Source of the DNA: Paragyromitra xinjiangensis
Taxonomy: Eukaryota > Ascomycota > Pezizomycetes > Pezizales > Discinaceae
Assembly (NCBI GenBank): GCA_038503065.1
Contig: JBCAMK010000007.1
Span: 1,054,001-1,118,000, forward strand
Direction: 5' to 3'
Length of the DNA: 64,000 nt
The notes under the pieces were generated by a model. It was not told the origin of the DNA, searched no databases, and was given only the letters and a program-made list of their open reading frames with translations. The translations under genes were made by a program, and so were the position numbers. Each line of letters begins with the position of its first letter. The first letter of the stretch is position 1. This document shows, one piece after another, positions 1 through 64,000 of this stretch.

Positions 1-874
1 CTTCAACTATCTTCCGGAGTCGGCAGCTGTACGGAGAGCGACGTGTAACCCGAAATTTTCTCGATTTTCACAGAATATCACTCGTCGATCAACATTGGAT
101 AGGTGTACTTTATTCGTTATTCTTATTTCTTCCATTAAGTGCATTCGCCACGAGATAAAAGGCTGGTGGCGTGAGTGGCGTTTTGCTAGGTGCATCCAAC
201 CACCTAGATCATGGCGCTCAAAGAGCGTATTCGGTGTTTCAACCCTCGATTTTTCAGAAGCTGTTTCGAGTTGGACAGGAATCGATGAGATATAGTGGTC
301 CTCCCAGCCGACCAGCCTGTACATATAGAGAAAGCACTCACCCACCACCATACCCCTCTATCCCACTCTTTAGTCTGCTTCTCACGAGAATACTAGTCTA
401 TTTGAATCTATAGCCACCAGCTTAAAATGCTACCCCATCCCTGGGACCTAGCAGCCCCCAAGTATATATCCTCCTAGGCCCCAAAAGCCACAATTAAAGC
501 CCCAAAGTGCCGGCCTTCCCACATCAACAAGTACCCAATAGTACTTATAGCTTCAGCCATATACCTATCGATATCCTATTATATTAGCTATTCCCCAAGC
601 TGACCCCCACAAATCCACCACTGTACAAGCAAGGGAAAAAAAAGCCTATATATAAAATATAAAAGCAAATAATATTCAAAGGGCATCATCCACACTTTAT
701 CCAAATACCCATCAAGCAGACCCAAACCATAAAAAAGCAGACCCAAAGCTTTAAAGCAAACTCCCAATCCGTCCCATCGCTACAAATACAAGTTTCAAAC
801 AAAGCGAGGTATCATTAACACTGAAGAGAAAGAAAAAACAAGAAATCCAACCCACGTCCATGCCTGCATTTTCA
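1..874. other. left-edge intergenic DNA and 3' flank of kelch gene
   Basis: I see no supportable gene here. A 114-codon open frame on the minus strand (7-351) has no recognisable domain, and competing frames overlap it. From about 640 the DNA becomes A-rich and is probably the 3' untranslated and downstream region of the minus-strand kelch gene that ends at 875. Confidence 0.5.
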
Positions 875-2993
875 CTAATGATTAACGACTCTTAAACTCC
901 TTCTCGGACTTAACAACACTCCCCAGAATGTTGGCTCCCCTACTAGCTCCATCTCGCTATCACTACGCTCCATCTCTGGCGCAATTAATGCATCGTCGCC
1001 GCTAGTCCGCCTGCTATGCCTGTTGCTGATTGCTACCTTCTCGCTAGCCTCTCTGAGTTCTTTGATTTTTCTTTTATACCACACATAGGCGCCTAGTAGG
1101 ATGAGAATCACAAGCAACACGATCCCAGCGATGATAAGGCCGATTATTAGACCAATATTTGTCGATTTGCCGTGAGAGGTAGACGAGGAACTATCAGCGG
1201 AAGGATACGAGGTGGTTGTTATAACGCTAACGCTGCCATCGCTATTGGTGACTGTTGCAGTTGTAGTAGATGCGGTGTGGGGGGTAATCGTCGTGTACTT
1301 ATAATCTCCCGGTTGCCCTGTCGCGACTGGTGAGCCTGGATCTGGAGTTTGAACAGGCTGGGTTACTGTTGCGCCACCTGTTGGATCCCCGCCGATTATG
1401 TTGATGACAATTTCTGGAACTAGGTAGAACTCTGATATACTTGTGTAGCTGCTGGAGAAGGTGTAACTCGTCTTCCACTCGGTTGCCGAAGCATCGAAGA
1501 TGTAAATTCCAGGACTATCACAACTGAGTTCCTGCCCGACGTACCCTCCAATCACAACCATCTCGCTCCCATGAAGTTCGCATGTGTGCCCTGCTCTTGC
1601 AGGAGGGACCGGCTGCCCATCTGTGTTCACCTGGATCCACGAGAAGGATGGTATAGTCAAGATCCACATATCACTAAGTTGAGTCTGGTCTCCATAGGGA
1701 ACAAGGTTCTGCCCGCCAAAGAAATAAATATTATGTGAGCTGCCATCAGAGGCAGAACCAACGACAGCGCATGGGTTAACACGGTATTTCGGGGTGGAGC
1801 CATCGGTAGCTTGCTTAGTCCAGGTGCGCGTGGAGAGATCGTATATGTCAACTATATTAAGTTGGGAGAAGGTATCGTTGCGCCCGCCACCGATGCTGAT
1901 GAGAATACCTTCCTTTCCCCATGGAACCTACGAAGGGATAAATTAGCCGCCAATTGTGCTTTAGAGGAGAATAAAGCTTACAAATACCAACACCCCATCT
2001 GCTCTCTCTGGAACACCGGCCTCCTGTAACCCATCCCCTGTAACATTCAAGAATTGATTCTTGCCCATATCAAACTGCAACAGACTCTTCAAATATACCC
2101 GCGCTGTCTGGACACTCCATCCTTCAGTCGTATATGCGTCCAAATGCCCACCAAAATAGAATCCCAAGCCTCGCTCAGGAATACTAGCCCCTGCTCCCTC
2201 CGCAGCTCTCTTAATCGTTTTACTACCGGAGTCACTGGAGATAGAAGTTTTGGGGGTAACGTCGCTCCATCGACCCGAAGCTATGTTGTACTGCCAGAGT
2301 GCAAATGGAGTAGGGGTAGCGGGAGGTTTATCGGAGAAGAGACCGCCGTAGAGATAGATGTTCTTGTAGTCATGCCAAAGGTAGCTATACACGAATGTGG
2401 ACACGTTAGTAATGGTGGCGAGAACAATCGATCGACAGGAGAGCAGTTACAAACCCATTCGCTACTGCAGGCGGCCCATTCGGTTGTGGAAGACCATTGA
2501 GTTTCGGAGTCGCAATATCCCAACCCTCGCCCAGCGATAAAGTTAAGAAATTATTATCTACACCATTATTAACCTTTCATCCCATATTTATCAATAATGC
2601 AAGAAATAACGTACTCCATGTATTTGTAGTCTGTCCAGCACTAGTCTTTGCTTGTCCACCATAGATATAAACAGTATCGTTCACCAACACACTCTGATGG
2701 CTCCACCTTAAACAAACATCCGTCCTGCTATCAGCCCGTTTCTCGAATATCGACCATCCTTCCCAACTGCTTCTTCTTTTCTCAATTTTCATGCGGGGTT
2801 CCGGAAGAGCTTCGGCTTCGGCTTCGATTACTTGGCCCCGGTGGGAGGAATGCTGGAAGAAGGCCGGGAAGGAGACGAGGAAGATGGTTAGAAAGAGCGA
2901 TATTCGTGGAAGCGAGCGAGGTAATGGAAAATAGAAATATGATAAAAAGGATAATCGGGTTGAGCGGGATCCCGTGTGTACTACTTGATACAT
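875..2993 (-). CDS. kelch-repeat beta-propeller protein with C-terminal transmembrane helix
   Basis: Four exons: 2993-2615, 2557-2455, 2384-1982 and 1927-875, giving 645 aa; all junctions keep frame and use GT...AG. The N-terminus has a hydrophobic stretch (about residues 30-50) that could be a signal peptide or anchor. Kelch-type blades follow, recognisable from repeated YIYGG, YLYGG, FYFGG, YFFGG and VVIGG strands, each followed by a Trp in the next strand. A Ser/Thr/Pro-rich stalk and one strong membrane helix (about residues 553-578) come next, then a basic stop-transfer YKRK and a short cytosolic tail. This layout is common among fungal kelch membrane proteins, some of which are polarity or wall-linked; the partner cannot be told from sequence. 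The start at 2993 is the first in-frame Met; a 5' extension through another intron is possible. Confidence 0.85.
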
Positions 2994-4455
2994 GTGATGT
3001 CCTCTAAGTGATAATTGATGATGGAAGGTCAGATCGCGTCAAATGGGGGAAGGGAGCAATTCACGGGGCGAATCTCGGAGGAAGTTGACCATGAGAAGGT
3101 GAAACCATAAAACTAAACGGTGAAAGGGGAGAGTAACCTGTCAACCTCTGTATGGGATTTTAAGAAAACCATGACTTCACCCAACCTCGAGAACCTGCTT
3201 CACCACCTACCTTCCCCTTGAGCCCCACCGGTAACGTTTTGTGCAGCCCACTAACCCGAAACTATCGTCATTCTCACGAATGGGGCTTTCTCAGAAACCC
3301 AGAACTGCTGATCGCGCCATCTAGGATTTAACCATCTTTCCTGTATCTGGAGCTGTTCAGATAGAGTTGGTCGCCGCCAGTCCTCGCCGCCTCAAACAAT
3401 CCCTGTAAACTTTGACAGCAGTTCCTAGTCTAACGACATACGTCATAGAGTCTTGGCACCTGTTTCGTCTAGCCACGAGGTGGAGGCGAGGGAGATCGCA
3501 AACTTGGGGCCCATTTAGCGATTCGATGGTGCAAGATATTCCTCTTTTCTTTCCCTAATGATAATCAATTACCAGTTCACGTGACGTCATAGTTCATTTA
3601 TTACTAACATGGCTAAGTGACTTTGCCACTACCTAGCTACGCGCTCAGCCACTGTTCCTGGATGATATGGCACAACATCCCAGGAATCACTCCTCACAAG
3701 CCATTCATTTCTCACATATTGTAAATCGCACACTACGAACATAGATATCGCGCATATTAGTAATAAAAGTACATGCGCATAGCAGACTTGGTGAAACGAA
3801 CTTTGGCAGGAAATAGAGCTAATTCGGCGTGTCTAGTATATGCATATTACATGTAGTCTATATCTAGTATATAGCATCTTCATGGCAGTAGTGATACTTT
3901 AATATGTACTTACTAAACCACAATTTTTATATAGCCAATTCTGATATCAATATATTAAAGTTATCTTCACATTTCACCTACTCCCATCATAATATGCCCA
4001 CAATATAAGCTACATGCACTTCACAACCCACAGACCCACTCTAGGATGTATACAGGACTATCTACAGTTTCATCAAAAACAACTCAGGAGTTATAGAGAC
4101 ATTACTATATACAGTGTTATCCATTCAGTCCTTTATAGCTATAATTACTGTATAAATTATGTTTACCCACTACGCCGACTAGACTACCTCGACTATAGCC
4201 TCCTCTTCTCTTCTCGCTCTTCCATAGTGCCCTTATGATCACGCGGTCTGTAAACCCCACCTAATCTCTCTCTAAACCACCTCCCATACTCTTCCCCCAT
4301 AAGCACCATCCAAAATCCCTCAACAAGACATCACAATACTTCAATAAACCCACCGACAACACTCTACCACCTGAGTTTTTTTTAAAGCTCTTCAAACACA
4401 GCAAACTGTTCCTTAATTTCACCCTTTTCGAGCGTAGTGAAATTCAACTTCTCTA

Positions 4456-5866
4456 TCATTTCATCATAGTCCCCGTCGAAGCCCTCGATTGCAAGGAGAT
4501 ATTGCCGTAAGAGTTCAATACCGGAGACGTGCGTGGCATTGTCCGATTGGACTTACACCTCATTATTGCCTTTGCTCCTAATTTCATCTTTCTCCGACCT
4601 GGAAGTTGAAGAACGGGAGGAAAAGAATCAACTACCAATGGAGCTGTGAGACGATAAAGCATGGGAGCTGATAGCTGGGTGATCCAATAGATCTCTATTG
4701 AGTGTAAATTCTCTGGTGGGTTTGCAAAGAAGTACACAATATCGAACACCAACTTTCCCCTGCCGTGGATAGCGATCGTTCTTGGAGATACAGATAGCGG
4801 GGACGTAGCTAGGGTGGGGGCATCGTCGACGAAGCGGCAGAGTTAACAGAAATTCAACTTCTGCTACTAGTGCAGAAAATGGGTTTCCATGGGATTCCCA
4901 TATTTTGTTCTACGGTACCAGCACTGGCTAGGTAGAGGTTTACCAGATGATCCTTGACAATGATCAATATCGATTCCAAGGCTTGCACGAGGCCAATCGT
5001 CTAGCTGGAGATAGGCCTTTACGAAAGCAAGGCCGGATACGCTAAGTTTAGCCGTCGTTCCTGAAAGGAACTTGAGAGGAAACGGGTTGCCTGCACCAAT
5101 AATTATCACACATGGCATTTTGAACCCAAGAATCTACAAGTCCCCAAATCGATGATTCCTCGATCTTCACGAAATTCCAGGCGCACACATCGTAAACATA
5201 TACCCCAAAGAATCACCCATAGATCAACAGAAATCTAAGACTTAACTCTCAACCATTAATTCATTCACACAGATACCCATTTCAAGGTCAGGAAGGATTG
5301 CTGTCATCACCAAAATCCTCCCACCAGTGCCCGCACCTCGTCACTCCATATGTAGATGGTGCCAGTTTCTGCAACCACCATCTCAGATTCTTGGGCCCCG
5401 CAAAAATTTCGCTTACCGTATCGGAAGTTTGGCATCACCCACATTCCCGGACTGATCCAAGTCCCTCGGTTACGACAGAAAAATGGGATACCCTGGATAT
5501 GCGCAATCAAATTAAACGTATCCTTTAAGCTAAAAAAACGAGTTCCCCGGTATTGAGTGTTGGCGAGTGAATCTGCCGAGTTTACCGCCTTGCTGGTGCG
5601 TCTATTGCGTGGCAGTTTCTGCATCCATCGAGTGACTTTCCATGATTACTTTACCCAAAATCAAAGCACCTAGGCTCACCGCATGCATGGCCAACATTCA
5701 CAGAATAGACTGACTGTAGTGTATGCTTTTGAGACGTCTCGGGTGGCTGATAGCGAATAGCCAACCGCTGCCATGATCCTTCGGTCTTAAGCCCACAGGA
5801 ACAGTACGGGGCATTGTCCAAGTCCGAAGTACCCCCATTCCAGGATTCCACTACGGCTGTTTTCAA
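4456..5866 (-). pseudogene. possible decayed or unrecognised multi-exon gene
   Basis: Minus-strand open frames at 5866-5651, 5624-5307, 5118-4867 and 4752-4456 read like protein and are separated by plausible splice sites, for instance GTAAGC after the codons for NFRYG near 5417 and ATGCAG before 5622. I could not join them into one consistent frame and no domain is recognisable. It could be a relic of a degraded gene, a lineage-specific gene, or chance. Only the clustering on one strand supports it. Confidence 0.2.
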
Positions 5867-7271
5867 ATTTCAAGTTAGCCTGGGGGACCACTGATTTCGT
5901 TAATTTAATCAGAAAAACTACCTAGCTAATGCCTACGCATAATTCCCGTGATTAGTTTGATGATCTGCAACTCTTTGACCTTGCAAATGAGGAGGCACGT
6001 CTCAGCGATACCAAGCTACAGAGAATATCAGCTACATGTGGTTTAATGTAGAAAGCACAAGAAACGAAGCACAGTTGCTCAAATGTTTGGCTCGCACAGA
6101 TTCCGTAGTCATTGAGTTTATGGGTACCGACACTAAGGATCTATAGGCTATGGAATACAGGGTCCCAGACAGGGTTTTGTTATACCATAACTACAGTACA
6201 ATTAATTTCGACAAACAGTGTCTCCAGTTACATAAAACCTAACCCGGAAAAATATCATTAATCCTTAAGAGTACATGTAGATCAATGCATAACGTCCTAA
6301 CTGTTGCCAAGTTGACACGTGTATTTGACGTATGCACGTGGTGTTCCTGCTGAATCCATGTCACAACACCGGGGGTAACAGAAAATAAACGTCTCATTAA
6401 TCCTGTCAAGTGCGTCGTAGGCTAAGTATCTGCCGACATCCGCTAGCACACTACAGCATCTATCCAAAGCATAAGCTATCACTACATGCTTGGTAGCATG
6501 AAGCCATGGCTAAGATGGCGTACCGGACTTTAATTAATATTCGCTTGCAGGATTAAGGTTCTGAGGGAGCTAAAACCGGTTGTGCTCCGAGATTACGGAT
6601 TAATACGAGTGATCCTTGATGAAAAAAACAAAAGTTAATCGGTGAACTGATCCTGTTGAAGCATAGTCTAGCTCTTGAGATAACCAGAGCCGTAATTGCT
6701 GTCAATATCATTAATATGCAATGGCAGATCGCATGCTCCTGAATATCGTTACCGTCCATACCGCAAGCCCCATACCATTGATTCCCCAAAATAAAGCGTT
6801 GAACTTATGGCCCTTGTATTTATCACCTCCTCGCCTCTCCTAATTATGCTTATGGAAATCTAGAGGCTCTTTCAAGTTTTCCCTTAAAATGCCTTAGGCT
6901 TCAATTCCTTTGTAACTATACATATAAACCCCAATCATCCTGCCCACATGGAGACCCACAACAAAGTCGAAAGGCGTATCCGTAATGCACCCGTGCTCGG
7001 GACGAGCCAGCCGGCTGGACAGTTGCTAGGAAAATTGCCATGGTGGCTTCTTCTAGAACCCTGAAGATGGGTGGTGTCCGATTGGTTTCCGGGTTAGTGA
7101 AACCCTTGAAGATACATGTACGTACGTACTAGTACTAGGGTGTAGGGGTAAGTCTGGCGACAGGTGGCGGTGCAGCGCTCTGCTCGAGAGACTCACAGCT
7201 TTCTGAATTGTCCTAGTTTTACCAAGCGACTTAGGTCAACATTATCTATAGAGTATTCTGAATTGATTAAG

Positions 7272-7535
7272 TATGGTGTGAGAGGGCGTAGAGGGCGAGC
7301 TGGGCAACCTAGCTCACACCCTCTTCAAAAAAAGATTCGTTGGTAAAGTCAGTTAAAAAGCGCCATCTGTAGGAAAAATACAATTCTTGTGGCACAGATC
7401 ATCCCTTTGTGTCGATTGAATCAGCCATCAAAAGCCTCAACTGCTGTTTTCAAGATTTTGATTGGCCAAATGAGCCCAATTGCAAGGGTGTGAACCAGGT
7501 TGCCCAGCTCACCCTCCACGCCTTCTCGCACCATA
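7272..7535. repeat. 264-bp inverted-repeat element (MITE-like)
   Basis: Two 51-bp arms, 7272-7322 and 7485-7535, are inverted copies of each other with 45 of 51 bases identical around a 162-bp centre. The outer ends both read TATGGTG inward. All six mismatches are transitions (C/T or G/A), as expected from cytosine deamination or RIP after the arms were identical. Each arm also holds a smaller palindrome (GGTGTGAG...CTCACACC). There is no transposase frame, so a miniature inverted-repeat transposable element or another foldback element is likely. I could not find a clear target-site duplication. Confidence 0.65.
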
Positions 7536-8733
7536 TTTCCACCAGCCTCAAAAAAGTTGTGTGGACTGGCACAGGAAAATTGACATACGTTGTCGCACCA
7601 CCATGTTCGCCAGGCTTGCCCCTGCACCCTAGTATACAGGAGTAAGAATCCATAACATTCACATCATTTCAATGACTATTTTATATCGCTAACAACCTCT
7701 TCTCCCATACAGTAAAATACTTCTAAAGCATGAGAGCTTTCCTAATTGATATAGATTTTCTATGATATCATTCCCGGGGTGGTCCTAAAAGCTCATATTC
7801 CTGATTTGCAACACAAACTAGGAACCCCAGATAGCCCAGAAAATTACCATGTAACCTGTACTCTATCCTAGGTCTCTGTAAATAAACGTGGAGAGAGAGT
7901 TGTGTTGGGGCTTGACTCGTTGCCTCGCAGGTGGCCAACTTCTACAGTGTCCCATTTCCCGGTAACTTTCGCTACTGTCCACGGAGAGCTGACCGTTCCT
8001 CGATCATGAGCTTTGACTGCTTCCAATATATTCAAACCCCTGCGCTAGTTGACTATCAATTTAACATACCCATCCGATAAAAATTATCTTATACCCAAGG
8101 GATTCCTTGTTGCCATGGCCCCCCCACATCCCAGTAGCTGAGATCGCCATCCTCCCGCGCGGCCGGCGTCAACCTTGTATGTCTCCGCCATCTTGCATCC
8201 CCGCATTGTCAGCTCCATACGCATAACCTCATCGAATTACTCCAGTTACACTGTTCCATAGCGCCTCGCATCGGCAAGAATTCCGAGCAGAGCGTTGGCA
8301 ACTTGCGGTCACAATTGACACATTGCGTGGAAGGAATACCCCTGGGGGCGATGCGTTGTGCATGCGTTGTATACGCCAGTAGTGCCCGAACAATTGGGTA
8401 CCTACATGTATGTAGCTTGAAGGAAGCTAGTTGCTTAATTTTAGTTGATAGGCCTCAAGATTGGACGAGCGTGGTGTTTCCCCAGCTTTGTAAGATCTTT
8501 AAACCAACTCTGGAACCTTTACGGGGCCACGCCTAGAACGAGAGCCTCAGATGTGCCTGGACTTTACGCAGCATATGTGTATAGTTCTTGTGTATAAATT
8601 GATCATGATCCAAGTTCATAGCTTGATCGTTACCAAAAATTTTGGTTGCAAGACTCCAAATTCACTTCAGAACCTAGGCCTACTAGTACGTACTACTCGC
8701 TGCAGTTTTCTCGATATCTGACTATTTCCAAAT

Positions 8734-9915
8734 ATGTCTCTTTTCACTAATGGGTAAGTTAAACGAATCTTTACATTGCCTTCCCCGATCTGAAATCTAA
8801 TCACTTTTATAGTCAAGTTGCACTCGTTACTGGGGCTGGTTCAGGAATAGGACGGTCCGTGGTTGGAGAGCTTGTGAAAGAAGGTTGTCTAAATATCATA
8901 GCAGCGGATATCTCGGAGCCAGGTCTTCGAGAAACCACTGCTCAGGCCGAGAAAATAAACTCAGCTGCTAAGATCCATTGTGTCAAGGTCGATATCACCA
9001 TTGATAGCGAGATCCAGGGAATGATCGATAGTGGCGTGGAACGGTTCGGCCGCATTGATATATCTGTCCATTGCGCTGGGATTGCTGGAACGTTCAATGT
9101 TACGGACGAGTTATCGATCGAGGATTTTGATAAAGTGGCAAACATCAATTATAGGGGTGTATGGGTTACGGAGAGAGCTGTTTTGAAACAGATGAGGTGT
9201 CAAGAGCCGAGGGAATTGGAGTGAGCTTAGACCCCAGAAATATTGAGAATACGAAGAGTAACGTTAAATTAAACCTACAGAAATGGAACTAAATCTCGGG
9301 GTAATATCGTGAATATTACCTCCATCCTTGGGATGGTAGGGATGCCAGCTATCAGTCCTTATATCGCCGCAAAACACGGTAATAATCGAGTCGCCCATAT
9401 TTGGCAACTCTTCAAACTCTAGCTTACCTTTAATTAGGGGTTGAGGGACTTACAAAGGCGGATGCTATTGACTATGCTAAATACAACATCAGAGTCAATG
9501 CTGTAGCACCTGGGTATGCATAAATGAGGACCTTATCTAAAAACTTTGTTTCAGCTTTTCTCAGACACTGATATTCATCCTATACTACATTCAGTTTTAT
9601 TGGACCTACTCGCTTGACAAGCTCAAGCAACTGGGAAGCAGTGAGTTTCCAAAACTGAACCTTCCCCCCATAGAAAGACGAACTAATTCAATTAGCTTGA
9701 CCCTGTCATCATGTCATGCCCTATGAAACGTTTTGGTAGGGTTGAAGAAATTGCCGCAGCAGTTATTTTTCTTGCAAGTGATAAAGCTACGTTTATCACC
9801 GGCGCTTCCTTGGCGGTGAGTGTGCCTTGCCTCAGAAACACACTTATGTAAATCTTTGTGCTTGTGCTGACCTATAGCTACATTACAGGTGGATGGCGGA
9901 TACACTTGCCACTAA
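8734..9915 (+). CDS. short-chain dehydrogenase/reductase (SDR)
   Basis: Seven exons: 8734-8753, 8813-9220, 9281-9378, 9438-9513, 9595-9640, 9696-9815 and 9889-9915, giving 264 aa. Classical SDR signatures are in order: the cofactor-binding TGAGSGIG at residues 13-20, an HCAG in place of the usual NNAG, catalytic Ser157, and Tyr170-x-x-x-Lys174, then the N(A)VAPG motif and a C-terminal ASLAVDGGYT typical of the family. It is expected to be a soluble NAD(P)(H)-dependent oxidoreductase; the substrate cannot be deduced. Six introns in a 795-nt coding sequence is high for this genome. It lies alone in an AT-rich tract, convergent with the rhodopsin-like gene, and shows no frameshift or stop, so it has escaped decay. 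Confidence 0.9.
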
Positions 9916-10354
9916 TACCACGATGGCATGGATAGCTGGCTATAGAGATCGGGTATTTGCTGGTGTGGTGTGTGTTGAAGCGCGTATATGATGCGTATAT
10001 AGGAGAAAATTTTGTCCATACGATGAGCTATTATAATAAGCATTTCCCGGTTTATTTTCGGTGGCAGTGCATTTTTCTTTTCTTTTTCGATTTTCAGTTC
10101 TGGTTCAAATATCGGATATCGACGGTGGCGTGACTTCCAATATGCATCACTAGATTGAATACACCCCGAAGAGCTTCGAATTTCTATATATCGATTGCTG
10201 TGACAATAAACTAGCTAGGCTTTGACCATATCTCAGTGGTATATAGCGTGATCCACTTAATATTATATAAATGAACGTTAACATGAATTTACACACTGAT
10301 TCTAACAACTTTCATAGTTAGTCGTCATTCTATAAGTTCCCGCTGACGGTTGTG
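9916..10354. other. convergent 3' intergenic region
   Basis: This 439-bp stretch lies between the convergent ends of the SDR gene and the rhodopsin-like gene. It presumably carries both 3' untranslated regions and poly(A) signals. No gene is seen. Confidence 0.5.
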
Positions 10355-11881
10355 CTATATATATTCATTGTATGGATTGCTATTAACACCGTTATCCCCA
10401 CGATTTTGCGTACCGCTTTTCAGAGGATATCCTTCAAGATCAAGTCCTTGGGAAGTCTCTTCATAAGATACTTCAGTCTTTATCATCAGCGCTGGCCCAT
10501 TCTCAAAAATATGTTCTATAGAGTCAGAATCGAGCATCGTGCTGTTCCTTTTTGCTTTTCGGTTCGAAAGTTCCACGGAAACGTCGTTAGAGTGTGGGTA
10601 ACTTCCCGTCGTAGAGTGCCCACCGTTCCAGAATTGTTGGGTGAAGAGTGGTAGAATCATTGGGCCATTTCCCACGAGAACTGCGACGAAAGTTTCCCGG
10701 CAGGCCCAAATTGCTGCTGTCGAAGAGTTCTTAGAGTCCTATGGTTCCGTTTCACATCAGCATGAACTTATGAAAGTTAGTCCTTCAGCTGATACTTACC
10801 GTCAAACTAAATACACAACGAAGGATTGCAGCTAGCATTACGAAAACACCAGCAGAAAACATAAGAATGAGAAACATCTTGCGCCTTAATGGCATTTGGG
10901 CTTTAACCAGAAGCTAAGCAAAGATATCATGTAAGATAACTACCGCTGGTCTGGAAAAAATCGTAGGAGTTTACTCACTGGTAGTGGCACAGAAATGATT
11001 AGGCCATCTGTGAAAAGATTAAATACAAGAACAACAATGTAATAAACGGGATTTTCTATTTCACACATTACTATAAACCGTTAGAGCTCCCGAAAGGCAC
11101 TAGAGGCGATGACAGGAAGGGACCTACATCCTGGATCAGGAACGACCTTTTTCGTGGCAGCAAATCAGTAAAGACGCCTTTTAGGTAAACGAATACGGGT
11201 TGGAAACACCTGGAAAGATTTACTCCATGGCCTAAAACCACCTGTTAAAACAAAGGTTCAAGAGTCAAACAAAAGGGGATAATGCATGGGGTTTACGTAC
11301 CGGCAAGTCAAAAACAAAGTGAGGATGATAGCCACCCAAGTAGTTCCGACAGCAGTAAAACACCACCAAATCAAATTTTGCCGGTCAAGCCCAAAGCTAT
11401 AGAGGAAAAAAAATATAGTTAGCAATGGTATTTAGTTCACGATTGAGATTGGAGGTACTCAGGTTCAACAACGTTATGCGTTTAAAGAAGAAAACCATGC
11501 AAAATTTTAGAACATAAATAAGCCCAGAATATGTGAACCATCCAACCATAAACGCCTTTGTGCCCAATGTCCTACTAGAAATTTCGTGTGGAGTAAGTGC
11601 TGCTCGTCCAGCAGGTGTTAAGCCGGAGTTGGTTCCTTTTGCACGGCCTACAAGGTGCGCCATTGCCGTCTCGACACTATAAACAATCTATTGTCGAAGG
11701 TTAGACTTGCTAGAGGATCCTCGAATCTAGGTATCCTTACCAGTCCAAAAGCCATCAAATAGTCGTCCGGCTTGAGGCCAGCCCTACCAACCATCTTTAA
11801 TCGAGTGCCCAAGCGGGTAATGATTGTAACTGCCCCCAGCGCGTAAAGTGTCCATGATTCGACAATGTATTCCAAAGACAT
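10355..11881 (-). CDS. fungal rhodopsin-like (SAT4 family) integral membrane protein
   Basis: Eight exons by my splicing: 11881-11741, 11687-11473, 11396-11301, 11231-11210, 11146-11128, 11070-10979, 10913-10800 and 10738-10355, giving 360 aa. Family marks are clear: an N-terminal helix followed by the LKPDDYLM motif, Y-x-LKFCMVFFFKRIT-type helix, a CRP loop then VVPDPG, a long NPVYYIVVLVFNLFTDGL helix, MPLRRKM, a LAAILRCVFSL helix, and the ACRETFVAVLVGNGPM helix before a hydrophilic tail of about 100 residues. Seven helices at the plasma membrane are expected; ligand and role are unknown for this very large fungal family. Oddities are two tiny exons (22 and 19 nt) and a weak GTTGTT donor after exon 2. 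The 5' half should be confirmed by RNA evidence. Confidence 0.8.
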
Positions 11882-14721
11882 ATTGGCCTAGGAAAGTATT
11901 TAGTACTGGTTTGGCGTCCAGCGGGGGTTTGCGAGGGGCCCCCGTATCTATATACGAGTGTTGCCCTTCGTCCAAAAAGAAAAAAAGAAACATGTTAACA
12001 CCAATGCTTTCATAAGAGCTAATACGCGACCCTTCAAAAAAGTTCATGGGATCTCAAATAGTAGAGTCCCAGCATTTATTCCTCCCATTAGCCTGGCTAT
12101 TGCAGGTCGTGGACGCCCCGTAGCACCAAAACTTACAACCCAAAACCATTCCCACCTAACCTCGCAAGCTGGAGAAGGTATGATACCAGGCATAAATAGG
12201 ACCAGCCAACCACATGATCGTTTTCGAGAGAGTAGAAAGCGGTTATCCAATGGAATATGTAGGGGTTGGGGAAAAAATGACTACTCACACACTGAGGCTC
12301 TTCTCCACAAAGTTTCGAGTAGATGGAAGAGAAATTCTTCAACGGAAGTTCCCGTGGGGCTGGAAATATCTTGGAACCGACTCGAAACTCCTAGTTTAAG
12401 ATATCCGATGGTGAGATTTTACGGTGCTCTAGATACTGTAGCTATAGCTATAGGACGTCTTAGAAATATCCCTGTAAGCCCCAATACTTTAGCCCTGCCA
12501 TGAGTAATAACATGCCCTACGAGTGGTCTTGAAGCTGTATGAACAAAATTTGGCCCCAGGAACTCGAGGCAACGAGGGTATGGCTTGCGCATACCCCAGC
12601 TGCCGTCAACCTGCATAGGTAGTACGGACAGGGGGCATCCCTAAGATCTGGAGAAACACGCTAATATCAATGCTTTGCGGAATGCGTCAGCTCACGGGGT
12701 GTGCATGGAGATCGTTATCCATGGGTTTGCGCTTGCGCCTCCTTTGGTAGTTAGATGTTTGATGGCTTGGCTAGAGGCGTAGCCATAGGTCAGTTTCTAT
12801 AACCCTCCTCTTTTTGATCAACACGGAAAATTTTTCCAGTCTCGATCGAAGGAAAGATGATTGTCATAATAGGTGGGTGCTGCCCAAACCCCGGTTTCTG
12901 CCCACTATTTTGCTTTCTTCACGTGCAAATGGACGCTACTTCCCATCCCATGCCTAGAAAATAATGATGGAAAAATAAACTGGGAGCGAAACTGTTTTTT
13001 CGATGCCTATGGCTTTTGAGACTACTGATACTTTGGGCAAACCCCCATTAGACGGTGCCAACATCGGAGCGGCCACTGTTAAGATTTTTCATTGTAAGAT
13101 CAGCATTGCGCCACTCAAATTATTGAATCTCTTAGCTGAAGAACTAATTACCTTGCTACAAACCTTCTTGTTGACAAGAATCGGTGTAAAGGCTACCATT
13201 GAAGATGTCAACACCAATTGCAATTAAAGGAGTCAAATCCCTTCTATCTTTTCTAGCTCTCAGTTCCGATAAAGCCTATTTCGTTGAGACCAACGCCCCC
13301 ACCTATTCGGAGATAATGAATCTCTCCGAGAAAGCAATCTCAAATTCTAGCCTTATTAAAGTAAGTGATATATATATTTGATGACGCCATGGCCACCAAC
13401 CAAGAGGAAACCATGAAGGAACCAACTTCTATTATTCCCGATGTTAATCTCAAAGGCACTATATTTTTTGCAAGTGTAGCAACACGATGCTTACGCAAGA
13501 GCTTTCCAGAACCAAAAAGTAGCATAACTACTGGATCGCAATATATATCAGGGCGGGTATTTAGTCCTCATCGACTCCGTAGTAAGTTATACGAAGTTTC
13601 CCGAATTGACCTTCTATTCGGCGTCAAATCTCGGAGTTCTCGGAGTTCTTCGTTCTACCAATTGCAAATCCAAAAATATCCTCCGCTAAAGGGACAGAAC
13701 CAGAATTAATGTTATCCCTCCGAATCTAACAGGTACATATTTAGTCTGGTTAAGTAAAGCATCTCTAACGTAATATGAGAAGTCGGGAAATCTAGCTTAG
13801 CGCCCTATGTCCTAGACGCGTAAATGGCTAAGAGTTAATGTTATTACTGCGTATATACAAAGTTAATAATGTACCTATCAATGAACCAAGACATGTGAGT
13901 GAATAAGCCGGCCGAAGGTTACGATACATTATATATTACTGACGGTATATTAGGTTGCTGAAGCGCTAATATTAACAGGTGTGGCTTTTGTGTGCCTGGT
14001 GGGAGGTTTATGAACTTGAAGAATGACTAATCAATATTGAAAAGAAAGTAGAATACCAATAGCTTGAAACAGAAGTTTCAAAAAATTTGAAGGCTGCAGT
14101 GCTGGCGAAAGATCTTTGGGCGATGTTAGTGGTTAATTGCCCCTGCATTCTCTTCTGCCTAACAGGAGGGTTTAGAGAGGGAGGGCTGGATAGATGGAGT
14201 GTCGAGGGTGCCATAACACGGAGATGTAGCGGGCCCCATTAATATTGCCACCCGCAGCACACAGTGGAGGGGTAGCGATTTCTAAACCTGGGCCTACTGT
14301 GTCACAATTACTTATATGTAGAAAGGAAACATGAATTGAAAGCTATACCCGAATTTTTGATACGCTTGGCATAGAATAAGTTGAATTTATACAGGAGATA
14401 TTAATCACGACTACGCGAGCGCTGATATACCTGGCCGCGGCCAGTTTTTACAACAAAATCATATATATACAACGGGTAATACGGGGCCTCAGCGCCAGAG
14501 AGCATCAACGTGCTCATGCAACCGAAAAACTGATGAAACAATTCCCCGGTACTTTGTTCTAGATCCGGTGGGTGTGAATATATCTACCCTAACTAGTGGG
14601 AAAACGGGGGAAAGTGGCGAAACGAAGCGCCCCTCCGGGGATCCACGCGCACCATAGTACTAACCACACTGTATTTGTGATTGTGTTGATTACACAGTCT
14701 GGAGTCCCAACTGTGTAAGCT

Positions 14722-14758
14722 ACACTAGCATTATGTGTAGCAGCTTAAGTAATCCTAG
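14722..14758. repeat. small stem-loop in AT-rich tract
   Basis: The strand reads GCTACAC, nine bases, then GTGTAGC, a perfect 7-bp hairpin, with flanking AGCT on the right repeating the left side imperfectly. Nearby TGTGATTG/GATTACACA repeats the same bases. It may be the end of a decayed transposon; nothing else supports this. Confidence 0.3.
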
Positions 14759-16345
14759 GAGTACAAGAGGCTGCCAAGAACCTCAAGCTCTAAACGAAGC
14801 AATTAGAAGCAATTTAGGTACCGGTACCAGCAAACTCACCACTTAACAGATATATATTGATAGCACTATAATATGATATCGATACTGCGGGTTCATACTT
14901 AGAAAAGTAAACGAGGAAAAGGGAAAAACCACAACGAGTCTTTCGATCTAAAGAAGGTCAGGATTATATGCTCGACTTAGGTGGTGGATAGAGTGCTAGG
15001 TATGTTCTACACCATATCACTTTATAGTTCATAACCTTTCTAGCAGCTACCCCAGACCAAGGTTTTTTGAGCATAGCAATTGTCCGTACCTCAGTTCTCA
15101 ACCGAGCTCGAGCTAAGGATAATGCAAGAATAACATTTAGTATAAACTGTTTTGGTACTAGAATGTATACGGAAGAGGGAGAAGCAGGATCGAACCTAGC
15201 GGATGTATTGCCTAGGCTCGCGGGGACTCGGCATCGAGTGACAATTGGTGATCATATATATGCCTAGAAAACAGATAGCGTTCAATGCCAGGCTCAATTG
15301 ATTGTTATTTTCTCGACCATAGTTTGTTTTGCAGACAAAACTTCGGTGTGTCCCCGAAGAGTAGAAGGGAAGACAGCTAAAGATCCTGTACGCTTGAGCT
15401 AAAAATGGGAAAAACTAGGTGTCTTTCGGGAATCTATCTCATCTTTCTAGCTTGTCAAACTAGGTCTGTAGTTTCAAGTCCCCCATTCGGTGATCTAGCT
15501 ATGGGGTCGGTAGAATATAGACCACACGGATGATAGAACTTTGGTGTGGTCTCTTCACAATCGGTCGCAACAGAGCTAAAATGGGTCCCGCCAGAAAGTA
15601 TCTTGGCGACTAAATGCTTTCTACCTAAGAATCACTCCGGTAGAGTGTTTGTCACGCAAAATCGAGATGGGAGGTGCATATTAGTTTATGAAGTTGCACC
15701 TTGGGAAGGTTGGACGGTTACCCTGACAAAGTGTGCCCCGAGCCCTAGGCGGGAAAAGGTTCGCCGCCTCGGATCTTGGCACCATTTTCTATAAATTCGG
15801 ATCTCCCCTCGCCCTCCTCTTCTTCCATCTATGCGATTTTACTTCATAGGATCATTTCTATAGGTTTGTGAAATTCTCGACCAGGTAAAGTATTATGATA
15901 AAACTAACAGTTCTGATAGTAAATCGTCTCATCTGAAACTCTTACCAGAGCCACAGATATTCTCCAACCTGGGTGATGACTTAATTCCTCGACTCCCTAG
16001 AGTGATGTCTTTTTATGCCTTCGCTTCGGCGATGGTGGCTATGATCTCAACCCGATTTTCTATCTGTTCCTTGCGGACCTGGAAATAAGGGTGGGCGTCG
16101 ATGGTGGTCTGACAGGTCCTTTCTTTTCTTCTTTTTTTTTCCTGTCCCGGCAAACGTTTCATGTCATGTATGTCACAAATAGAAAGTATCAATTGTTCCA
16201 CAAAATCTCCCCTCCATAAGAGTGCACAGTTTGCGGAAAAACAACTTTTCCCGAGGTATGAGATATGTGAGATGCATTTTCGTTTCGCTCTCTCCCCCTT
16301 TGAGCGATTTTGGCGAAAGACTTCTGGAATCGTTCGCTGCTGTTC

Positions 16346-16378
16346 TCTGCACGAAAACCTGCAGGTTTTTAGTGCAGA
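16346..16378. repeat. 33-bp near-perfect palindrome
   Basis: The core AAAACCTGCAGGTTTT (16354-16369) is an exact 16-bp palindrome. It is flanked by TCTGCAC on the left and GTGCAGA on the right, which also pair, with a one-versus-two-base asymmetry between arms. A cruciform, a dimeric regulator site or a foldback relic are possible. It sits about 1.6 kb before the PKA regulatory subunit start. Confidence 0.6.
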
Positions 16379-17985
16379 AATCCTCATTGCTGCGTTGTCT
16401 CACCGTCTGTTTCCGCAGGAACCCCACATCCTGAGAATGCCGAAAACCGGATTGCCTGAGTGCGTGCTCGGTTGTTTTGTTTGACGGTCAGCCATCCGAT
16501 GCTTGTGCAGACAAGGCCCCAGGCGGCGCTTCCAGGAACGACGGCGCTGGAACGTGCCCTGCCTAGCCAACAGCAGGCTTTCATATCGATATCGGGAGGG
16601 GACAACCCTAATTAGATGTAGTTTAGAGTTATCGTAAGTACTTTGGCTACAGAAAGCTATTGGCAAGGAGTGGGAAGGGTTCGGGTTGTCTGGGTTGGAA
16701 TGTTTCTGATAGAAAATTATCCGACATTCCAATGATTCCATTCATTCCATACATGCGATGGGGTTCTTCGCCTGCCTGGTGCTTGCTGCTGGTTGGAGCG
16801 TTTTTGTCTTAGCCCGTGCCCTCGCCAATCGCTCTTGACGCCCGCTCGAGCCCTCCCTCGTCATCCCAATCCCCACCACCCGCAGTTACCAGAGTAGGAT
16901 CGCGCGTGTAGTCGGTCGTCCCTCCCCCGCCATTCATCCCTCGCCTTCTCTCGCGGTTTCTGGCCCTTCCCCCCCCCACGCCCTCTTGCTCCCCCCTCAA
17001 TTCCATCCACCTATTCATCATTCATCTGCTGAAGACGCCTATCATTCCATCTTCAGCTGCTGTGCCTCATCAACTTATTTGTTTCTCCTATCGTTTTGTA
17101 TCATCCATCTACTTTTTTTTTGCTCTATTATAGGGAAAGTGTGGGTGTGATTTTCTACCTTGTCGCGTGCAGTGGGCAGTTCAGGGTGCCTAGAACACGG
17201 CTTAACTCGCTCATCCTACACAGAGCTGCTTGGATTGCTGTTGTTTTATCAAACCAGCATCCGAAATCGCTTTCTGTAGGTTTCTCTTAGACGCTGCTCC
17301 TCCTCTTTCTCCTCCTGTTAGAAGGTTGCGCGACACTACTTCGGATGGCTGGCGGCAAGCTGACTATTGTGCAAAAAAAAAAGCTGCGCCTACCCTCTAA
17401 TCTACTAAGCCTTCAGACGACGTTATTCTTCAAAACATATACGTCCCTGGGACGAAATAGAGGGACCCCTACTGGTGATTTCTAGTTCGGGAGGCTTCCT
17501 GCAGGCACCGTCATTTGGTTGAGTTGAGAACAAAGAGAGGCACCGGACCGGGGTCATTGCGAGGTAGCAGCATCACGACCACGCCAGCCTCACCTAGTGC
17601 TCATACTCCACCACAGGAAAGCAAAGAATATTCGGTTTATTCTTTCTACTCAGTTCTTTTTGCCTATCTTTGTATCCTTGCAGTCGACAGCCTGGTGAGT
17701 TGCCGTTTGCTCGTTTTCATTCCCGTAAAGCTTGGTTTGTGTCAAGTTTGACTGACTAGGTGAGACAATAGCAGATTCTGTGACATACAGCTACGTGTAT
17801 GATGACTCTCTGCTTCAGCTCCAACCGAAAATTTCCTTTAGAAACACGACTGATCCCGCTTGCTTCTGTAGTTCACATCTCCATAACTCAATCAGAAACA
17901 CTTGCTTCAGCTCTCCCTAAACCAGTCTAAATCAGTCTGTTGATACCCTACCCTTCCGCTATCTACCACAGATATAGCTGGAGGA

Positions 17986-19551
17986 ATGTCCCTTCCAATC
18001 GCGTACACCGATGAACTCGACGCTCTCAACCGCGAGATTACAAAAGCTAAGCCGACGGACGTTCTCCAGTTCTGCGCTAACTTTTTCAATCGTCGCCTCG
18101 AGGCTCAACGGGTAGAGTTTTTTGCCTCCTCCCGTGCTTCGGGCTTTCCTTCTTCATCGAACACTTTTGGAGGAATGTCGAGTTCACCATCATATGTTGG
18201 TGGGGAAAGTAACTTCCCGGGATCTGGGTTAGGTCTTGCTGTTGGGGCGCTGGACGGTGGTCGTGATAGTCCGTTTTCCCATAACCCATTTTCGACTACT
18301 ATCACAGAGGAAGACGAGGACATCGGCCAAAGCCCTACAACGCCAAGCTTTCGGCCCAACCCCCTGGTAAATCCCGACCCATCGAACACTGGGTCGTTGT
18401 CGACATCTCCAAACCTGGGTCAATCACTGTTCTCGCCGCGTGCGCGATTCGGTTTTGGTAATGATCAACCTCCACAGGCTCATAGTTCCGGCTCTTCTCT
18501 ACACCCTAATTCAGGGTTTCATTTAAACTCCAGCGCTGGTGACTTCCCATCGAACTACAACATGGGCCGACGGACTTCTGTTTCTGCCGAATCTCTAATC
18601 CCGTCTTCTTCAACAGAGGAGTGGACACCTCCAGTATATCCCAAGTCAGATGAGCAGCTTGAACGCCTGAAGACGGCAGTTTCGGGCAACTTCTTGTTCA
18701 TGCATCTGGACGACGATCAAAGCTCCCAAGTACTTTCCGCCCTTATGGAGAAACCCATACCTGGGAAAGGCACTCGAGTCATTACTCAAGGCGATGTTGG
18801 TGATTTCTTTTATGTGGTCGAGAAGGGCTCATTTGATATTTATGTCAATCCTGCTGGTAGCATGCTTCCAGGCCCGGATGGAATGGGCCGAAAAGTCACT
18901 GAGATCGGCCCCGGAGGATCCTTTGGTGAATTGGCTTTGATGTATAATGCCCCTCGAGCGGCTACCATCATATCTACAACAAGTCACAATGTCCTCTGGG
19001 CTTTGGACCGCGTTACTTTCCGCCGTATTTTGATGGAAAACACATTCAAGAGACGGAGAATGTATGAAGCATTCCTTGAAGAAGTCGATATTTTGTCCTC
19101 TCTCGTTCCTTACGAACGCTCCAAGATCGCTGATGCCTTGGAGAGTGTGACATTTCATCCCGGTGATGTCATAATCAAAGAGGGCGACCCTGGTGATAAC
19201 TTCTATATCATAGAGTCTGGAGAAGCGGAGGTTATCAAGCACGGCCTTCAAGAGGCAGTTAACAAACTTACAAAGGGAGATTATTTTGGAGAATTAGCCT
19301 TGCTGAACGATGCACCGCGTGCAGCTAGTGTGAAAGCGATCACAAAGATGAAAGTGGCGACACTGGGCAAAGACGGTTTCCAACGGTTGTTAGGCCCCGT
19401 CACTGAAATTATGCGAAGGAACGACCCTAGGTTGGCTGAAAGCGTGGACCCACTTGCCAATATCGGAAGATCTGGACCCCCCGGAGGCTATGACGGAGGG
19501 GTGGATGTTGTTGAGGAAGCAGCTGGAAGGGGAAGAGCGGTAGAGGTGTAG
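17986..19551 (+). CDS. pkaR: cAMP-dependent protein kinase regulatory subunit
   Basis: A single exon of 521 aa. It binds and holds the PKA catalytic subunits inactive until cAMP is bound. Residues about 5-45 form the dimerisation/docking helices (ITKAKPTDVLQFCANFFNRR). A long Ser/Pro/Gly-rich linker leads to the inhibitor site RRTSVS at 195-200, where a Ser occupies the phosphate-accepting position, as in type II and other fungal R subunits. Two cyclic-nucleotide-binding domains follow, each with its phosphate-binding cassette: FGELALMYNAPRAATI from F313, and FGELALLNDAPRAASV from about F434, with the Glu and Arg needed for cAMP in both. The linker is the variable part among fungi. The upstream C/T-rich region suggests a long leader. 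This is the orthologue of yeast Bcy1. Confidence 0.97.
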   Translation: MSLPIAYTDELDALNREITKAKPTDVLQFCANFFNRRLEAQRVEFFASSRASGFPSSSNTFGGMSSSPSYVGGESNFPGSGLGLAVGALDGGRDSPFSHNPFSTTITEEDEDIGQSPTTPSFRPNPLVNPDPSNTGSLSTSPNLGQSLFSPRARFGFGNDQPPQAHSSGSSLHPNSGFHLNSSAGDFPSNYNMGRRTSVSAESLIPSSSTEEWTPPVYPKSDEQLERLKTAVSGNFLFMHLDDDQSSQVLSALMEKPIPGKGTRVITQGDVGDFFYVVEKGSFDIYVNPAGSMLPGPDGMGRKVTEIGPGGSFGELALMYNAPRAATIISTTSHNVLWALDRVTFRRILMENTFKRRRMYEAFLEEVDILSSLVPYERSKIADALESVTFHPGDVIIKEGDPGDNFYIIESGEAEVIKHGLQEAVNKLTKGDYFGELALLNDAPRAASVKAITKMKVATLGKDGFQRLLGPVTEIMRRNDPRLAESVDPLANIGRSGPPGGYDGGVDVVEEAAGRGRAVEV

Positions 19552-20219
19552 TTGGATGAAAAAGATGTGAAGTTTCTTTACTGCTCGGTCGGTCACGGTG
19601 TTTACAGGCGGGTTGCTTCAATGCGCATGTTTGTCTTGGACCACTACTGTTCGTGGGTCGAAGACTGTTGGGTGTTCCTGCTTTTGTTTTTTGTTTCGGT
19701 GTAACTAGCCTTTTTGTTCATTTTTCTACTCTCTTCCGCTTGAAATTGATGCCTATGCATGAATGAAAGTTGAACGAGGAGCTGAGGAGTAGGAATATCG
19801 AACGCAGGAGAGTGAAAGGGGTTTTTTTCTTGCAGTCTCTTTTTCTTTTCTTTTTTCTTTCAGGAAGGGTCAATCTTTAAGATAGAGGTGGAATGGACGA
19901 CATGAATTGGACATCACGGAAATGTATTTGCTTTTGACAGAAGGAACTAGAGGCAAGCGCTTCTTTCGGCGGAAAGCTTCGTTTGATAATGCAAGCATAC
20001 AGTCGAGCTGTCTATTTGCATGGACGAAAAATTATACTTTCCTTCGTGTTTTAATTTTGTCCCGATGTAAAGGTCTATTAGGCAGAATTGAAGGCCATGT
20101 TTTCCACAATATCTTTTGTGGTAAATGGCATAGAGCAAACGTAGCAATACAAAGAAAAGCATCACCTGTCAAGGAGCTTTCCGTGCGGACACAAGCTACA
20201 CATTTCCTCCATACTTCTA
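19552..20219. other. convergent 3' region between PKA-R and SPF27 genes
   Basis: 667 bp between convergent genes, rich in T/C runs (19,830-19,862). Likely 3' untranslated regions. A 120-codon plus-strand open frame (19907-20269) has no domain and runs into the SPF27 gene antisense; I do not call it. Confidence 0.5.
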
Positions 20220-20899
20220 TTATGCTCTTGTTGTTTTCTCCCTCCTTCTATTCAGGATCTCAGCCCTAACTTTCTCTGCAGCCACCTCAACCTCTAGTAC
20301 ACGTCCAATCCCCCTCCTCCACTTCTCTTCCAGGCCTCTCAACTCCGGCTCAACATCCTTTTGTAACCCCTTCCTCTCCTTATTAACCAACTCACATTCC
20401 GTCTTCAACAACATCAAATCCTCCTCCAACGCTGTCAACAGCTGCTCCAATTGCGCGTTATGGATCAACCACGCGTTCTTCCCAAACTCGTTGAGCAGCG
20501 TGAGGTTTGTAAGGCGAGTCTGTAGATGCGCACTTGACGCGTATGCGGATGCGAGCGCGCTCTCATATTCCTCTGAGCTGGAACCATCTTCAGGCTGGGC
20601 GGGCTCGTAGCGGGAAAGGTCGACCCCACCGGTTAACGGCTCGCCATGGGCAACGCGGGAGAGCTCCTCGGTGATTGCTGGAGAGAAATTTGCGGGTATC
20701 AGAGGTGGGAGAGATGGGTGTAGCTCTGAGGTATGGGTAGAGGGGAGCTCGGAGTTTATTAATGCGGCGATCTTAGTGAGCTCTGATGCTGTTGGTGTGG
20801 GTTCGATGTCTGTGGTTTTGTTAGTTTGAGGGTGTGGTAGAAGGGGAGAATGGGGTTTGTACAAGGGAGTGAGTCGTGGGAGGCGACTATTAGTGACAT
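20220..20899 (-). CDS. pre-mRNA-splicing factor SPF27 (BCAS2 family)
   Basis: Two exons, 20899-20863 and 20809-20220, giving 208 aa. SPF27 is a core member of the Prp19 (NineTeen) complex, which stabilises the activated spliceosome in the nucleus. The splice restores the family N-terminus with HDSLPYIEP, then the LINSEL helix, the DLSRYE motif, the ...LTLLNEFGKNAW block and a long C-terminal coiled coil (about residues 125-205). The unspliced minus-strand frame would instead give 263 aa from 21011 with an unrelated N-terminal extension; I rejected that because the spliced start recreates the conserved N-terminus with exact frame and an ACCACAG acceptor. It is convergent with the PKA-R gene and divergent from the gene at 22118. 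Confidence 0.9.
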
Positions 20900-22117
20900 C
20901 GTGGGCTGTAAAGAATTGGGAGATGGCGGAAGGTCGGGTGTTTCTTCGCGTCGTTGGGAAATCGTGTCGCGGCGCTGTGTAACGGAGGTTGAACGAGCTT
21001 TCGAAATTCAAGGTCTTGGCGTTTCTTAGGCGCAGGGTTCAGTTGCTAGTCAGATCAATGATTGGAACACTACTGTGCCGTATAGCTATAGGATGAGATC
21101 TAAATGATTAATGTGCTGACACGGGATAGGGTAAGTATAGATCCTTCAACAAATCCCAAATACCTCCTCTTCACGGATTTTGTACTTGTAACCGTAAATT
21201 CATAGAGCGATGAGGCTCTTGGAGCCGCTGGGGTATGTCAGTTAATTTTCGGTTATTGACTGAATACGGTTGGGGTTTGAAAGCTTGAATGTTAGGTGGG
21301 CTTATTCTCTTTCTTGAAACCAGTCGAATTTCCTCTTGCAGGCTTTGCTATCGTTGGCGCCCTGATACATCAACACTGAATGTAGTCGACGTCAGCTTAG
21401 CACAGAGACATAGATTAGCAGAACTCTTCATCCACAGCTATAAGTGTTCCGCTAATTATCTAGATAAGACAAAATATACATGTCCTAATACAGCCAGCCC
21501 ACGGTTATTCTATGCCATCCAGTTCCCACATCTTCCCAAGTTCATCTACACCTCATAACTAATGGACCTTAAGCCTTATTACATGATCACTTTAGGTAGA
21601 CCCAAACGTAACATCTTACTCAAGTGCGCTGGTTTTATGTGTAGTTCTGCTCGTGATTGCTTTGTATTAGGGAGAAGTTTTCTATCATTGGCACGTATTC
21701 CAGGTTCGTAAGCAGAATATCTTGGCATTCGCCTTGTATAGATTCCCGTAAAGCTGAAAACCATGTTGAGATTTTTCCAGAAGCTAGGCAGAAATAGGAA
21801 CTCTTATACATGGGGAAAACCCAGATCAAAAATCTCCTATTTAGCCTGAGGATTCCAAATGCGAAATTCAGAAGGCTATTTAGTGGAGAGGTCATGACAA
21901 GGCTTCGAAAGTAACACAGAAGCTTCACTTATGCCAAGCCCTCACAATCTATGACAGGGGTTACGCGCATGAAGATCTCAACGGAAGACGGGAATCAGCG
22001 CAGCCAGGATCGAGGTTACTTATTGCATCCGGTATTCTGACCGTACTTAGCAGCCGCCACTTCTGTTCACCTACTACGCAACTACCATTAATTTTGAACT
22101 TGAGGATAGCGCTCATC
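20900..22117. other. divergent intergenic region
   Basis: 1.2 kb between the starts of the SPF27 gene and the 610-aa protein gene. It must hold both promoters. Short open frames on both strands (for example 21635-21928 minus) have no domain support. Confidence 0.45.
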
Positions 22118-24148
22118 ATGGCTTCAGGTGATGGAAGAAGTTTGATGCAATACCTTTTCCCGCCGCCTTTGAAGCGACATACTGTGTCTCTTTCGGTTGA
22201 CGAAGATGTCACACGGAACGACTTTCCGGACGAGGTGTGTTCTTGCTGAAACTTTATGGATGCTGTGTTTTGCTTTTACTGAATCATTAGCCCTTTAGGT
22301 GAGAAGATACGTTGGGAAAGAGACAGCTACTCCGTTCATAAAGGTCCAGAAAAAAGGCACTGTGGAAATGGTCACGCTAGCAATATCAGAAGTCCAAACT
22401 TGGGATGTGGGTTTTATCGTAGTGGTGTTCTTAGTCGCAGTACTCGTTGGACCTGCAGTTACTAACTGCTTTATGGTCTGTAGAACTTTCACAAAGCTCT
22501 CCAAAAGCATTTTCCATCTTCAAGCGCTGAACCTCAAATCACAAGCTTCGATGGCTGCCTCATCACATCGCCTGAAAGCTACCAAAAAAATCTGAAGCCC
22601 GGGTTACACTTAATAGTCTATTTCCCTCCTACAGTAGATGAACTATCACAGTCACTCAGTTCGCTGTTTTTTGAGAACATATCTTCTGCAACCTCCTCGT
22701 TCAAGCTGTCATCCAACCCTTACTTTGTTCCTCCAACTGCTATACCAGACTCATCTGAACTCGCAGATTACCTCAACCCTCCTCCTTCTGCACCAAAAAC
22801 TTCCAATAGGCCTACGAGATACCACCTTCAGCCTCCAAATATCTACTTCACTGTATCCTCCCCAACACCCATCAGCATAACTCTCTCCAACTCGCCCTTT
22901 AAAAATATTGCATACCACCCGGGCGAGAATATCAGACAGATGGGTGGCCCCCCAGTCACCAATTATATTATCACCGGGTACCAAAACCCTCCCGCCACAC
23001 CCTCCCCAGGCGGAAGCAATCACGGTATTGCATGGCAATTCGAACACCCCTCAACCGATTATACACTTATGAAACAAAACTCCGGTTTCTCGACCAAGTC
23101 ATCAGATACCACACCATTCCCCCCATGGAATCCAGTCCCAACGTATGATAAATTAAACCAAGCGGAAAGAGTAAAAGAGGGGGAAATAAAATCATCTCCC
23201 TATCGGATTGTCGCTGGTGGGATTTTCCCAATGACCTCGTTCGACCTCTTTGCGCAGAGCCAAAGAAAGAGAGTTATGTGCTCGATTGGATGGGATGTGC
23301 TTGCGTGTCCTATGGAGGGTCTGAAGGATCTTGTCTCAGAGGAGTCAATATCGAATATATCATGGGCTGTACTAGACGGCGGGAAGAACCAGCCGGGGAC
23401 TAGCGAGAAGAGGATTTATGCGAATTATGAGGGTCCTGTAGACCCAGAGAACGATAATAGTGATGGCCAGAGTGTGGGGTGGTGGATGGTAGGGCCAAGG
23501 AAGTTGCCTACTGGGTTTTCTGGGGAGGAGGGCGAACATACTTTCTTATTGAATAGTGTGGTGGAGGTAGCAGTACATCTGAAGACGTTTATGACAAGGT
23601 GTGGGATTGAGGACAATGCCATCGAAGTGCGTATAACCTAACAGCAGACAGATTATTTAGATTTAGGATTGACGGTTGGCTAGGGCTTTGTAAATTACTG
23701 GACCCAAGCTCTTGAGCTACCGGAACCAGCAACTCAGGTGGGGCTGCGTGATAGCCTCGCAAATCCATTCATATATTACCGCCATACTAATACTAGCACA
23801 CCTAAATTAATCCTACTGAAGTTCCTCCACCCACGAGACCTCCGGAACCTTCTCCCTCTATCCCTAACTCCGGAACCACACAGGATTGTGAGGATATTCG
23901 CCGTATTCAGGGTCGTTGAACAGAGAGAACTAGACGCCGAAGGGATTGATCCCTGCGGAGATCTCGAAATGGAGGTTGATAGGGTGTTGGGTGGTATCGG
24001 GAGCTGCGGTGGAGGGTGGGACTGTGGACATAGAGGATTTAAGGTTGCGGAGGTAGGTGGGGTGAGGGTTTTTGGCAGCGATGACGAGGATCGAAGAGAC
24101 GATGGAGTTGGTGAAAGGCTGGCGTATGAATTCGATGGTTTCTGGTGA
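22118..24148 (+). CDS. uncharacterised conserved-looking protein, 610 aa
   Basis: Four exons: 22118-22234, 22299-22406, 22484-23626 and 23684-24148, giving 610 aa. The second intron (22407-22483) has a textbook TACTAAC branch site and CTGTAG acceptor. I do not recognise a named family. The N-terminus is charged; residues about 90-180 contain a VYFPP segment and look mixed alpha/beta; the middle has a GG-IFPMTSFDLF block and Asn/Gly/Trp-rich loops; exon 4 holds GFVNYWTQAL...NPFIYYRH followed by a conserved-looking LLKFL...PLSLTPEPHRIVRIF strand pattern. The GF-x-x-YW ... PF/PY pattern reminds me of uncharacterised proteins found also in bacteria, but this is memory-level and weak. No signal peptide or membrane helix is evident in the spliced form. 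It is divergent from SPF27. Confidence 0.65.
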
Positions 24149-25113
24149 AACAAGAAGAAACATCGTGGTGGAGCTGTGTCCTTGCCGAGTGATATTTTGT
24201 GATTACATAATTATGCTGCCCATCCGTATTCGGCACTAAGTTATAACACGTACACATGCATGTATATATCACCTCTCTACTCTCTTTTTGAACTATATAG
24301 CTATATATCTTACGTATATCATTGCTCATTTTGCCTCAACTCTGTCCACTATCCACCTTGTCTCATTTTGCAGTGTATTGAGTGTATAATAAGCCGATCC
24401 ATAGCCTTAGCCGAAAAAGCCCTCGAAGGGACGTCATCAAATTTATAAGTATTGGCTTGTACCACGACGACCCACGACTACATGTACGCTACGGAGAATC
24501 ACATAACACTGTTTACGTGATCGACTATAATCTAGAGGGAAACATATGTTTACATAACTACATGTAACTTGTATGTTTTTAGGAAAGAAACCCCCCACAT
24601 ACTTTAGTCCTTAGTTTGTAGAGTCTTCAACCTAGCGCTGAGCTTTTGGTATTCTGGACCCACGATACATAACAGACTGCAGGAAGGGCTGGGTACGATG
24701 TCAGAGACTGTAAGATCTGAGATAGAGTTAACGACCTAAACAAGGGCAACAGCCAAGTTGTCATGAGACTTTTCTACAAAATCGCACTAGGGACTTAACT
24801 CTAAAATTGCCTAACCTCTGCTTCTGTGGCATCAACATAGGGTCTGTCTTCGTGTTCACCCTCAGGTCCATCTTTAAGTCTATCAAGTTTTGAATCGAAG
24901 TCACCGTTTCAATTATTATTCCAAACGTCAACTCAGCATATCTAGTGATAGAGCAGGGCTAGCTATTTCAGGCTGCTGGTGCTGGGGATACCTGAAAAGA
25001 GGTTTAGACATACACAGTACGTTCTCTAGAATTTTTTTCGAGTGGTCTGTGGGATTTAGCTGAAACTAATTATTGCATCAACGAAATCAGGGAAATATAT
25101 TCTGGTTACAGAC
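24149..25113. other. intergenic region before the SET gene
   Basis: 965 bp, AT-rich in its first half, with no supportable gene. The promoter of the SET gene should lie near its right end. Confidence 0.45.
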
Positions 25114-26739
25114 ATGGACGGACGGAACCCGCAGCTTTCTAGTCCTGCTCCAGAAGTGGTCTTCGAGGATGGAGAACCTGCTACTCTAGATGAAACCACT
25201 TCTCCGAAGAAGCGGCATCTTTCCGATGAGGGCCCTACCTCCTCGAAAAAGCAACTGCTTTCAAACGATAACGAACAAGCTAGTTCAAGTTCTCGGGCTA
25301 TGTGTACCCCAGAGCGTTACCCACACCTGATGAACGTGCCGCGCTGCAGTCTAAGAAAGGTCCCTGATAAGGGTTGGGGTCTGTTTGCAGAAGTTGACAT
25401 AAAAGAAGGCGAGGAAATCGTCACTGAGCGGCCTGTTCTTGTTCTTGAGCGGTTTTCTGAAGAACGGAAAACAGCACTACGGCAGCCAGGTGACACAAGA
25501 GCCTGGCACGAAATTGAGGCAGACAACCTGGAAAAGGGCTTTCAGGCTCTTTCCAAAGAATTGAAAGAAGACATCCTGTCGCTTCACAATGCCCGTAAAG
25601 ATCTAGCCTCTGACGTTTTGGGCATCTTTTGGACTAATTCATTCGGAATTTCGATGAGTCCTAGGCTAAGTGGCATTTATTTCTTTTGCTCCAACCTCAA
25701 TCATAGCTGTGACCCTAACTGTTGTCATATCGTTTCCTACATACCAGATCCATGTAATCATACGGACCGCACAATGGTGATAATAGCTGACCGGGATATC
25801 AAAGCCGGAGATGAACTTACGATATGTTATATCGACCCCAAGATGGTATTTGAGAAAAGACAAGACATCTTGCTGGAAAATTACGGCTTCAAGTGTAATT
25901 GCTCTCGATGCGTGTTAGAGGGTGACGGGATTCGCAACTGGCCTTTGGATGAGCAACGGGGGGTGAGATTGCACTTCAGGCCGCAGAGACCTCGGGCTTC
26001 AGGAGATCAAGGATGTGATTATCTCACAGTAATTCAAAGCATCTCCAGCGATTATTCTACCGTTAAAAGTGACGAAATTATCTGGAAGGAGGTCCCATTA
26101 ATTCTTCTGACGAGTGGAGAGGTGGCAACCTGCAGCTCAGAGTTGTCTCGGCTGTTTTCGGAGCTGCCAGGTGCTATGCGCAATGAATATTTGAAGATGT
26201 ACTATGGGCGGTTTGAGCCGTTGACCTCAGAAATATCTGCCGATGAGTTGATGCCTGAAGAGTTTGCAGGGGCCAGCGGCCATATACCATCCAACGACAC
26301 ACTCTTTAAAATCTGGGCAGCCAACAGCTTCTGCCTAGATAACTTTGAGGGTGTGTTCCCGTTCGTGGGTCGCCTTAACCACAGCTGTAATCCAACCTGC
26401 CGGATAGTATGGCATCCAGATGTAAAAACTCTCAACCTCGTCGCTAATGGGCCCCTTGAGGTAGGCGACGAGATTACAATATGTTATAATCGGCTCATCT
26501 CTGGTTTTTCTTCTGAACAGGGGCGAGACTTCTTGAAGAGAAACTACGGCATCGATTGTTTTTGTTCTAAATGCTTATGCCACTTATCCGAGGCTGGCCC
26601 TATAAATACTGATGAATCGAACCAGGGGACTGCTCCAGGTCGACCTGCGGCAACGAGGACTCCACCAAAAATCCCGAAGGAAACCGCCCTGCGTAATCAA
26701 AGACAACGGCATATCATGTCGGTGGAGCGGATGATATAA
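25114..26739 (+). CDS. tandem double SET-domain protein
   Basis: A single exon of 541 aa. After a charged, disordered N-terminus, a first SET domain begins near residue 78 (CSLRKVPDKGWGLFA). It has NHSCDPN from N196, GDELTICY at 232-239 and a post-SET CNCSRC at 261-266, all the hallmarks of an S-adenosylmethionine-dependent lysine methyltransferase of the SET5/SMYD type, without a MYND finger between. A second SET-like half follows: NHSCNPTC from N422, GDEITICY at 451-458 and CFCSKC at 482-487. The second copy lacks an obvious N-terminal GxG strand. So both copies keep the SAM/substrate and zinc-binding ends. Likely nuclear or cytosolic; target unknown. An ATG in a weak context at 25114 is the first in frame. 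Confidence 0.88.
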   Translation: MDGRNPQLSSPAPEVVFEDGEPATLDETTSPKKRHLSDEGPTSSKKQLLSNDNEQASSSSRAMCTPERYPHLMNVPRCSLRKVPDKGWGLFAEVDIKEGEEIVTERPVLVLERFSEERKTALRQPGDTRAWHEIEADNLEKGFQALSKELKEDILSLHNARKDLASDVLGIFWTNSFGISMSPRLSGIYFFCSNLNHSCDPNCCHIVSYIPDPCNHTDRTMVIIADRDIKAGDELTICYIDPKMVFEKRQDILLENYGFKCNCSRCVLEGDGIRNWPLDEQRGVRLHFRPQRPRASGDQGCDYLTVIQSISSDYSTVKSDEIIWKEVPLILLTSGEVATCSSELSRLFSELPGAMRNEYLKMYYGRFEPLTSEISADELMPEEFAGASGHIPSNDTLFKIWAANSFCLDNFEGVFPFVGRLNHSCNPTCRIVWHPDVKTLNLVANGPLEVGDEITICYNRLISGFSSEQGRDFLKRNYGIDCFCSKCLCHLSEAGPINTDESNQGTAPGRPAATRTPPKIPKETALRNQRQRHIMSVERMI

Positions 26740-29125
26740 ATGATAAAGGAATACTCGAATTAAGTCTCATTGGTGTGGCGAAAAAAACAAAAAAAAGTTT
26801 GATAATAAGGTGTAAGAGTATCGTTGAGGCGGTGTGAGGAAGATTTAAAGCTTCAAACAAAGTGTTGCGGTTCAAGCATGAATTCTCCATGCATTGATAG
26901 CCGTCCAGGGATTGGTTTAAAGGGGTTTCTATTTGTAATGTTATTGAGGTCAGAGGGGTTCTTTTCGATGCAGTGGTTATCTCACACGATGGAGGTCGGT
27001 CACTTGGCCAGGTGCTTGTTGTTCCCGGGTCATCCAATGTCACTCGTATAAAGTGGTGTCATTGCGTTTTGTATTAAGGACGTCTAATTTCACTATTAAC
27101 AATGAGGAATTGATTCTAATAGATGACTCAACACTCATGGCTTCTCCCGTAATGTACACGCTAATAGAAACAGTGATTTGATCCAGGACAAATCGAACAT
27201 CGTCACTGAGAATCACTCGAGACCCCCACCCAGCTAAGATCCAAATCAACAGTATGGACTTTGTTCAATTTTATGAATTCTACAAACTAGGGATCGGGCG
27301 TGATCGCATGGCCATAAGGGGGCTATGATGGCAATAGCCCAGAAGCGGGGTCAGTTGAGCTCAGTTAACATGCTCACCAGTCTTCGTCATATGGATCCCA
27401 AGTAGCCACTTGCAGTTCTAGGCTTCTAAGATGCCCCGTGCACATGACTTTCACCATTTTTTGGGCATGTCGATCGCGGAGGGGAACATTTGTTTTTCAT
27501 GATGATCGTTCTCACCGCTCAGGGCGAGTCTCGGACCATCATTGACAATGATGATTTAGTCACGATGGTTTAGTCGCGATGGGTTGACGAGTTTATGATC
27601 AACGAGTGCTTTGGTGAACTAATTCATTCAAACGTATCATTCACAGACTCAAAGTCAAACGCGCGTTTCCACGTAATTCTTCTTCTCATAGGTATTCCGC
27701 CACAAAGCTCAAACACGCACCAGCCAGTCGGGCGATAAGGGGGATTTACCGGACTCGACTCGCATTGTGGATTACGTGCATTACGTGGTACATACATAAC
27801 GGTTACATATGATCCTTTGTCGGGCATCCGCGTATGAAGAGGATTGTCGGTGTTGGCGAATCACGAAGCGAGATGGCACCCACGGTGGGCGAAGGAGGGT
27901 CTTCTCTTGCTGTGGTGTTTGTACGAGGGAGTAGCTGTATATAGCACTCTGGGATATATTGACTGCCATCTGAACACCGAATATGTATGCAGAATATATT
28001 GATTTACCCAGTGGATTTAACGCTCGAGCCAACCCAATTTGAGCCTCATTGTCCGTGCGCTGTGTACCCTGTCAATACATGTAACTCTTGATAGCAAGTC
28101 TAGTACTCCAGATAGAGGTAACGAGAGATACACGGAATATAGTAGTATTCAAGTCTTGAAACGTTATCACCTCCTCCGTCTTAATTTCGTCTCGCCGGTA
28201 CTTGAGGTCGGGTTTCGACGTGATAGACAACCGTGATAATACGAGTATGCTTATCTCATGGCTGTGGCTGTGGCTGTTCCGGAAAATCCCTCTATTCTGC
28301 TCCGTCCATAGCTTGCTGGTAATTCCACCAGACCTCTTCTACCTCCCTCCACCGTCGGCTTCTTCACCACGTACATATGTTGTCCTGTTTAATGCGATAA
28401 GGGTCCGGGTTCAGCTTCGGGTTTCCGGCAAAAGAAACGAACGAACGAGCGAACCGTCCTCCGGGCGAATCGCGGGGAGCATGCAGAAGAGCATTCCCAT
28501 CAGGTATTTCCGTCCTAACCCAATGTGAAAAACCTGCATTTTTGTAGAGAGAAGAGAACGCGGGGGGGACACGGCAGTCGACGGATGCTTCTCACGTCAC
28601 TCAAGCAGGCCGTTTTGCAAATCATTTTATTTATTTTTTTGTGCTGGACCCTTGTTTTTTTTTTCTTCTGTTTTGTCGAGTGGAGAGGATGATGATGATG
28701 TTTCTCCACGCTGCGAATTAATGCGTACTGACAGCCAACTTTTTGCTTCTTCTGGGATTTCCTGTCGCTGCTGTTATTTATCCTCTTGGGTTCCCAGGCG
28801 CCGGGAGAAGAGACTCGATGAGTACGAGCTCTGCGATTCGATTTGTCGATTCGATTTTACCCCGGACATAGAAAAGCCAGGGACTGCGATACCTACTCTA
28901 CATAAACGCCGGGGACTCTGCTCTCTTCTGTCTCCCTTTAAATTGCAATTGCGCGCTGAGGACTGCATAATCTACTGCAGGCACCGGTATAGTATATTGA
29001 GTGAGGCGTTTAAATAATACAGCCCCGCCGCCAACATTCGCCATAACTTCACCTCGGCCTTTCCTCCTCGCCTCATCTCACCATCTCTGCGGACTTTCTT
29101 TCCTCTCTCTACAGCTCTACTCAAA
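26740..29125. other. 2.4-kb intergenic region and leader of the kinase-like gene
   Basis: No gene is supported. A short imperfect tandem repeat of TTAGTC-(A/G)-CGATGG is at about 27559-27580. From about 28.3 kb the DNA becomes promoter-like with C/T-rich stretches just before 29126; the 121-codon open frame at 28652-29017 is probably leader sequence. Confidence 0.45.
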
Positions 29126-30244
29126 ATGTCGTCTTCATCGTCAGACATCAAGAAGATGATCACTCCTTTGATAATCCCTCCATCTGCCTGCTACAGCTCC
29201 CACAACAACACCCTCACCCCACCACTCACCCCACTAGAACTACCCTCCACCCACCCCGCCAACGCCGACCCCCCATCCCCCGACCCCGCCCTGCTACAGC
29301 TCCCCTACGCCTCCCTCCTTGGCACCGGCGCCTGGTCCCGCGTCTACCGAATCCAAGGCCTCCCTCTCGCCGTCAAAACCCCCGTCAACACCTCCGCGCG
29401 CAGCATCCTCGAATCCGAAGCCAAAATCATAAACTACCTCTCTGCCCTCCACCCCACTGGAATCTCCTCCTTCCACGGCTACGACAAAAAAACCTCAAAC
29501 ATATACATGGACCTCATCCCCGACGGAACCCTCGAAGACCACGTCCTCGCCTCCAAAAACCCCAACATCCGCGCTCCAGCAATCGGGATGCCACAATGGC
29601 TCTTCCTCGCAGAACGTCTCATACGTACATTCACGCAGCTGAAACGCGCAGGTGTCGTCCACGGCGATGTTAAATGGACCAACATCCTCCTCCGCGAGTG
29701 GGTCCCAGCCGAAGACGGGGTGTGGAGCGAGTATGTGAGTTCTGGGGAAGGAAGACTGTTTGAGCCGGTCCTGGTCGACTTTTCTTCTTCCCATGTGGTG
29801 GATCCTGGTGTGTTGCCGGAGGCTATCTCGGCTGTTACTACGTCGTTTGCGGCGCCGGAGTTGCTGCAGAGCTTTTTGAGTCGGCCGTCGTCGCCGGTGG
29901 GCTCCCCGGTGGAAGCGCCGCATCCTGTGCCGACGTTTGCGAGTGATTTGTATAGTCTGTCGTTGAGCTTGTTGGCGGCGGCGGTCGGGAGTGAGGTGTA
30001 TTATAATGCTGGGAGACATGTGGGGATTTATGTCAGACAGGGGAACCCGATGGGGTGGGTGAAGGCTGATGAGCGTGGGATGAGGGTGGGGAGGAATGGG
30101 ATGGTTAGTGGGGTTTTGGAGGGGTGTTTTGGGAAGACTGCGGAGGGGAGGACGGGGGTGGAGGAGATGGGGGTGAGGGTTGAGGGGTGGAAGAGACGGT
30201 GGTGGACGGAGGGGAGGAGTGGGAATGGGAGATGGGGGTGTTAG
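29126..30244 (+). CDS. divergent protein kinase-like protein
   Basis: A single exon of 372 aa. After a Pro/Thr-rich N-terminus, a kinase fold is visible: glycine loop GTGAWSRVY at 66-74, ATP-anchoring Lys84 in LAVK, a Glu at 96-98 for the C-helix, catalytic loop HGDVKWTNILL from H179 (Asp181, Asn186), and AAPE at 242-245. Two positions depart from the norm: HGD replaces HRD, and the metal-binding DFG is VDFS with Asp218 kept. The C-terminal lobe is short and Gly/Arg/Trp-rich. Many fungal kinases of this small single-domain kind are uncharacterised; activity is plausible because all catalytic charged residues remain. An alternative start is Met11. Codon use shifts from C-rich in the first half to G-rich in the second, giving a long antisense frame that I reject. 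Confidence 0.8.
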   Translation: MSSSSSDIKKMITPLIIPPSACYSSHNNTLTPPLTPLELPSTHPANADPPSPDPALLQLPYASLLGTGAWSRVYRIQGLPLAVKTPVNTSARSILESEAKIINYLSALHPTGISSFHGYDKKTSNIYMDLIPDGTLEDHVLASKNPNIRAPAIGMPQWLFLAERLIRTFTQLKRAGVVHGDVKWTNILLREWVPAEDGVWSEYVSSGEGRLFEPVLVDFSSSHVVDPGVLPEAISAVTTSFAAPELLQSFLSRPSSPVGSPVEAPHPVPTFASDLYSLSLSLLAAAVGSEVYYNAGRHVGIYVRQGNPMGWVKADERGMRVGRNGMVSGVLEGCFGKTAEGRTGVEEMGVRVEGWKRRWWTEGRSGNGRWGC

Positions 30245-30502
30245 GGTTTGTATTATAGGTTTCTTTCTGGGTTTCTGGTTATCGGTATATACGGGGTTAT
30301 GGCTGGGAGGTGTTGGGGATTTGGGATTTTGATATCCGTTTGGAGTAGTGCTTAGACATAGAGGGTTCTTGATAGACTATTTCTTTATTATTTCCTATCT
30401 GCCATTCTTGTAAGATAGCCTAGATACAACTGGATCCATTATCAGAGTGTATTGAAGAATCATAATGGTGAACAAATCCACAAATCCAAAGAAATACCCA
30501 CA

Positions 30503-30882
30503 CTACTCCACCTCCAATCTCTCTTTCAAAGTCTTCTCATACGTCCCTAGATCCACCCCCCTCGCCGACCAAAGCATGATTGCATCCACCCTCGAACTGA
30601 CGGTATAGCCAATAACATGAACCCACTCCCCGTTCCTCAACGAACCCAACTCCAGCGTGGGAAGAACGAGCGAGATGTGCACATCGACAGTGAGCGGGGA
30701 GGGCGGGTGCTCGAGAGTTAGTGTAGCACTGAGGACGTCGTAGGATGTTACACTGTTCCCGGTCAAGTTTTGAACACCGATAGGGAGTATAGTACCTACC
30801 AGCCGAGGAAACGGACCTTTGTGTTGAGGGGAGAAGAGGGGATTTGGTAGAGGAAGAGAAGATGGGATCCGGGGGCTGTCAT
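30503..30882 (-). CDS. TEN1: CST telomere-capping complex subunit Ten1
   Basis: Two exons, 30882-30800 and 30752-30503, giving 110 aa. Ten1 is a small OB-fold protein that joins Stn1 (and Cdc13/CTC1) on telomeric single-strand DNA to limit resection and help fill-in synthesis. The exon junction recreates the KVRFLGCVTSYD block; then come TLTLEHP, a VDVHISLVL strand, GEWVHVIGY and AIMLWSARGVDLGTYE, which match the fungal Ten1 pattern in order and spacing, and the length is typical. An unspliced reading from Met 30766 would lack the first OB strand. It is head-to-head with the FHL1-like gene, 528 bp apart, and convergent with the kinase-like gene. Such genes are often missed because of size. 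Confidence 0.88.
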
Positions 30883-31410
30883 TTAGTATTAGTATTAGTT
30901 ATAGATGTTTCTTTTCTTCTATTCCATCTTTCCTTCCCCCCATCTCGTTCATGATGATGCTGGTTCGATGTCGATTGCTTTTGTTCCTATCTCTGTCTTC
31001 TTGGCGCCGAGTCTTTTCTCTCCCGCCAATCGAATCGTTTTCTCATCTCCCTTCCTCCCCATGGTTCTTCCCCCCACACCAATACCACTGCCAATTCTCT
31101 GCCCCCCGGTCATATACTCTACGAAACTCACCTTTTACACCGGAAGACGGAGAGAAGTGAAGACGAGCGGAGCGGAGAGTGGGAATAACCCTAAACAACT
31201 ACCTGCGTACGAGTACATACATTACATACTGGTGCACAACAACACCCTTCTCCCCCCCCTCACCCCCGAATAAGAACCGCACGACCCGATTAGGATCCAG
31301 GTTTTTTTTTTACTGCAGAAGTACTCTTTTTTTTTTCCTCCCTACTCCTCAGTCGCGTAGGAGAGGAAAAAAAAGAGGAGAGGAAAGGAGGAAGAAAGAG
31401 AAAAAAAACA
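30883..31410. promoter_or_regulatory. shared divergent promoter of TEN1 and the FHL1-like gene
   Basis: 528 bp between two start codons facing apart. The right part has C-rich and polypyrimidine/polypurine runs (31309-31410) ending in an A-run directly before the FHL1-like ATG, a favourable fungal start context. No specific binding site is claimed. Confidence 0.5.
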
Positions 31411-34400
31411 ATGGAGAATCGGTCGTCTAGTTCCGATGCGGACGCGCTGCCATCGGGGGGATTAGCCGGCGTCATCGACATCGAACAACCGGTGCGTGAA
31501 TCTGCGACTACGAATATACCTCAAGAACAACAAGACGGGGAGATTCCAGAGGAGGTCAAGGATATGATGGATCTGGATATAGCAGAATCCGAGGGAGAAA
31601 AACCCTCCGTGGCTACAACGACGTCTCCTCCCCCTCCACCACTACCCCCTCCACCCCCCCCGCCTCCCCCGGAATCATTACCTAACGACACCCCCGAACA
31701 CGATCGGATGACGACCCCCCCGCCGCCACCTTCACTACCTCCCCCCGCGACTCCGGCGCTACCGCCTACGACGACACGAGACCTACGACAGATCCTCCAA
31801 GCCGCCGGTTCAATCCGCACACACTTCCCGAACCGCAGCTCCGTACCCCCATCCCCGGTCGTGAAACCCGGCGCACTCCACGAATTCGAAGTATCAGACC
31901 CAACATCCCCGTCCACCCGACGGCGCTCATCCGCCACTGCCGGCATAGCCGGTCTCGAGGAACTCCGGAATCGTATCGAAGCAGAGGAAGTTAATAAACG
32001 TCCTATGGAACCGTACATTGGTCCTCTCGACCAACTAATCCAAGCCACCACCACAGACCTCGATGATGGTTTCGGCGATATTGTAGCTCAGCAACGCGAT
32101 CACGTTATCGATGCTTTTGTCAGACTTGATTTCGACGACGGTCATGTCTTCTACGTGCGTAACTCATCAGTCGTCTTCGGACGCGCCGAAGGCGCGTCTA
32201 GTAATTCATTCCAGCTAGGACCCGACGGTAGCACCGTGATTGGGTCTAACCCGTTTGGTGGGTTCGACCCTACCACTACTCCCGGGGCTATGAGCATGAA
32301 GAGGGAGAAGAAGAAGCGGAGGAAGAAGAAGGGGGATAGCAAGAAGAGTAAATCCACCACGTCGGTCAGTAGTGGTGGAACACGACAGACATTCCCCATG
32401 TTTCGCGATTCGTTCAGCTCTGGTCCGTATCCGTTTGCGCAGAACGAAAGGGTGGATGAAGTACCGATCATACACCTCCCGTTGGCGAGTGCGGATGCGG
32501 AGGTGGCGCAACCGCCTAAGAAGAATATTTCTAGGCGACATGCGGTGCTGAATTATAATTTTGCGAAGCGACGGTTTGAGTTGAAGATTACGGGGAAGAA
32601 TGGCGCGTTTGTGGAGGATGAGTTTGTGCATTGTGATACGACCTGGGTTGTTAGTCCGAATGGGATGAGGGTTCAGATTGGGGGGGTCGGGTTTAAGGTT
32701 GTTGTGCCGCAGGTTCCGGGGGGTGGGTTTGAGGTTGATTCTGCGCCGATGGGGAGGGGGAAGGGGAAGATGAGTACGAGTTTTACGGACGAGTATGGGA
32801 ATGAGGTTAGTGATGATGAGGATGAGATGGAGCAGGATGAGGGAAGTAGGGACAGTGATGAGAGTATGGAGGGTGAGAGTGAAGAGGAGGGGAGTGGGGA
32901 TGAGGATGAGGATGATGAGGATGAGGAGGCTCAGGAGGGGGATGTTGAGAACTCGGAGGATGATGAGGAAGAGGACTCTGAAGAGTCGGATGAAGAAGCT
33001 GAGGTGTCACCTCCACCGGAACCTGTTAAAGTGGAGAAGAAACGAGGTCGTGGACGTCCGCGAAAAGATGAAGCCGAAATTGCACGCCAGGAACTCGAAA
33101 AAGCTAAAGCTAAGGAAAAAGCGAAGGAAAAGGAACGTCGGCATAAGGAAAAACTCGAAGCAGCACGACGAGCAAAAGAGGCAGAGCGGGAGAAGGAACG
33201 TGAAAGGAAACGTCAAGAGGAGATTAGACAGAAAGAGGAACGGGCGAAACAGAAAGAAAGAACACGGCGCGAGAAGGAGCAACTGAAGGAACAGAAAAAG
33301 TTACATCTACCGCAACCCAAAGAGAAGGAGGAGCCAAAGAAAAAACTTTATCTTCCGACTCCGGCGGCCAAGAAGAAAGAGGCAGATAAATCATTGACCT
33401 CTCAGACCAAGAAAGGTCCTGGTCGTCCACCAAAGGTCAAACCTCCGTCACCACCTCCAGCTCTACAACAGGTACATGAGTCTCCTGTGTCATCTACCAT
33501 TGAGACTGCTACGTCTGTTTCTCCCTCGATTCCGGAGCCGGAGCAAGCATTCTCCCCGTCGAACCCACTCATGGCCGTTGCGGCCTTCAATGCGAATACC
33601 CCAGCGATTGACCCAGCGCTCTACGGCGCCTCAACCTACGCCCCTATGCCAATACATCAGACACCACAGCAAGAAACCCCGAAGCCTTCCCGAGAGCCAA
33701 AACAGAAGAAGGAAAAGCCGCCTGTGAAGAAACGTACACCGTCTCCTGAAATCAACGAGGCCGACTACCCTCCAGAAGCACTCCTTAAGCCTGCTGCGTC
33801 TTATGTCATCCTTATTCACGAGGCCATCTCTAACTCTGCAGAAAAGGCACTCACCCTCCCGCAGATTTATAAAGCTATCGAGCGTAAATACCCCTACTTC
33901 AAGCTTCGTGTTACTACGACTGGCTGGCAGAGCAGCGTCCGCCATAACCTTGGCGCACATAAAGCATTCTGTAAAGTCACGCGTAGCGGGAAAGGGTGGA
34001 TGTGGGGCATCAATGAGGGTGTTTCAATCGAGAAGGAGAAGAATAAGGCGAACATCGCAGCTAGCAGACCTCCCGTGTACCAACCACCCATCCAATCAGG
34101 GTACCAGAATGGAAACGGAGTCTATCACCAACAGCAAGGAATGAATGGATATCCCGCACACAACATGAGTATACCAACATACGGAGGGGATCATACAGGT
34201 GTATCGAACGGGGTACAAAGACCAATGTATCAACCAGTTGCAACGCCGCAAACACTACAATACCAACCGCAGCAGACAGCAAGGATGCCCCCGATGCCGA
34301 TGGCGTACCAGCCTCCGACGCAAGGCGTGATACCTCCAGCGCCAAATGTCATGAGTAATGGGCAGATGAATAGACAGCCGTCGCAGCAGTTCCCGAACGC

Positions 34401-35121
34401 GCCTATTCCTCCTCCTGCGGGAAAACCATCTGCGCAGCAACCGGGTCAGAATGGATTCGCGCCAGAGACACTGGCGGCTATACACACCCTACAAAAGCAG
34501 CTTGCAGCATTGACGAGTCAGGGATCTGCAGCCTCGTCATCGATTCCGAATGTCAGTCCGCTTATATTGAATCAAGCGCAACAAGTACTTGCGGGGTTAA
34601 TGTCGGGGAAGCTAAATGGTCGGTTTGGTGGGGGGGCTGATATTGTGAACCAGTTGTCGAAGGTGTTGGTGCCGCAGGCGGCGGGGAAGAGTGCAGCTGT
34701 TTCGCCGTCGGCTCCTTCTGTGTCTCCAGTGACGGTGAAGCCGACGACTGCGGTGGCGCCGGCTGCTTCGCCGACTATGCCGGCAACATCGGCTCCGGCT
34801 CCGGCTCCGGTCTCGGCTCCTGTTCCGGCTCCGACCGCGGGTGCGAGTGTAGCTCAACCTGGATCATCTTCGCAGGGAGCGGCACCGGCGAAGACGGTGG
34901 ACTTTAAGAACCTTCCGCCGGATAAGAAAAGACAGCTGTATCGTGCGTTGCTGGCCGCGAAGGAGAAGAAGGAGAAGGAGCTGAGGGAGGCTGCAGCTGG
35001 TACCGCTGGTAACACAGGTTCTCCGGCAGGGGTTAAAAGACAGTTGGATGATGGGGGTGCGGGATCTGTGGCGAAGAAGATTGATGTTGGGAGTGGAGGC
35101 GGAGATGGGAGTGTGGGTTGA
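31411..35121 (+). CDS. FHL1: FHL1-like forkhead transcription factor with FHA domain
   Basis: A single exon of 1236 aa. An FHA (phosphothreonine-binding) domain starts near residue 233 (FVRLDFDDGHVFYVRN), carries SVVFGRAEG, is interrupted by a long lysine-rich insertion (about residues 296-315), and continues with the signature ISRRHAVLNYN from I373. An acidic region (about 460-530) and a highly charged Lys/Arg/Glu helix region follow. The forkhead winged-helix DNA-binding domain is at about 793-870 (SYVILIHEAI...WQSSVRHNLGAHKAF). Gln/Pro-rich sequence fills the C-terminus. The FHA-then-forkhead order is that of Fhl1, which in yeast controls ribosomal protein genes with Ifh1. Proline runs (about 70-115) come from C-rich repeats. 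High confidence in the family; function is by homology. Confidence 0.93.
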   Translation: MENRSSSSDADALPSGGLAGVIDIEQPVRESATTNIPQEQQDGEIPEEVKDMMDLDIAESEGEKPSVATTTSPPPPPLPPPPPPPPPESLPNDTPEHDRMTTPPPPPSLPPPATPALPPTTTRDLRQILQAAGSIRTHFPNRSSVPPSPVVKPGALHEFEVSDPTSPSTRRRSSATAGIAGLEELRNRIEAEEVNKRPMEPYIGPLDQLIQATTTDLDDGFGDIVAQQRDHVIDAFVRLDFDDGHVFYVRNSSVVFGRAEGASSNSFQLGPDGSTVIGSNPFGGFDPTTTPGAMSMKREKKKRRKKKGDSKKSKSTTSVSSGGTRQTFPMFRDSFSSGPYPFAQNERVDEVPIIHLPLASADAEVAQPPKKNISRRHAVLNYNFAKRRFELKITGKNGAFVEDEFVHCDTTWVVSPNGMRVQIGGVGFKVVVPQVPGGGFEVDSAPMGRGKGKMSTSFTDEYGNEVSDDEDEMEQDEGSRDSDESMEGESEEEGSGDEDEDDEDEEAQEGDVENSEDDEEEDSEESDEEAEVSPPPEPVKVEKKRGRGRPRKDEAEIARQELEKAKAKEKAKEKERRHKEKLEAARRAKEAEREKERERKRQEEIRQKEERAKQKERTRREKEQLKEQKKLHLPQPKEKEEPKKKLYLPTPAAKKKEADKSLTSQTKKGPGRPPKVKPPSPPPALQQVHESPVSSTIETATSVSPSIPEPEQAFSPSNPLMAVAAFNANTPAIDPALYGASTYAPMPIHQTPQQETPKPSREPKQKKEKPPVKKRTPSPEINEADYPPEALLKPAASYVILIHEAISNSAEKALTLPQIYKAIERKYPYFKLRVTTTGWQSSVRHNLGAHKAFCKVTRSGKGWMWGINEGVSIEKEKNKANIAASRPPVYQPPIQSGYQNGNGVYHQQQGMNGYPAHNMSIPTYGGDHTGVSNGVQRPMYQPVATPQTLQYQPQQTARMPPMPMAYQPPTQGVIPPAPNVMSNGQMNRQPSQQFPNAPIPPPAGKPSAQQPGQNGFAPETLAAIHTLQKQLAALTSQGSAASSSIPNVSPLILNQAQQVLAGLMSGKLNGRFGGGADIVNQLSKVLVPQAAGKSAAVSPSAPSVSPVTVKPTTAVAPAASPTMPATSAPAPAPVSAPVPAPTAGASVAQPGSSSQGAAPAKTVDFKNLPPDKKRQLYRALLAAKEKKEKELREAAAGTAGNTGSPAGVKRQLDDGGAGSVAKKIDVGSGGGDGSVG

Positions 35122-38100
35122 GATAATGGGGAGATGGGATGTTTGGAGTATTTGAAGGGTGAACTGTATGTATATTCTAAAGTGCGATTGGAGTGGAGGC
35201 TGGGATGTTTTTCTACGCAACTGGATTGTTGATGCTGGGGGGGTTGTTTGTTAGCGTTTCGAAGAGGCTGCGGAAACTTGTTTGTCGCTATTTGGGGAGT
35301 TTTCTTTCTCCTATTTGTCTTCAGTGGATTGATTCTTTTTCTTGAACTTTTTTTTCTTCTCTCGTCATCTCTTTTCTTTCACCTCTCTTTTCTATGATGA
35401 ATGGATATGGACATGGATCTGGGTGGGGCGTGTATGGCGTTATGTTTTATCTTTATCTTTATTCTTTTCCAAGTTTTAATTTTATTATGTTGATTGTATT
35501 TTGAGGCTTGATTTGCTTTTGGAGTGAGGGGAACGATTGTGATAGGTTGTAATAAGTAAAACAGGAAGCTGGTCACTTGTTTATTTTGCAATTGTGTACT
35601 GAGTTCTGGAATCGGGATGTTTCAGTCTCCTAGCTGCTCCTCTACTCGCTGGGATCTGGCCGGTTGTTTCTTTGGTTTTAGTCTTCGGCTGGCGTTGGTT
35701 GGTTGGTATATATCTAGTGGTGATTCAACTACTTTTGAGTTGGATATTACATTAGTGGTTGCAGCCATACGTTCAGCGATCTGATTGCGTGGGCTGTGCT
35801 CTGTATAAGAGATTGGAACAAAGCCTTTAACCTTCGGAGGTTTCTTGCGAGGGGATAGTTCCTCGGCTTCTCAGAGGTGTTGGGGTAGTTGTGAGAGCGT
35901 ATTCCATCCACAATAGAGAGGAATAGGCAAAGAAAGAAGCTACGTTCTGCCTTACGTACTTAGTTGCCTCCTCCCCCACCACTAGTAAGGATATTTGTCT
36001 GATTATCCACCTTGCCGTCCTAGGATCCCTGCGAATGGGTAGTTCCTAAGAGCTTTTAGAGGTGAAAAAGCATCTTGCCCTCCAGATGTTAGGTCTTCGG
36101 TCTAAGTATTTCATGTTAGCCGGGTATTTTATAAATCCACGAGTATTCGAAACTAGGAAAAAAGTAGGTTTGCACCACTCAGCTTACTACAGGTCTGCAG
36201 GGCCGTTTTAGTGGCTCTGCTCAAGGAACCGTTCGCGACCATTGTCTAGAGATATTGAGCGCTTTCTGAATCTGGAAGCCTTTTCTGGAGTCGCCAGGTA
36301 CCCCATTTAGGGGTTAACTGGCACCGTTCACGCTTAGATATAATAAAATCATGAGGCTTTGAGAACGAGCACAGCCTGCAAAGTTCTAGAGGGAAGGCTC
36401 CTAGGAGAAATGAGACATGAAGAGCAGTTTTATCTATGTATGATCTGAGCTTAAGTTTGTGGAAGACGGTCTCGTATTGCGCACTCGGCGGCCACTTTTG
36501 ACTGGGAGTAAGTATTCTCCGCGACGATGGATCATCGTGCATGCATGATTGTGCAACTGGAGTAGTATTATGGAGGGCCTAGCAAAGTCTAGACTTTGAG
36601 ATTAAAAAGAAAATATCCTCATGGATGCAGCCTGCTGTGAGCTATAAATAATTTACAATCGCATACCTACCAGTACGACAGCATGTAGATAGATGTAAGA
36701 CCAGCTTGAGGGTTGAATGGAGAGAAGGCGCCAGTTATATAAATCCTACATCCTATTAATGCCTTGGGGCTGAGAGCTACTAGAACAGCTCTCGTGACGA
36801 GGCGTCTTGCAGCCCCAACCAACATTGCAGATAGGGTATTCATCAAATCAGATATCTTGCTTTTAGTTTAGGGTATCAAGAAATATAAAGCCTCAATGTG
36901 CATCCCGTGTAATCAGTTATATTCCTAGGAAAGGAAGTCCACCTGCTTGAGCCTCGCGAGTGATATGGTGTGACCATCTGGCTTTCCTATGATTGGCCCG
37001 AGACCTCCAACAAGGGGCGATCTCCGAAGCATCACTCGAAAGAGGCGTCGGTGAGAAGAAGCATGGGCTGTGCTAGGGGAGTGTTCTATCACGATCTTCG
37101 GTTAGTTTATCTATGGTTGCGAGATGATACAAACACTGAGTGGAGTCTTGTGGTTTGCCGTCTCCAGGCAGATGATATGATGCAACTTGCACAAAAAAGC
37201 AAGATATGTGCATAAGCACTTCTATCCGGAACGGCTCGAGTTTTGACACCGCTTCTACCCGCTTAGTTCTGTGGACAATACGATGCGCACTGCAGTTAGA
37301 CGTTCGAGATATCAATTACCAGATTAGCAAGGGCTTTCTCAGGTACCCACCACAGGGATCCTTGCCACCCATCACAAACCTCAAACTAATATCTACCTGA
37401 AATGTGTCTTTATCTATCTCTCAGCCCCTGGGCTTCCCCAGTGCTGATCCATGGAACAGTGAAGAAAGGCGGGATAAAATTGATAAGGTATTAACTATGT
37501 AACACGATGGCGATGCTGTCGGTGTGATCAAGGTTGCAATGCTGATGACCCCTTCTCTCCACATTCTCTCCACATCTCCTACGAGAGTAGCCCTACATAC
37601 AACTGCGTCAAGAGTTTAGCGGCTGGTCTAAACAAAAGCCACGTCAACCAGCCCTGCAGCGGGTGTGTTTGAGCACTTGCTCTTTTAAGTGCAATAATGT
37701 GTACAAGGTGGTTGGACCGCGAGCTATATCCCTATAGAGTCGACATCCGTACAACCCCAACCTTCAAAAGGCGACTAAACTGTATCTAGATATAATATTC
37801 TATGAAGACCTATTCTCCCGAAGTTGCAGGGAAAGAGGAACGAAATCGCTATGTTATATTATGACGCGTGTTAACTTCACAGGGATCGAATTTACCACAT
37901 AAATGAGCTATGCGTCATGGTTTCTCTACCCACTAATGTAATTTCTTGATCAAATTTAAACTTCTGCGATCATAATCTCTCACTAGTTCATTAGACTTGC
38001 CTTAAAAATTAGTGGTTTCGAGTTGTACATGTTGGCTAATCATGAACGATCACTCATGATGCCTGAGCTAACACCAGTCTACTCATTAGATAGATAAATC

Positions 38101-38214
38101 ATACACGCATCCAGTCTACTCATTAGAATTGTTGATAAGAATATAGCTAGCTAAGATTTTAAACGCGAAACCATTACCCCGTGTTCCTTTTTCTCTTTCG
38201 CTCTAGAGGCCTTG
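35122..38214. other. 3.1-kb intergenic region
   Basis: The first 500 bp is the T-rich 3' flank of the FHL1-like gene. Beyond that I see only short, unsupported open frames and AT-rich DNA. A 17-bp direct repeat (38074-38090 and 38111-38127) is noted in the findings. Confidence 0.45.
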
Positions 38215-39169
38215 TTATGGCGTTGGATGACATTTTGTGTAAACAACTGAGCATACGAAAATGTAGTTCAAGCCACCAAATACCAAATACCCCAGGTACA
38301 TCATAGCAATCTATAACAAATTTCGGTCAGAAAACATCGAATGAGCTAACCAAAGCCTTTTAACCTTCAAAAAAAACTCACTTTCATCCCAACGCCCCAC
38401 TCCTCTCCCCAAAGCGGAAAGATAACCAGTAAGGACAGTCCCATGAAGTACGACATCAACGAGAAACTCAACAACATCACCGGAACCTGTAGAACGTAGA
38501 GGAAAATAAAATCCGGTTTTCCATTCTTAGATATTGCCTCGAGCAATTTACGAGGTCCTTGCGGGTCCGTGCCGAAATTTGCGAACAAGATTATGTGATG
38601 GAATGCGACCATTACAGAAACAAGACTAAAGATAATACTGCCGTACCAAGTACCTCGCGTGAACCAACTCGCGTTTGCTTGAAATCCATCCCATGAAAAT
38701 GATGCAGTTACGGCACTAGCCACTACCGCTCCCTATTTCCTCACATCAGTGATCTATATTCCACAGTGCGCCATCCCACCTCCCTTCCCAATTACGGTTT
38801 GTAATAGCGCTGATGGGACTACCGAATATCCGCTCTGGTGGCCAAGTTGGTAAGGCGCAGCACTAGTAAACCGATATGCTGAGATCCTCGGTTCAACTCC
38901 GAGTCAGAGCAGGTGATAGAGAGAGCACAGTGGGTATCTTTTTTCATTCGATATTTCGTGGCTGTGTTGCGGTTGTGTCGTGGTCGGGTTGTAATTTTGG
39001 TTGAACGGGCGATGTTTTGGGGAGGTTGTGCGGAGAAGAAATGGAAGCGTAGGATACTTACTGACATTGCGACGTAACGGTACTCGCCCTTTTTATTACC
39101 ACACCAAACTTCAATTCTCCGGGTTTGTAGCTCGCCGGTAGGCATCTGGAGGATGTGGGTAACGGGCAT
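38215..39169 (-). CDS. small multi-pass membrane protein of unknown function
   Basis: Three exons, 39169-39062, 38732-38382 and 38310-38215, giving 184 aa; all junctions are phase 0 with GTAAGT and GTGAGT donors. About four hydrophobic segments are visible: GAVVASAVTASFSW (weak), GSIIFSLVSVMVAFHHIILF, FLYVLQVPVMLLSFSLMSYF with LSLLVIFPLW close behind, and YLGYLVFGGLNYIFVCSVVY. No signal peptide. I do not recognise the family; it resembles fungal membrane proteins that carry no domain name. Exon 1 and its start (first Met in the best frame) are the least certain part; two other frames are also open there. Intron 1 is 329 nt, several times the local norm, and holds a tRNA gene on the opposite strand. 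Confidence 0.68.
38832..38911 (+). tRNA. tRNA-Thr (anticodon AGU) with a 7-nt intron
   Basis: A full cloverleaf: acceptor GCTCTGG pairs with TCAGAGC; D stem GCC/GGC with a 10-nt loop containing GG; anticodon stem CAGCA/TGCTG; loop CTAGTA then A38; T arm CTCGG-TTCAACT-CCGAG; discriminator A. Anticodon bases 34-36 are AGT, read as IGU for ACU/ACC/ACA (Thr). Seven extra bases (AACCGAT) lie between positions 37 and 38, the normal site for nuclear tRNA introns. The first and last bases 38832-38911 give 80 nt, that is 73 plus the intron. A T-run follows at 38939. Confidence 0.95.
38939..38944 (+). terminator. RNA polymerase III terminator T-run
   Basis: Six consecutive T residues 27 nt after the tRNA end, the usual polymerase III stop signal. 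Confidence 0.7.
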
Positions 39170-42100
39170 CCGCAGGCACCCCCATGGTGTTGTGAGGACG
39201 AATATACAGATCTTGAGAAAGACCGATTGCGAAAGTTTCGTGAGAAGACAGCGCCAACCCTATTTTTCGGGCGGTTAGCGACTAAAGATATTAAAAATGA
39301 CAGTAAAAGAGTAGAGTTACATTTTGCAAAATTGTCAGGGTACCTCGTCGCGAGATCGGCCGTGACGGCAGATATTCCATTTTTATCAGAAGTAGAAGAC
39401 AACAATAACGTTGGTAAATAAAAACGGAAAACCAAGGAAATCAGTGTGAATCTGAATATAGATTTCAGATGAATATACATGCAGGGTCTCCTTTATAAAT
39501 GTGTAAAACACATTCGATTGTCGTTCTTTGACTTTCGTAGCTCCCCCAGAATTTCGGGTTCTAGGTAGTGTAATCATCGGAGCCTGCTTGGGGCTGTGAA
39601 TGAAAGAGCGTAATCCGAAGCCCGAGAATATTTGTAGGCTCCGTCTGTGTATTCTAGCCCCTGCCTTGCAGGTCCAGCGCTTGTAACATAAGCCAACGCC
39701 TTTGCATTTATCGCATGAAACCACTGCGTGCTGCAATGCAGCAGATGATAACCAACAGATGATCAAAATGATTGCTTTTTCAGAGAAAGAAAAGAACGTC
39801 TTTCGAACCTCTGTGTGTTCAGTTTTCCCCACCAGTTGATTGTGAGAAAAGATCACTGGTATTCTTGTGCCTTTGTGGATATCACTTCTCCCGTACTATT
39901 ACGATTCTCCGTCTGGAATAGCAATCTCTACACAACAGAAACTTTAGAAAATTCTCAGCAACGTGGAAAGCTATTCATATAACCAACAACTCAACACGCA
40001 TGGCCATATGGGCCACACCAGCAATGCGAACCGTTACGTCTTCACACCACTTCATACTTTCAAACAACTAACACAAGAATAACATACAAAAACAGAAGGC
40101 CGAACGGTTGCAATACCTAATTTGGTCTTTTGCGCAATTGAAGTTCTCAAAATTTCAGCTCTTCCACGGATAGATCATCAGCCAGACCTAATCGCAAGGT
40201 CTTAAAACCCAGTAAAAATTTCCCAAGATCATGCCAGATACACGAAAACACCAGCGCATCTCTGCAGTATGGCCGAGGCTGTTAGTTGCGTCATCAAGGA
40301 CAGCATGGGAACAAGACACAGCCCGTACCTGGATACCATTTCAAGTGAAACGAGGTTCGGCCAAGAGATGGACTCAGAGAGCCACAGGGGACTGAACATC
40401 ACACACACAGAAAAAAGTAAATCAATTTTTGGGGCGCTCATTATTCACCGCTGCCAGAGCCGCAAGGCTGAACCAATCCATGGATGGATGATAACGTTAC
40501 TTCATGATGTTTTGACCACTATGAGGTCGATGGTAACATCAGACCGAGTCTAGCCCACTCTATCCATCTCGGTAGAGTTTTACTACTAATCGATTTCGGC
40601 CTTACCCGAACGAGAATGACTAGCAAACAAGGCTAGCTAAATGATTGCCACCACTTATCGAGTGATCCACGATGAACTAATCGAGCGGCTTGGATTAACG
40701 GAAACGCGTCGACCTAAGACTTCATGTTATGCACGGAAGAGAAAGAAATGAACTCAGGGGATTAAGGCACGCACAAAGGACGAGGGAAATAATTGAGAAA
40801 GAGGATGGATACAGAAACCATATGTGGAAGTTCGAAGACGACTAGCATAGAACAGATAGATTGAAAATCGGGCTTAGTACAATCATATCTGCATTTTTAT
40901 TTATTTTTTATCGATATTTCAAGTACGGTAAGAGAACCTATCGGAAGTTATCTTACTTGGAGGTTCCTAAAATAACACTGCTACCGAAGACAGCCAGTCT
41001 TTGGAGACCTGATTCCAGCTCCTAGGATACCTATCAAGTATGCTTGAAGCGTGCAGCAGACACCTAGATTCAAGGAAATAATGGTTTACGTAGGTCTCAT
41101 ATCTTCAACGTCGGTGAGGATGCCATGCAATCGCGTCATGTCCGCTGTAAGCCTCATAAGAAACGCCTTTCCTCAAGCATCCCCTAAGCGTATAGATATG
41201 AGTCGAGAAAGATCTACTTACCACTGTCGATGGTGCACGTGTGTAAGATCTAGACCAACCCTCGTATCCCTTCAAGGCGTTATTGGTTTCGCCTTTGTCT
41301 GAGCGGTGCATGAGAACACGAACACTGGTCTGAGAGAAATATTTTTCACCGAGATTAATGGCATATTTGTCGATACGACGCTGAGGCATGCGCACTGACA
41401 TGCTGGTTTTACCTAATATACTTCTATCCCTTATCCCTATAGTCGGAATCTTTGGATACAATACGTATGAGGCAAGAATTGACGCACCATAAACGAAACT
41501 CAGCTAGGCACAGAAAATATCATAAAATTTAAGCATTCCCTCCTCCTAGAAGATCGAAGAATCAATCAACCTCAACCTCAACCCACATCGCCTGACATAG
41601 AAATATGTTTTCCACCTTCAAGTAGCAGTCGAAGATTAGTTGATTTATCTAGTACCCTAGCTCTGTTTTCGTGTTTAATTTGCTCTACGATGAGAATAAT
41701 TCGGTGCTAATGCTACGACGCACCTCTGGAAATATGGTCTCTTAGATGCTTTCTCGAATATTCACGCTCGAACTTGCGCTAGATGTGACTAAATTCCATT
41801 CTTGGAATACTTCCGCGGTATGAAAGGTTGCTTTGGTACTGCTGTCCCAAACCTATGTCAGCTTATGACTAATAGGAGCTCAAACATTGTGCCATGTTCA
41901 TATTTCATCACAGAAATGCTTTTCTTTCCAGCGTATCCTAAAAGATTATCAAGGAAGTTTAAGCGGTCTCCAAATCCATATCCTGCTAGCCAAATCCCTT
42001 TCAAGAGACCTGAATTATGATCATTATTAGTTGCAAAATCTCTACAATTTCCAATTCTCATCACCAAACCACATAATCCTCGTGTGAGCCCGGAATATAA

Positions 42101-42750
42101 AAGCACTTCAATTAGAAATAACGTCTCTAATAGCTGGCCTAGATGTAATGCCCGCTATGGTAGTGCTAATCATAAGATATCACTCGCATGATAACCGAGA
42201 GCATGCGAATGACCATGTTCCGCTACGTTAAATAGTTATCTGCCCCACCAAAGCCTTACTCAACCAGGTTGTGCGAGTTCTGGGTCCTGGTAACAATGCA
42301 CGCGAGATTCGTCTCAGAAGAAATCGGGTAAAAGCTAGTCAGCAACAATGATTGGATTAACGTTTAAAACCTCTCCAGGGCCCAATCCCTCCCGCCTGGC
42401 TATTGTATAGTGGACGAACCAGTTCTCTTTGTCTCTATATGCGTGATGCACGTCATTTAGGCTCGTTAGAGGCCCTGGATACTTGATCATTGGCGAAACA
42501 GGCTAGCACGGTTAAAAGATCTTCTTGATCGCCTCAATAACGAAACCTTCGCACAAAGAGTAGTTATATATCCAAGGGCTCACAAAATCTTGAATTCAAT
42601 TACTATTGTAACCATTTATCCATGATATTCACCTAACCCAACCAAAGCCCGCTTCCGTACAAAAAATAACCAATGTCAGAAACTCCAGTCTAGAATAAGC
42701 CTAGACCCATGCCCAAGAAAATCACTTTGCCAACCATAGCCCTTCATGTA
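39170..42750. other. 3.6-kb gene-poor region
   Basis: Open frames here are short, overlap on both strands and have no recognisable domain. The 140- and 156-codon minus-strand frames at 39058-39480 and 39386-39856 are the longest; neither has family marks. Sequence composition and density of stops fit non-coding, possibly decayed, DNA. Confidence 0.45.
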
Positions 42751-43893
42751 TTACATATTTGCGTTCCGAGACAAATCTAGCTTTGCAGAAAGAGCCAGAT
42801 CTAATGCTGTCTTTCCAAGATTGTCCCCGACGCTTAGACTCGCGTTTCTCTCCCTCAACAAATAAATAAGCCCCTTGTTCTGCCTCCCTATCGCAATATG
42901 AAGGGCTGTCTCGCCCTTATCATCTTGAGCGTCTACATCAGCTCCGTAATCCAACAACAACACGACCGTCGTTTGCAAAATCTCACAAGACGGGCGTAAG
43001 GCCGCTATGTGTAGCGGAGTTGTTCCTTGATTGTCCTGGACATTGACGTCTGCCCCGTGCTCCAACAATAACGTGGTGATATTTAACCGTCCTTGGTTTT
43101 CTTGGGCTTTGGTCCAATTCGACAGCGTATGATGGAGCGCCGTCCTTCCGCGAGAATCCAGCACATTACAGTCGGCTCGGTGCCTTAACAATGTGTGTAC
43201 CATCTCTACGTTCGCTGCCTCTGCAGACATGGAAAGGGATGTTTGGTGATAATAGACGTCTTGGGCATCAATCCATGCACCCTTGCTCACGAGGAAATCG
43301 ACTATCGCTTCATTTTTGTAAAATGTTGCATGAAGGAGTGCTGTACCGTTTACACCCTTAGCATCAATAATGGCCCCCGACTCGACTAGCAATTTGGCTA
43401 TCGGCAGATGTCCTAGTTGAGCCGCAAGGTGGAGAGGCCTATTCTTTTTGCTTCGGGGATTAACGTTGGCGCCATGCTCCAAGAGCAATCTGACCATCGA
43501 TTCATTATTGGCTTTTACTGCGTCCCCGAGCGCTGTCAGGGAGTTGCTGTACTTGGCATCAATTTTGGCCCCTTTGCTCAGCAGTAAGCGGACTATCCCC
43601 TCGTTCTGCTTTAGTGTAGCGTAGTGAAGTGGGCCCTTTCGCGGTCGCTTCCAGCAATCTGGATCGAGTCCCTTTTCAAGCAAGAGACGAGCTAGAGGCT
43701 CATGGCCGTGTAGCGCGGCCCAGCAAAGTGGGGGAAGGTTATCTCTGTTCTGCGTCGCAAATTTATGGAGCATTGGGGTAAGAAAATTGCTGAAAAAGCG
43801 GTTTGTCCGGAGGAGGGAATTAAGAGAGTTTCGATGCAGATTATTCGCGATAATCAAGAGAAGTTCATTCGGAAGGCTCTCGAGCACCAACAT
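42751..43893 (-). CDS. F-box and ankyrin-repeat protein
   Basis: A single exon, 380 aa from Met 43893; the open frame extends to another Met at 43995, but the 34 residues there are low-complexity and unlike the family. The N-terminus carries an F-box-like motif (LESLPNELLLIIANNL...NSLLRTNRFFSNFL). About nine ankyrin repeats follow, recognisable from GPLHYAT, RPLHLAAQLGH, TALLHAT, TALHHTL, TPLHIAALR and TALHIAI, each with the following LLL-x-x-GA helix. Such fungal proteins are expected to be substrate receptors of SCF ubiquitin ligases, using the ankyrin repeats to bind targets; the target is unknown. Confidence 0.88.
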   Translation of the reverse strand: MLVLESLPNELLLIIANNLHRNSLNSLLRTNRFFSNFLTPMLHKFATQNRDNLPPLCWAALHGHEPLARLLLEKGLDPDCWKRPRKGPLHYATLKQNEGIVRLLLSKGAKIDAKYSNSLTALGDAVKANNESMVRLLLEHGANVNPRSKKNRPLHLAAQLGHLPIAKLLVESGAIIDAKGVNGTALLHATFYKNEAIVDFLVSKGAWIDAQDVYYHQTSLSMSAEAANVEMVHTLLRHRADCNVLDSRGRTALHHTLSNWTKAQENQGRLNITTLLLEHGADVNVQDNQGTTPLHIAALRPSCEILQTTVVLLLDYGADVDAQDDKGETALHIAIGRQNKGLIYLLRERNASLSVGDNLGKTALDLALSAKLDLSRNANM

Positions 43894-45455
43894 CGTAGCT
43901 GAAGTGTAGGAAGAACGGTGATGATGATGGAAAACGAGGCTGGTTGTGCGATCAGCTTTTTGTGATACTTTACCATGTAACACTCCATTGGTCACTACCT
44001 AGAGTCGTTCGTGGGCATACGGGAGTGGGGTTAGTAAGCGAACCTCACGAATTCATTAATCCAAAATTCCGCCTGACAGACTGGTTGGAATACAATCTCA
44101 TGTTTGCGCACTCAAACAAAGTCCGTGATGTTTCTCTCAGCCGAGAATTTGATAGGTACCGTCCCGTGAGGGGTTGATGACGTAACGGGCTTGGCGTGTA
44201 CTAGTCTCAGCTTCTTTTCTCTCTATGGCCGATTCTTATTCGAATTTCTATTCGTAGGCCAAAACATCAAGCCTTCAGGCCGGATCGTAGTTACTAGGAA
44301 AGTCATTGGCTCCTGTAAATCTTACTATCCACTAGCTCCGCCATATTCTGACCCATGAACTCGATCGCAGCTAAACCGGAAAACCCAAATTAAGCTGCTA
44401 GAAGACGTAAAGGTTGGGGATCGGTGCTTGTCGATACTTATTCGTAGAAATTTGAACCAAAGCCGTTACTACTTGAGGAACCTTGGGGGTGTCTTATATA
44501 AGTAGGAGACCTAAGCCAAGATAAGAATGGCCCCCAAAGAGGGCTAGATCTCATCTGCAAGCCCACCCCAGCCTTTCTATAGGTCTAAGTGCGGGCGCAC
44601 AACATCTGTCAGATAACCTACAAGATATCAGACGCACGATAGTGCTATGTCCCACTAGCCCTATAGATATCCAGCCCCTTTCGCTTCAGGTTCTGAGACA
44701 TTTTAATAGTAACCTGCAGTCAACTTATTTCTGCAACCTTCCAGTTGAAACCATTACGGTGCTCATGAGGTTAAACACTTTTAAAATCGTACCTGATTCC
44801 CTAATAAAGGTATAAATACTGTATTTTATAGCTCAGGCCTAGTTTCGAGACTGCCCTATAAAAAGCAGCTTCATCTGCATCTAAAGATTTTGAAATCGAG
44901 TGATAATTCGTGATCTAATTGCGCATGCCATCACTCTCAGAACCAGGCGGCCGGGGAAAAAACGGCCCAAGTCATTTTTCTGTATGGACGAAGGAAATTC
45001 GGATGGCAGTGATATCGAAACGAGCACTAGTACTCGAAGCGGATAGGTTAGCCATAAGCCCTCTACTTTTAGTTCCAATAATTAGTATGCCCAGGGAATA
45101 CCTGGGGCTAGCTAGCTTTGGATAGTATACCAGCTGTACTATTAGGCACTAAAGGTTTTGCTTCGTATTTTAACTGTACTAGACTCATATATATGATACT
45201 TGCTCACATCATAAAATAGTGAATTTTACCCTCCTTCGAGCCTCTGCATGCTCTTTCGTTGATAGTTTTTTAATTGAAATTGGTGATAATGGACAGGAGA
45301 GCAAATTTATTATATGCCACTATTTGCTACGTATGAAGACTACATGTAGGTATGCTTTTTTTACAAGACCGCTCCAAGAAATATATCCCATCTCAATTCC
45401 TAGACCCTTCAAAAAAACCCCAAAAAACCACTCAATTTTAGTGAGAACTCCACCC
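43894..45455. other. intergenic region upstream of the F-box/ankyrin gene
   Basis: 1.56 kb with no supportable gene. It holds the promoter of the minus-strand F-box/ankyrin gene and the 3' flank of the next gene. It is AT-rich in 44.7-45.4 kb. Confidence 0.45.
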
Positions 45456-47623
45456 TCAGAATCTCATCAACACTAACTTATCACCAACCCCCTCAATACC
45501 TCTCACAATCACCTCATCATCTACATCTTCATCTTCATCTTCATCTTCATCTTCCTCTTCCTCTTCCTCTATATTCTCCACATCCATCATCTCCACATCA
45601 CTATCATCATACTCCACAATCTCCACCTCAACCACCTCCTTCTGCTTTTCCTTTTGCCTCTCTTCCTCTCTCCAATCCCTCTTCTTGACAACCCGATACA
45701 ACACCCACCCACACCCCTCAAAAACCCACGCATTATCCACCCTCTCCGTCCCAACCTCCAACACCTCCTTCCACCTCGGAAACATCATCTCCTCCCCCAA
45801 ATCCACCACCCAGGGCGCTCCCGCTTCCCTCTCAAACCACAAACTCACCGCCCTCCCCTCATCACGCACACGCTCCCGTCCCGCACTAGTATAATACCCT
45901 CCATCTCCTCCTCCCCACTTCAACATCCCCCCCTGGCATGAACCAAGAATATAACTACACACTGCTACCGGCCACCTCACAAGACAATCCTGCGCCACCA
46001 CATCCTCAAACGGCTCAAACAGCGTCGGCAACGCCATCACACCACCACCACCACCACCACCCTCCGAATCATGATGCTCCGACGGCGCAAAATACAACGT
46101 AGGCTTCACCTTCTCCCTAGCTCCATGTGTAATATCCACCGCCGTCGCAGGAAACGTATTGATCCGCCACTCAATCATAACCGGACTCCGTTCACCCGTA
46201 AATCTATGTTTCGCATCAAGCCCTTCCAGGCCAACCCTAGCCCCACGGGTCCCAAACACACCGTAAGACCCAGTCCAGCTAACGATAACCTCTTCTCCAA
46301 GCTCCAGACTTTCATCCACCGGTTCTGGCGAAGCAGTGTCGGTGTCTTTCGGTACGGGTATGATGACTCGAGGACGGGACAGCGGTTTGCATCCGCGTTC
46401 AAACCGCCATTCCCATAACCGGGAGTCATCACGTTCGAGACGGTATTCGAATAAAGGACGGGAATCGGCGAGGGTGACCTTCTTTAGGGTGTTTCCGTCG
46501 GTGGTTGATACGACTATGACGGAGCCGTTACCGCGGTCGTAGAAGCCGCCGATGCCGGGGTCATTGTAGACGAAGAGGTATTTACCGCGGGTGTCTATTG
46601 TGAGGGCTGTTGTAGTTGTGGAGTATGCGAAGTCGCGCCAGAGGGCTGGGGGTTTTGATTTCAGGAGGTCAGGGAGGTTGAATGGACTTTTGGGGGGTTG
46701 TGGGGGTTGTAGGGTGTAGATGAAGAGGGAGTCGGTGGAGAGAGAGGTAAATATAGTGGTGTTGGCTGCTGTGTGTGTGAGGGATGTGGTGCCGTAGAAG
46801 GAGAAAGAGGAGAGGTGTTGGCCGAGGTTTGGGCGGCGGAGGGAGTAGACCTCAAAGAATGTGTGATCGTGCCTGCTATTTGAGGTTAGTAGAGTGTGGA
46901 TAAGATCATTGACAATGGGATACAGCTTGGATTATACCATAGTCGTGGTGCAATATGAATACCGTAATATCCCAGCTCTATTTTCCGGTCTGTATATGGG
47001 CCCTGCGCTTTATCGACTGAATTCGCAATTATATGTTTATGTCGTCCCCCAACCACCATCACCCCTCGTCCAGCTTCACACCACACATCCCTTAGCACAG
47101 CACTCCCAAACAGCTCCCCCCGTTGATTATAGCACCCTCCCACCGCCGTTTGTATTTCCACCACTACCTCCTTATCCTCCTGTATATCCCACAACGTACA
47201 ACGCCATCCTTCCAGTTCCTTCTGCAGCGAAGTTTGATACGCTAGAATCTGCTCCTCCTCACTGCAAAACAACGGAAAACAATGCAGTTCACTAGTCTCA
47301 CGAGGTTTGCGACGGCGCGGCTGGGTGTAGGAACGTCTAACAACAGCATCAAACACCGCCTTTGTGCGGTGTCTAAGCTCATACCGTGCCTCCGCAGAAT
47401 GCGGATAATGGGTAGCAAGCGCATGGGAGACCACATCGTGGGAAGCGAGAATATCATAGAGTGATTTCGAAACGTGGCGAAGGAGCAGCACAGAGTAGCC
47501 TGTAGGGAGGTGGTCGGTTATTGCGATGAGGAGCTCGGTAGGGAGACATTCGAGAGGCGACTGGAGAGTTTAATTAGTTATTGTAGTAAGGTGGGGATTT
47601 GAGAGGGAGCTTACGTTTGGCAT
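45456..47623 (-). CDS. F-box domain protein, 683 aa
   Basis: Three exons: 47623-47615 (coding only Met-Pro-Asn), 47560-46938 and 46875-45456; all junctions keep frame, with branch site CTAAC in the second intron. The F-box is at the very N-terminus (SPLECLPTELLIAITDHLP ... LLLRHVSKSL). A long region of beta-like strands follows with no named domain, then a highly acidic tail rich in Asp/Glu (about residues 645-670) coded by a (TCATCT/TCCTCT)n microsatellite, and a Gly run coded by CCA repeats. It is probably an SCF substrate receptor. It is divergent from the VIT/vWA gene, 763 bp apart. The microexon start is an inference; without it translation would lack an upstream Met before the F-box. 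Confidence 0.8.
45524..45570. repeat. coding microsatellite (acidic tract)
   Basis: A hexanucleotide/trinucleotide run of TCATCT and TCCTCT units encoding the alternating Glu/Asp tail of the F-box protein on the minus strand. Length polymorphism is likely. Confidence 0.85.
46038..46062. repeat. coding CAC/GGT trinucleotide run
   Basis: About eight CAC units encoding a run of Gly residues in the F-box protein on the minus strand. Confidence 0.8.
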
Positions 47624-48386
47624 TTTCTGATATTGGAGTTGTAGATGAGATGTGTAGCACCCCACCTGCCGGAGCTGTTTGAAGGCATCATCATCATTGA
47701 TGGGATTGGGGTTAGGGTTGGGGGATGTATTAATCACTACCAGGAACCAATAGATACGCGGCGATTGTTTGGTGGGCGGCTCCGCTTAAGCGAGTTACCC
47801 CGCAGAAGGCTGACTTGTTCATGTTGTATCACTCGAGCTATTATGACGGCAGCTGAGATGGCGAATCATTGCATGTTGGGGATACTCGCGCTATCAGGAG
47901 ATGTTTCGTCAAGGTGCATTCTACATGGTGGACAGTTGGAGCTGAAATGTTACCGCTATGCATGTACCATATAGTACCATTACTACTATTACGGTATAGC
48001 CTCCGCGATGAGGATCCTCAGTCAACCAACAAATAGCTGAATACATGAATATACCAGCTCATTCTGCATAGCTATTCCGTATTCTTTGGTACTCTTAAAT
48101 GTCTCTTGTCTTGCTCATCCTTGTTCTAAACCTTATTACTACTTTTCGTGTAACAAAGAGCCTCACTCACTCTGTCATTTTCCTAACTGAGCTCTGAATA
48201 TCAAGGCAGCCACCCACGATGACTCCGAGGGGGGAGGATCCTCAGGAATAATCACCAATAGCCTTTCTATTATGACACTTTCCATTCCCCGCGGCCACCC
48301 AGCTTCAATCTTCTATAAAAACCCCTTCCTCCCCCCAGCCCTACCAAACCATTCCTCATCTATTATACCTCACCTCCATAATCACC
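47624..48386. promoter_or_regulatory. divergent promoter region of F-box and vWA genes
   Basis: 763 bp between two diverging start codons. A TATAAAA box at 48314-48320 lies about 67 bp before the vWA start codon, with a C-rich leader behind it. A 109-codon plus-strand frame (47645-47974) has no domain and is not called. Confidence 0.55.
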
Positions 48387-51254
48387 ATGACGAGAATCAG
48401 TGCCGGAATCTATCATTCCACCTCCCTTAACCCCCTCACGCCCCTCCCAGTCCTCACCACCCGCCTACGCACCGAAATCGTTGACTTAACCGCAACCCAC
48501 ACCCTCACCCAAATCTTCTGCAACCCAATCCCACGCACATCACAAGCACTCTCAATCAATGAAGCAAAATACACCTTCCCACTCTACGAGTCCTGCGCAG
48601 TGACCGCCTTCGCCGCACAGATCGGTTCAAAACTAATCCACGGCGTCGTCAAACCCAAAGAAGAAGCCAAAGCAATCTACGCTGAAGCCAAAGCCGCCGG
48701 TAAACAAGCCGCGCTCCTAGAGCAAAACACCGGTGAGGTGTTTACCACTAGCGTAGGCAATATCCCCCCTGGAGCATTCGTCGTTGTATGTATCAAATAT
48801 GTACACGAGCTCAAACAGGATATTGAGGTGGAAGGCGTGCGTCTTGTCATCCCGACTATCATTGCGCCGAAATATGGCTGGCTTAGTCCTGATAGCGATT
48901 TGTATGCCGCGAACTGGGCCAGCAATTGGAACGCCATGACGCAAGATCTTGAGAGACAATGTGGTGGCAGACCAGAAAACACTGGTATCTCAATCGAGGT
49001 TATCGCGACTATGAATGGCACCATCCGCAAGATCCAATCTCCATCCCATCAAATCTCTGTAGATATCGGCACTCACATTGCCGATTCCCCCGACTTCAGC
49101 CCGCAAAAGGCGCGCGCAACACTGGCACTCGATCCATTATCCCTCACGGAGCTCAAAAACGACTTCACACTGATCATCAATTCCACCGAGATCGGAACTC
49201 CTCGAGCGTTCCTTGCACCACATCCAGACCGTCCTGGTACTTCAACTCTTATGGTCACTTTGGTGCCGAAATTCGCCCTACCGCAGCAGCACCCGGAAAT
49301 CGTCTTCGTTGTTGACCGCTCTGGTTCCATGCATGACAAGATCGAAACTTTGAAATCTGCGCTTCACCTCTTTCTCGCTTCTTTACCTGTTGGGACTTAC
49401 TTCAATATCTGCTCGTTCGGTAGCCGTTCTTCGTTCGTCTGGAAAACATCACAAGAATATACCGCAGAAACGCTAACAGCCGCGAAACGCCATGTCGATA
49501 GTATGGCCGCTGACTTTGGCGGGACGGAGATGCTCGAACCCATCAAGAAGACGGTGAAACAGCGTCGTGAGGATCTACATACTGAGGTGTTGGTCTTGAC
49601 CGATGGCGAGATCTGGCATTCTGAACAGTTGTTCTCGTATATCAATACTGCAGCGGCAGACGGGTCCGTACGTTTCTTCTCACTGGGCGTAGGACAAAGT
49701 GTTTCGCACCTCCTCGTGGAGGGGATCTCGCGCGCAGGGAAGGGGTATTCGCAATTAGTTAAAGATGGGGAGAAGATGCAGAAGAAAGTGATGCGGATGT
49801 TGAAAGCGGCGCTTACGCCACATGTCAATGATTGGAGTGTTGATTGGGAGGGGAAGTCGGAACAACTGGCCGCCTTCGCCGCCACACAGGCTGAACCCCG
49901 TCAGTCGGATCCTGTTGTTCAACCTACCATTTCTCTCTTTGACCCTGATACACCCTCCGACGATACGGTGACTGCCATCCCGCGGCCTCTTCCCCAAGTG
50001 TCTCACCCACCTATCCTCCAAGCCCCTTCCTCAATCCCCCCACTCTTCCCATACACCCGCACAACAGTCTACTTCCACCTCACCACTCCACCCCCCACAT
50101 CCATCTCCCTCATAGGCACCGCCCACACCGATGCCAACACCGTCCACCCCCTCAAACTCTCCATCCCAATCACACCCATCACATCCCGCAGCACCTCCCT
50201 CGGCCTCCACAACCTCCTCGGCCGCAAACTCCTCCAAGACCTCGAAGAAAACCGATATCCCTACCTCCCCACCATCCCCGACCAACCAACCATCTCCGCC
50301 GCCCTCCGCGACCAAGAAGGCATCCGCCTCGGTACCCAATTCGGCCTCGCAAGTAAATGGACTTCATTCGTCGCAGTCTCAGCCGATAGCGAAGAAACTA
50401 CAGAACTCCCACCTCTAGAATCGGTACCTTATGCAGCTCTCTCATCTCAGACAGCTCTCTCATCTCATGCACCCCCCTCCGCTATGCGTAGAGCTCGCCA
50501 GAAACAGACAGCGCGGAAATCTACAGGCGGGGTCGTGAAGGAATCGGCTCAGTCTCCATTGTTTGTAGGAGGGAGCGAATCCTTGCGCGCAAGTGGTATT
50601 CCTATGAATGCTCCAGCTCAGCCCTCCTCGGTCAGATTCAAGAAGGCCTCGTTCGGCGAAAGCAGGGTTTTGAACTCACTCCTTGAGGTCACGCCATCCG
50701 CTAGTTCGTTAAGGGGTAAGAAAAAGAGACGGAATGATGGGGGTGCGTATTCAGCTAAGAGTGCGCATCCAGATACGAATAAGGGGACTGTGGAGGAGGA
50801 CCTAATACATTGTTCTGATGGTAATGAACCTGAGGGTAACGTTTTAGCACATAAGCGTGCTGTGGATGATGACGAGAGTATGGGCGAAGATGAAGATGAG
50901 GAGAATGAGGGAGAGGTTTTGGCGTTGGGCGGGGAAGACATGGTCTCGAGGCTGTCGCAACTACAGCTGTTTTCAGGTCATTTTAAGTTCTCAAAACAGT
51001 TGTTGAAGTTGTTGGGGGTGAAGTGGAAGAGTGCTGAAGACGCGAAGACAAGACTTGGGATTACGGGTGATGCGAAGGAGAATGCATTTGCGACTTTGTT
51101 GGTGGTAGTGTATTTGCGTGTGAAGTTGGGGGAGAATGAGGAAGAGTGGGAGTTAATGGCGGATAAGGCGAGGGGATGTTTGAATGGGGATGCTGAGGAA
51201 GAGGAATTGAAGAAGATTGAGGCGGAGGCGGAAGTGTTGGTGAAGGGGCTTTGA
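48387..51254 (+). CDS. VIT and von Willebrand factor A domain protein
   Basis: A single exon of 955 aa. The N-terminal VIT domain (about residues 15-140) has the pattern FPLYESCAVTAF, GVVKPKEEAKAIY-AEAKAAG and VGNIPPGAFVVVCIKYVHEL. The vWA domain follows (about 302-475) with an intact metal-ion-dependent adhesion site: D310-R-S-G-S314, Thr380 in GGTEM and Asp406 in TDGEIW. The last third is low-complexity with an acidic stretch, then an alpha-helical C-terminal region (about 880-950) seen in relatives. This is a widespread VIT/vWA family in eukaryotes and bacteria, related to inter-alpha-trypsin inhibitor heavy chains; no signal peptide is present, so it is probably intracellular. Function in fungi is poorly known. 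Confidence 0.92.
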   Translation: MTRISAGIYHSTSLNPLTPLPVLTTRLRTEIVDLTATHTLTQIFCNPIPRTSQALSINEAKYTFPLYESCAVTAFAAQIGSKLIHGVVKPKEEAKAIYAEAKAAGKQAALLEQNTGEVFTTSVGNIPPGAFVVVCIKYVHELKQDIEVEGVRLVIPTIIAPKYGWLSPDSDLYAANWASNWNAMTQDLERQCGGRPENTGISIEVIATMNGTIRKIQSPSHQISVDIGTHIADSPDFSPQKARATLALDPLSLTELKNDFTLIINSTEIGTPRAFLAPHPDRPGTSTLMVTLVPKFALPQQHPEIVFVVDRSGSMHDKIETLKSALHLFLASLPVGTYFNICSFGSRSSFVWKTSQEYTAETLTAAKRHVDSMAADFGGTEMLEPIKKTVKQRREDLHTEVLVLTDGEIWHSEQLFSYINTAAADGSVRFFSLGVGQSVSHLLVEGISRAGKGYSQLVKDGEKMQKKVMRMLKAALTPHVNDWSVDWEGKSEQLAAFAATQAEPRQSDPVVQPTISLFDPDTPSDDTVTAIPRPLPQVSHPPILQAPSSIPPLFPYTRTTVYFHLTTPPPTSISLIGTAHTDANTVHPLKLSIPITPITSRSTSLGLHNLLGRKLLQDLEENRYPYLPTIPDQPTISAALRDQEGIRLGTQFGLASKWTSFVAVSADSEETTELPPLESVPYAALSSQTALSSHAPPSAMRRARQKQTARKSTGGVVKESAQSPLFVGGSESLRASGIPMNAPAQPSSVRFKKASFGESRVLNSLLEVTPSASSLRGKKKRRNDGGAYSAKSAHPDTNKGTVEEDLIHCSDGNEPEGNVLAHKRAVDDDESMGEDEDEENEGEVLALGGEDMVSRLSQLQLFSGHFKFSKQLLKLLGVKWKSAEDAKTRLGITGDAKENAFATLLVVVYLRVKLGENEEEWELMADKARGCLNGDAEEEELKKIEAEAEVLVKGL

Positions 51255-51762
51255 GAGTCATGGATTGTCACTCGTGTGAGAACAGGTAGTTTAGCAGTAG
51301 GATTACTTGAGCTGTGAAATGAATTTGTGAGTTTCAGGACAGATTTTGGTGAGACGGTTGCTCTTTAAACCCCAAGCGAAGGTCAGGGTAATTCTGGTAC
51401 CCGACAAGACTTCCTGGGAAGAGAATAGCCACACCTTCCGTCGAGTGATGGTTCGTGACTATCTTACCCATCTCACCCTCCTTGGTGTGTTGAAGAACAT
51501 GCTAAGCTGCGTTTATTTCACTTAAAGTGGTACCTTCTGTTCTCTTGTTCTGCGACACGTCTACCCAGGCTTTTTTGGGAAGTTCGGCTGGGCGTTCCCC
51601 TCCGAGAAAAACGGTTTTCGTATCAGTTTCCATCTAGTGCTATCCCCTATGAAATAATTCAAAAAAAATCAGAAAAACTCCTATCTGAAGGCTTGTCGCG
51701 CGAGGCTGCTAGTCTTTAGAAGCAGATAATTAAATTACAACCAAAATCCCTAAGTCCATAAT
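51255..51762. other. convergent 3' intergenic region
   Basis: 508 bp between the converging ends of the vWA gene and the 1387-aa protein gene. No gene seen; probably 3' untranslated regions. Confidence 0.45.
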
Positions 51763-54700
51763 CTACTTCGTCTTAGTTACTTTCATCTCAACCTCAATAT
51801 CAGCTTCAAGCCCATCCTCAATACCCAATTTAACCTCATCCCACAATTTCCACAGTAAAGTCCTCATAAAGTGAAGGGTTTTGCCAATCCCATACTCAAT
51901 CTCAAAATCAACCTCAATTCCCGCAATGACGCCTTGGACACGCGCCGTCAGCGGCTGGCCCTTTTTTACCAAATCGTTCAGCGATCCGTACAGTTCAACC
52001 CGGTGGATATTGAAAACATTGTCAAGCGCTTCCAAGATCTTTTCGGCAATATCCCCTAGCTTGTGACCACTTTTGGCTACCTCCTTTTCGATCCCTATTA
52101 CAGCTTCGTGTGCCACCTCGAGCTCTTTGGCGGCCTCTTTGACGATCTTCAAGTCCTTAGTTGCGGACCTGAGTTTTGCGAACTCGGGAGATTGCGGTAG
52201 GATCTCAAGTTTCGTTTCAAGGTCTCCAATCGTTTCTTGTTTAGTCGTTTTGAACCCTTTCAATGCCTTCTGCGCTTTCTCTAAGGCTACTTTTTGGTCG
52301 GTGACGGCCGTCTGCTCTTCAATAGCTTTCTTGGAAGCCTCGACCTTTTGATTCCGTTTCTTCGTTTCGGTTTTCAAATCTTGTTCAACTATCTTCATGA
52401 CTGCTTTTTCTTCCCTTTTTGCTGATTGCAGTTCCATAACCTTGGCTGTTTTTACAGCAACCGCTGACTGATAGCCGGAGCTTTCGAGGGCTGCTTGGGC
52501 TGTAGCAAGTTTTTGTGATGCGGATAGGAAGTCTGCTTCTGCTTCTTGTGCGAAACCTTTGCAATGACCTACTTGAAGACTCTGTACTCATGCGCCAGTA
52601 GTTAGATCTCGATTTGCGTCTCTAGGTCCATAGTGCAGCAACTTACATGTCTTACTTTGCTATAAAAAGGTGCTTTTTCCAGTTCCTTTATTGCCTCTTC
52701 CAAGTCTTTTACACTCTCATCATAGGTATCTGCATACGTTGAATCAGCTTACAATGGACTTTAAACATGAACATACATCGTAAAGGCGTACCTCGAGCTT
52801 CGTAGCATTCCTTTTCGGCATCTTTCACATCCTGCAAGAGAACACCAAACATTGACTTTGTCTCCTCTTTTGTAGCACGCACATCAAACAGCTGCGCTTT
52901 AATCGCAGCTTTAAACTCTCTTCTCGTCCGCATGACCTTGATAGCCGCCGAAGTGATAAAAGCAGCCCTATCGATTCTCGCCTGTTCAAGATGTTGATGT
53001 GCCGCGTACAGCGCAGCCTCAAGAGCTTTCTTCGCTTCTTCAAGATCTCGTCCCAGTTCAAGAATACCCTCTTCGAATTCACGAACCACCTCATCCAGAG
53101 CATCCCTAACTTCCCTCTCTTTAGCCTCCCAAACAACCTCAGCTGCATGCAAAACTTTCTTGGCCTTGGTCAAGTGGACATTTAATCTCTTCTTCTCCGC
53201 TTCAAAGAATTTCCGCGCGGCTTCGAAGCCTTCTTTTAGTGCTTTCTGGATTGCGCGGAAGTGCGCTTTCACGTGGTTATTAATATACTTAAGAATATCC
53301 TGTTCAAGGATAACACCTAACAAGAAATCCGCATTCTTCAAATTCTTAAAATCAGCAGCACCGACCACTCTCGCGCTGATCTCGATATCTAGTGCTTCTG
53401 CAAAAGCAAACGATAGGTCGAACCTCATATCTGGCTTCGGGAGGATGTCGAAAACTGAACGAACGCTTGTGTCGAGATCAAAGAGCTTCAGTCTTCCATC
53501 AACCATGATATGTTGCTTCAGGAGCCCTAGTTCGATGGATAATGACGGCCTTGACTCTTTTACTCCAGCTAGGAGCAAAGGACCCACTTGCACTTCGTCG
53601 AATAAGGCACTGATTTTGGTGGTGCTACCGATGGTGCATTCAACGTTGGTTTCTTTCCCAAGGAGTTGTATGTCGCCTTTTATTGACGCCCCAGCTGGAT
53701 AGTAGGTTGTGCCGATACTTGTTCCTGTCGATATGTAGAAGAGCACGTTTCGAAATGCCAGGAGATCTTCAGGTGGTAGAGGTATTTCCTCGCCGGAAAT
53801 ATCAGAGGCAAACTTAACTAAGTCTGTAATACTGAGCTTGCTAAGACTAGCTTTGAGGATTTGTTCTAACGGGTTTTCGCTGATTGCCATTGCTACTTGT
53901 ACTTCTGTGCCACCTATGGCTAGGCCCCCAGAGAAAGCTACTTTGCTAAATAATGGAAACCATGTCAGCATACTCAAGGAACAGACACTTAAGGCCACTC
54001 ACCTTGGAGTTCCAGTGCTCGCTAAAACGACATATATTATCCCCATCTCAAGAGCAACGTCTGGACCGATTTTCACTCTCTTCCCAACTCCAAGAGGGTT
54101 GACCCAGTAATTGGTCATTTGACTAAATCAATACCCCAATTAGTCCCTATGCCTTAGTTCACCAAAGAAGTGTAACTTGCCCAAATCCTTCCGCGGAGTC
54201 GAGATCTGCCTTAAGCCCAAAAGTAAATACCAAAGGTTGCGTTTGTCTAGCTACCTTGACATTCAACGCTGCAGTGAATACGAGTTGCGGGTTCTTTGTG
54301 AACACGAGTTCAAGTGAAATAGGTCCCGAGCTAAGGTTTGGCCCAAGGGAAAACTATTTGATGCCTGATCAGCACAGATACCATGTAATGCTTGATAAAT
54401 AGGGATCTTACTGTAACAGGAGCAGGTAAGACAATTCCAAAGCTAAAACCACGGGCTGAAGCATATGCTGCTCTCAATACCAAGCCACCAACTCTTCCGC
54501 CAGACACTTGGTCGAGTTGCCGTATTCTATCTATCACTGCACAGAATTGAACACCTGTGATAGACTTGTCAGTTCAAATCGTGCTATGATTCACTTCACG
54601 TTCTTACCTCTCCTGATCGGGTATTTGAAGACATTAAAATCGCCAGTGGGAGAATCCTGATTAGAAACGATGAAAGCCACCTGCCTCAAAGACAAGTCTA

Positions 54701-56407
54701 AGAAAGTTCCCTTCACTTTCGGCTCAAGCCGATTAAGCCTAAAATCCGCATCAATCTCCCCATAGACTGTCCACATAATCGGCTGGTTCTCCTCAAAGGT
54801 CGTATAAAGCGCTACAGAAATAACCATATCCCGAAAATGAACCTTCCCACTAATTTCAAACCCAGTTTCTCGGCTAGTAGTATTTGGCTCTATCCTACCG
54901 ATAAAAACATCCAGCTCTGCTTTCTCGACCGTGACTTCCCTGAGTTTAATGTCTCCTAGACTCCCGGTGATGGATATTCCGTCTCTATGGATCTTGAGTG
55001 TCGCTTTAAGTGAGGAATGACCGTCGATGGTGATTTGGCCAGAGAACGAAAGACCTGAAGTAGCAACTCGAAGGATCAGATTTTTTAGCTGGACGTCGTG
55101 TTTGAATTGTTCAAGTTCTCGCCCGGTCAAGTCGGAATAAAAGCGTTTGATATCAGCAATGGAGCATTCAGGGATCTCGGTTTGTATATAGAACTCAGCT
55201 GCGATGCGATACTTAATTAGCTTACGCTACCAAAACCATTGATCCTTTTAATATAGGTAGGGAAACCCTACAGGGCGAATAAACCCCGCTCAAGTTCAAG
55301 GTAATTTGTGAAAATTGCAACGACGCCGACGCTTCGAACGACACCTCTTGAAGAACTTCTTTAACGGGAATTCGGGTTATCAATTGCACTGATGAAAGCT
55401 GCACACAAACCAAATCTTAGTACCACGCAACCTTAGACTAACCTAGAAAGAAATTAAACTCGACATACCTTAAGTCCCTTAAACCCACTCACATTAAGCC
55501 AATCATTCGTCTCCTTCTTCAGGCGCAATACGTGAATTCCGACTTCTTCCTCCTTCATCGAATATTCCATAACAAGGGGAACCACCGACCCGGGTATCTC
55601 CAAATCAACAGTACCAAAGAAGCCAAACATGCAATGATAACTTGAACGGCCATGTACTTTTTCCGCGCTCCTAACCGCAGTTAATTCAACCCCAACAGAA
55701 GTGAAAGTAAGCAAACCCCCCATTTTCGCTTTCACCCCCAAGATAGTACCAGAGAGAGACATCTCAGGTGGTGTTAGCGGTTTCGTCCACTCCCTTGTGG
55801 ACGCCACGAATCCACTAACTCTCAACGACATGTATTCATTCAAACCAAATATAGTCTTGAGAGTATCATAAATACCAGCTAAAGCGCCTTCAAACGAGAC
55901 ATCCGCTTTAAAGTGCAACCCCGGAGTTTTTTCACTCTTAGGTTCAACCTCTTGATATGTGAAAGAGGGATTCTGTAATGAAACATCGCCAAATGAAGTT
56001 CCACTCAGCCCATTTAGTAGTTCCTTAAGCAATATCCTTTCACCAATAGTCACCATCTCCCTAATACCGCTAGCTTTCGCGAGTTCGCCATGGAACGTAT
56101 ATAGTCTCGCTGGCAGCCCCATTCCAAACAACTTTATGTCTCCACCCAACACAAAACCCGAAGGTACCCCGGCACCATTTCTTGGCGGTTGAGGACCTTC
56201 GACAAACTTTCCTTTTTTATCGACGGTCATCAGTTTTGGTCGGGTAGTGATCGGTATACCAGGAAGTCTGATTCTAACTCCCGAGTCTCCGTCTTTCATA
56301 GATTCGAAAACGAGCATTTCGTGAAGAGACTTCTCATCTTCCGGCTCTTGCGTGTGACGTCTATTTATAAATGTGAAGAGAGTATCGGCAATTGGAGAAG
56401 ATGTCAT
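51763..56407 (-). CDS. large protein of unknown function, 1387 aa, coiled-coil C-terminus
   Basis: Nine exons, spliced by frame: 56407-55469, 55398-55285, 55226-54608, 54536-54412, 54353-54163, 54122-54003, 53945-52792, 52729-52647 and 52581-51763. Phases agree at all eight junctions and no internal stop remains. The first 900 residues are rich in short beta-strand patterns with alternating hydrophobics and Gly turns, in blocks that look like related domains (for example VSLQNPSFTYQEVEP, VTVEKAELDVFIGRI and VQVGPLLLAGVKESRPSL). Residues about 928-1085 and 1115-1300 are long Ala/Glu/Lys/Arg helices predicted to form coiled coils, before a beta-rich VEVDFEIEYGIG-like end. No signal peptide or membrane helix. 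I recognise no family. It has no neighbour that explains it; it lies between the vWA gene (convergent) and the CBM48 gene. Confidence 0.78.
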
Positions 56408-58954
56408 TTTGGCGATTATTTGATACCGAAAAATTAAGCGGGTAGGTTCAACAAATTAGACTGTAAAATAAAAAGAGAGTGAAATAGCGGCGAGGATAAA
56501 GACGTGTTGTCCTTTAGTCCGACTTGTATACAGTACAAATATATCTGGTGGTAATGACTCTAGCCGAAAAATCAGACTAAGATTTATAGTTATAGAGAAT
56601 CGGCTGTGATGGTGATCATACCGTTGCGGGTTCTGGCCTGCAATAAACTGGCATCGCCACGCCGCATGCGGACCACTGGGCTTATAATGTCCCTGCGGCT
56701 TGCCGCGAGGATTAGAATGACGTTGCGCGTGATTGGGTAGAGTAACGTCGTGTTTAGTGAAATATTTCCATATATCCGACTAGGCTCCCTCTTGAATAAC
56801 TGCTGGGTACTTTGTTACTCCAGTGTCAGCATGCCTCGTCCAAAATGAGGGTGGCACCAAGTTGTAGTTCCTGCCTTGTGCGAACAGTTAACCAGGTCGT
56901 GACTACTCGTACCCCTGATTGTAGTTCCGGGAACCGCCGCCTCAATTTAGATCCCTGCAGTGATGACTGCTACGGCATTTCTCGTTCCAAAAACCGATCA
57001 CAGGCCCACATACAAGTACAATACGAAGAATGATTAGAAGAGATAGTACGTAGTAATAATCGCCGGGACTAATATCAACCACTCTCCATATATATTTTCT
57101 AAAACAACATCGTTTCCCGCCTCCCGCGCTCCAAAGCGTCTAGAATCTTGATCACAGAATCTCACTCGACCACCTAAACAATGTTAAGTTCGGAAATCAA
57201 ACCTAAACCAGCAGATAGATAAGGCTTTTATAACAAAAATTCTAAGATTTACCATCCCAATTCAATTGAGCGAACTTCATACAAAGACGTTGAAGTGGCC
57301 TTCATAGATAAGGCACCTGAAAAAGCGGCCAAAGCTGAGTGAGTACAAACCCGTTGGCACCTTACCTATGCAGGCAATTCCAACGACGTCCTAGCGCAAA
57401 ACCTCCCGAGCTGATGCGGCAGACCTTCAGATAACGTCAATCTACTGAATTTGCCGCAATCATATTTTCCAACCCCATTTTCCAAGACCATTGGGCGAAT
57501 ACCATTTATTGGAAGATGAAAAGATGAAGGAATATCCAAAAGGTCAATCAACCACAAGATAGTGATAGACAAGCGAAACTGAACCCAGCCCGGAACCAAG
57601 AGCTAACCCAACCAATTTCTCCAACCTACTTCTAACCTTAACAAAGGGCCGAACTAAGGCGAGTCCGAAAGAATATCCCAGAGACAAGAAAACAGCGCGA
57701 ACGACAACTCCTTTTCAGATCTTCCATCCAGGCCACGACAGCGAGCATGAGCATAAACCAAGGTTATGGAGTAACCACCAAAACAGGTATCCCGGCAGTT
57801 AGTACCTCCGATCCGAGTCTCGAGCAAAAGTAGAGCAGATAAACGACCATAGGAATCGACGTCGTTGGTTTGAGTTGATTGGTGCTGATCGGTGGTAGCT
57901 GTTAGTTTGTCTTAGATCCTGCGGCTGATGGTAAGACAGAAGCCTCCCAGCCGACTGGCTGAGAGATTCATCGGTTAGGATTGTCGTGAAAAGGGGTGTC
58001 GAGTGAGATAGAGTGACCCCTAACCACCTCAAGAGTTTGAGAACATAAAAAAAACCTAGTAGAAAGTTCACGAATATTCAGAAGTAGAAAATATCGGGAC
58101 AGAACAATTGTACTCGAACGATCAAAAAGCATTACTCTCGTGTCCCAGTCTCAGCTCAAAGATTGTGAAAATTTCGAAAGTAGATTGAAATAATATTTGG
58201 CAGAAATCCTCCGAGTACGTGAGAGCAAACGAAAAAGACAAAAAAAGCAAAAAGATACCCCCCCTTCCCCCTCCCCCCCGACCAAGATCCTCACTGTATC
58301 CGTGTATCCCAACCCACCATTACCAAAGGAAACCCAACAAGAGGACTCGGAGACAGATCCAGACAGAAAGATAGAGAAAGATAAATGACGAGTAAAAAAT
58401 TTGCATTAAAAGTCATGAACCAATCTCCATTTTTGTACCTAAAGAAAAAAAGACTCCCCACCCACCGACAAAGAACACAACCAGCAGCAAAGGCCCAGCG
58501 AGTCCGTCGAACAGAAGAAAAGAGGTTTAAAGAGAACAAGAAAGAAAATAGAAGGACCATAAGTGGGTACGTAAAACAATACAGGACAGAAAAACTAAAA
58601 GACGAGTAAGACGGGAACCGTGTCGCGTAAAAGAACAATTAGCGATAAAAACGAAAAGCCCAACTCAAACAGAAACAGAAAGACTAGCATCCCCCCACCC
58701 CATCGAATTTAGTAGCGCAAGAAACAACCTGGTGACAGACACAAATAATAAGCCTCCCATCCTCTGGATTTCGCCAACAGGCACTTTTTCACGAACGATC
58801 TTTGAACTAATATTAATCACCCTTGAACGTACCAAAAAGCTGAAATAACGACAAGAAAAACCATCGAGTTTCGTAACATTGCCCCCCCTTCGTGACTGTC
58901 ACCTACGTCTCCGAACTTTATCAACTACGTACGTTACTTGTGAGGACTCTCCAA
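56408..58954. other. 2.5-kb intergenic region
   Basis: The first few hundred bases should carry the promoter of the 1387-aa gene. The part from 58.2 kb on has A-rich and C-rich runs and probably includes the 3' untranslated region of the CBM48 gene. Open frames in 57.3-58.6 kb have no family support. Confidence 0.45.
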
Positions 58955-61278
58955 TTACGGACTGATCTCACCCTTCGCCTTCCCCTTATCCTTGGATCCG
59001 GTACCGGAATGGAGGAACTTTTCCTTTAGTGCGCCAAAGAAACTCTTCCTCTTCTGCTTCTTCACATCTCCGCCCTCTCCGTTCTCAAGACTCTTCTTGG
59101 GTGACTTGGTACCATTACCATTCATCTCAACTGACTTATCGGACTTCGCCGAGTTTGCGCTCCCGTTCAACGCAGTTCCGTTCTCAGTCTTAGAAGGGAC
59201 GACTGGAGGAATAGAGACATATCCGGCCTCCTTAGGCTCATCCTTAGGTAAAGGCGCAGGGATAACAGCTTCGGTAGGCTTGACTTCCTCCTTCAGCTCC
59301 CCCTCGACCTCCTTCTTTAGCTCGACGACATGAGCGACGCCAGCGGCTTCAGGAGCGGTACCAGATTCAGCCAGTGAATTTTGAACAACTACCGGGACCT
59401 CAGCGGCAGGCTGGATAGGGGCAGCGTTCAGAGTTACTGGAGCGGTTGGGTGGACTTCTTTCTTGAGTTCTTCTTCGAACTCCTTCTTGGCCTCAACGGC
59501 TTGCTCGACAGCACTGGCCTCAGGTTCGGCGTGGGCTTGTTTCTGGGACTCTCGGACGATCTCGGGTACGACAGCAGGCGTAGTCTCGTCGTTCGGTTCG
59601 CCGGAAGCACTGGCGATACCGGCCGCAGCCATGATGCTACCAACGGTCGTCGTACCGTTGGTCTTGTTCTCTAGAATGATGGGCACCTCGGTCTTTAATT
59701 CTTCCTCGAGCTCTTTCTTAAGCTCCACGGCCTCAGGAACGGCCGATGCTTCGGGCTCAACATTTGCCTTCTCTTGGCTTTCTTTGACGATTTCGGGTAC
59801 CTGGGATGCAGCGGATGCAGCGGCATAACTGGTGATCGGCAGAGAGCTCTCGGGAATCAAGCTGGCAGTGGGCTCAGGGATATCAAGAACACCACGCCCC
59901 TCGGCTTCCCGCAGAGCGGCAGGAGTGACGACTTCTGGGAGAATAGGAGCTCCGCCGAGGCCGAAACCAAGGTTGGAGGCATCTGCCCTCTCGTATGACT
60001 CTTCGTCGAGCTTGACATGTTTGTTGATGTCTGCGGTAGTAAACTCGTTCTGCGGGACGGGCTCGCCAGGTTCAAGGTGGAAAGGGTTTGTGGGTGTATC
60101 TGAAGCTGGGAGGGGCTTAGCCGAGAATGTTTGTTCTTCCTTTTTCTCAACGGTAATAGGGGTTGGGTCGGAAGTTTCCGCGGCAGGTGTCTCAGGGAAG
60201 CCACCAGGTACGTCATCTGGCCCAGGCGTTGAGACAACCTTCGGAACATGGGCGGCCAATTCTGCGGTTGAGGATTCAGGTGCAACCGAAGAAATGGTTT
60301 CGTCATGAACGAAACCGTTGGTAGTGTGCTCGATCGGCACTGAAGCCGCGAGGGCAGCAGTGGTAGAGTCAGGGGCAACAGAGTTGATGGTAGCGGCAGA
60401 CATGTCCGTGTTTTGTTCTGCCTCGATGTCTTCTGGGATTAAAAGATTGTTTTCGTTGCCGTCGTCAAATTCTGTGCGAGCGGATTGATCAATGACCCAG
60501 TTACCGTCTACAACAAACTATTGCAGAGAGGAGTTAGCAAAGCTGCTTTTGTTCGTAGATATAAAGGGTAATATAATAGTCAAGGGAGGGGTTTTGAGCT
60601 GAAAGGCACTCCTCATCAACGCAGGGAGTGGTACAAAAAGACCCCGCAAGCCCCACTCTCGCAACATGCAACTCGCGTGATATCACGCCAGACACATTCC
60701 GGCGTCCAAAAGAACTCTTGCGGGAAAAGGATGAGGTGATAGGGTGTGGAAGCACTGCATCACAGCGGTACGCCTTCATCCGGAGAAGAATACAAAAGAA
60801 ACGGAATACAGAGAGGCAGTGCAACAGGGTGACAGGCGATAACAGAAAGAGGTGCCTAAGGCAAAAGATAGAGAAAATAAAAAATTAATCATACCTTGTA
60901 TAGTGTCTTTGCAACTGGCAGTTCTACTTTCGCAATAAAGGCATCTCCGTCCTTCTCCAGCTTTGTACTCTTTTCCCAGTTGTCGAATGTGCCGGTGACG
61001 TAGACCTCGCCAGCCGGATAGTTCCTGTTTTTAGGCAGCAACCAATTAGCACCATTCAAGCCAACGTCGACTCATCAAGCAAGCAAGCAATTAATCAGGC
61101 AAACAAGCACCGTGCCGTGACACCGAACAATGACGACGACTGCTACAAATGACTTGTTGCTAGCTGCCTACGAGCGTGACGGTGGTACACGATGCAAGTG
61201 GAAGGGGAGCAGCCACAGCCCAACCACGAGAGGAGAGGATCAGGGAACAAACCATTTGAAAGTAAAAAATCCTGTCAT
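58955..61278 (-). CDS. AMPK-type glycogen-binding (CBM48) domain protein, Crp1/Mdg1-like
   Basis: Three exons, 61278-61253, 61024-60895 and 60517-58955, giving 572 aa. A small first exon joins exactly so that MTGFFTFKW runs into NYPAGEVYVTGTFDNW, the canonical opening of this family; then DAFIAKVELP, and across the last intron YKFVVDGNWVIDQSARTEFDDGNENNLLIP, the end of the CBM48 domain (about residues 1-80). It thus ends near the classic Trp and Asn positions. The remainder is low-complexity, Pro/Glu/Ala/Val-rich and unstructured, with three 39-residue repeats and two 17-residue repeats, and a basic tail (KKQKRKSFFGALKEKFLHS) reminiscent of an amphipathic helix. In yeast Crp1 binds cruciform DNA and Mdg1 affects pheromone signalling; whether this is conserved is unknown. 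Exon 1 and its GTTTGT donor are inferred from family fit. Confidence 0.87.
59282..59800 (-). repeat. three 39-residue protein repeats in CBM48 gene
   Basis: Three copies at 59684-59800, 59453-59569 and 59282-59398, each beginning VP-x-(I/V)-V and ending ELKKE(L/V/F)EEELK-x-EV. Spacers of 38 and 18 residues lie between. Copies 1 and 2 are close, copy 3 has diverged. Confidence 0.85.
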
Positions 61279-61652
61279 TTTGTCTGCTCGTATTTATCGT
61301 CGTTGGATAGATATGCAGTGGATCACTTGATAAGTGCGCAGAGCGAAGAATCTAAATCAAAAAGCAGCGCACTGTGAGTATTCCCTTCAAGATGTAGCAG
61401 CAAAGGGGGAGAGTATGAAGAGAAGGAGAAGAGAGATAGAGATGGAGGGGGAAAGAGGGTGATGGAGAGAAAGAGAGTGCTAGTAGATAGCAGGGACACA
61501 GAGAATGAACAGAGAATGAGAAAGGAGCGGACGGAGGTGGTCGTACCTGTGAATAAATTCGATTCCAATCTCCAATTGCTCCCTAGGCAACCCACGCTTC
61601 AAAGGATAAAAAAAATCTTTAAAATACCGCGGAAGAGCAAGGTGGAGTCAAT

Positions 61653-61680
61653 GCAGCAGGAGCAGCAGGAGCAGCAGCAG
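61653..61680. repeat. CAG/GAG trinucleotide run
   Basis: About nine units of CAG with interspersed GAG/CAG, continuing loosely to 61700. Its open frame is not credible as a gene. Confidence 0.7.
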
Positions 61681-62679
61681 ATGTAGGTCGACGCAGCAGC
61701 AGCGCAGGAGGGACGAAGAAGGTTGTAAAAAGAAACGTGCGGCAGAAAGAAGAAAGGTTGGCTGTGGGCGTCGGCGGTGGTGTACTGGGCGAAAGAAAAA
61801 GAAAAAGACCAGGGCGGGCGAACGATAAGTGCGAGTGCCTGGCACCAGCCAGCCGTTCACGGTTGTTCGGTGGCTAGATTATTGGAATCGCTTGTGTATG
61901 TACTGTATGTGAAGCACAGGACGCGCCGCAGGAAAACTACTCTAAATCAGATGCAGGCAGGCACAGGCCAGATGGCTAGCGAGGAGATGAGATAAGTATC
62001 AGGTACACCGTCTACGCTGTTCGTTCGCTGCATTCGCCACGGTTCGTGAGCAACTTCTCAGAACGGCCATGGGCGCTGGAAAAATGAAAAGGGAATGCAG
62101 CCCATCAAAACGAACTATCTGCAGCTTCTGCATCAAGATTTCCCAACGGGCTTGCCTCGCTCCGTTCCCAGCAACTCATGTTCCAAGGAGTGTTCCCAGT
62201 CGCCGAAAACAGAAGTTCCCTGTTCCGGTAACGCCAGCCTAAACCTTGCCCGCCCTGCCCAGTTGCCAAGGTCGCCCCGTATGCCACAGCATGCATGGCG
62301 CACCAAACGTCATCGGCAGTAGCGAATAGCATGCTCAACCGTCAGCCTGCTGCATCTAGGATCCCTCCTGCTTCCTCCGTCCGTGCTGCTATCTATGGAT
62401 AGGAAGGTATTTCGTCCGTCCGAAGGCTACAGCTACCTACATACTGCGCTCAAATTCACACCGTCTGCTCACGGCCCATATTGCGATAGTCTTGCAGAAA
62501 CTCTTGCTCAATTGCATGATATTCCCGTACGCCATGGTTGCCCACTTACCTATCAATTGATCACCCATTTTTACTCCGACCGTTATCAATCGAAAACGAC
62601 CCCCAATTCACATACAATTGTCCAATCGCTCCTTATCTCTAGGCCCACGCTGTCCACTACACCCACTCATAAACTACCA

Positions 62680-62706
62680 CATACATACATACATATACAC
62701 ACACAT
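62680..62706. repeat. CATA/CACA dinucleotide-like microsatellite
   Basis: ACAT, ATAC and CACA units in a row, near the 3' end of the ceramidase gene, probably in its untranslated region. Confidence 0.75.
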
Positions 62707-62785
62707 GTGAAAAATATAGACAAAATCGCAATAGCTCTTTCCTAAAACTACCTCGCCCCAATTCAGTATCCCCAAGAGCTTACTC

Positions 62786-64000
62786 TCAAGCTACATTAAA
62801 CATCCCCGAAACGCCTTCGAACGCAGTGATTTTCCCTCCAAAAAGCGCCTTTGAATCCCCATAGTATCTAATCCTATATTGCCCAGCCGGTGTACCCGAT
62901 TCAACCGTCCACGTAATGGTAACTTCGCTTTGACCGGTCAAGCTTTCTGTCCTTTTCCATTGATAGACCAAATTCCAATCAGTGTCGTCTCTAACCCTAG
63001 TCCACGTCCCATCATTGTTCTTCCTCTCCACCACCGCGAACGTCCCCTCCAGTCTTAAGTTATTCCTCGGGTTCGCACCGACAAAGACTGCCTTTACCAT
63101 GGCGCCGATCTGGTATGGACCTACGACATCTGTCAGGACGCTCCCGAAACTCTTTCCTAATGGTGGACTATCCTGCACCACGCCAGTGATAAGCGAGATC
63201 GAATTATTGGTGTTGATCGGCGGGCTAGTGCCCGTCGGTAGCGGAGTTGACGGAAGCGTTGCGGCGAGGTACGGCGTGTAGGTCTTGTAGAGGGAAATGT
63301 ACGCTTCCAGGCTACAGTCCAAATCAAAATAGTCTAGGATTAGTAACTTGATGCAAGAATAACAGGCAAATTGCCAACTGGATTGAAAAAAAAAGATACA
63401 AGAAAAGCACAGAACACGTACGTAAATTGCCCGTAAAGTGTGCTGGCACCTTCGTATCTTTGTATTCCATACTCCTCTGGGGTTGCAATGTAGTGCGTGT
63501 ACGAATTGGCTGGTCCTCCGAGGACAATCCATCCAGATTCTTTACTAATTATTCCCAGTTTGTCGAGTTCTTCAGCTACAGCTACTTTCCAGCGACGTCC
63601 AGCCATTGTCGTGGCTTCACCAGGAGCCACGATGATGGTGAGCTGCCCTACGCGGAACATTTGAATATCGACGATATTTGGGGACCTAACGGATCCATTA
63701 CCAGATAATCAGTTCACGATCTTCTGCATGGAAGGAATTTTCAATATGCAAATCTCACGGCACGTGTAAAGCACGTGCGTTCGTGATGAAAGATCGCAGG
63801 AATCGCGAACACTAAAAAGAACCACTATACCAAGCATAGGGCTGATCCATTTCACCCACGTCCAGCAAAATCGGCTTTGGTTTATGACATTCGACCTGCT
63901 CCTTGCTCGGTGTCTTTATAAAACCCCTAACCAGTAACCAAAATGGGTTACTCGGCGAGCCAGGATCGTTCTGCGTGAAATCCGCAAAACCCGGCCAGTC
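62786..64000 (-). CDS. neutral ceramidase, C-terminal part (partial at window edge)
   Basis: Three exons are visible: 64000-63831 (open at the right edge), 63685-63422 and 63311-62786. The edge exon reads GFADFTQNDPG...PFWLLVRGF and PKPILLDVGEM before PYAW, joining to SPNIVDIQMFRVGQL, then VAPGEATTMAGRRW, SYTHYIATPEEYGIQRYEGASTLYG, and a C-terminal domain with GAMVKAVFVGANPRNNL and a VTITWTVESG...YRIRYYGD beta region. This matches the neutral/alkaline ceramidase family (N-acylsphingosine amidohydrolase), which splits ceramide into sphingosine and fatty acid, in order and spacing. The zinc-binding and most catalytic residues lie in the missing N-terminal part. Joins keep frame. No stop breaks the visible part. 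Confidence 0.93.

Follow-up and report, generated by a model that had tools for sequence, protein, structure and literature searches.

The window analysed here, a 64,000-nucleotide stretch of Paragyromitra xinjiangensis DNA, carries at 51763-56407 one real, conserved gene, whose product joins a duplicated beta module to a long helical arm and belongs to a family shared by fungi and bacteria. The family spans marine Bacteroidota, truffles and mushrooms, and it is nameless in the libraries searched. Our first-ranked reading, held tentatively and at somewhat less than even chances, is that the protein is a putative soluble beta belt with a rigid arm that binds lipid or membrane surfaces.

In the splice model, nine exons on the minus strand join in frame without an internal stop. 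Two donors fit intron 5, one giving a GT-AG intron of 40 nt and a protein of 1385 aa, the other a GC-AG intron of 58 nt and 1379 aa. The GT-AG version inserts six residues, QVTLLC, and we adopted the GC-AG version because these residues are missing from all eight homologues in alignment A1, which has no gap at the junction when the GC-AG intron is used. That intron has a GCAAGT donor and a CTAAT 21 nt upstream of its acceptor; across the GC-AG gene model, introns measure 53-74 nt, and in seven of the eight a YTRAY sequence resembling a branch site lies 18-24 nt upstream of the acceptor, as counted without a chance control. In five Tuberaceae, homologues with 50-51% identity align over 97-98% of its length, and the Rhizina homologue, with 37% identity, over 94%. 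Because this homology is full-length, the locus is best read as one conserved gene, and readings as chance open reading frames or as several genes are excluded. The in-frame join and the homology over 94-98% of the protein bear out the initial annotation, which had called this a real gene of nine exons without a phase error; its length of 1387 aa is corrected to 1379 aa, or to 1385 aa under the GT-AG choice. At 48276-51254 of the window, on the plus strand, lies a convergent neighbour gene that by eye has the look of a VIT plus von Willebrand A domain protein. The host genome assembly comprises 48.2 Mb in 22 contigs.

Table 1. Features of the gene, its predicted protein and related loci (window positions unless a locus, L, is named)
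Feature	Position	Strand	Basis
Whole gene, 9 exons, 1379 aa	51763..56407	-	splice model, homologue alignment, intron signals
Exons 1-3	56407-55469, 55398-55272, 55198-54608	-	splice model
Exons 4-6	54554-54412, 54353-54181, 54122-54003	-	splice model
Exons 7-9	53945-52792, 52729-52656, 52581-51763	-	splice model
GC-AG intron 5, GCAAGT...TTTAG	54123..54180	-	splice model, homologue alignment, intron signals
Residues 1-142: variable tail (1-80) and conserved PSGFVLGGDIKLFG segment (81-142)	55982..56407	-	alignment
Beta module 1, ~residues 143-487	54804..55981, introns included	-	profile self-comparison, mapping from P0024
Beta module 2, ~residues 525-866	53441..54692, introns included	-	profile self-comparison, identity by region
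Outgoing helical arm, ~residues 940-1085, 18-residue repeat	52722..53221	-	period, autocorrelation
Returning helices, ~residues 1093-1296	52015..52700	-	alignment to P0024 and its AlphaFold2 model
C-terminal beta cap and helix, ~residues 1297-1379	51763..52014	-	placed by alignment, P0024 model
eCIS-core domain gene	L007:20241-21806	-	neighbour scan, ~7 kb from Aquimarina copy
Ricin-B-lectin gene	L003:20901-22463	+	neighbour scan, ~7 kb from Aquimarina copy
Telomeric repeat sites	L021:1-107 (C21); contig starts L043, L046-L049, L051, L056, L059		

The first protein search returned at least eight relatives, namely the five Tuberaceae and Rhizina at the identities given above and Epithele and Mycena at 27-29%. 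A second search, with part of the Mycena protein, gave at least 20, adding more mushrooms, Calocera, Serendipita and two Sordariomycetes, and a third, with part of a Bacteroidota member, gave at least 45, including Aquimarina, Echinicola, Algoriphagus, Kordia, Methylomonas and Agarilytica, with Electrothrix as a partial member. Each search scored the ~7990 candidates with the most shared words, so these counts are lower bounds. Most members found have about 1200-2200 residues. A quick maximum-likelihood tree was built from 63 rows, namely the query and 62 of the 66 fetched proteins (P0017, P0018, P0034 and P0047 were left out). The query joins the five Tuberaceae (SH-aLRT 97) with Rhizina outside them (100), which would place the host in Pezizales, and under midpoint rooting a branch with SH-aLRT 100 separates the fungal rows, plus two further rows, from those labelled bacterial. 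The alignments and tree indicate that the protein is not an orphan, its family being common to fungi and bacteria. A layout conserved in other fungi is supported, and the family reaches bacteria too.

Among bacteria, the distribution of the gene is patchy in Bacteroidota and in the Aquimarina group, because 4 of 296 and 4 of 52 genomes match, respectively. Of the Bacteroidota matches, the centre genome supplies the sole full-length one, and three are partial and distant (E 5e-17, 7e-7 and 5e-4); in the Aquimarina group, two matches were already known, one is in pieces with internal stops and one is weak. Two Aquimarina loci are syntenic, as are two Echinicola loci, and no conservation of neighbourhood was found at the bacterial loci beyond such close relatives. 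More distant Bacteroidota proteins (L017, L018) seem by eye to have the same beta, helix and beta-cap layout and reach no Pfam cut-off.

Searches of domain libraries gave the protein no name. With rows listed to E 10, every Pfam family fell below its cut-off for the query, the best being DUF3810 (E 0.0049, 16.7 bits against a cut-off of 28), which lies within the helices. Twenty of the 66 relatives, scanned with Pfam at E limits of 5, 0.1 or 0.05, likewise gave sub-threshold rows, almost all within the helices and headed by HAUS-augmin3 in P0013 (E 9.9e-6, 25.7 bits against 29.4). In the protein search table, PF28422.1 is given for one relative, P0023, and not for P0022, its nearest in the tree, which was outside the set of 20. 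The record of P0010 names a ricin-B-lectin domain that Pfam at E <= 0.1 does not list for that protein, and the source record of P0036 bears the name TolA. While Pfam was run on the query itself, the NCBIfam, PADLOC and PHROGs scans covered four relatives each and returned weak matches, mostly in the helical arm, none reaching an NCBIfam cut-off. A PDB sequence search with alignment A1 gave a best E of 0.047, again in the helices, and the named rows from a viral structure library were mostly SMC/SbcC-like proteins. A phage collection (P0059), plasmids (P0024) and viral contigs (A4) yielded no match, and among the literature matches listed, from queries other than the locus tag or protein accession, no title concerned the family. 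The initial annotation had found no recognisable domain, which agrees with a query that reaches no Pfam cut-off even at E 10, and its proposal of an undescribed architecture is supported, as Pfam, NCBIfam, PHROGs, PADLOC and PDB provide no family name. We regard the family and its layout as new, and the fold may yet turn out to be a version of a beta belt already described.

Conservation varies along the protein. Residues 1-80 share 33% identity with P0001 and with P0004, for which 72 and 70 positions align, the PSGFVLGGDIKLFG segment that follows is 61% identical, and module 2 is the long part with the highest identity, at 68-69% to the same two proteins; the region limits behind these figures use the 1385-aa numbering, which runs six residues ahead past about residue 657. 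When a profile of 60 relatives and the query was split, residues ~143-487 aligned with ~525-866 over 313 columns at a probability of 99%. Compared profile to profile, modules 1 and 2 gave E 1.6e-18 and a score of 141, against 30 for the reversed second half. A single module of ~340 residues, duplicated in tandem, makes up the beta part. What had been described as beta-rich and possibly repeated thus resolves into one duplicated module, with strands present in the AlphaFold2 models; hhalign did not support the C-terminal cap as a third copy.

AlphaFold2 modelled P0024, a bacterial relative from Aquimarina (1199 aa, 30 rows), with a mean pLDDT of 76 and a pTM of 0.42, and its residues 1-795 (60 rows) with a pLDDT of 80.5, falling to ~58-72 over most of 690-795, and a pTM of 0.58. 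The predicted protein begins as a meander of ~44 strands and continues with a 145-residue helix (808-952) and a series of shorter ones (959-1129), before ending in three strands and a final helix. By shuffling, the two faces differ significantly (p <= 0.05) in 20 of the 44 modelled strands and show no significant difference in 24, with mean values of +2.2 and -0.75 for the two faces.

The outgoing helix has a hydrophobic period of 3.56-3.62 in all 29 rows tested from an alignment of 30 (P0015 was too short for the length limit), and in 28 of these, Rhizina being the exception, the period stands above each of 100 shuffles. The query arm, tested separately, peaks at 3.61, above its own shuffles. 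Lag 18 gives the top autocorrelation in bacteria (0.53, 9 rows), basidiomycetes (0.33, 10 rows), long ascomycete-type forms (0.35, 4 rows), Pezizales (0.31, 6 rows) and the query (0.27); shuffle maxima, computed for the four groups and not for the query, were 0.08-0.12. The canonical heptad pattern, with a period of 3.5 and lag 7 leading, was not found in the outgoing arm, which is an 18-residue (3.6) repeat and not a heptad. We confine this statement to the outgoing arm because lag 7 leads in the return arms of three fungal groups and of the query, while a 19-residue repeat leads in those of bacteria (0.44). The long coiled coils proposed initially hold as a helical C-terminal third, and are amended by the period and autocorrelation of the outgoing helix and by the terminal beta cap. 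In bacterial and fungal relatives alike, 26 of 29 in all, the aligned piece of outgoing arm is 139 residues long, which at 1.5 A per residue would span about 21 nm. This conserved length together with the 18-residue register suggests a rigid mechanical element; a near-exact arm length kept from bacteria to fungi is an unusual constraint, and predicts a ruler or strut.

We rank a lipid- or surface-binding role, the guess made in the initial annotation, first because the strands are partly amphipathic and because there is a weak match to the apoB100 belt. The protein would then be a soluble, probably cytosolic scaffold in which the two tandem modules combine into a single long, curved antiparallel sheet, shaped as a belt or groove. 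The greasy side of this sheet may wrap or shield lipid, either at a lipid-droplet or membrane surface or as lipids move along the groove. From the sheet a rigid helical hairpin of ~21 nm would project and return to the small beta cap at its base, and an arm of near-fixed length could, as a tether or ruler, set the distance to a second surface or partner, or clamp it. By Foldseek (best 50 rows) and by VIA-align with the beta model, the best solved match, a weak one, is the beta belt of apoB100, which, like the sheet proposed here, is long and antiparallel with one greasy side. Unlike apoB, the protein has no lipoprotein/vitellogenin-type N-terminal domain (Pfam, E <= 10) and no hydrophobic leader apparent from hydropathy, whereas it does have the two-module duplication and the 18-residue helical arm; the weak likeness is no evidence of homology. 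Many outer-membrane beta barrels also align to the beta model, but at rmsd 11.0-19.2 A. The proposed groove, greasy, built of beta strands and set in a large soluble protein, would also resemble that of the bridge-like lipid transfer proteins VPS13 and ATG2, although the chorein N-terminal domain is not listed for the query (Pfam, E <= 10) and the layout is different. Helical hairpins or rods such as Vipp1 and colicin E9 are also among the closest known systems. If the beta body binds lipid, it would be a new lipid-shielding solution beside apoB and the bridge-like transfer proteins. A broader version, which we consider quite unlikely, is a cross-kingdom soluble lipid machine in which a duplicated amphipathic belt with a 21 nm ruler arm, alone or carrying an enzymatic N-terminal domain, moved between bacteria and fruiting-body fungi.

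The N-terminal domain in question is a motif pattern found in 16 of the 66 relatives, both fungal and bacterial; four further proteins longer than 1450 aa lack it. Nine aligned long-form segments have invariant positions that include W-L-H, A, Q, N-L, G, N, M and E, and the H...N....N...E spacing is reminiscent of His-Me finger nucleases. Searches of Pfam, NCBIfam and PDB sequences gave the domain no convincing match, and neither alignment nor a pattern search, which can miss variants such as the copy on contig C10, found it in the window protein.

The strand amphipathicity on which the lipid reading leans would be no less expected if the beta domains were closed, and the difference between faces lacks significance in 24 of the 44 strands. 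This would suit a structural rod or linker, made of ordinary beta domains closed around buried cores plus a spacer arm, that plays no part in lipid binding. The conserved length and register of the arm, pointing to a rigid mechanical element, also favour such a rod, but the best 50 Foldseek rows are mostly belts, barrels, ushers and helices and not sandwich or lectin domains, although large models can hide single-domain matches, and we judge it rather unlikely. We give similar, limited credence to a defence protein or toxin scaffold of the cytoplasm, kept in store by fungal tissue and also produced by some bacteria, whose beta body would bind target surfaces or membranes, with long forms bearing an enzymatic-looking N-terminal domain and short forms lacking it or partnered. 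The patchy occurrence across bacteria and fungi, the motif domain with its spacing, the broken copy in one Aquimarina genome and the absence of an apparent hydrophobic leader (from hydropathy) are consistent with this, and fruiting-body lectins reportedly lack a classical signal sequence and are stored in the cytoplasm (PMC6272156). Among eight ORFs scanned from six bacterial loci, one eCIS-core gene and one ricin-B gene were identified, each of them near one Aquimarina copy. Against it, the window protein lacks the motif domain, that domain resembles nothing convincingly in the libraries named above, the bacterial loci read do not share conserved neighbours, and the phage, plasmid and viral collections held no match. 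Were it a toxin scaffold, fungal and bacterial arsenals would be linked.

Kinship with DUF6603 (PF20248) proteins, which like this one are large, beta-rich and found in fungi and Bacteroidota, with several in the host genome, seems very improbable. The domain is present at four places in the host genome and above its cut-off in 7 of 148 Bacteroidota genomes, and hhalign scored the family profile at 42 against the region upstream of the DUF6603 domain and, in a second set-up, at 36 against 28 for the reversed and 23, 19 and 19 for shuffled controls. These comparisons nonetheless carry probabilities of just 9% and 6%, a slice with most of the domain scores 22, within the controls, and PF20248 is listed neither for the query (E <= 10) nor for the 20 relatives (limits 5, 0.1 and 0.05). 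Membership of DUF6603 was rejected, with no match to PF20248 above its cut-off in the proteins scanned and no significant profile comparison. The host copies of DUF6603 lie at C4:2683882, C6:628688, C6:59362 and C6:185028-186832 (L035-L040), one of them fragmented with stops.

The same genome holds two diverged copies of the gene described here. The one at C10:83500-93000 (L020) is 29% identical to exon 1, with the motif visible by eye; module 2 and most of the arm appear to be missing from it, and its cap is interrupted by a stop. At C21:1-8000 (L021), a piece 27% identical to exon 7 corresponds to the end of module 2, the arm and the cap. Both copies look decayed. The matched C21 piece begins about 1.6 kb from a telomeric repeat. 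TTAGGG is reported for most Pezizomycotina (PMC10100673); contig starts of the host genome bear (CCCTAAA)n, the plant-type TTTAGGG telomere repeat, with at least five CCCTAAA units in 200 nt at 8 of the 20 starts examined (C1-C20) and at that of C21.
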